Positions 1-41,282 of a stretch of DNA of 41,282 nt are shown piece after piece. The position numbers were made by a program, and so were the translations under genes. Position 1 is the stretch's first letter, and every line of letters begins with the position of its first letter. Source of the stretch: Actinomycetes bacterium (lineage in GTDB: Bacteria > Actinomycetota > Acidimicrobiia > Acidimicrobiales > RAAP-2); contig JAKAZI010000009.1 in NCBI GenBank assembly GCA_021809495.1, forward strand, positions 1 to 41,282, written 5' to 3'. The notes below the pieces were generated by a model. It worked only from the letters and a program-made list of their open reading frames with translations, did not search any database and was not told where the DNA came from.

Positions 1-2
1 CG

Positions 3-188
3 ACGCTGCTCGTGCGCGCGATCTACTCGAACCCGTCCGCGAACCGCCAACTGTTCGGCCCCTGGCGTCGACTGGGGCTCGACCACGTCTCGTACATCAG
101 CGATGAACGCCAGACGATCGACGCGTCGGCGACACCGGTGATTGAACTGGCGAAGTTGACCGATGAGGAGTGGAACTCCATCTGGTGA
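3..188 (+). CDS. C-terminal fragment of an unidentified protein, truncated by the window start
   Basis: Open frame from the window edge, ...LLVRAIYSNPSANRQLFGPWRRLGLDHVSYISDERQTIDASATPVIELAKLTDEEWNSIW*, ending TGA at 186-188; family not recognised. Confidence 0.55.
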   Translation, partial: TLLVRAIYSNPSANRQLFGPWRRLGLDHVSYISDERQTIDASATPVIELAKLTDEEWNSIW

Positions 189-228
189 GCGATCGGGCGC
201 TGGGCTGAACCGGCGTACCATCGAGACC

Positions 229-1608
229 ATGGAGTACACCTTTTCAACGATTATCGAACCCTTCCGTATCCACTCGGTCGAACCCCTGCGCATGACCACG
301 GCACCCCAGCGCGCCGAGGCCATCCGCGACGCCGGGTACAACCTGTTCAACCTGCGCGCCGAGGACGTGCTCGTCGATCTGCTCACCGACTCGGGGACCG
401 GCGCGATGTCGCGCGACCAGTGGGCCGCGATCCAACACGGCGACGAGAGTTACGCCGGCTCGCCCTCGTGGTTCCGTTTCGAGGCCGCGGTCAAGGAGCT
501 CTTCCCGTTTCGACACGTGATCCCGACCCACCAGGGACGCGCCGCCGAGAAGATCCTCTTCAGCGCGCTCGGCGGTGCGGGCAAGGTGGTGCCCAACAAC
601 ACGCACTTCGACACGACCCGGGCCAACGTCGAGGCCTCGGGCGCCGAGGCCCTCGACCTGGTGATCCCCGAAGGTCACGACGCCTCCTTGATCCACCCCT
701 TCAAGGGGAACATGGACGTCGGAGCCCTCGAGGCCGTTCTCGCCGAGCGCGGTGAACACGTGCCCGTGGTGATGGTGACGATCACGAACAACTCCGGCGG
801 GGGACAACCGGTGTCATTGGCCAACCTGCGCGCGGTGAGCGAGGTCTGTCACCGCTACGGTGTGCCGTTCTTCCTCGACGCCTGCCGATTCGCCGAGAAT
901 GCGTGGTTCATCCACGAACGCGAAGAGGGCCAGGGCGAACGCGACGTCGCCGACATCGTTCGCGAGATGGCGTCACTCGCCGACGGTATGACCATGTCGG
1001 CCAAGAAGGACCCCTTCGGAAACATCGGCGGCTGGCTGGCGCTCAACGACGATGCGTTGGCCGAGCGGTGCCGCAACCTGCTGATCCTGACCGAAGGGTT
1101 CCCCACGTACGGTGGGCTGGCCGGCCGCGATCTCGAAGCACTGGCCCAGGGCCTCAAAGAGGCCGTTCACCCGGACTACTTGCGATACCGGATCCGTTCG
1201 ACGGCCTACCTCGGCGACGCCCTCGACCGTGCCGGCGTTCCCGTCGTCAAGCCCATCGGTGGTCACGCCGTCTACATCGACGCCAAGTCGCTGCTCGCGC
1301 ACATCGACCCCCTGCAGTATCCCGGTCAGGCGCTATCGGTGGCGCTCTACGAGGCCGGGGGTATCCGATCGGTCGAGATCGGAACGGCGATGTTCGGTCG
1401 TCAGCCCGACGGCACCGAGCGGCCAGCCGCCATGGAACTCGTGCGCCTCGCCATCCCGCGGCGTACTTACACCCAGAGCCACATCGACTACGTGATCGAG
1501 GTGGTGAGCGCGGTCGCGAAGGAGGCGTCGTCGCTGGTCGGCTACCGCATGGTCTACGAGCCCGCCGCGCTTCGTCACTTCACGGCGCGTTTCGAACCGA
1601 TCGGCTGA
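229..1608 (+). CDS. tnaA: Tryptophanase (L-tryptophan indole-lyase)
   Basis: Beta-eliminating lyase fold-type I PLP enzyme: PTHQGRAAE, FDTTRANVEASGA, TMSAKKDPFGNIGG, GGHAVYIDA, RSVEIG, LRHFTARF. Asp, Ile and His at the positions separating tryptophanase from tyrosine phenol-lyase. ATG at 229 preferred over the longer ORF. Confidence 0.9.
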   Translation: MEYTFSTIIEPFRIHSVEPLRMTTAPQRAEAIRDAGYNLFNLRAEDVLVDLLTDSGTGAMSRDQWAAIQHGDESYAGSPSWFRFEAAVKELFPFRHVIPTHQGRAAEKILFSALGGAGKVVPNNTHFDTTRANVEASGAEALDLVIPEGHDASLIHPFKGNMDVGALEAVLAERGEHVPVVMVTITNNSGGGQPVSLANLRAVSEVCHRYGVPFFLDACRFAENAWFIHEREEGQGERDVADIVREMASLADGMTMSAKKDPFGNIGGWLALNDDALAERCRNLLILTEGFPTYGGLAGRDLEALAQGLKEAVHPDYLRYRIRSTAYLGDALDRAGVPVVKPIGGHAVYIDAKSLLAHIDPLQYPGQALSVALYEAGGIRSVEIGTAMFGRQPDGTERPAAMELVRLAIPRRTYTQSHIDYVIEVVSAVAKEASSLVGYRMVYEPAALRHFTARFEPIG

Positions 1609-2372
1609 GCGGCGTCGCGTTCGCCGAACCGGAGTTGTCGCACGAAGACGACGGCCCCCGCGACGGCGAGCGCGACGGCCGCGAGTTGCACGCCGATCGA
1701 GCCGCTGTGGGACTGCTGGCCGAGCAGGAGCCGCTCGTCGAGGGCGCGCACGGCGCCCCAGACCATCATGGCGATCGCCGCGACGGCGCCGGCCACGCGC
1801 CCGATGGCGCGACGCTGCGCCCACAGCAGCACGAGCCACAGCGTGCCGTCCTCCAGTCCCTGGATGATCGGCACGGGGACGCGCTTGCCGACTTGCCCGA
1901 CGTAGTGCATGCCGAACCACTGGTGTGTCAGGTGCCCACCGCCTTGGACCATGAACTGTGGGCCGAGCAGGCGACCGAGCGCCCAGCCGGCGACGAGCGC
2001 CGGCACGACGGCGTCGGCGAAGCGGGCGAGTGAGGTATCGGGCCACCACCGCCGCCGCAGCACCAACGCGACGGGCAGCGCCGCCGCGATGCCGCCGAAG
2101 CTCGCCAGTCCACCGTGCCAGACGGCGATCCATCGTCCCGGGTGGCCGGCGTAGTAGCCCCAGTTGGTCGCGACGTGTGCGACGCGCGCGCCGATGAGGG
2201 CGGCCACGACCAACGCGCCGGCGAACGTGCCGTAAGGGCGCACGTCGAAACCAGCGCGTTCGAGGCGACGACGGCTGTAGAGGAACGCGACGTACGCGGC
2301 GATCGCGAGGCCGAAGCCGTACACGTGGAAGGTGAGCGGACCGACGTGAAACGACGTCGGGAAGGCGGACAC
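1575..2372 (-). CDS. lgt: Prolipoprotein diacylglyceryl transferase
   Basis: Multi-TM protein with VYGFGLAIAAYVAFL, HGGLASFGG, GRLLGPQFMVQGGGHLTHQWFGMHYVG, PIIQGLEDG; GTG start just after the upstream NlpC/P60 stop. Confidence 0.92.
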   Translation of the reverse strand: MSAFPTSFHVGPLTFHVYGFGLAIAAYVAFLYSRRRLERAGFDVRPYGTFAGALVVAALIGARVAHVATNWGYYAGHPGRWIAVWHGGLASFGGIAAALPVALVLRRRWWPDTSLARFADAVVPALVAGWALGRLLGPQFMVQGGGHLTHQWFGMHYVGQVGKRVPVPIIQGLEDGTLWLVLLWAQRRAIGRVAGAVAAIAMMVWGAVRALDERLLLGQQSHSGSIGVQLAAVALAVAGAVVFVRQLRFGERDAAQPIGSKRAVK

Positions 2373-2375
2373 GCC

Positions 2376-3473
2376 TTAGGCGCGCGGCCGGCCGAGACCG
2401 GCGAACCCGTAGCCGAGTCGCACCGGGGTGATGTGTACCGTGTAACCGGCTGACGGCGCCTCGATCATCTCGCCGTGGCCGATGTACATCGCGACGTGCT
2501 GATCGCCGTTGTAGCCGTAGAACAATAGGTCGCCGGGCTGGATGTCGATGAGCGGGACGCGCATCGTGTCGGCGAACTGCGCGCCCGAGTAGTGGGGTAG
2601 GAAGATGCCGGCCGCGGCGTAGGCGAGCATCACGAGACCCGAGCAGTCCACGCCGTAGCGCGACGCGCCACCCCAGACGTAGGGGACGCCGAGGAAGGAC
2701 ATCGCGGCGCGAATGGCGATGTTCGCACGCGAGTCCGGCGGCGGCGCCGGGAAGTTCGCCACGGGCTGGGCGTTGCGTAGCGTGCTCGCCGACTGGGCGG
2801 CGGCGGCCGCCTCCTGCTGGTTGATGAAGTAGGCGATCTGGCCCTTGACCTTGCTGAGCGTGTTCTGCAGGGTGGCCTGCAGGATCTTGGCCTCGTGGAA
2901 GGCCCGAGCGGCCGTGCGCGCGGCGTTGGCGGCTTTGCGATCCTCGGCGGCGAGGATGGAGCGCTCCTGGGTCAACTTGATCCGGTAACTCTTGAGGTTC
3001 GCCAGTGTCGTCGAGACGTTGCCCGCGGCGAGCTGGTTGTAGACGTCGGTGGCGCCGATGTTCGACGCGTTCTTCGAAAAGAGCGGGTTGTTGCTCGCGG
3101 CGGACCCGTTGGTCACGTAGGCGAAGATGGCGTCGGCCTGCAGCTGACTGTTGCCCTTGGCGAGGTCGCGTTGGATCTGGGCGACGATGGCCTTCGTGTT
3201 GGTGATCACGTTGGCGATGTGATGCAACGTGATCAACGACATGTCGTACTTCTGACCGAGGTAGCCGACGCGGTTGTCGATCGTCTGAATCTGGCGGTAG
3301 AGCGTCGTCGCTTCGGAGCGGGCGTTGGTCAAGTTGGAGGCACCCGCTGGAATCGGCAGCGCCGTCGTAGCCACCATCGCCGCGGCGACGACCAGTCCAC
3401 GCAGTGGTAGTCGCTTTAGCCCTCGCGTCGGCCGTAGCGTCGAATGGCGCGCCAGGCGCTCGACGTCAGTCAC
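2376..3473 (-). CDS. Secreted NlpC/P60 family peptidoglycan hydrolase with coiled-coil N-terminal region
   Basis: Signal-peptide-like N-terminus (LPLRGLVVAAAMVATTALPIPAGA), coiled-coil region, C-terminal VDCSGLVMLAY...GDQHVAMYIGHGEMIEAP catalytic Cys/His. Start GTG 3473 preferred because a TAGCGT box lies 7 nt upstream; the listed 490-aa ORF over-extends. Confidence 0.85.
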   Translation of the reverse strand: MTDVERLARHSTLRPTRGLKRLPLRGLVVAAAMVATTALPIPAGASNLTNARSEATTLYRQIQTIDNRVGYLGQKYDMSLITLHHIANVITNTKAIVAQIQRDLAKGNSQLQADAIFAYVTNGSAASNNPLFSKNASNIGATDVYNQLAAGNVSTTLANLKSYRIKLTQERSILAAEDRKAANAARTAARAFHEAKILQATLQNTLSKVKGQIAYFINQQEAAAAAQSASTLRNAQPVANFPAPPPDSRANIAIRAAMSFLGVPYVWGGASRYGVDCSGLVMLAYAAAGIFLPHYSGAQFADTMRVPLIDIQPGDLLFYGYNGDQHVAMYIGHGEMIEAPSAGYTVHITPVRLGYGFAGLGRPRA

Positions 3474-3615
3474 GCGCACCACGCTATCGGCTCGGTGGCG
3501 CCGGCGCCCCGGTTTCTGTCCATCAGTAGGGCAACGTACCTGATCAGCGGCAATCTTAAATTGTCGATATGAACGTGGTCTTGGCGTGGGTCGCCGTAGA
3601 AATAGGCTCACTGCC

Positions 3616-4554
3616 ATGTCTGAACGCTCACGTAACCTTCCACGACGCTCCTGCCTGTCAACCCCGGGTTCTTCGGACCGGTTCCTCGCCAAGGCGCCGA
3701 CCGCGACCGCGGACATGACCTTCCTCGATCTGGAGGACTCGGTTGCTCCCAATGAGAAAGTGGCGGCGCGCGCCAAGGTCGTCAAGGCGATCCGCGAACA
3801 GGACTGGGGCGAGCGAGTGCTCTGCGTGCGGGTGAACGCGTGGGACACGCCGTGGACCTACGGTGACGTCATCGAGGTGGTCGGCAACGCCGGCGCGCGC
3901 CTCGACGAGGTGATGCTGCCCAAGGTGCAGTCGGCCTCTGAAGTCGTCGCCATGGACCTGCTCTTGACCCAGGTCGAGCGCAACGCCGGGTTGCCCGTCG
4001 GCCACATCGGTATCGAAGCCCAGATCGAGACGGCCCGAGGGCTCATCAACGTCGACGAGATCTGCGCGGCGTCCTCGCGGCTCGAGACGATCATCTTTGG
4101 ACCCGCCGACTTCGCCGCGTCGATCGAGATGCCGGTGTTGACCGGCGGCGTCGCCATACCCGAGTACCCCGGGGACCACTTCAACTACGTCTTCTCGCGG
4201 ATCCTCATGGCCGGGCGGGCCAATGGTCTCCAGGTGATCGACGGGCCGTTTCTTAAGATTCGCGAACTTGACTCGCTTCGCGAGTTCGCCCAGCGCACCC
4301 GGGTACTCGGCTACGACGGCAAGTGGGCACTCACCCCGGACCAGGCGCTCGTGCTCAACGAGGTCTATTCGCCGACCCAGGAGCAGTTCGACAAGGCGTG
4401 GGACATCCTGGACGCCTATCGCGTGGCGACCGACGAGAACAACACCGGGGCGGTGATGTTCGGCGACGAGATGATCGACGAAGCGAGTCGCAAGATGGCG
4501 ACGAAATTCCTGACCAGAGGCGAACGAGCGGGTCTGAAGCGCTCCGAACGGTAA
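3616..4554 (+). CDS. mcl: HpcH/HpaI aldolase/citrate lyase family; L-malyl-CoA/beta-methylmalyl-CoA lyase-like
   Basis: RSCLSTPGSSDRFLAKAPTATADMTFLDLEDSVAPNEK, IEAQIETARGLINVDEI, FGPADFAASI, GYDGKWALTPDQ: CitE-like CoA lyase motifs. Confidence 0.83.
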   Translation: MSERSRNLPRRSCLSTPGSSDRFLAKAPTATADMTFLDLEDSVAPNEKVAARAKVVKAIREQDWGERVLCVRVNAWDTPWTYGDVIEVVGNAGARLDEVMLPKVQSASEVVAMDLLLTQVERNAGLPVGHIGIEAQIETARGLINVDEICAASSRLETIIFGPADFAASIEMPVLTGGVAIPEYPGDHFNYVFSRILMAGRANGLQVIDGPFLKIRELDSLREFAQRTRVLGYDGKWALTPDQALVLNEVYSPTQEQFDKAWDILDAYRVATDENNTGAVMFGDEMIDEASRKMATKFLTRGERAGLKRSER

Positions 4555-4559
4555 CCGGT

Positions 4560-4584
4560 CTTATTAGGAGTTCTTCCTACTAAG
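4560..4584. promoter_or_regulatory. 25-bp near-perfect inverted repeat overlapping the presumed NiCoT core promoter
   Basis: CTTATTAGGA-GTTCT-TCCTACTAAG (9 of 10 arm positions pair); right arm overlaps the candidate -10 TAAGGT (4581-4586) that is 6 nt before GTG 4593. Confidence 0.6.
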
Positions 4585-4592
4585 GTGACGGC

Positions 4593-5789
4593 GTGACGAC
4601 CGCGCCGACGACCGACCGTTCTCGTTTGGCGTGGGTCCGGGCGTCGTTTTCCTCACGCGAGCGTCGGCGGCTGGCGTCGATGTTCGGGTTCGTCGGACTC
4701 TTGCACGTGGTCGGCTTCACGTTGCTCATGGTGGCCGTGACGCACCACTTCGGGATCGATTCGGGCAAGACCCTCGGGGTTGGCACGGGCGTGCTCGCCT
4801 ACACCCTGGGGATGCGCCACGCCTTTGACGCCGACCACATCGCCGCGATCGACAACACGACCCGCAAATTCATGTCCGAGGGCAAGCGGCCGATGTCGGT
4901 CGGATTCTTCTTCTCCCTCGGGCACTCGTCCGTGGTCTTCGTGCTCACGGTCCTGCTCGGACTGGGCGCGCGCGCACTGGGGTCCCAGGTCCGTAACTCC
5001 CACTCGTCGCTGCACCACTACGGCGGACTGATCGGCACGGTCGTATCGGGCGGTTTCTTGTATCTGATCGCGATCTTGAACCTCATCATCCTGGTCGGCA
5101 TCGTGCGGCTCTTCGTCGCGATGCGCCAGGGCCGCTTCGACGACTCCGAGCTGGAAAAGCACCTCAACGCGCGGGGCTTCATGATGCGCTTCTTCGGCCC
5201 CATCGCGCGATCGATCGATGCGCCGTGGAAGATGTACCCGCTCGGGGTGCTGTTCGGACTCGGCTTCGACACGGCCACCGAGGTCGCGTTCCTCGTCCTC
5301 GCGGGTACCTCGGTCGCGGCGGGACTGCCGCTCTGGGCGATCTTGTCGCTGCCCATCCTCTTCGCCGCCGGCATGAGCCTGCTCGACACGATCGACGGCT
5401 CGTTCATGAACTTCGCGTACGGGTGGGCTTTTTCCAAGCCCGTGCGCAAGGTGTACTACAACATCACGATCACGGGACTGAGCGTGTTCGTGGCGTTCTA
5501 CATCGGCACCCTGGAACTCGCCCAGGTACTGGTGAGCGAACTCAAGTTCTCGGGCGGCTTCTGGTCCTTCGCCGCGTCCTTCAATATCAACCGCGCCGGT
5601 TTCACGATCGTCGGGCTCTTCGTCGTCATCTGGTTGGCCGCCCTCGGATTCTGGCGCTACGGCCGAGTCGAGGAGCGCTGGGAACGCGCCGCGATGCACG
5701 CCCAGCGCGCGCGCGGTGAGAAGGTCAACCTGCACTCGGCGGGCATCACGCTCGGCGCCGTGCACGAGCCCTTCACGATCGACGAGTAG
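4593..5789 (+). CDS. HoxN/HupN/NixA family nickel/cobalt transporter (NiCoT)
   Basis: RHAFDADHIAAIDNTTRKFM, SVGFFFSLGHSSVVF, LGFDTATEVAFL signature motifs; multiple TM helices. Confidence 0.92.
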   Translation: MTTAPTTDRSRLAWVRASFSSRERRRLASMFGFVGLLHVVGFTLLMVAVTHHFGIDSGKTLGVGTGVLAYTLGMRHAFDADHIAAIDNTTRKFMSEGKRPMSVGFFFSLGHSSVVFVLTVLLGLGARALGSQVRNSHSSLHHYGGLIGTVVSGGFLYLIAILNLIILVGIVRLFVAMRQGRFDDSELEKHLNARGFMMRFFGPIARSIDAPWKMYPLGVLFGLGFDTATEVAFLVLAGTSVAAGLPLWAILSLPILFAAGMSLLDTIDGSFMNFAYGWAFSKPVRKVYYNITITGLSVFVAFYIGTLELAQVLVSELKFSGGFWSFAASFNINRAGFTIVGLFVVIWLAALGFWRYGRVEERWERAAMHAQRARGEKVNLHSAGITLGAVHEPFTIDE

Positions 5790-5790
5790 G

Positions 5791-7380
5791 TCAGCCCCGG
5801 TCGAGCAGACGACGCGCGACCACTTTCAGACACAGCGTCTCGTCGGCCCCCTCGAAGATCGAGAGCACGCGCGCGTCCACGAAGTAGCGGCTGACGGGGT
5901 ACTCCTCGGCGTAGCCCATGCCCCCGTGGATCTGCAGGGCTTCGCGGGTCACCCACTCGGCGGCCCGGCAGACGTACGCCTTGGCCATCGAGGCTTCCAT
6001 CGATCCGTCGCCGTCGCCCATCTGGCGCGCGACCGCGAGGGCGAACTGACGCGAACTCTGGATGATGGCGGCCATCGTGCCGAGCTTGGCTCGGGTCAGT
6101 TCGTACTCGATGATCGGCGCGCCGAAGACGCGCCGCTCGCGGGCGTAGGCGAGTGCCGCTTCGTAGGCCGCCTGCATGACGCCCACGGCGCGCGCCGCCG
6201 TCTGGATTCGACCGTTCTCGAAACCCGCCATCTGGTAGTAGAAGCCACGGCCGAGTCCGGCCTCGCCGCCGACGAGGTTCTCGTCGGGCACGAACCACCC
6301 CGAGAAACTGACCTCGTAGGAGTGCATGCCTCGGTAGCCGATCGTGTCGATCGGACGACCCTCGAGCCGACCGCCGCTGTCCTGAGACAGTACGAAGCCG
6401 TGACTGTCGCCGCGCTGTTTTTCGACGAGGAAGAGCGACAGGCCCCGGTGAGCCTTGGACCGGTCGGGGTCGGTCCGGGCCAACACCACGAGCACGTCGG
6501 CGCGGGCGGCGAAGGTGCACCAGGTCTTGGTCCCGTTGATCAGCCAGCCGCCATCGGTCTTGGTCGCGGAGGTCGTCAGGTTCGCCACGTCGCTGCCGTA
6601 GTCCGGCTCGGTCACCGCGATCGCGGCGAGCACCGAGGCGTTGGCCACGTGGGGCAGCCACCGTTGCTTCTGTTCGTCCGTGCCGCCGGCGAGCAGCGCG
6701 CGGGTGAGGATCTCCGGTCTCGTGATCAGCGAGCCGCCGATGCCGAGACTCGCCCGCGAGAGCTCCTCGGTGGCGACCACCATCGCGAGGTACTCCGAAG
6801 CCCCGCCGGCGGCGTCGCCGCCGTAGGCCGTCGGGATGGAGAGCCCGAAACCACCGAGGTCGCGCAGTCCTTCGATCACTGACTCGGGGATGTCGCCGTT
6901 CGTTCGGTGGACGTGTTCGGCCTGGGGGCGGATCTGGTCGTCGGCGAAGCGACGGAAGTAGTCGCGCACCATCTCGAAGTCCTCACCGAGGTGGCTATCG
7001 CCCGGGGTCTCGGCGAGTGACGCGAGCCGCGCCGGGTCGCGCTGCTCGGTGACGAAGGACCGGAATGGTTCGAACCAGCCGGCGTCGACTCCCCAGCGGT
7101 CCTCACGACCGAGGACTCGTTGGGCCAGGTCACTGAGCGCTAGCCCGAGGAACGCGCTCGCGAGGTTCGCTTCGGTCTCACCGTAGGCCGCGTAGGCGAG
7201 GTTGGCCCGGGCGGTGGCGATGGCGCTGGCCGCGTGAGCGAGGTCGTAGGCGAGGGACTGCTCGCGGTCCGGTCCACCGAGGGCGCGCAACCGTTCGGTC
7301 GCGCCATCGATGATTGCCTGAGCGCGGGTGACCAGGTTAGCGGCGGCGCTCACGTCGGGCGGGTTGGGTGGCGTTGACAT
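5791..7380 (-). CDS. mcd: Acyl-CoA dehydrogenase with about 140-aa N-terminal extension; probable (2S)-methylsuccinyl-CoA dehydrogenase
   Basis: ACAD motifs (AVTEPDYGSDVANLTTSATK, RRVFGAPI, QIHGGMGYAEEYPVSRYFVDARVLSIFEGADE) after a long helical N-terminal extension, as in Mcd; beside mcl- and mch-like genes. Confidence 0.72.
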   Translation of the reverse strand: MSTPPNPPDVSAAANLVTRAQAIIDGATERLRALGGPDREQSLAYDLAHAASAIATARANLAYAAYGETEANLASAFLGLALSDLAQRVLGREDRWGVDAGWFEPFRSFVTEQRDPARLASLAETPGDSHLGEDFEMVRDYFRRFADDQIRPQAEHVHRTNGDIPESVIEGLRDLGGFGLSIPTAYGGDAAGGASEYLAMVVATEELSRASLGIGGSLITRPEILTRALLAGGTDEQKQRWLPHVANASVLAAIAVTEPDYGSDVANLTTSATKTDGGWLINGTKTWCTFAARADVLVVLARTDPDRSKAHRGLSLFLVEKQRGDSHGFVLSQDSGGRLEGRPIDTIGYRGMHSYEVSFSGWFVPDENLVGGEAGLGRGFYYQMAGFENGRIQTAARAVGVMQAAYEAALAYARERRVFGAPIIEYELTRAKLGTMAAIIQSSRQFALAVARQMGDGDGSMEASMAKAYVCRAAEWVTREALQIHGGMGYAEEYPVSRYFVDARVLSIFEGADETLCLKVVARRLLDRG

Positions 7381-7437
7381 ACATGCAAACTACCGGTTCG
7401 ACGCGGGCGGGTCGAGTGGCGACGTTAGGCTGGACCG

Positions 7438-7866
7438 GTGAACGTGACCATGCTTCTGGCGGATTCGGCCCAGGTGGCCGACGGTAAGTTGTACATCCTC
7501 GGCGGCGGCTGGTCCGTCACCGGACCCGACCCCGTACCGTCGGCCGTCGCGGTCAAGGTGAGCGTAGACGCGCACGAATTCGACGCCAACCACCACTGGG
7601 AGTTGTTCCTCGAGGACGCCGACGGTCGCCTCGTCCAGTTCGAGACACCCGAAGGGATGCAGGCCATCGAAGTGCGCGGCGACTTTTCGGCGAGCGAGCC
7701 CGTCGGCGTGCCCCTGGGTACGCCGGTGGACGTGCCAATCGCGGTCAACTTCGGGCCGATCCCACTCGCGCCCGGTCAACGATTCACCTGGCGCATGGTG
7801 ATCGATGGCGAGAACCTGCCCGGGGCTACCGCGTCGTTTACGACTCGTCCGCTACCGAGCGAATAG
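7438..7866 (+). CDS. DUF6941-like protein of unknown function
   Basis: NVTMLLADSAQVADGKLYILGGGW start typical of this family (from memory); GTG start with TAGGCT box 6 nt upstream. Confidence 0.6.
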   Translation: MNVTMLLADSAQVADGKLYILGGGWSVTGPDPVPSAVAVKVSVDAHEFDANHHWELFLEDADGRLVQFETPEGMQAIEVRGDFSASEPVGVPLGTPVDVPIAVNFGPIPLAPGQRFTWRMVIDGENLPGATASFTTRPLPSE

Positions 7867-7896
7867 CCGTTCTTTCGGACCAAGGAGGCTGGCGCC

Positions 7897-8409
7897 ATGA
7901 CCACATTCGATCGACCCTTCGGGCGATACCTCGAGGATTTCACGCCGGGCGACGTACTGCGGCACTGGCCCGGCAAGACGATTACCGAGGCCGACGACCA
8001 CTTGTTCTGCATGATCACGATGAACCACCACCCGCTGCACACCAACGCGTGGTTCGCCGAGCACGAGAGCGTCCAGGGTCGCAACGTGGTCGTGGGCAAT
8101 CTGGTCTATTCGCTGGTACTCGGTATGAGTGTGCCCGACGTCTCGGGCGCGGCGATCGCGAACCTCGAGGTGGAGAGTCTCATTCACCGGTTTCCCACGT
8201 TCCACGGCGACACGATCTACGCCGAGACCCGGGTCCTCGACGTCACCGAGTCGTCCTCCAAGCCCGACCGAGGCATCGTGCGTGTTGAGACCAAGGGGTT
8301 CAACCAGGACGGCCAGGAGGTCTGTTACTTCCGGCGCAAGGTGATGGTCTGGAAGCGGGAGTTCGCACCCGCGCGCCGTCGCCCCTACGGCGAGGACGTC
8401 TGGGACTGA
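7897..8409 (+). CDS. mch: MaoC-like dehydratase; probable mesaconyl-CoA hydratase
   Basis: Hot-dog hydratase with HWPGKTITEADDHLFCMITMNHHPLHTNAWFAE and ESLIHRFPTFHGDTIYAETRVLDV; SD AAGGAGG before ATG. Confidence 0.72.
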   Translation: MTTFDRPFGRYLEDFTPGDVLRHWPGKTITEADDHLFCMITMNHHPLHTNAWFAEHESVQGRNVVVGNLVYSLVLGMSVPDVSGAAIANLEVESLIHRFPTFHGDTIYAETRVLDVTESSSKPDRGIVRVETKGFNQDGQEVCYFRRKVMVWKREFAPARRRPYGEDVWD

Positions 8410-8432
8410 CGCCGCGCTCGTTCGCGCGCGCG

Positions 8433-9284
8433 TTGGGGGACGTCGCGCCGTCGATCGCCCGTGACCTGCCGTGGATCGGGGTGCGAGACCCGTGGGCGGT
8501 GCTCGTCAGCGAGGTCATGCTCCAACAGACTCAGGCCGCTCGAGTGATCGAACCGTGGCGCCGGTTCCTCGAGACGCTACCCACGGTTGCCTCGTGCGCG
8601 AACGCGCCTCGGTCGACGGTCATCGAGCTGTGGGGCGGGCTCGGCTACAACCGTCGAGCGGGGTATCTCCACGACGCCGCGCGCGCGATCACCGACGAGT
8701 TCGACGGACGCATCCCGAAGGACCCCCTGGCGTTGCGCCGGCTACCGGGTGTCGGCCACTACACGGCCAACGCGGTTGCCTCATTCGCCTTCGGGGTTCG
8801 CGTGGGCGTGCTCGACACGAACGTCGGGCGCATCCTCGCCCGGGCTATCGCCAACCGCCCGCTGGGGCGAGCCGAGGCCCAGCGACTCGCCGATGAGCTG
8901 CTCGGCCGCGGCGACAGCGCCGCGCATAACCAGGCCATGCTCGACCTCGGCGCCCAGTTCTGCACGGGGACGCCGCGATGCGCGACCTGCCCGCTGGCGT
9001 CGCGCTGCGCGTGGCGGACCAACGGCGGCGCCGACCCCGCCCGGCGCAGCGCCGCCGTGTCGGTGCCCCAGGGCGCCTTCGCGGGGTCGAACCGGCAACT
9101 ACGCGGACGCATCGTCGCGACGTTACGCGAGGGACCGGCGCGCCTCGACGTCGTGGTGCGTCGGGTCGCGCAGCCACCGCAGCGCGTTGCAGAACTGCTC
9201 GCGACGCTCGTCGCGGACGGGCTCGTGGAGCACGTGGCCGACGCGGTCCGCTTGGTCGGCGATCCCAGGGAACTGATTGAGTGA
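8433..9284 (+). CDS. mutY: A/G-specific adenine glycosylase, short form without NUDIX domain
   Basis: VSEVMLQQTQAARV, LRRLPGVGHYTANAVASFAFG (HhH), VLDTNVGRIL, Cys cluster CTGTPRCATCPLASRC; TTG start tentative. Confidence 0.85.
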   Translation: MGDVAPSIARDLPWIGVRDPWAVLVSEVMLQQTQAARVIEPWRRFLETLPTVASCANAPRSTVIELWGGLGYNRRAGYLHDAARAITDEFDGRIPKDPLALRRLPGVGHYTANAVASFAFGVRVGVLDTNVGRILARAIANRPLGRAEAQRLADELLGRGDSAAHNQAMLDLGAQFCTGTPRCATCPLASRCAWRTNGGADPARRSAAVSVPQGAFAGSNRQLRGRIVATLREGPARLDVVVRRVAQPPQRVAELLATLVADGLVEHVADAVRLVGDPRELIE

Positions 9285-9306
9285 TCGCGGCCGGTAGTGT
9301 CCCGAT

Positions 9307-9780
9307 GTGACCCCTCCCTCGATCGGTGACTTCAAAGACGCGGTGAGTCGTTTCGCCACGGGCGTCGTGGTCGTGACCGCCCAGACGCCTGACGGCCCCG
9401 CCGGCTTCACGTGTCAAACCTTCGGTTCGCTCTCACTCGAACCCCAGCTCGTGACATTCGCCGCGGCGCTCGACGGGCGCTCGTGGGCCAAGGTGCGCAC
9501 CCACGGCGTGGTCGGGATCAACATCCTCGCCGACGCGCAGGTCGAAGAGGCGCGCCGATTCGCCACGACCGGCGCGGACCGCTTCGCGCTCGGGGAGTGG
9601 ACGACGGGACCCGCTGGTTCGCCCCTACTCGTGGGCGCGATCGCGCACGTCGAAGGGCCGATCGTCGCGATTCGTCCCCACGGCGATCACGAGGTGGCGA
9701 TCGTTCAAGCCGACTTTGTGGCCGCCTACGATGGCGAACCCCTGGTCTTCTATCGCGCCGGTTTCAGCGCACTCGCGTAG
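9307..9780 (+). CDS. Flavin reductase family protein
   Basis: FKDAVSRFATGVVVVTAQTPDGPAGFTCQTFGSLSLEPQLVTFA, HVEGPIVAIRPHGDHEVAIVQ. Confidence 0.9.
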   Translation: MTPPSIGDFKDAVSRFATGVVVVTAQTPDGPAGFTCQTFGSLSLEPQLVTFAAALDGRSWAKVRTHGVVGINILADAQVEEARRFATTGADRFALGEWTTGPAGSPLLVGAIAHVEGPIVAIRPHGDHEVAIVQADFVAAYDGEPLVFYRAGFSALA

Positions 9781-9812
9781 CGCTGCCGAGTCACTACGCT
9801 TTTTCGTGGTGG

Positions 9813-9831
9813 GCCGTGGTGGCACCACGGC
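9813..9831. promoter_or_regulatory. 19-bp palindrome (9-bp arms) in the leader of the downstream membrane-protein gene
   Basis: GCCGTGGTG-G-CACCACGGC, downstream of a candidate -10 (TACGCT, 9795-9800). Confidence 0.55.
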
Positions 9832-9850
9832 GCTGGCGAGCGGGAGTCTC

Positions 9851-10381
9851 ATGACCGTTGCGATTGAGGTGGTGGTGGCGGTCGTGATCGCCGGACTGCT
9901 CGCGGTGGGCGTGTTGCGTTGGCGCAAGATTCGAGACGACGAGCGGCGCCTGCGCACCTCGGGCACCCTGATCGGGCCGCCACCGTCGCCCTATCAAACG
10001 GCGAAGGGCTTCCGGCTCTTGGACAGTGACACCCCAACGCCGCACCCCGATCCCGCCCCGTTGCGACTCGAGTCGTCCCACGAGTACGTCTTCGGTGAGG
10101 CGATGTCCGACGAGGAGGTCGCGTCGATCGGTCCGCACCGTCACGACGTGCAATGGGCGCTGGACCGGTCGGCGCACCGCAGTCCCTTGGCGTACCGACG
10201 CCGCGTGGTGGTTTCGCTCGTGATCGTCGTCGCGGTGATCGTGGCGGCGTTCCTGCTCGTGCATCACCCGTGGTCGAACGCACCGGCCAAGACCGGCGCA
10301 CCGCCCGCCCGGACCGCACTGGTTAGCGCCGCGCCACCGACGACTCCGGCGTGGGGATCCTTCGCCCCTCTCGCTCCGTAG
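9851..10381 (+). CDS. Hypothetical protein with two predicted TM segments
   Basis: TVAIEVVVAVVIAGLLAVGVLRW and VVVSLVIVVAVIVAAFLLVHH hydrophobic segments; GGGAG before ATG. Confidence 0.6.
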   Translation: MTVAIEVVVAVVIAGLLAVGVLRWRKIRDDERRLRTSGTLIGPPPSPYQTAKGFRLLDSDTPTPHPDPAPLRLESSHEYVFGEAMSDEEVASIGPHRHDVQWALDRSAHRSPLAYRRRVVVSLVIVVAVIVAAFLLVHHPWSNAPAKTGAPPARTALVSAAPPTTPAWGSFAPLAP

Positions 10382-10409
10382 CGCCAGTTTCTTCGTTGCC
10401 GGCCGCTCC

Positions 10410-12566
10410 TCAGGCAACGATCTCACTGATGATGAAGGCCAGGATCAGTGCCTCGTCGTGCCACGCGTCGTATCGACCGGACGGGCCGCCGTGGCCGGCG
10501 CCGAGCTCGGTCTTGAGATACGCGACGTTGTCGGCGTTCGCGTCGCGCAGGCGCAGCACCCACTTCGCCGGCTCCCAGAACCCGACGCGCGAGTCGTTGA
10601 GCCCCCCGGCGGCGAAGAGGTGCGGGTAGACACGCACACTCCCGTCATCGTTGGTCGCTCGCACGTTGTCGTAGGGCGAGTAGGACTTCATGGTGCGATA
10701 CGTCGTGGCGCTCGCGTCGGGGTCGCCCCACTCCTCCCACTCGCCAACGGTGAGCGGGAGCGACGCGTCGAGCATCGTGGTCAGGGCGTCGACGAAGGGG
10801 ACTTCAGCGACGACGCACTTGAAGAGGTCCGGCGCGAGGTTCATCACCGCGCCCATCAAGAGTCCACCGGCCGAGCCGCCGCGGATCGCCAGTCGCTGCG
10901 GTTCGGTCCAACCCCCCGCGACCAGGTCCTTCGCGACGGCGACGAAGTCGCTGAAGGTCGTCGGTTTCTGGGCGAGCTTGCCCATCTCGTACCACGAGCG
11001 TCCCATCTCGCCGCCGCCACGCACGTGGGCGATCGCGAAGATCACGCCACGTTCGAGCAGCGACAGTCGGATCGACGAGAAACCGGGGTCGATGGAGATC
11101 TCGTAACTCCCGTACCCGTAGAGCAGCAGGGGAGCCGGTCCGACCGGACTGATCGATCCGTCGTCGTGCTGGTGCACCACGTCGCGGCGCGCCACGATCG
11201 ACACGGGGATGCGCTGGCCGTCGCTGGCGGTGACCCAGTGACGGCCGGTGACGTAGGCGTCGCGGTCGTAGCCACCGCGCACGATCTGTCGCTTGCGAAC
11301 GAGCAGTTCGTGCGAGACGAGGTCCACGTCGGCGATGAAGTTTGGCGTGACCATCGAGGTGATCGACACGCGCAACGAGTCCGCGTCGTAGGTCGGGTTG
11401 ACGCCCAGTGACACCGTGCTCGGCCGGTCGACCCCGTCCACGAGCCAGGACCGCTCCAGCAGGTCGGTGCCGAAGGGCTCCGCGGGCTCCAGGGGGACGA
11501 TGCGCACGGTGGCGCATCCGTCCTCGCGTTCGCTCAGCGCCAGGCACGTCGAGAACGCGTCGACCCCGTCGATCCGGGTGCCCGGGCGGTGGGCGACCAG
11601 CTCGCGCCACGTGTCGTGTGAAACGGGCCGTCCGAGCAGGCGAAAGTCGGTCGCGTCCTCGTTGGTGATCTTGAGCCACCAGCGCGTGCCGTCGGCGGTG
11701 ACGAGGTGTTCGACGCCGTATTCGATCCCCGTGCGTCGCGCCTCGAGGACCACGAGCGCCTCGGTGGGTTGATCGGCCGCCAGGTACTGGACCTCGGTCG
11801 TGGTCGACGAGGCGATCGAGACGACGATCACCTCGTCGTCACGTGAGCGTCCGACCGAGACGGTGAACTGCGCGTCGTCCTCTTGGTAGACGAGCATGTC
11901 CTCGTCGGCGGCCGAGCCGAGGCGGTGGCGCCAGACCTGCCACGGCCGCATGGCGTCGTCGACGCGCGTGTAGAAGAAGTAGTCGCTGGCGCGCGACCAC
12001 GCGAAGCCGTAATAGACGTCTTCGAGGGAATCGCTGAGGGGCGCGTCGCCGAGGAGTGGGCGCACCGTGACGCGATGACGCTCGTCGCCATCGAAGTCCA
12101 CGCCGACCGCCACCCACCGATCGTCCGGGCTCACGTCGAGCACGCCGACCGACAGAAAATCGTGACCCTGCGCTTCGAGATTCTCGTCGAGAATCACCTG
12201 TTCGTCGGCGAAGGCCGCCAACGGGTCGACCACCGGCGGGGTCGAGTCGTTGGCGCTGACCGGGACCCGACAGCTGATCGGGTAGTTCAGGCCCTCGCGG
12301 GTCCGTTCGAAGTACCACCACGCGCCGCGACGTACCGGAACCGAGATGTCGGTCTCTTCGATCCGTCGCTTGATCTCGTCATAGAGCTGCGACTCGAGTG
12401 GCGCGAGGTGTTTGAGCGACGAGGCCACGAAGTCGTTCTCCGCGGACAGATGCTCGAGGACCTCGGGGTTGTCGCGGTCCATGAGCCAGTAGTAGGGATC
12501 TTCCCGGGTGTCGCCGTGACGGGTGATGGGGTGGGGACGCTGGGGAACGGACGGGGTGAGAGGCAC
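10410..12566 (-). CDS. ptrB: S9 family peptidase, oligopeptidase B
   Basis: DPYYWLMDRDNPEVLEHLSAEN start, LLLYGYGSYEIS, HVRGGGEMGRSWYE, LAIRGGSAGGLLMGAVMN (Ser), ELGAGHGGPSGRYD (His). Confidence 0.9.
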   Translation of the reverse strand: MPLTPSVPQRPHPITRHGDTREDPYYWLMDRDNPEVLEHLSAENDFVASSLKHLAPLESQLYDEIKRRIEETDISVPVRRGAWWYFERTREGLNYPISCRVPVSANDSTPPVVDPLAAFADEQVILDENLEAQGHDFLSVGVLDVSPDDRWVAVGVDFDGDERHRVTVRPLLGDAPLSDSLEDVYYGFAWSRASDYFFYTRVDDAMRPWQVWRHRLGSAADEDMLVYQEDDAQFTVSVGRSRDDEVIVVSIASSTTTEVQYLAADQPTEALVVLEARRTGIEYGVEHLVTADGTRWWLKITNEDATDFRLLGRPVSHDTWRELVAHRPGTRIDGVDAFSTCLALSEREDGCATVRIVPLEPAEPFGTDLLERSWLVDGVDRPSTVSLGVNPTYDADSLRVSITSMVTPNFIADVDLVSHELLVRKRQIVRGGYDRDAYVTGRHWVTASDGQRIPVSIVARRDVVHQHDDGSISPVGPAPLLLYGYGSYEISIDPGFSSIRLSLLERGVIFAIAHVRGGGEMGRSWYEMGKLAQKPTTFSDFVAVAKDLVAGGWTEPQRLAIRGGSAGGLLMGAVMNLAPDLFKCVVAEVPFVDALTTMLDASLPLTVGEWEEWGDPDASATTYRTMKSYSPYDNVRATNDDGSVRVYPHLFAAGGLNDSRVGFWEPAKWVLRLRDANADNVAYLKTELGAGHGGPSGRYDAWHDEALILAFIISEIVA

Positions 12567-12610
12567 CGTCCCACTTTGCCAGTAATTTCTGACAGGGCGG
12601 GGACCGTAGT

Positions 12611-12618
12611 TAGTACTA
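12611..12618. promoter_or_regulatory. Palindrome TAGTACTA in the sufB promoter region
   Basis: Perfect 8-bp palindrome in an AT-rich patch 32 nt upstream of sufB ATG; may simply be the -10 region. Confidence 0.3.
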
Positions 12619-12649
12619 TGAACGTAGGGATAATGCCCAGAGGAGCGAT

Positions 12650-14050
12650 ATGACGATCGACAACTTGGACTTCAGCCGGTACCAGTTGGGCTGGTCCGAC
12701 GATCAGATTCCCGTCTTCAAGCCCAAGAAGGGCATCAACGAGGCGATCGTTCGCGAGATGTCGGGAATCAAGAACGAAGAGTCGTGGATGCGCGAGTTCC
12801 GCCTGGCGGCGCTGAAGCGATTCGAGAAGAAGCCCATGTTGCCGTGGTTCGCGGACCGTATGCCGGACCTGGACTTCAACGACATCTACTACTACATCAA
12901 GCCGACCGAGAGCCGCGTCGACCGGTGGGAGGACCTGCCCGACGCGATCAAGACGACCTACGAGCGTCTCGGAATCCCCGAGGCCGAGCGCAAGTACCTC
13001 GCCGGGGTCACCGCCCAGTACGAGTCCGAAGTGGTCTTTCACCGCAACCGCGAGGACCTCGAGCGTCTCGGGGTGCTGTTTTGCGACATGGACACCGCGG
13101 TGCGCGAGTACCCCGACCTGGTGCGAAAGTACTTCGGCACCGTGATCCCGCCCAACGACAACAAATTCGCCGCCTTGAACTCGGCGGTGTGGAGCGGTGG
13201 CTCGTTCATCTACGTGCCGCCGGGTGTGAAGGTGGACCAACCGCTGCAGGCGTATTTCCGGATCAACACCGAGAACATGGGTCAGTTCGAGCGAACGCTG
13301 ATCATCGCCGACGAGGGATCCCAGGTCCACTACGTCGAGGGTTGCTCGGCGCCCGTGTACTCGACGGACTCACTGCACTCCGCGGTCGTCGAGCTCATCG
13401 CCCTGCCGGGATCGCGCATCACCTACACGACGATCCAGAACTGGTCGAACAACGTCTACAACCTGGTGACCAAGCGAGCCCGCGCCGAGGCTGAGGCGCA
13501 CGTGGAGTGGATCGACGGCAACATCGGTTCGCGACTAACGATGAAGTACCCCTCGGTCTACCTGATGGGACCCAAGGCCTCGGGCGAGGTGTTGTCGGTG
13601 GCCTACGCGGGTCCCGGGCAGGTCCAAGACGCCGGGGCCAAGATGGTGCACGTGGCCCCGGAGACGACCTCGACGATCATCTCGAAGTCGATCTCCAAGG
13701 ACGGGGGTCTCACGACGTATCGCGGACTCGTGAAGGTCGACGAAGGTGCGACCGGCGCGAAGAGCTTCGTTCGCTGTGACGCGTTGATCCTCGACGAGTA
13801 CTCGACCTCAGAGACCAAGCCCTACATGGAGGTCGGTGAGCAGGACGCCTCAATCGGCCACGAGGCGACCGTCTCGAAGATCGGTGACGACCAGCTGTTC
13901 TATCTCATGAGCCGGGGCCTGACCGAGAGTCAGGCGATGGGCATGATCGTCAACGGGTTCATCGAACCGGTGACGCGGACACTGCCCATGGAGTACGCGG
14001 TGGAGTGGTCGCGCCTGATCGAGTTGCAGATGGAAGGCTCGGTCGGCTGA
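12650..14050 (+). CDS. sufB: Fe-S cluster assembly protein SufB
   Basis: [75 protein letters not shown]. Confidence 0.95.
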
Positions 14051-14086
14051 CGATCGGCCCCCCGTTGGGCGTGGAAGGATGATCCG

Positions 14087-14440
14087 GTGGGGATGCGCGA
14101 GGAGTGCAAGCACTTTCAGAGTCGTACGTACAAATCTGGCGAGGTGGCCAGGTTTTGCGTGCTCGGCAACGCGCCGGACCAGCCGTGGTCGTGCCCCGAG
14201 GACTGCATCACCTACGAGCGTCGTCTCGCGGACGTGGGGTGGTCACACGGGTCGCTGGTCGACCGGCCGGTGGAGGCGCCACCCAAGACCGACGTGCCGA
14301 TCGACGATCGCCGCGCGCTGCTCGAGAGCGCCAGTGAGATCGTCAACGCCGTAGCGCCCGAGCTCGTCAACGAGCGGCGCCGCGAACTCGACGAGGCGGA
14401 ACGTCGCAGTCGTCGCAACTGGCGGTTCTGGCGTCGTTAA
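14087..14440 (+). CDS. Small four-Cys protein of unknown function, 3' of sufB
   Basis: MREECKHFQSRTYKSGEVARFCVLGNAPDQPWSCPEDCITYERRL; starts 36 nt after sufB on the same strand. Confidence 0.68.
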   Translation: MGMREECKHFQSRTYKSGEVARFCVLGNAPDQPWSCPEDCITYERRLADVGWSHGSLVDRPVEAPPKTDVPIDDRRALLESASEIVNAVAPELVNERRRELDEAERRSRRNWRFWRR

Positions 14441-15255
14441 CGTCCCGCGAACGTGGGGGGCCGTCGCTCGATGAAGGCGTTCATCGCCTCGGCGAGGTCG
14501 TCGCTGCGCAGGTAGAGGGTATTCCAGTTGGCGACGAATTCCAGTCCCTCACGCACCGTGCGCCCGTCGTTCGCCGCGAGGACGGCCTTGGTCCCCTGGA
14601 CCGCCAGCGGTGAGTTCGCGGCGATCCGTTCGGCGAGCTCGTAGGCGTCGGCCACCACGTCGTCGCCGGTCACGTGGTTGACCAGGCCGATGGCCGCAGC
14701 GCGCTCGGCGTCGACGTCCATGCCCGTGTACGCCAGCTCCGCGACGTGACCGGCCCCGATGATGCGCGGCAGACGCTGGAGGGTGCCCAGGTCGGCGACG
14801 ATCGCGACCTTGGTCTCGCGCACCGAGAACGTCGCCGACGGAGCGGCCAGGCGAATGTCGCAGGCGCAGATCAAGTCAACGCCCCCACCGATGCAGTACC
14901 CGTGCACCGCGGCGATCACCGGGAACGGCAGGTCGGCGATCGAGTTGACGGCCTGCTGCATGGTGCGTACCGCGTCGTAGCGCGCGGCGTTGCGTTGAGC
15001 GGGCGACGCCTGCTCGCCGCTCGAGAGAAGACTTCCGGCCATCTCCTTCAGGTCCAGGCCGACGGTGAAGTGCGGGCCCCGCGCGGCGACCACGAGTACG
15101 CGCACGTCGCGCGCGTCGCGCAGCGCTGCGGCGGCGCGCGGGAGGTCCTCCCAGAACGCCTGACCCATCGCGTTGCGCTGCTCTTGTCGGTCGAGCCACA
15201 ACGTCGCCACCGCGCCGCGTAGCTCGAGCGTCAGGACCGTTGAGGTGAACTCCAT
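14437..15255 (-). CDS. Crotonase family protein, dienoyl-CoA isomerase-like
   Basis: GLDLKEMAG, AAVHGYCIGGGVDLICACDIRLAAPSATFSVRETKVAIVADLGTLQRLPRIIG. Confidence 0.88.
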   Translation of the reverse strand: MEFTSTVLTLELRGAVATLWLDRQEQRNAMGQAFWEDLPRAAAALRDARDVRVLVVAARGPHFTVGLDLKEMAGSLLSSGEQASPAQRNAARYDAVRTMQQAVNSIADLPFPVIAAVHGYCIGGGVDLICACDIRLAAPSATFSVRETKVAIVADLGTLQRLPRIIGAGHVAELAYTGMDVDAERAAAIGLVNHVTGDDVVADAYELAERIAANSPLAVQGTKAVLAANDGRTVREGLEFVANWNTLYLRSDDLAEAMNAFIERRPPTFAGR

Positions 15256-15336
15256 GTCGTCTCCCTGCTCGATCGAAGGATAGACGCGGGGATCGGTCGG
15301 CTCGAGCGGACCATTACACTGCTAACGCCCTCGACT

Positions 15337-16575
15337 ATGACAACCTTCGCCGAATCCGCCACCTCATTCATCAGTAGTCGACCCAATTCCGCCCTTCGCG
15401 CTCGCGCCTGGTCCACCTTCGAATCGGTCGGATTGCCAACCACCACCGACGAGGTCTGGCGCTACGCGCCGTTGTCGGAGCTCGACCTCGATCGCTACGC
15501 CGTGCCCGCGACACCGACGCTGACGCCTCAGTCCGACTTCGCGGTGGCCCTCGGCGCGTTGGCCGCGACCGTCGTTCGCGTGCTCGACGGCTTCCTCGTG
15601 GACATCGGCGAACCGGTTGAAGGCGTGACGGTCGATCTAAACCCCGACCTGACGACCCTCGACGGCGACGACCCGCTCGAGCGATACGCCAGTGACGCCT
15701 TCGCCCTGGCCAACGTCGCGCTGTGTCCCGCGACCGTCGTGGTGACGGTAGCGGCCGGCACCAACGTCGACGGCCCGATCGTGATCGTCCACTCGGCGAA
15801 CGCCTCGGCGTCGTTTCCCCGCACGCACCTGGTTCTTGAGCGCGGCGCGAACGCGACGGTGGTGGAGTACTACGAGGGTGGCGCCAACGCGATGGTGGCG
15901 CCGGTGAGCGAGTACCGCGTCGCGGACAACGCGTCGCTGCGACTCGTTACCTATCAGCGCCTGGACCCGACCGCCTGGCACGTCGCGCGAACGACGGGCC
16001 TGCTCGAACGCGACGGCCGACTCAGCCAAGCGGTACTCGGCATGGGTGCGCACTACGACCGTTCGCGCAACGACGCCGACCTTCGCGCAACGGGCGCGGA
16101 GAACGAACTGCGCACGACGTTCTTCGGCTCCGGCGCCCAGGTGCACGACTTTCGCACTCACCAGTTCCACCGAGCGCCCCGGACCCGTTCGACGCTGCTC
16201 TCCAAGGGCGCGGTCGCTGACACGTCGCGCTCGGTCTACACCGGACTGATCGAAATCGAAAAGGGAGCCAAGCGGACCGACGCGCGTCAGACCAATCACA
16301 ACCTGCTGCTCTCGCCCGACGCCCACGCCGACAGCGTGCCCAACCTCGACATCCGTGAGAACGACGTCGTGTGCGCGCACGCATCCAGCGTGGGACCGCT
16401 CAACGCGTTGCAACGTTGGTACCTCGAGTCACGCGGCGTGACGCGCAGCGACGCGGAGCGTCTGATGATCCAGGGCTTCTTCCTGGAGATGCTCGACGCG
16501 TTGCCCCCGGCACTCGCTGGGCTGGTCGAGGGCGACGTGGCGCTCGCGCTCGCGTCAGTCCCGGTGAGCGCGTGA
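15337..16575 (+). CDS. sufD: Fe-S cluster assembly protein SufD
   Basis: SufBD core: HDFRTHQFHRAPRTRSTLLSKGAVADTSRSVYTGLIEIEKGAKRTDARQTNHNLLLSPDAHADSVPNLDIRENDVVCAHASSVG. Confidence 0.93.
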   Translation: MTTFAESATSFISSRPNSALRARAWSTFESVGLPTTTDEVWRYAPLSELDLDRYAVPATPTLTPQSDFAVALGALAATVVRVLDGFLVDIGEPVEGVTVDLNPDLTTLDGDDPLERYASDAFALANVALCPATVVVTVAAGTNVDGPIVIVHSANASASFPRTHLVLERGANATVVEYYEGGANAMVAPVSEYRVADNASLRLVTYQRLDPTAWHVARTTGLLERDGRLSQAVLGMGAHYDRSRNDADLRATGAENELRTTFFGSGAQVHDFRTHQFHRAPRTRSTLLSKGAVADTSRSVYTGLIEIEKGAKRTDARQTNHNLLLSPDAHADSVPNLDIRENDVVCAHASSVGPLNALQRWYLESRGVTRSDAERLMIQGFFLEMLDALPPALAGLVEGDVALALASVPVSA

Positions 16576-16886
16576 GCGCCAACGACGTCGGCGCCGTCGA
16601 CGAGTTCACGAGCGGCGAGGCCCGCCAGGTCCGGGTCGGCGCGCGCACGCTGGTGATCGTGCGCATCGAGGACGACTTCTACGTGCTGGACGATCGGTGC
16701 AGTCACGAGGACTACAGCCTCGCCGAGGGCGAGGTCGACCAGGCGGGTGCGACGATCGAGTGCGCGCGACACGGTGCGATCTTCGATCTCACCGACGGGA
16801 CTCCTCAGTCGTTCCCCGCGACCCAGCCGGTAGCTCGATACGACGTGGTGGTGCGCGACGGACGGGTGGAGGTGACTATCCCATGA
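16572..16886 (+). CDS. Rieske-type [2Fe-2S] ferredoxin in the suf operon
   Basis: CSHEDYSLAEGEVDQAGATIECARHGAIFDLTDG (C-x-H ... C-x2-H); GTG overlaps sufD TGA. Confidence 0.9.
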   Translation: MSANDVGAVDEFTSGEARQVRVGARTLVIVRIEDDFYVLDDRCSHEDYSLAEGEVDQAGATIECARHGAIFDLTDGTPQSFPATQPVARYDVVVRDGRVEVTIP

Positions 16887-17611
16887 CGACCTTGACGATT
16901 TCGGGCCTGCGCGTCGCGGTGGGCGGCAAGGAGGTCCTTCGGGGCTTTGACCTGACGATGAACTCGGGCGAGGTCCACGTCATCATGGGCCCGAATGGCT
17001 CGGGCAAGTCCACCCTCGCGCACGCCATCTCGGGTCACCCGGGCTATGAGGTCCTCGATGGGTCCGTGAAGCTCGGCGACGTCGAGCTGCTCTCGCTCTC
17101 AGCCACTGAGCGGGAGCGTGCGGGTCTGTTCCTCGCCCTGCAGCAGCCGATGGAGGTCCCCGGCGTGCGCCTCATCGACGTACTCGAAGCCGCGGGCGCC
17201 GAGCGCGAAGGACTGGCCGAGCGAATGGCCGACGAGGCGCGTCGCGTCGACCTGCGCCCCGAGCTCCTGCATCGATTCGTGAACGTCGACCTGTCCGGCG
17301 GCGAGCGCAAGCGCGCCGAGATGGTTCAGTTCGCCATCCTGCGGCCGCGCTTCGCGGTCCTCGACGAGATCGACTCGGGGCTCGACGTCGACGCGCTCGG
17401 CGCGGTGGCGCGGCGTCTCGCGGCCGCGACGACCGAGTGGGGCTGCGGCGTTCTCGCGATCACCCACTTCCGGCGGCTGCTCCAGGAACTGACGCCGACC
17501 ACGATCCACGTGGTCAGCGGTGGCCGCGTCGTGGCTACCGGCGGGCCGGAACTCTCCGAGGTGCTCGAGCGCGACGGGTACGAGCCGTTCCGTGTGCCGA
17601 ATCCGCTCTAA
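16883..17611 (+). CDS. sufC: SufC ATPase, copy 1
   Basis: MGPNGSGKSTLAHAISGHPGYEV, LSGGERKRAEMVQFA, AVLDEIDSGLDVDAL; ATGA overlap with the Rieske gene. Confidence 0.92.
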   Translation: MTTLTISGLRVAVGGKEVLRGFDLTMNSGEVHVIMGPNGSGKSTLAHAISGHPGYEVLDGSVKLGDVELLSLSATERERAGLFLALQQPMEVPGVRLIDVLEAAGAEREGLAERMADEARRVDLRPELLHRFVNVDLSGGERKRAEMVQFAILRPRFAVLDEIDSGLDVDALGAVARRLAAATTEWGCGVLAITHFRRLLQELTPTTIHVVSGGRVVATGGPELSEVLERDGYEPFRVPNPL

Positions 17612-17636
17612 CGGGGTCGCGGAGTACAGTTAACCG

Positions 17637-18992
17637 ATGGCTGACGGACGTCACAACGCCTCGCGGGGCCGCGGGAACCGACGATCCGAGGCGACGAAGG
17701 GCACCCTCGCGAACGAGGAGCGACTTCGCGCCCTCGGACAGGCGGTCGAACATCGGGCGAACCCGTCACGACCCGTGCGAGCCGCCAAAGTCCGCCGGAG
17801 CCACCGGGGCCGACGGATCGCGATCATCTCGAGCGTCGTCGTGCTCGCACTGCTCATCGCGCTCGTCGGTGGCGGGTACCTCTACGCGCAGTGGCGCTTC
17901 AGCCAGATCCCGAAGGTCAACGTCGTCGGCGAGTTGCCCCAGCTCTCCGGTAGACCGTTCAACATCCTCGAGATCGGTTCGGACTCGCGCGCGGGGCTGA
18001 CCGGCACGGTCGCCCGTCAGACCGGTGCGTCGACGAATTCGGTGGCCGGCCAGCGTAGTGACGTCGTGAAGATCATGCACGTCGACCCGGCCGCCGGCAC
18101 GATCACGATCCTCTCGATCCCGCGCGACACGATGGTCACGTTGCTCGCCAACCAGGCCCTGTTCGGAAAATTCAACCGCATCAACGTCAACTACGGCAAC
18201 GGTCCGTCCCTGCTCGCCCAGACGATCACCGCGAACTTCGGCATTCCGATCAACCACGTGATTCAGGTGAGTTTCGCGGGCCTCATCAACGCCGCGGTCG
18301 CCCTCGGCGGGGTCTACCTCGATTTCCCGTACCCGGCCAAAGACGCGTATTCGGGGCTCAACATTCCTCACCCCGGCTGCCAGCTGATCACGGGCTTCCA
18401 GGCGCTCGCCGTCGCCCGCAGCCGCCACTACCAGTGGTTCCAAAACGGCGTGTGGAACTACGACGGCACGAGTGACTTCGGTCGGATCGATAGGCAGAAC
18501 GCCTTCTTGCGAGCGATGATCAGTCGCGCCAAGAGCCTCTACAACCCCCTGACGATCAACTCGTTCCTCTCGAAGATCCCCCAGGGCATCACCCTGGACA
18601 GCGGATTCTCGCTCAATGAGCTCATCGCCTTCGCGGTCAAGTTCCACAGCTTCAATCCGTCGAACATGCTGACCTACACGTTGCCGACCGTGCCCGCGAC
18701 CGTGGGCCTGCTCGGCGACGTGCTGTTCGCCCAGCAGCCCGAGGCCCAGCAGCTGCTCGTGAACATCTTCGGCTCGTCGTTGCTCACGCCGACTAATCCA
18801 CCGCCGAACGCCCAGCTCCAGACTCCTCTGCCCCCGGTCGTGGCAACGACCACCACCACTACGACGATTGCGTCGACGTCGAGCACCCGAGCTACCGCGA
18901 CCAAAACGACCACGGCCGGTGCCGCGACCAAGAGTCCGTCAAACCCGACGGCGGTGATGCCCTACTTCGATCCGGTGCCCTGCACGCCGTAG
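17637..18992 (+). CDS. LytR-CpsA-Psr (LCP) family cell-wall ligase
   Basis: IIAV-type TM, EIGSDSRAGLTG, RSDVVKIMHVDPAAGTITILSIPRDTMV, KFNRINVNYGNGP, LDFPYPAKDAYSGLNI; Thr-rich C-terminal tail. Confidence 0.9.
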   Translation: MADGRHNASRGRGNRRSEATKGTLANEERLRALGQAVEHRANPSRPVRAAKVRRSHRGRRIAIISSVVVLALLIALVGGGYLYAQWRFSQIPKVNVVGELPQLSGRPFNILEIGSDSRAGLTGTVARQTGASTNSVAGQRSDVVKIMHVDPAAGTITILSIPRDTMVTLLANQALFGKFNRINVNYGNGPSLLAQTITANFGIPINHVIQVSFAGLINAAVALGGVYLDFPYPAKDAYSGLNIPHPGCQLITGFQALAVARSRHYQWFQNGVWNYDGTSDFGRIDRQNAFLRAMISRAKSLYNPLTINSFLSKIPQGITLDSGFSLNELIAFAVKFHSFNPSNMLTYTLPTVPATVGLLGDVLFAQQPEAQQLLVNIFGSSLLTPTNPPPNAQLQTPLPPVVATTTTTTTIASTSSTRATATKTTTAGAATKSPSNPTAVMPYFDPVPCTP

Positions 18993-19444
18993 GTATCGTC
19001 CAGTCCCTGGCTGAGGGTGTTCCAGGCCAGGGTGGCGCACTTGATCCGCACGGGGAACTTCACCACGCCCTGTAGGGCCGCCAACTCGCCCATCGTGTGG
19101 ATATCGGCGACCGGTGGTTCAGCGTCACCGTCGAGTGACGACTCGTGTACCGTCATCAACTGCTTGAAACGCTCGATGGCGGCGCGCACCTCGTCGACGG
19201 TCTTGCCCTTCACGGCGGCGCTCATCATCGAGGACGACGCCTGGGAGATCGAGCAGCCGTGACCGGTCAGTTTGATGTCTACGAGCACACCGTCGTGGAT
19301 GTCGAGGTAGACGACCAATTCGTCGCCGCAGAGCGGGTTGTAGCCCTCGGTGCGCACCGCCGGTGGCGGGAGCTCACCGCGGTTGCGTGGCGTGCGGTAG
19401 TGGTCGAGGATGATTTCGCGGTAGAGGTCGTCGAGGTTAGCCAT
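18962..19444 (-). CDS. sufU: SufU-type Fe-S assembly protein
   Basis: YREIILDHYRTPRNRG, NPLCGDELVVYL, GHGCSISQASSSMM, PVRIKCATLAWNTL. Confidence 0.95.
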   Translation of the reverse strand: MANLDDLYREIILDHYRTPRNRGELPPPAVRTEGYNPLCGDELVVYLDIHDGVLVDIKLTGHGCSISQASSSMMSAAVKGKTVDEVRAAIERFKQLMTVHESSLDGDAEPPVADIHTMGELAALQGVVKFPVRIKCATLAWNTLSQGLDDTYGVQGTGSK

Positions 19445-19447
19445 GGC

Positions 19448-20683
19448 TCAGCCGAACATCGTGACGGCGCTCTCGAGCGCCTCGAGGAGGACATCGGTAT
19501 CCGTGGTCAGCGAGTAGGGACCGAAGGAGGCGCGGGCCGTCGCCGCCAGATTGAACCGACGCATGAGCGGCTTGGCGCAGTGGTGTCCCGGACGCACGCA
19601 CACGCCGAACTGGTCGAGCACCTGGGCGACGTCGTGGGGGTGGACCCCGTCGACGTCCAGACTCAAGACGCCGCCGCGATCGACGGCGTCCGCCGGACCA
19701 ATGATTCGCACCCGGCCGTCGAATTCGTTGGCGAGGCGCTTGAGGGCGTCCGCGGTGAGATCCTCTTCGTGGCGGGCGATGTTCTCCAGTCCGAGTCCCT
19801 CCAGGTACCGGATGGCGGCCGCGAGTCCGGCCGTCTCGGCGATCGGCGGGGTACCGGCCTCGAAGCGGGTCGGGCCGTTCGCGGGCACGTACCCGTCGAC
19901 GCGCACGTCCGCGATCATGCCGCCGCCACCGAGGAAGGGGGGCATGGACTCGAGGATCGCCGCGCGTGTCCACAGCACGCCCAGGCCGGTTGGCCCGAGC
20001 ATTTTGTGGGCGGAGAAGCAGAAGAAGTCAACGTCGAGGTCCACCACGTCGGACGGCTGATGACCGACCGACTGGGCGGCGTCGAGGGCGACGAGGGCCC
20101 CGTGGTCGTGGGCGATCCGCGTGAGTTCCTTGACCGGATTGCGGGTGCCGAGCACGTTGGACGCGGCCGTGAAGGAGAACAACTTGACGCCCTCGAGCAG
20201 GCGGTCCAGGCCGCTGACGTCGAGGCGAAAGTCGTCGCTGACCGGCACGAAGCGCACCTCGATGCCGATCTGATCGCGAAGTTGGAACCACGGGACGATA
20301 TTCGCGTGGTGCTCCATCTCGGTCACCAGCACCACGTCGCCCGCCTTGAGGTGCGCCGCGCCCCAGGACTTGGCGAGGAGATTGAACGCTTCGGTCGTGT
20401 TCTTGGTGAAGACGATCTCGTCCACGCCCCGGGGTGCGTTGATGAACCGTGCGGTCGCCGCCCGGGCGCCTTCGTAGACGTCGGTCGCCTCAACGGCGGT
20501 CTGGTAGACGCCGCGGTGCACGTTGGCGTGACGCAGTTCGTAGTACCGCGACATCGCCTCGATGACCGGCCTCGGGGGCAGTGTCGAGGACGCCGAGTCG
20601 AGGTAGGTGATCGGGCGACCGTTGATCTCGCGGTTGAGCAGCGGCGTGTCGTCGCGCACCCGCCGAGGGCTGTAGGAGCTCAT
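19448..20683 (-). CDS. sufS: Cysteine desulfurase SufS
   Basis: YLDSASSTLPP, EHHANIVPW, DAAQSVGH, FFCFSAHKMLGPTGLGVLW, VCVRPGHHCAKPLM; ATGA overlap with sufC2. Confidence 0.95.
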   Translation of the reverse strand: MSSYSPRRVRDDTPLLNREINGRPITYLDSASSTLPPRPVIEAMSRYYELRHANVHRGVYQTAVEATDVYEGARAATARFINAPRGVDEIVFTKNTTEAFNLLAKSWGAAHLKAGDVVLVTEMEHHANIVPWFQLRDQIGIEVRFVPVSDDFRLDVSGLDRLLEGVKLFSFTAASNVLGTRNPVKELTRIAHDHGALVALDAAQSVGHQPSDVVDLDVDFFCFSAHKMLGPTGLGVLWTRAAILESMPPFLGGGGMIADVRVDGYVPANGPTRFEAGTPPIAETAGLAAAIRYLEGLGLENIARHEEDLTADALKRLANEFDGRVRIIGPADAVDRGGVLSLDVDGVHPHDVAQVLDQFGVCVRPGHHCAKPLMRRFNLAATARASFGPYSLTTDTDVLLEALESAVTMFG

Positions 20684-21438
20684 CGCAGCACCGTTCGCCA
20701 CGCGTCGTACCCGTCGTGTTCGATGGTGGCGGCGAGTTCGACGCCGCCACTGTGGACGATCTGTCCGTCGACCAGGATGTGGACGCGGTCCGGTTCGATC
20801 TCCTCGAGCAGTTTGACGTAGTGGGTTACGACCACCACGCCCATCGCCGGATGCTCGCTGCGCACGGTGCGCACACCGCGCGCCACGATGCGCAGCGCGT
20901 CGATGTCAAGGCCGGAATCGGTCTCGTCGAGCAACGCGACGACGGGTTCGAGCAGGGCCATCTGCAGTACCTCGTTGCGCTTGCGCTCACCGCCCGAGAA
21001 GCCATCGTTCAGGTGTCGCTCCGCGAAGGCCGGATCCATGCCCAGTCGGTCCATCCACTCGGCGAGCTCGAGGCGCACTTCGAGCACGGACAGTTCGCTC
21101 AAGCCCTTGCGGGCCACCATGGCCTGGCGCAGGAACTGGATGACCGAGACGCCGCTGATGGCCTCGGGATACTGGAAGGCGAGGAAGATGCCCGCGCGGG
21201 CCCGCTGGTCGGGTGACCAGCGGGCGATGTCGTCGCCGTTGAGCAGGATCTGGCCTTCGGTCACGCGATAGCCCGGGTGCCCCATCACGACGCTGGCGAG
21301 GGTCGACTTGCCCGCGCCGTTGGGTCCCATGAGCGCGTGGACCTCACCGGGATTGATGATCAAATCGACACCGCGCAAGATGGAGGTGTCCTCGGCGACG
21401 GCGTGGACGTTTCGAAGTTCTAGCAAGGGCACAGACAC
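20680..21438 (-). CDS. sufC: SufC ATPase, copy 2
   Basis: ALMGPNGAGKSTLASVVMGHPGY, FLAFQYPEAISGV, DGFSGGERKRNEVLQMALLEP, LLDETDSGLDIDALRI. Confidence 0.93.
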   Translation of the reverse strand: MSVPLLELRNVHAVAEDTSILRGVDLIINPGEVHALMGPNGAGKSTLASVVMGHPGYRVTEGQILLNGDDIARWSPDQRARAGIFLAFQYPEAISGVSVIQFLRQAMVARKGLSELSVLEVRLELAEWMDRLGMDPAFAERHLNDGFSGGERKRNEVLQMALLEPVVALLDETDSGLDIDALRIVARGVRTVRSEHPAMGVVVVTHYVKLLEEIEPDRVHILVDGQIVHSGGVELAATIEHDGYDAWRTVLR

Positions 21439-21476
21439 GATTCGAGCCTATCGTTCACGCCTGGAATTTCGGCCGG

Positions 21477-22094
21477 TCACCAGCCGCGCGCAATCCATTC
21501 GCCGAGGTGCGCGCGCTCGGCGCCGATGGTCGTTGGCGCGCCGTGGCCCGGCAAGACGAGGACGTCGTCGGCGAAGCGCTGGAACAGGCGCTCGTCAATC
21601 GAGGCGATGATCGTGGGGAAGTCGCCGCCCTCGAAGGACGTGGCGCCAGGTCCCCCGGGAAAGAGCGTGTCGCCGCTGAAGAGCACGGGGCTGCCCTCGA
21701 CGGCGAAACACGTCGAACCGGGCGTGTGGCCCGGCGTGTGGATGACCCGAACACGCAACTCACCGACCTCGAGTACCTGGTCGTGGGCGAGGTGGCGGTC
21801 GATGGTGGGGAACAGCCCGTCATCGCCCGGGTGGCCCCACACGATACGTCCCGAAGCACGAAGGCGAGGGATCGCTCCCACGTGGTCGTGGTGCCCGTGC
21901 GTCTCGAACACCTCGACCACACCCAGCGCGTCGGCCAATCGGACCAGGCGGTCCGATTCGTCGGCGGCGTCGATCAACGCCGCTTGCGAGGTACGTCGGC
22001 ACGTCAGGACGTAGACGTTGTTCGCGAGCGGCCCAACCACCACCCGGTGGACGTCCAGACCCGCGCCGCTCCAGATGACCGTCGATTCCTCCAC
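21477..22094 (-). CDS. MBL-fold metallo-hydrolase (glyoxalase II-like)
   Basis: ETHGHHDHVGAIPRL, HTPGHTPGSTCF, FSGDTLFPGGPG, VLPGHGAPTTIG. Confidence 0.88.
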   Translation of the reverse strand: MEESTVIWSGAGLDVHRVVVGPLANNVYVLTCRRTSQAALIDAADESDRLVRLADALGVVEVFETHGHHDHVGAIPRLRASGRIVWGHPGDDGLFPTIDRHLAHDQVLEVGELRVRVIHTPGHTPGSTCFAVEGSPVLFSGDTLFPGGPGATSFEGGDFPTIIASIDERLFQRFADDVLVLPGHGAPTTIGAERAHLGEWIARGW

Positions 22095-22184
22095 GACTTC
22101 AGGATGCCACGCGACGGGGACGTAGGGATTTCGCTATCCTCGCAAGTGCGTTGGCTCACGAGCCCGCGGGAATCGAGGGTGACC

Positions 22185-23300
22185 ATGAACTTCGGCTTTT
22201 CAGAGGAGCAGGAGGAACTGCGCAAGATGGTGAAGCGGTTCTTGGACGAGAAATCGCCCGAGACCGAGGTCCGTCGGCTCATGGCCACCGACGAGGGATA
22301 CGACCCGGCGGTGTGGCGCCAGATGGCCGACGAGTTGGCGTTGCAGGGACTCGGTATCCCCGAGCAGTTCGGCGGCCAGGGCTACGGTCCCGTGGAGCTC
22401 TACGTCGTCTTCGAAGAGATGGGCGCGGCGCTGTTGTGTTCGCCGTACTTCTCGACGGTGGCGCTCGCGGCCAACGCCGTACTGCTCGTAGGCACCGACG
22501 ACGATCGCGCCGCCTACCTACCGGGCATCGCCGCGGGGGACACCATCGCGACCGTGGCCCTCACCGACGACACCGGCCGGTGGGACCTCGCTACGACGTC
22601 GGTCACCGCGACGAACTCGGGAGGCGCGTGGGCGATCAACGGTGCGAACAACTACGTGACCGACGGCCAGAGCGCCTCGGTGATCTTCGTCCCCGCGATG
22701 ACCGCGGCCGGACTCTCACTGTTCGCCGTGGACGCGAACGCCCCCGGGGTGGCGCGTACGTCGCTGCCGACGATGGATCAGACCCGCAAACAGAGCCGCA
22801 TCACGTACCACGACGCCCCGGCCCAGCTGGTGGGCTCCGACGGCGGCGCCCTCGGCGGACTCGAGACGACACTGCAGATCGCGGCGGCGGCCCTGGCCGC
22901 TGAGCAGGTCGGTGGCGCCCAGCGCGTGCTGAACAACGCGGTGGAGTACGCGAAGAATCGCGTCCAGTTCGGTCGGCCCATCGGGTCGTTCCAGGCGATC
23001 AAACACAAGTGCGCCGACATGCTCCTCGACGTGGAATCGGCGAAGTCGGCGGCGTACTACGCCGCGTGGGCCGCCCAGGAGCGCAACGACGAGCTGCCAA
23101 TCGCGGCGAGCCTCGCCAAGTCGTTCTGCTCCGAGGCCTACTTTCACTGCGCCGCCGAGAACATCCAGATCCACGGTGGTATCGGTTTCACGTGGGAACA
23201 CCACGCGCATCTGTACTTCAAGCGAGCCAAGAGTTCCGAGCTCTTCCTCGGTGATCCGGCGTACCACCGCGAATTGCTCGCCAACCAGTTGGGCATCTAA
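22185..23300 (+). CDS. Acyl-CoA dehydrogenase
   Basis: MNFGFSEEQEELRKMVKRFLDEK, NRVQFGRPIGSFQAIKHKCADM, NIQIHGGIGFTWEHHAHLYFKRAKSSELFLGDPAYHRELLA; longer ORF start rejected. Confidence 0.9.
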   Translation: MNFGFSEEQEELRKMVKRFLDEKSPETEVRRLMATDEGYDPAVWRQMADELALQGLGIPEQFGGQGYGPVELYVVFEEMGAALLCSPYFSTVALAANAVLLVGTDDDRAAYLPGIAAGDTIATVALTDDTGRWDLATTSVTATNSGGAWAINGANNYVTDGQSASVIFVPAMTAAGLSLFAVDANAPGVARTSLPTMDQTRKQSRITYHDAPAQLVGSDGGALGGLETTLQIAAAALAAEQVGGAQRVLNNAVEYAKNRVQFGRPIGSFQAIKHKCADMLLDVESAKSAAYYAAWAAQERNDELPIAASLAKSFCSEAYFHCAAENIQIHGGIGFTWEHHAHLYFKRAKSSELFLGDPAYHRELLANQLGI

Positions 23301-23306
23301 GGCAGC

Positions 23307-24053
23307 GTGCTCGTCCACGAACAGCTAGCCAGTGGTGCGTCGGTCCTGGATCTACGCATCGCTTCCTCGAGCTCTCGACCGGCGAGCGACCACGTGCTGG
23401 TGCTCGTGCACGGACTACCGCGCGCTACGGGCATGGGTCGACAGGCGGCCGGGCTGCTACCCGAACTCGCCGAGCATCTGGCCAGTGAATCAGGTTGGAC
23501 GGTGGCGACCGGGACGCTCTCGGGCGTGGGAGGGAGTACGGGGACGTTCTCGGCGAGCCAGTGGCGCCGCGACCTCGCCGCGGTCATCGCACGCATCGAC
23601 CAGGACGGCGGACGGATCTCCCTCGCGGGATTCGGATTCGGTGGCGCGCTCGCGCTCGCGGCCACCGCCGACGACGAGCGCGTGCGCGGGGTCGCGACCT
23701 TCGCCGCCCCGGCGCACCTGGACACCTGGTGCGGTCCGGCCGTCCCCTTTCGCCAGTGGATCCTCGCCGCGGGGGTGGTTGGTGACGAGAAGGACCTGCT
23801 CGGCGCCGACGAGTTGCGCGCCGACGTGATGGCGGTCGATCCGCTCGGGGCGGTCGCCTCAATCCCACCCCGGCGGCTCCTGATCGGCCACGGGACCGAC
23901 GACCTCGAGGTGCCCTCGAGTGACGCACGCGACCTGCTCAGTGCGGCGGACGGTCGGGCCGAGCTGCGTCTGATCCAAGGCGCCGGTCACCAGCTGCGGG
24001 CGGACCCCCGAATGGTGGCGACGTTGCTCGGCTGGCTCGACCGCCACCGCTAA
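23307..24053 (+). CDS. Alpha/beta hydrolase-fold protein with degenerate nucleophile elbow
   Basis: LVLVHGLPRATG (oxyanion HG), ISLAGFGFGGALALA (elbow), IGHGTDDLEVP (Asp), IQGAGHQLRADP (His). Confidence 0.8.
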   Translation: MLVHEQLASGASVLDLRIASSSSRPASDHVLVLVHGLPRATGMGRQAAGLLPELAEHLASESGWTVATGTLSGVGGSTGTFSASQWRRDLAAVIARIDQDGGRISLAGFGFGGALALAATADDERVRGVATFAAPAHLDTWCGPAVPFRQWILAAGVVGDEKDLLGADELRADVMAVDPLGAVASIPPRRLLIGHGTDDLEVPSSDARDLLSAADGRAELRLIQGAGHQLRADPRMVATLLGWLDRHR

Positions 24054-24682
24054 TCGACGGCGGCGATGGCCTCGTCCAGGGCGCGACGAATCGATACCGC
24101 GGCGCCGTAGGGGTCCGGGGCGCCGGTCAGGGCGCGTACGACCACGAAGTGACGGAGTCCGTCGCGCACGAGCGAGGCCACGTTGGTGGCGTCAACCCCG
24201 CCGGTGACGTAGACGGGCTGGTCGCTTCGCCGCGTGCAGTCGAGGGCGTACGCGATCCCGGTGCCCGACCGGCCGGGCTTGGTCGGTGTCGCGACGATGG
24301 GTCCGGCGCTGCGATAGGTCGTCGGCTCTTGAAGTGCGCGGGTGAACTCCTCGGGGTCATGCGTGGAGAGCCCGACGATCGCGTCGGGACCCAAGAGGTC
24401 GCGACAGAGCGACACGCTGAGGTCATCTTGGCCCACGTGAACGCCGTCGGCGCCCACCTCGGCCGCCAGATACGGCGAATCGTTCATGATGAAGGGAACA
24501 CCGAAGTCCCGGCAGATGGCGGCCATCAACGAACCCGAGACGCGGCGCTGCTCGTCGTCGAGTTCCTTCTCGCGAAGTTGCACGACGTCGACCCCGCCGC
24601 GCAGCACCGCGGGCAAGAAGTCCGCGAGGTCGTCGCGATGGCCGACGCACAGGTACAGGCGCCGTCGTTCGAGTTCGTACAC
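24050..24682 (-). CDS. thiE: Thiamine-phosphate synthase
   Basis: VVQLREKELDD, FIMNDSPYLAAEVGADGVHVGQDDLSV, GLSTHDPEEF, AGPIVATPTKPGRSGTG, PVYVTGGVDATN. Start GTG 24682 preferred over GTG 24688 because TAGAGT lies 6 nt upstream. Confidence 0.85.
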   Translation of the reverse strand: MYELERRRLYLCVGHRDDLADFLPAVLRGGVDVVQLREKELDDEQRRVSGSLMAAICRDFGVPFIMNDSPYLAAEVGADGVHVGQDDLSVSLCRDLLGPDAIVGLSTHDPEEFTRALQEPTTYRSAGPIVATPTKPGRSGTGIAYALDCTRRSDQPVYVTGGVDATNVASLVRDGLRHFVVVRALTGAPDPYGAAVSIRRALDEAIAAVD

Positions 24683-24762
24683 CCGCACACTCTAAATCGG
24701 GTGTCGGCCGCCGGACCGCCGGTCGGCATTCGACGAAATTCGCGCCGCCGTCATCCATCACC

Positions 24763-24774
24763 CGGACCGGTCCG
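24763..24774. promoter_or_regulatory. Perfect 12-bp palindrome upstream of the Rrf2 regulator gene
   Basis: CGGACCGGTCCG, 22 nt before ATG 24797 and near the expected -35 region. Confidence 0.45.
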
Positions 24775-24796
24775 CGGACTCGGGCAGAATGGGCGT

Positions 24797-25255
24797 ATGC
24801 AGATTCCCGCGAAGGCCGAGTACGCCATTCGAGCGCTACTCACCCTGGCGGCCAGCAACACCTCCGTGAGTGCCGAACATTTAGCGGCCGAACAGCAGTT
24901 ACCCGCGAAGTTCCTGGGTGCGATTCTCTCGGACCTCCGTCGCGGCGGTCTGGTAACCAGTCAGCGCGGTCCCGAAGGTGGGTTCAAACTGGCCCACGAC
25001 CCCGACACCATCATGATCGCCGACATCTTGCGCGTGGTCAGCGGACCGATGGCCGGGGTGCGCGGGATGCGACCCGAGACTCTCAATTACGACGGTGACG
25101 CCGAACATCTGCGCGACGTATGGGTCGCGGTACGCGCCGCGCTGCGCGAGGTGCTCGAACACGTCACCCTCGGCCAGGTGCTTCGCGGTGACCTGCCGGC
25201 GGCGGTAACGCGCTTCACGTCAGACGCGGACGCGTGGATCACGCGCCAGCTGTGA
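24797..25255 (+). CDS. Rrf2 family transcriptional regulator
   Basis: MQIPAKAEYAIRALLTLA, LPAKFLGAILSDLRRGGLVTSQRGPEGGFKLAHDPDTIMIADILRVVSGP; no Cys residue in the protein. Confidence 0.9.
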   Translation: MQIPAKAEYAIRALLTLAASNTSVSAEHLAAEQQLPAKFLGAILSDLRRGGLVTSQRGPEGGFKLAHDPDTIMIADILRVVSGPMAGVRGMRPETLNYDGDAEHLRDVWVAVRAALREVLEHVTLGQVLRGDLPAAVTRFTSDADAWITRQL

Positions 25256-25689
25256 CCCGGATCCACACCGATGGTGCCTGTCGGGGCAATCCCGGTCCGG
25301 GGGGCTGGGCGTGGGCGCGTGGGCGCGACGGTTACGCGAGCGGCGCCGAAGCGAGAACGACGAACCAGCGGATGGAACTGCGCGCGGTCCTCGAGGCCTT
25401 GAGGGCCAATCCCGACGGCGACGTCGAGATCGTGAGCGACTCGACCTACGTGGTCAAGTGCTTCAACGACCACTGGTACGTCGGCTGGTTGCGGCGGGGT
25501 TGGAAGAACTCCCAAGGCCAGCCCGTGGCGAATCGCGACCTCTGGGAGCCACTGTTCGACCTCACGCTTCGCGGCGAGCGCACCGTCACGTTCACCTGGG
25601 TGAAGGGCCACTCGGGCGATCCGATGAACGAGTTCGTCGACGAGCTGGCCACCGCGGCGGCCGACCACCAACGGGGCCAACAGGCCTAG
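25252..25689 (+). CDS. rnhA: Ribonuclease HI
   Basis: IHTDGACRGNPGPGGWAW, MELRAVLEAL, IVSDSTYVV, WVKGHSGDPMNEFVDELA; GTGA overlap with the Rrf2 stop. Confidence 0.93.
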   Translation: MTRIHTDGACRGNPGPGGWAWARGRDGYASGAEARTTNQRMELRAVLEALRANPDGDVEIVSDSTYVVKCFNDHWYVGWLRRGWKNSQGQPVANRDLWEPLFDLTLRGERTVTFTWVKGHSGDPMNEFVDELATAAADHQRGQQA

Positions 25690-25733
25690 CGCACGAGCGT
25701 GCCGGCGCCGGCGTTGGAAACATTAAGATTTCG

Positions 25734-25750
25734 TTGGTCCGATTGACCAA
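25734..25750. promoter_or_regulatory. Inverted repeat upstream of the lpdA/E2/lipBA operon
   Basis: TTGGTC-CGATT-GACCAA, perfect 6-bp arms, 20 nt before GTG 25771. Confidence 0.5.
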
Positions 25751-25770
25751 ATGATTGAAGGGAATCCGCC

Positions 25771-27186
25771 GTGGCGAACGAGGTCCAGCAGTTTGACGTT
25801 GTGATCATCGGAGGTGGCCCCGGTGGCTACGCCGCCGCGCTCTACGGAGCCGCAGCGGGGTTGAACGTCGCGCTGGTCGAGCGCGACAAGGTGGGCGGTA
25901 CGTGCCTGCACCGCGGCTGTGTCCCGGCCAAAGAGTTTCTCGAGACGGCCCACGTACGACGCACCATTGAACACGCCAGTGCGTTCGGCATCGGCACCGG
26001 TGCGGTGACGGTGGACTTCTCGGTCAGCCAGGCCCGGAAGAACGACGTCGTCGACAAACTGCACAAGGGGCTGTCCGGTCTCCTCAAGGGCCGAAAGGTC
26101 ACCATCTTCGAGGGCACGGCGCGCCTCGACGCCGACCAGGTCGTGCGCGTCCTCGATGGGGCTGACGCCGGCGTCGAGGCGAAGGGAACCAACGTCATCC
26201 TCGCGGCCGGCTCGGTTCCGCGGACCCTGCCCGGATTCGACGTGGACGGCACGATCGTGCTCACGTCCGATGAATTCTTGGACCTCGACACGCTGCCCTC
26301 GAGCGCCGCGGTTATTGGTGGTGGCGCGATCGGCTGTGAGTTCGCGTCGATGTTGTCAGACATGGGCGCATCGGTGACCGTGCTCGAGGGACTGGCGACG
26401 ATCCTCACGGGCTGTGACAGCGAGGTGGTCAACGTCGTGCAGCGCTCCTTCAAGAAGCGCGGGATCGACGTTCGCGCCGGGGTGAACGTAACGGGCCACA
26501 CGCCCACGAAGGGAGCGACGGCGGTCCACGTCGAGGGCGGCGAGGACGTTGTCGTCGAAGTCGTCGTGCTGGCGGTCGGTCGACGCCCCCGCAGCGAGGG
26601 CCTGCTCGGCGACGGGACCGGCGTGGAGATCAACGAGCGGGGTTTCGTGGTCGCCAATTCGTCGATGCGCACCGCGAACCCCAACGTCTTCGCCATCGGT
26701 GACATCGTCGCGAATACCCCGCAACTGGCGCACGTGGGCTTCGCCGAGGCGATCGTGGCGATCAAGACCATCCTCGGTGAACCGGTGGTTCCGGTCGACT
26801 ACGACCGTGTGCCGTGGGCGATCTACTCCAACCCTGAGGTGGCCTTCGTCGGGCTAACCGAGGCCGCCGCGAAGGAGCGGGGCTTCGACGTGGTGGTCAA
26901 AAAGGACCCGTTCGGCGGCAACAGTCGTGCGCAGATCATCGGCGAGACCGAAGGAGTCGTCAAGATCATCGCTGAGAAGCGCGCCGACGGCACGGCCGGC
27001 CAGATCCTCGGCGTGCACATGGCGGGTCCGTGGGTGACCGAGCAATTGGGCGCCGGGTACTACGCCGTGAACTGGGAAGCCACGGCCGAAGAGGCCGCCG
27101 CGCTCATCCAACCGCACCCGTCACTTTCGGAGACCTTCGGCGAGACGCTGTTGGCGCTAGCGGGTAGGGGGCTCCACGTTGGCTGA
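25771..27186 (+). CDS. lpdA: Dihydrolipoyl dehydrogenase (E3)
   Basis: VVIIGGGPGGYAAALYGAAAGLNVALVERDKVGGTCLHRGCVPAKEFL, C-terminal IQPHPSLSETFGETLL. Confidence 0.95.
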   Translation: MANEVQQFDVVIIGGGPGGYAAALYGAAAGLNVALVERDKVGGTCLHRGCVPAKEFLETAHVRRTIEHASAFGIGTGAVTVDFSVSQARKNDVVDKLHKGLSGLLKGRKVTIFEGTARLDADQVVRVLDGADAGVEAKGTNVILAAGSVPRTLPGFDVDGTIVLTSDEFLDLDTLPSSAAVIGGGAIGCEFASMLSDMGASVTVLEGLATILTGCDSEVVNVVQRSFKKRGIDVRAGVNVTGHTPTKGATAVHVEGGEDVVVEVVVLAVGRRPRSEGLLGDGTGVEINERGFVVANSSMRTANPNVFAIGDIVANTPQLAHVGFAEAIVAIKTILGEPVVPVDYDRVPWAIYSNPEVAFVGLTEAAAKERGFDVVVKKDPFGGNSRAQIIGETEGVVKIIAEKRADGTAGQILGVHMAGPWVTEQLGAGYYAVNWEATAEEAAALIQPHPSLSETFGETLLALAGRGLHVG

Positions 27187-28372
27187 TGTCACGCTGCCGT
27201 CACTGGGCGAATCGGTGACCGAAGGGATTATCACACGGTGGTTCAAGAAGGTCGGCGACTCCGTTGCTCGTGACGAACCGCTCTTCGAAGTCTCGACGGA
27301 CAAGGTCGACTCCGAGATGCCGTCGCCGGCGGCCGGCGTATTGACCGAAATCCTGGCCGCGGAGGGTGACACGGTCGAGACCGGATCGCGGGTGGCGGTG
27401 ATCGACGAGAACGCCGTCGCCGGTACGGTCTCGGCCACACCGGTGGCCGCACCGAGCGCCGCGGCCGCACCGAGCGCGACGGCCAGCGCACCCGCGCCGG
27501 TCAAGGGCGACACCGCAGCCGCGACGGGTGACGCGCCGGCGGCCGGCGTCGTCATTTCACCGGTCGTTCGCCGCATCCTCGCCGACGGCGGCGTTGAACC
27601 GGCCACGGTTCGCGGATCGGGACCCGGGGGAGCCATCACGCGTCGCGACGCTGAGCGGGCCGTGGCCAACGGACCGACGGACGAAGTCGTCGTGCCGCTC
27701 TCGAATGGCCTTCGTCGCATGGGCCAACACATGACGTTGTCGTCGCAAAGCACGCCGCACGGGTTCGTCGCGATCGAGGTCGACGCGTCGATCTTCGACC
27801 ACTTGGACGCGTTGGGACGGCACACCCGAGACGGCGTCGAGATCTCGGATCAGATGGTCATGGGACTAGCGGCGGTTCGGGCTCTGGGCGAGTTCGAATT
27901 CTTGAACGCGACGTTCGCGGGCGACGAATTGGTCGTTCATCGAACGGTGAACCTGGGCTTCATGCGCGAAGTGCTGCGCGACGGCATGCTCGTGCCGGTC
28001 GTGCACGCCGCCGCCGGTCTGACCCTTCGGGCCCTCGCCCGGCGCATCCACGAACTCTTCGAGCGCGTCTCGACCCGCCAGCTCACGGCCGATGACCTCA
28101 TGGGTGGAACCTTCACCATCGTCGGTCCAACCGGGCCGGACTCGCTCTTGACGAATCCGATCATCATCCAGCCCGAGGTGGCCGTGCTCTCGATGGGTGC
28201 CGTCCGCCGCGTGCCGGTGGTCTTGGACGACGGCGTATCGGTCGGCGTTGGACGCCGCGTGGTCATCGGGCTCTCCTTTGACCACCGGATCTGCGAGCCG
28301 TTCACCGCGACGGCGTACCTCGAGCGGGTGGCCGAGCTACTCGCGGGGATCGACCTGGACAGCGAGCACTAG
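27179..28372 (+). CDS. 2-oxoacid dehydrogenase E2 (dihydrolipoamide acyltransferase), one lipoyl domain
   Basis: LPSLGESVTEGIITRWFKKVGDSV...STDKVDSEMPSP lipoyl domain, Ala-rich linker, SPVVRRILADGGVEPATVRGSGPGGAITRRD PSBD, catalytic domain ending SFDHRICEPFTATAYLERV. Confidence 0.9.
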   Translation: MADVTLPSLGESVTEGIITRWFKKVGDSVARDEPLFEVSTDKVDSEMPSPAAGVLTEILAAEGDTVETGSRVAVIDENAVAGTVSATPVAAPSAAAAPSATASAPAPVKGDTAAATGDAPAAGVVISPVVRRILADGGVEPATVRGSGPGGAITRRDAERAVANGPTDEVVVPLSNGLRRMGQHMTLSSQSTPHGFVAIEVDASIFDHLDALGRHTRDGVEISDQMVMGLAAVRALGEFEFLNATFAGDELVVHRTVNLGFMREVLRDGMLVPVVHAAAGLTLRALARRIHELFERVSTRQLTADDLMGGTFTIVGPTGPDSLLTNPIIIQPEVAVLSMGAVRRVPVVLDDGVSVGVGRRVVIGLSFDHRICEPFTATAYLERVAELLAGIDLDSEH

Positions 28373-29998
28373 GTGTTGCGTCGGCGCCACGTCGGACGGG
28401 TGAGTTTCCGTGAGGCCAATGACCTCCAGCGCGCGTTGATGGAGGCGTCTAACGATTACGTCCTGGTCATGGAGCACCCGCCGACGTACACGTTGGGGAT
28501 CCGCGCCGTGCCCGAGCATTTCCTCGTCCCGCCGTCCAGTCTCGACGCGGACGTCGTCGAGGCCGATCGGGGGGGTGACGTGACCTATCACGGACCCGGA
28601 CAGGTCGTCGCGTGGGCGATCGTCACCGTCGACGATGGACCGGGGGCGGGCCGTCAACACGTGGGTCGGTTGGAGGATGCGGTGATCGCCACCGTCGTTC
28701 ATTTCGACCCCGAAGGTCGGCTCGGTCGCGTCGGACGCCTCGAGGGCTACCCCGGGGTCTGGGCCCAACTCGACGAGCGACCGGTCAAGATCGCGGCCGT
28801 GGGCGTGCGTACCGAACGCAACCGCGCCGGAAGCCGTCGAACCCTGCACGGCGTCGCACTCAACGTCGACGTCGACCTCAGGTCCTTTGACGCGATCGTG
28901 CCCTGCGGCATTCCCGACAAGCCAGTCGGCTCGATGCGCTCGCTCGGCCTTGAAGCGTCCTTCAGCGACGTCGAGGAGTACCTCGGCGCGACGCTCGACA
29001 CCGCGCTCGGCGGCCCGGGTTCGGTGGCGGCGGTCGATCGCAGCGCCGCCACCACATCGTTGGAACGACCGCTGTTACGCCGCCTGCGCAAGGCCGGCGT
29101 CGACCCCGACGCCGGCGTCGAACTACGATCACGCAAACCCTCGTGGCTGCGTATCGAGGCGCGTATGGGCACCGAGTACCAGTCGCTTCGCAAGTTGACC
29201 GACGACCTGCGCCTCGTGACCGTTTGTGAGGAGGCGGGCTGCCCCAACATCTACGAGTGCTGGGCGTCGGGCACCGCCACGTTCATGGTGAACGGTGAGC
29301 GGTGCACGAGGGCGTGCGGCTTCTGTCTCATCGATACCCGCAAACCCCTGCCCCTGGACCCGACCGAGCCCGACCGCGTCGCCGAAGCCGTGGTGCGCCT
29401 GGGCTTGAGCCACGCCGTCATCACCTGCGTCGCTCGCGACGACCTGGCCGATGGCGGCGCCGGCGCGATCGCCGCTACCGTCACCGCGATCCGTGAACGC
29501 TCCCCCCAGACCGCCGTCGAAGTGCTGATCAGTGACCTGAAGGGCGACATCGCGAGTCTGCAGCTGATCCTCGACGTGCGGCCTGACGTGGTCAACCACA
29601 ACATCGAGACGGTGGCTCGGCTCCAGCGGGCGGTTCGTCCGAGCGCGGGTTACCTACGGTCGCTGACGGTGCTCGCGCGCGCCGGCGCGCAGGGCTTGAC
29701 GACCAAGTCGGGCATCATGGTCGGTCTCGGCGAAAGCGCCGACGAGGTCGAGGCGACCCTCGCGGACCTGGCGGCGGTCGGCGTCTCGATCGCGACGATT
29801 GGCCAGTACGTGCGACCGACGGCGAGTCACGTCCCCGTGGCGCGGTGGTGGGAACCGGCCGAGTTCGAGGAACTGGCCGATCGAGGTCGGCGCCTCGGAC
29901 TGAGCCACGTGCAGTCGTCGCCGCTCACCCGATCGAGCTATCACGCGGGCGAGGCGCTCCAGCAGGCCACGCCCTTGCCGTTGCCGTCACGCCGCTAG
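28373..29998 (+). CDS. LipB-LipA fusion: lipoyl(octanoyl) transferase plus lipoyl synthase
   Basis: One 541-aa ORF. N-half: RGGDVTYHGPGQVVAW, VKIAAVGVRTER, HGVALNVDVDLRSFDAIVPCGIP. C-half: RKPSWLRIEAR, CEEAGCPNIYECW, CTRACGFCLIDTRKP, SPLTRSSYHAGE. GTG start directly follows the E2 TAG. Confidence 0.92.
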   Translation: MLRRRHVGRVSFREANDLQRALMEASNDYVLVMEHPPTYTLGIRAVPEHFLVPPSSLDADVVEADRGGDVTYHGPGQVVAWAIVTVDDGPGAGRQHVGRLEDAVIATVVHFDPEGRLGRVGRLEGYPGVWAQLDERPVKIAAVGVRTERNRAGSRRTLHGVALNVDVDLRSFDAIVPCGIPDKPVGSMRSLGLEASFSDVEEYLGATLDTALGGPGSVAAVDRSAATTSLERPLLRRLRKAGVDPDAGVELRSRKPSWLRIEARMGTEYQSLRKLTDDLRLVTVCEEAGCPNIYECWASGTATFMVNGERCTRACGFCLIDTRKPLPLDPTEPDRVAEAVVRLGLSHAVITCVARDDLADGGAGAIAATVTAIRERSPQTAVEVLISDLKGDIASLQLILDVRPDVVNHNIETVARLQRAVRPSAGYLRSLTVLARAGAQGLTTKSGIMVGLGESADEVEATLADLAAVGVSIATIGQYVRPTASHVPVARWWEPAEFEELADRGRRLGLSHVQSSPLTRSSYHAGEALQQATPLPLPSRR

Positions 29999-30048
29999 CG
30001 ACGCGCTACCAGCCGCCGTTCATCGACGACGTAGCCGACGGTGATGGA

Positions 30049-31584
30049 CTAGTACTGGTTCGTGTTTGGAACCGACGGCGTGGTGTTGCCCGCTGGTCCC
30101 ACGCCGAAGCGGGCGAAGATGTTCATCGTTGCGCGACGGATCACGTTGGTGACCCCCGGGATCGGCGCCGGGACCCAGAAGTTTCCGAGTTTCGGGGCGT
30201 CGGAGAGGTCAAATACCCAGTGGCCGGTGCCACTCGCAAAGACGCCGCCCTGGCCCGGCTCGGCGACGTAGGTCACGTCGCTGATTCCGCCGCCGACGTT
30301 CGAATGTCCGAGGATCTGCACGTTCGCTGGATTCGTGACGGAGGGGTTGTAGTGATTGAACTCGCCCCCGAGCGCACCGGTGAGCACGGTCCCGTTTGCG
30401 ACCCCGGTGCCGCGCCAGAGCCACGAACCGGCGTCGACGACACTGAGCGACCCCGTGCCGTCCACACCGCCGTAGATCGAGCCGGTGAAGGTGCTTTCGG
30501 GAGTGTCTGACGGGTACTGACTCCAGTTCACGGTCGCGAGCGACGGGTTGGTCGCGGTGATGGGGTCGGCGGTCGATCGGTAGTTGATCATCAGCCGGTT
30601 GATGCCGTTGACGCCGGGTTCGAAGCGGATCTTGCGGTAGCAGAAGTTGGCGCCGAAGAACGCCACGTTGACGCCTCGGTCAACCCCGGCGACGACCGCC
30701 GAGCGCATCGCGGGCGAGTAGTACTCGTCGTGGCCGAGCGACAGCAGCGCCCGGTGGCGGGTCAGCGTCGTCCCGCGCTCGTGCAAGTCGATGTCGGTCC
30801 AGTAAGCGAGGTCGAGTCCGAGTTCTTCGGCGAGGAATAGGAGCGGAAACTCATTGCCGACGAAGTCGGCGGCCCCGTTGGCGAAGGCCTTGTCGTAGGG
30901 CCGGTTGAATGAGACGCGCACGGCTCGATTGGCGTCGTTCACGGTGATGCTGCCAACGGGTGTCGCCTGGCGGTAGAGGCTGAAGCCGCCCCAGGTGTTG
31001 TACGCCTGCCAGGTGGTGACCGAACTCATGTACACGAAGGCGGCCCTGGACGAGTCATCGCGCACGAGGAACGGGACGAAGCGGAACTGGTGTTCGGCGT
31101 TCTCGAGGCGCACGAGGTACTGGCCCGGCAGGTAGCGCTTATCGGTGATGACGCGGAATGACGCCGGCCACTGACAGTCGACGGTCCCGTACTGGTCGGG
31201 CGCCGGCATCGCGCGCGCGAAGCCGGTTAGATCCAGACGCGTTTCGACGAGTCGCGCCCCGAGTCCCTGGTAGTAGCCCATCCGGAAGACCTTGATCGAG
31301 TAAGTGGGCGAGGTCGTACTCACGAAGAAGGTGACCGCCTCGCCGAGATTCACGCTGGTCGCGTTGGCGTAGCCCTCGAGATCGCCCGCCGGGGCCGCAA
31401 CACCGCGCAGCCACGAGCCGTCGCCGGGCCGTACGTTCTCGCGCCGGACCCACTGGGCGTAAACGCCGGTGGGCAGTGTGGCGGCGTCGCTCGCCGGGGT
31501 GCCGAACGCTGAGCCGATCGCCATCGCGCCGGCGAACGCGCCCACGCCGCGCAGGACGTCACGCCTGGAGAGAGCGGAGGTCAC
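30049..31584 (-). CDS. Tat-exported protein with N,N-dimethylformamidase large-subunit-like domain
   Basis: Twin-arginine N-terminus SRRDVLRGVGAFAGAMAIGSAFG; WVRRENVRPGDGSWL, FRMGYYQGLGARLV, SLGHDEYYSPAMR, FFGANFCYRKIRF. Confidence 0.75.
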   Translation of the reverse strand: MTSALSRRDVLRGVGAFAGAMAIGSAFGTPASDAATLPTGVYAQWVRRENVRPGDGSWLRGVAAPAGDLEGYANATSVNLGEAVTFFVSTTSPTYSIKVFRMGYYQGLGARLVETRLDLTGFARAMPAPDQYGTVDCQWPASFRVITDKRYLPGQYLVRLENAEHQFRFVPFLVRDDSSRAAFVYMSSVTTWQAYNTWGGFSLYRQATPVGSITVNDANRAVRVSFNRPYDKAFANGAADFVGNEFPLLFLAEELGLDLAYWTDIDLHERGTTLTRHRALLSLGHDEYYSPAMRSAVVAGVDRGVNVAFFGANFCYRKIRFEPGVNGINRLMINYRSTADPITATNPSLATVNWSQYPSDTPESTFTGSIYGGVDGTGSLSVVDAGSWLWRGTGVANGTVLTGALGGEFNHYNPSVTNPANVQILGHSNVGGGISDVTYVAEPGQGGVFASGTGHWVFDLSDAPKLGNFWVPAPIPGVTNVIRRATMNIFARFGVGPAGNTTPSVPNTNQY

Positions 31585-31630
31585 GGCGAAAGTCTAGGTT
31601 GAACCCGCCGGTGGTTTTCCTCGCCCTCGC

Positions 31631-35131
<3,501 letters not shown>

Positions 35132-35178
35132 GCAGTCGCCAGGCTACCGGCGGCTCATTCGTTCACTACGCTGAAAAC

Positions 35179-35718
35179 GTGAAGATTTACACCCGGGGCG
35201 GTGACGACGGGACCACTGGTCTCTACTTCGGCGGTCGCGTGGCGAAGAGCGCGCAGCAAATCGAGGTGAACGGCGCCGTTGACGAGGCCCAGGCCGCGCT
35301 CGGCTGGGCCCGGTCGTTGAGTGAACCAGATGGACGGTTGAACGACCTGTTGGTGTCGCTCGAGCGCGACCTGTGGGTGCTCATGGCCGAAGTGGCGACG
35401 ATGTCCGAGAATCGGCACAAACTCGTGGCGGACAAGTCCTTGGTCACCGCCACCATGGTGTCGCGACTCGAACAGCAGATCGACGAGCTCTCGGCGGCGA
35501 CGGTGATGCCCAACGAGTTCGTCGTCCCCGGAGAAAACCAGGTGTCCGCGGCCCTCGACGTCGCGCGAACGGTCGTGCGCCGCGCCGAGCGCGCCGCCGT
35601 CAACTACCCCCTGTCCGAGAGCCACGTCGTGGCGTACCTAAACCGTTTGAGCGATCTCGTGTGGACCCTCGCCCGTTGGGCGGAGGGATCGAGCCACCGC
35701 ACGACCCGTTCGCATTGA
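35179..35718 (+). CDS. PduO-type cob(I)alamin adenosyltransferase
   Basis: KIYTRGGDDGTTGLYFGGRVAKS, EVNGAVDEAQAALGWAR, ALDVARTVVRRAERAAV, YLNRLSDLVWTLAR; GTG 35179 with TACGCT 6 nt upstream. Confidence 0.93.
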   Translation: MKIYTRGGDDGTTGLYFGGRVAKSAQQIEVNGAVDEAQAALGWARSLSEPDGRLNDLLVSLERDLWVLMAEVATMSENRHKLVADKSLVTATMVSRLEQQIDELSAATVMPNEFVVPGENQVSAALDVARTVVRRAERAAVNYPLSESHVVAYLNRLSDLVWTLARWAEGSSHRTTRSH

Positions 35719-35727
35719 GGAGCTGTC

Positions 35728-37215
35728 ATGTCTCGTAGTGTCCGCGTCACTGCCACCGCCGACGCGCTGAAGTGCGCGACGGTGCTCGTACCGGTCGTAG
35801 TCAACGATGGCGCGGTCACGCTCGACGTCGCTATCCCCGCGACGATCGGCGCTATCGAGCTCGCCCGTCACCTCGACGAGGCGTGGTGCCGTCGCAACGG
35901 GCTGACCAGCACCGCCGGAACGAGCGTCGTCCTGCGCGGGTTCGACCCACCGGCGGTCGCGCTGGTGTCGGTGGGCGCGGGTGACGCCGAGGGTTACCGA
36001 ATTGCCGCGGCGGCCGGGGTCCGTCTGGCGGGCGAGGATCCGATGGGCCTGCTCCTCGCGGTCGATGGACTGTCCGACGCCGGACTCATCGCGCAGGCCG
36101 TGGCCGAAGGTGCGGTCCTCGCATCATTTGACTATAAGAACGACGTCGACCTCGTCGTAGAACTCGCGGTACTGGCGACGCCGTTGCCGTCGGTGGAGAC
36201 CCACGACGCGGTCGCGACTGGCGCTCGCCGTGGTTCGCAGGTCGCCGAGGCAGTCAATTGGGCGAGGCGGCTGATCAATACCCCCGCCGGTGACCTGCCG
36301 CCTCGAGAGCTGGCCAATCGCGTGGTCGAACGACTCGAGCGCCACCCGCGGGTCAGCGTCGAAGTCTGGACGGAATCACGCATTCGCGCTGAGCGGCTCG
36401 GTGGTCTGCTCGGGGTTGGTCAGGGGTCGGCTCAACCCACCAGACTCGTCTACGCCACCTACGACCCCGAGCCTGGCGCCTCGCTCAAGCACGTCGCGCT
36501 GGTCGGCAAGGGCGTCACGTTCGACTCCGGGGGCCTGTCGCTCAAGCCCGCCGAGTCCATGATGGGTCAGAAGACCGATATGTCTGGCGCGGCGATCGTC
36601 CTGGGTGCGCTGGGCGTATTCAGTGACCTTGGCGTGCGCGTCCGGGTCACGGCGATCGCTCCGATGACCGAGAACCTCACGGGAGACAAGGCGATCAAGC
36701 CCGGCGACGTGCTCGCGATTCGTAATGGGCTTACGGTCGAGGTGCTCAACACCGACGCCGAAGGTCGTCTGATACTCGCCGATGGACTCAGTCTCGCCGC
36801 CGAGGCGCAGCCCGACGTCATCATCGACATCGCGACGCTGACCGGCGCCCAGCGCGTCGCGCTCGGTGACGAGGTCGCCGCCGTGTACGTGTCGAATGAC
36901 GAGCTCGCGCCCGCGGTGATGGCCGCGGGCGTGCGCAGCGGTGAGCAGCTGTGGCGCATGCCGCTCACCGCTTCCTACGCCGGCCAACTGGATTCGGATG
37001 TGGCTGACCTGAAGAACATCGGCAAGACCGGGGTCGCCGGTTCGGTGGTCGCGGCACTGTTCCTCGAGCGCTTCACCGCCGGCCGGCCGTGGGTGCACAT
37101 CGACATCGCCGGTCCCGGTCGCTCAGACGCGGTGCGTGGCTACGTCAACAAGGGTGGCACGGCTTTCGGTCTGCGCACGATCGTCGACTTCGTTACGGCG
37201 ATGGCTCAGGACTGA
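35728..37215 (+). CDS. pepA: Leucyl aminopeptidase (M17)
   Basis: GKGVTFDSGGLSLKPAESMMGQKTDMSGAAIVLG, VLNTDAEGRLILADGLSLA, WVHIDIAGPGR. Confidence 0.95.
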   Translation: MSRSVRVTATADALKCATVLVPVVVNDGAVTLDVAIPATIGAIELARHLDEAWCRRNGLTSTAGTSVVLRGFDPPAVALVSVGAGDAEGYRIAAAAGVRLAGEDPMGLLLAVDGLSDAGLIAQAVAEGAVLASFDYKNDVDLVVELAVLATPLPSVETHDAVATGARRGSQVAEAVNWARRLINTPAGDLPPRELANRVVERLERHPRVSVEVWTESRIRAERLGGLLGVGQGSAQPTRLVYATYDPEPGASLKHVALVGKGVTFDSGGLSLKPAESMMGQKTDMSGAAIVLGALGVFSDLGVRVRVTAIAPMTENLTGDKAIKPGDVLAIRNGLTVEVLNTDAEGRLILADGLSLAAEAQPDVIIDIATLTGAQRVALGDEVAAVYVSNDELAPAVMAAGVRSGEQLWRMPLTASYAGQLDSDVADLKNIGKTGVAGSVVAALFLERFTAGRPWVHIDIAGPGRSDAVRGYVNKGGTAFGLRTIVDFVTAMAQD

Positions 37216-37807
37216 TCCCGACGCGACGGACCCGGGCGGCGCGCGCGGGGACGGTTCGCTCGAGGGAGCGCGACCGGTGGTCGTTGTCGTCGGGTCGACC
37301 GATCAGCACCGACGCGAAGAGCAACTCGTCAGGCGCCCCGACCCAGTCGAGGACGTCGCGGTCGTGGCGGAAGTTCCCCCAGAGCGTCGAGGACCACCCG
37401 GCATCCTCCAGCAGGAGCAGGAGGGCCATCGTCGCCATTGCGGCGTCGGTGTGCCAGTACGGGATCGGCCACGCCTCAATCGACGTCAGTCCCGAGGACC
37501 GCTTGTCCGCCTCGCCGTAGCGCTCGAGGTAGTCCTGGGGTCGTGAAGTGACCAACACCACAGCGCCCGCGCGCGCGAGGCCGGGCGCGCGCGGTGAGTC
37601 ACGTCGCCACTCGAGGTCGGTGGCCCGCGCGAGGTACGCGCTCACGAGGTCCGCGCCAATCGTGTGCATGCGTACGCCGGCGCTGTTTCCCGCGGTCGGG
37701 GCCCACATCGCGGTCGCGCAGGCGTCGTCCAACCAGCGCTCGTCGACGGGCGTGGCGTCAAAGGAACGGCACATTCGCCGCTGAGCCAGCAGGGTCGCGA
37801 GGTCCAT
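37193..37807 (-). CDS. Nitroreductase family protein
   Basis: LLAQRRMCRSFDATPVDERWLDDACATAMWAPTAGNSAGVRMHTI, DAAMATMALLLLLEDAGWSSTLWG. Confidence 0.85.
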   Translation of the reverse strand: MDLATLLAQRRMCRSFDATPVDERWLDDACATAMWAPTAGNSAGVRMHTIGADLVSAYLARATDLEWRRDSPRAPGLARAGAVVLVTSRPQDYLERYGEADKRSSGLTSIEAWPIPYWHTDAAMATMALLLLLEDAGWSSTLWGNFRHDRDVLDWVGAPDELLFASVLIGRPDDNDHRSRSLERTVPARAARVRRVGISPEPSP

Positions 37808-37821
37808 GGTCGGTTGTCTAG

Positions 37822-37855
37822 CACGCGTGATGACGAGATTCTCGACTGGACCAGT
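37822..37855. promoter_or_regulatory. Three consecutive palindromes in the divergent nitroreductase / rhodanese-MoeB intergenic region
   Basis: CACGCGTG (37822-37829), CGAGA-T-TCTCG (37834-37844), ACTGG-A-CCAGT (37845-37855), just before the candidate -10 TAGGAT. Confidence 0.5.
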
Positions 37856-37883
37856 AGGATTTCGCCAAACGAAGGAGCGACCC

Positions 37884-39053
37884 TTGCCAACACCACGCGA
37901 TTTACTCAACGCGGCCAAGCAGGCAATTCGCGAGGTTGAGCCGAGCGACGTCGCGGCCCGGTTGGATCACTACCGAATTCTCGACGTGCGCGAGCCCGAC
38001 GAGCACGAGCAGGGAGCCGTGCCGGGAGCGGTGCACATCCCTCGCGGCAACCTCGAGTTCTCGGTCGAGTCACGACTGACCGACAAACACGCACCGATTG
38101 CGGTGTACTGCGCCGGTGGCGTCCGCTCGGCCTTCGCGGCCAAGACCCTCCAGGACCTCGGCTACACCGACGTCGTATCGGTGATCGGTGGATTCAACAA
38201 GTGGAAGGACGAGGGACTCACCTGGTCGACGCCGCGCACGCTCAGCCCCGATCAGCGCAACCGCTACCAGCGACACCTCCTGCTACCGGAGGTGGGCGAC
38301 GAGGGTCAGTTGCGCCTGCTCGACTCGAAGGTGCTCTTGCTCGGGGCCGGGGGACTCGGATCGCCGGCCGCGCTCTACCTCGCCGCCGCGGGCGTAGGCA
38401 CCATCGGCATCATCGACATGGACGTCGTGGACGCGTCCAACCTGCAACGACAGGTCCTGCACAACATGGATCGCATCGGCATGCGCAAGGTCGACAGCGC
38501 CAAGCAGACCCTCACGGCGATCAACCCCGACCTGGACGTGCGCACCTACGACGTTCGATTGGGCGCGGACAACGTGCTCGACATCATCGACGGCTACGAC
38601 GTGATCGTGGACGGGACGGACAACTTCCCCACGCGCTACCTCGTCAACGACGCCGCGCTCGTCAAGCGAATCCCGGTGGTGCACGGTTCGATCTTCCGCT
38701 TCGAGGGACAGGTGACGATCTTCAACCCCTACGTCGGACCGTGCTATCGCTGCATGATCCCCGAGCCGCCGCCGGCCGAACTGGCTCCGAGCTGCGCCGA
38801 GGCCGGTGTCCTGGGGGTGCTGCCCGGCATCGTGGGTTCAATCCAGGCGATCGAGACGATCAAGTTGTTGCTCGAGCTCGGCGATCCGTTGGTCGGCCGA
38901 CTGCTGACCTATGACTCGATGGACCAGAGTTTTCGAACCTTCAAGGTCCGTCGCGACCCCTCCTGCCCGGCCTGCGGCGAGGACGCGGGGCCGATCATCA
39001 TCGCCGAGTACGACGATCTCTGCATGCCCCACGTCGCGGTCAGCGCCTCGTAG
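37884..39053 (+). CDS. Rhodanese (N-terminal) - MoeB/ThiF adenylyltransferase (C-terminal) fusion
   Basis: ILDVREPDEHEQGAVPGAVHIPRG, VYCAGGVRS rhodanese loop; NRYQRHLLLPEVGDEGQLRLLDSKVLLLGAGGLGSPAALYLAAAGVG, DGTDNFPTRYLVND, CYRCMIPEPP, CPAC; TTG with GAAGGAG SD. Confidence 0.9.
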   Translation: MPTPRDLLNAAKQAIREVEPSDVAARLDHYRILDVREPDEHEQGAVPGAVHIPRGNLEFSVESRLTDKHAPIAVYCAGGVRSAFAAKTLQDLGYTDVVSVIGGFNKWKDEGLTWSTPRTLSPDQRNRYQRHLLLPEVGDEGQLRLLDSKVLLLGAGGLGSPAALYLAAAGVGTIGIIDMDVVDASNLQRQVLHNMDRIGMRKVDSAKQTLTAINPDLDVRTYDVRLGADNVLDIIDGYDVIVDGTDNFPTRYLVNDAALVKRIPVVHGSIFRFEGQVTIFNPYVGPCYRCMIPEPPPAELAPSCAEAGVLGVLPGIVGSIQAIETIKLLLELGDPLVGRLLTYDSMDQSFRTFKVRRDPSCPACGEDAGPIIIAEYDDLCMPHVAVSAS

Positions 39054-39076
39054 TCACCGCGGTCGCGATGTCCTGG

Positions 39077-39092
39077 CCCACCACGTCGTGGG
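39077..39092. terminator. Short hairpin between convergent genes
   Basis: CCCAC-CACGTC-GTGGG between the rhodanese-MoeB and RDD stops; no U-tract, so weak. Confidence 0.25.
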
Positions 39093-39629
39093 TCAGTCGT
39101 GTCCCATCACGACGAGGGTCCCCGCGACGCGGTCGTGCAATGTCTGCTTGAGGGGGTTCGCGAGGGGGAACAGCACGTCCACTACGGCGACCATCATCAC
39201 GAAGGACGAGGCGATCGGGTTGTTGAGTAGCGCGATCGCGCTATAGACCGCGACGAACCCCCACCGCCATATGGCCTGATGACGGGTGATCGTTCCCCCC
39301 GTAGCCACGTCGCACACCCGCGTCGCAACGATCCGATTGCCCAGTGTCTGACCTCGCGACGAGGTGAGCATCGCGACCTGGTACACACCCTGGACGGCAA
39401 AGCCGGCGAGCATGCCGACGTGGGAACCCGCGGCCATGGTGACCACCCAGATCACCACGGAGGTCGGTACCAACAGGATGATGTTGTCGGTGAGTGTGGC
39501 CCCGACGCGCCGCCACCAGCCGCCGAGCCGGCCGTGGGAGCCCCTCGCGGGGGTCGGTCCGGAGATCGGGTTCCCGCACACGGGACAGAACGGTCCGCTT
39601 GACTCACTTCCGCAACTGGGGCAGTACAC
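39093..39629 (-). CDS. Zinc-ribbon plus RDD-family membrane protein
   Basis: [21 protein letters not shown] zinc ribbon; [48 protein letters not shown]. Confidence 0.85.
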
Positions 39630-39701
39630 CCGTCCATTGTGGTCGATACGAGGTGGTCGCGACGTCCACCCCTAGGAAACGCACCGTCTAATCTACGATT
39701 C

Positions 39702-41282
<1,581 letters not shown>

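Follow-up and report, generated by a model that had tools for sequence, protein, structure and literature searches.

A gene in which an octanoyltransferase (LipB) and a lipoyl synthase (LipA) are joined in one open reading frame is a class-wide trait of the Acidimicrobiia and not an oddity of one genome. The gene lies in a 41,282-nucleotide stretch of an Acidimicrobiales genome (the window), a draft of 1.54 Mb in 123 contigs that is 89% complete. It very probably encodes a bifunctional enzyme of de novo lipoylation that was most likely fused once, has been kept in the class and usually sits in an operon of the order E3-E2-lipBA. A single frame with a GTG start, a TAG stop and 541 codons, predicted to encode 541 amino acids, holds both domains, and the locus is laid out as follows.

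25771..27186, plus strand: dihydrolipoyl dehydrogenase E3 (TIGR01350, 454.2 bits, cut-off 408.8), overlapping the start of the E2 gene
27179..28372, plus strand: dihydrolipoamide acyltransferase E2 (PF00364, PF02817, PF00198)
28373..29998, plus strand: fused LipB-LipA gene, an uninterrupted frame with both domains above curated cut-offs
28373..29002, plus strand: LipB octanoyltransferase domain, residues about 1-210, with the dyad K139/C178 (TIGR00214, PF21948; Foldseek match 1w66)
29003..29125, plus strand: junction, residues about 211-251 (alignment, model, in-frame coding constraint, unconserved start codons)
29126..29962, plus strand: LipA lipoyl synthase (radical SAM) domain, residues about 252-530 (TIGR00510, NF004019, PF04055, PF16881; Foldseek match 5exk)

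Both halves were recognised by curated protein family models. The LipB equivalog model TIGR00214 matched residues 26-190 with 113.4 bits (cut-off 83.55) and the Pfam family LplA-B_cat matched residues 17-206 with 90.4 bits; against the narrower LipB model NF010925 the score of 138.3 stayed below the cut-off of 155. For the LipA half, the equivalog model TIGR00510 scored 329.7 bits (cut-off 310.25) over residues 251 to about 532 and NF004019 scored 377.3 bits (cut-off 203) over residues 251-532, with further matches to Pfam LIAS_N and Radical_SAM. In an alignment of 53 fusions the residues R66-G67-G68, T71, H73, K139 and C178 of LipB were invariant, as were the auxiliary-cluster cysteines C285/C290/C296 (CX4CX5C), the SAM-cluster cysteines C311/C315/C318 (CX3CX2C) and R520-S521-S522 of the C-terminal RSSYHA in LipA. 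Since all catalytic residues are invariant, both halves look intact as predicted enzymes. Furthermore, comparison with solved structures returned lipoyl synthases and LipBs, and the top Foldseek matches of each kind to the predicted model were LipA (5exk) and LipB (1w66) of M. tuberculosis. The original prediction of a complete LipB and a complete LipA in one frame of 541 residues was thus borne out, with its coordinates exact, curated cut-offs passed and catalytic residues kept.

The distribution of the fusion was examined in the genus, the class and the phylum. Named relatives in the group of the window genome are metagenome assemblies assigned to Acidimicrobiaceae, Acidimicrobiales and Acidimicrobiia. 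A long fused frame was present in 33 of 36 congeners, with one genome lacking a match and two having the locus split between contigs, and 115 of the 119 genomes of the class sample gave a match. Of 158 classified loci with a match to LipB or LipA, 124 were fused (a few having been fetched twice), and the 34 unfused loci consisted of separate pairs of the Actinomycetes type, truncations at contig edges, fetches of a single domain and three individual cases (L031, L155 and L156). Nearly all Acidimicrobiia with an intact locus carry the fusion, the exceptions being two with separate genes and one with a broken frame, and it occurs in the genus, across the Acidimicrobiales and in the rest of the class, including the marine Ca. 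Actinomarina. For most of the marine f33 genomes the fusion was called from the length of the open frame, and several of these loci were opened and confirmed. An apparent internal stop in six genomes was dismissed, as the tblastn match had overrun the end of LipA and the loci are fused.

The three individual cases differ in kind. The broken frame (L031) lies on a contig at about 1.25x coverage. Locus L155, on a 5-kb contig, encodes LipB and LipA as a separate, divergent pair; the fusion is also present in its genome, and the pair represents either a second system or a contaminant. Locus L156 (contig C15 of genome G149, 2018..2770, minus strand) is a stand-alone LipB with a sequence falling among the fused LipBs; no LipA was found in that genome, which is 85% complete, and a secondary loss of the LipA half is possible. 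Separately, a record titled Bifidobacterium breve (CAMBEL010000003.1) contains a fusion of the Acidimicrobiia type, from which the assembly looks mislabelled or mixed.

A stop or frameshift between the domains, revealed by resequencing, had been named as a refutation; the fusion would then be an artefact of two normal genes whose separation was lost in sequencing or assembly. The fragmented state of the window genome and the broken frame in L031 would fit such an error, but the same open frame recurs in the 124 fetched loci, which derive from many independent assemblies and include single-contig genomes. With the fusion conserved in a hundred or so genomes, if not more, and kept in frame almost throughout the Acidimicrobiia where the locus is intact, we regard an assembly artefact as extremely improbable.

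Outside the class, the fusion was absent from all of the 20 most suspicious loci opened in a phylum-wide sample of other Actinomycetota classes, and long open frames that had suggested fusions there were rejected as chance frames in GC-rich DNA. A plasmid search likewise returned no fusion, and the annotated matches among the records listed name lipA and lipB separately. Actinomycetes have the two genes side by side but separate: in Dietzia, Rhodococcus, Nocardiopsis and Streptomyces a distinct lipA, carrying an N-terminal tail of its own (APEGRKLLR...ERKPxW), starts shortly after lipB. The adjacent genes of Dietzia, Rhodococcus and Streptomyces, a set that had been selected for being in frame, resemble the fusion in gene pair and order and often have a short gap, but differ from it by a stop codon between the genes and a LipA with its own start. 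These pairs look like the precursor state. Separate lipB/lipA loci had seemed enriched in neighbours that share a frame, but the loci had been ranked by a single tblastn stretch, and the enrichment was discarded as an effect of that selection.

Phylogenies were constructed for each half. Fused sequences formed one side of a branch in the LipA tree (95/85), and in a reduced LipB set from which long-branch rows had been removed the fused sequences and one lone LipB of the class formed one side of a branch (100/100). In a fuller LipB tree that included the long branches, the fused rows were not set apart from the others by a single branch. The LipA tree and the reduced LipB set are consistent with one gain of the fusion. 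Adjacent lipB and lipA genes would have been joined once, most likely on the stem of the Acidimicrobiia, by loss of the intervening stop, and the fusion would have been retained since, usually inside the E3-E2-lipBA operon.

The junction between the domains is variable. In the window, about 40 residues lie between the LipB core and the start of the LipA core at RKPSW, part of them at the position taken by the native N-terminal tail in actinobacterial LipA proteins that stand alone. Among fusions the distance from the PCG of LipB to the KPxW of LipA ranges from 63 to 161 residues, and the junction sequence is poorly conserved in the 53 aligned fusions. An element resembling LL.RL..AGVD, common to many fusions, occurs just before the LipA core (29057..29119, residues 229-249, ERPLLRRLRKAGVDPDAG...), part of which, residues 233-240, the AlphaFold2 model turns into a helix.

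The variability of the junction raises the question of one polypeptide or two, since LipA could also, or only, be produced from an internal start or by proteolysis, leaving the cell with two separate enzymes. Potential starts are available: in the window, a GTG at 29024 and a TTG at 29060 lie in frame ahead of the LipA core, and most of 117 fusions have some in-frame start codon in the 45 codons before that core, preceded in 38 fusions by a purine-rich stretch. Against this, the positions of such codons are not conserved even within the genus, and in 11 of the 117 fusions no ATG, GTG or TTG occurs in the 45 codons preceding the KPxW of LipA. Furthermore, among 13 ungapped relatives 54% of the differences in the linker (residues 206-251) fall at the third codon position, compared with 60% in LipB and 68% in LipA, and amino acid identity of the linker is 66%. 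This third-position bias and identity indicate that the linker is translated and constrained, though less so than the domains. A cell working with two separate enzymes is therefore very unlikely, and the survey of start codons leaves little room for the two proteins that had been named as a possible refutation. By sequence, a separate LipA from internal initiation appears unlikely as a general feature, and leaky internal initiation may occur in some species. A single LipB-LipA polypeptide is the preferred product.

The genomic neighbourhood is conserved along with the fusion. The E2 of the window comprises one lipoyl domain, an E3-binding domain and a catalytic domain, and its stop codon abuts the GTG of the fusion in the same frame; across the genus, the E2 stop abuts or overlaps the start of the fusion. 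Where the contig left room, E2 was found within 400 bases upstream in 111 of 119 fused loci and an E3 match was found upstream in 98 of 98, in agreement with the earlier claim that the fusion is encoded directly after E3 and E2. Eight loci have E3 upstream with no recognised E2 between. A candidate triple fusion of E2, LipB and LipA in one further genome (a frame of 938 residues, 397 + 541) was rejected, as the E2 there is read in a different frame and ends at a stop of its own. Downstream, a 1166-residue open reading frame (31631..35131, minus strand) resembles by eye the cobalamin-dependent methionine synthase MetH.

Only one gene of the LplA/LipB family was found in the 89%-complete assembly of the window genome, which encodes at least three lipoyl proteins: the adjacent E2, a PDH-type E2 beside E1 beta (contig C92) and GcvH (contig C4). 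With one LipB and further lipoyl proteins in the genome, the adjacent E2 is probably not the enzyme's only substrate, and if the fusion is the sole system it must modify several. The adjacent E2 had been named as the likely substrate; its adjacency is conserved, and as a statement of substrate range the claim was too narrow. The probable substrate range of the fusion is every lipoyl protein of the cell (the adjacent E2, the PDH-type E2 and GcvH).

The chemistry of both halves is taken from knowledge of the families, in which the lipoyl lysine receives octanoate from the acyl carrier protein by the action of LipB (PMC9307952), and sulfur insertion by LipA proceeds first at C6 and then at C8 (PMC12246082). 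By analogy, the LipB half would use its Cys178/Lys139 dyad to move octanoate from the acyl carrier protein onto the lysine of a lipoyl domain. The LipA half, a radical-SAM enzyme with two predicted [4Fe-4S] clusters, would then introduce two sulfurs at C6 and C8, with the auxiliary cluster as the sulfur source.

An AlphaFold2 model built from the 53-row alignment had a mean pLDDT of 90.4 and a pTM of 0.91, with a short loose segment of low confidence at residues 225-228 ahead of the helix noted above. For two large domains, a pTM of this size indicates confident relative placement, and the model suggests that the two domains adopt a defined arrangement. A control model of a read-through Dietzia lipB-lipA pair (21 rows) gave a pLDDT of 65.4 and a pTM of 0.49, with the domains themselves poor, making the contrast uninterpretable.

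The benefit of the fusion is probably a fixed 1:1 dosage and the proximity of both steps, with the domains in a defined arrangement. A more elaborate reading is channelling, whereby a lipoyl domain would be octanoylated and thiolated without leaving, the geometry of the active sites letting one domain swing between them. The confident domain placement, the persistence of the fusion across the entire class and the conserved E2 gene next door would all suit it, but the variable length and sequence of the junction fit a tether better than a precise channel and the genome encodes several lipoyl substrates, so that we hold this reading to be rather doubtful. That the fusion is a class-wide rigid lipoyl assembly enzyme, performing octanoylation and sulfur insertion without release as a case of natural channelling, is likewise unlikely. 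Fixed dosage and proximity remain the favoured explanation. A natural fusion kept throughout a class offers a ready-made system for testing whether the octanoylated domain is handed over from LipB to LipA. It is also a candidate single-gene lipoylation tool for engineered hosts, and its presence cleanly marks a genome as Acidimicrobiia.

A full-text literature search returned no published description of a LipB-LipA fusion, and automated annotations of it may exist; the same search found no paper mentioning both Acidimicrobiia and lipoate. Fusions of LplA and LplB are discussed in a recent survey of lipoate assembly (PLoS Biol 2023, PMC10332631), the available passages of which make no mention of a LipB-LipA fusion. 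With LipB (TIGR00214, M. tuberculosis 1w66) the fusion shares the whole domain, the RGGDVTYHGPGQ motif, the Cys/Lys dyad and the fold, whereas characterised LipBs are stand-alone and the domain is fused to LipA here. Stand-alone LipB and LipA are both textbook enzymes. The fusion shares both cluster motifs and the RSSYHA tail with LipA (TIGR00510, M. tuberculosis 5exk, human LIAS 8v0j) and is about 49% identical to M. tuberculosis LipA over the structural alignment, but where stand-alone LipA has its native N-terminal tail, the fusion has the junction with LipB, which has displaced or taken up that tail. Membership in NF053790 (LplA_LipA_fuse, bifunctional lipoate--protein ligase/lipoyl synthase) was rejected, the fusion scoring 339.9 against a cut-off of 800 with only residues 251-527 of the LipA half matching. 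Both architectures place an attachment enzyme ahead of LipA in one chain; the attachment half of NF053790 is an LplA-type ligase, unlike the LipB half here. The parts and reactions of the fusion are already known, and its joined architecture and class-wide conservation are new.
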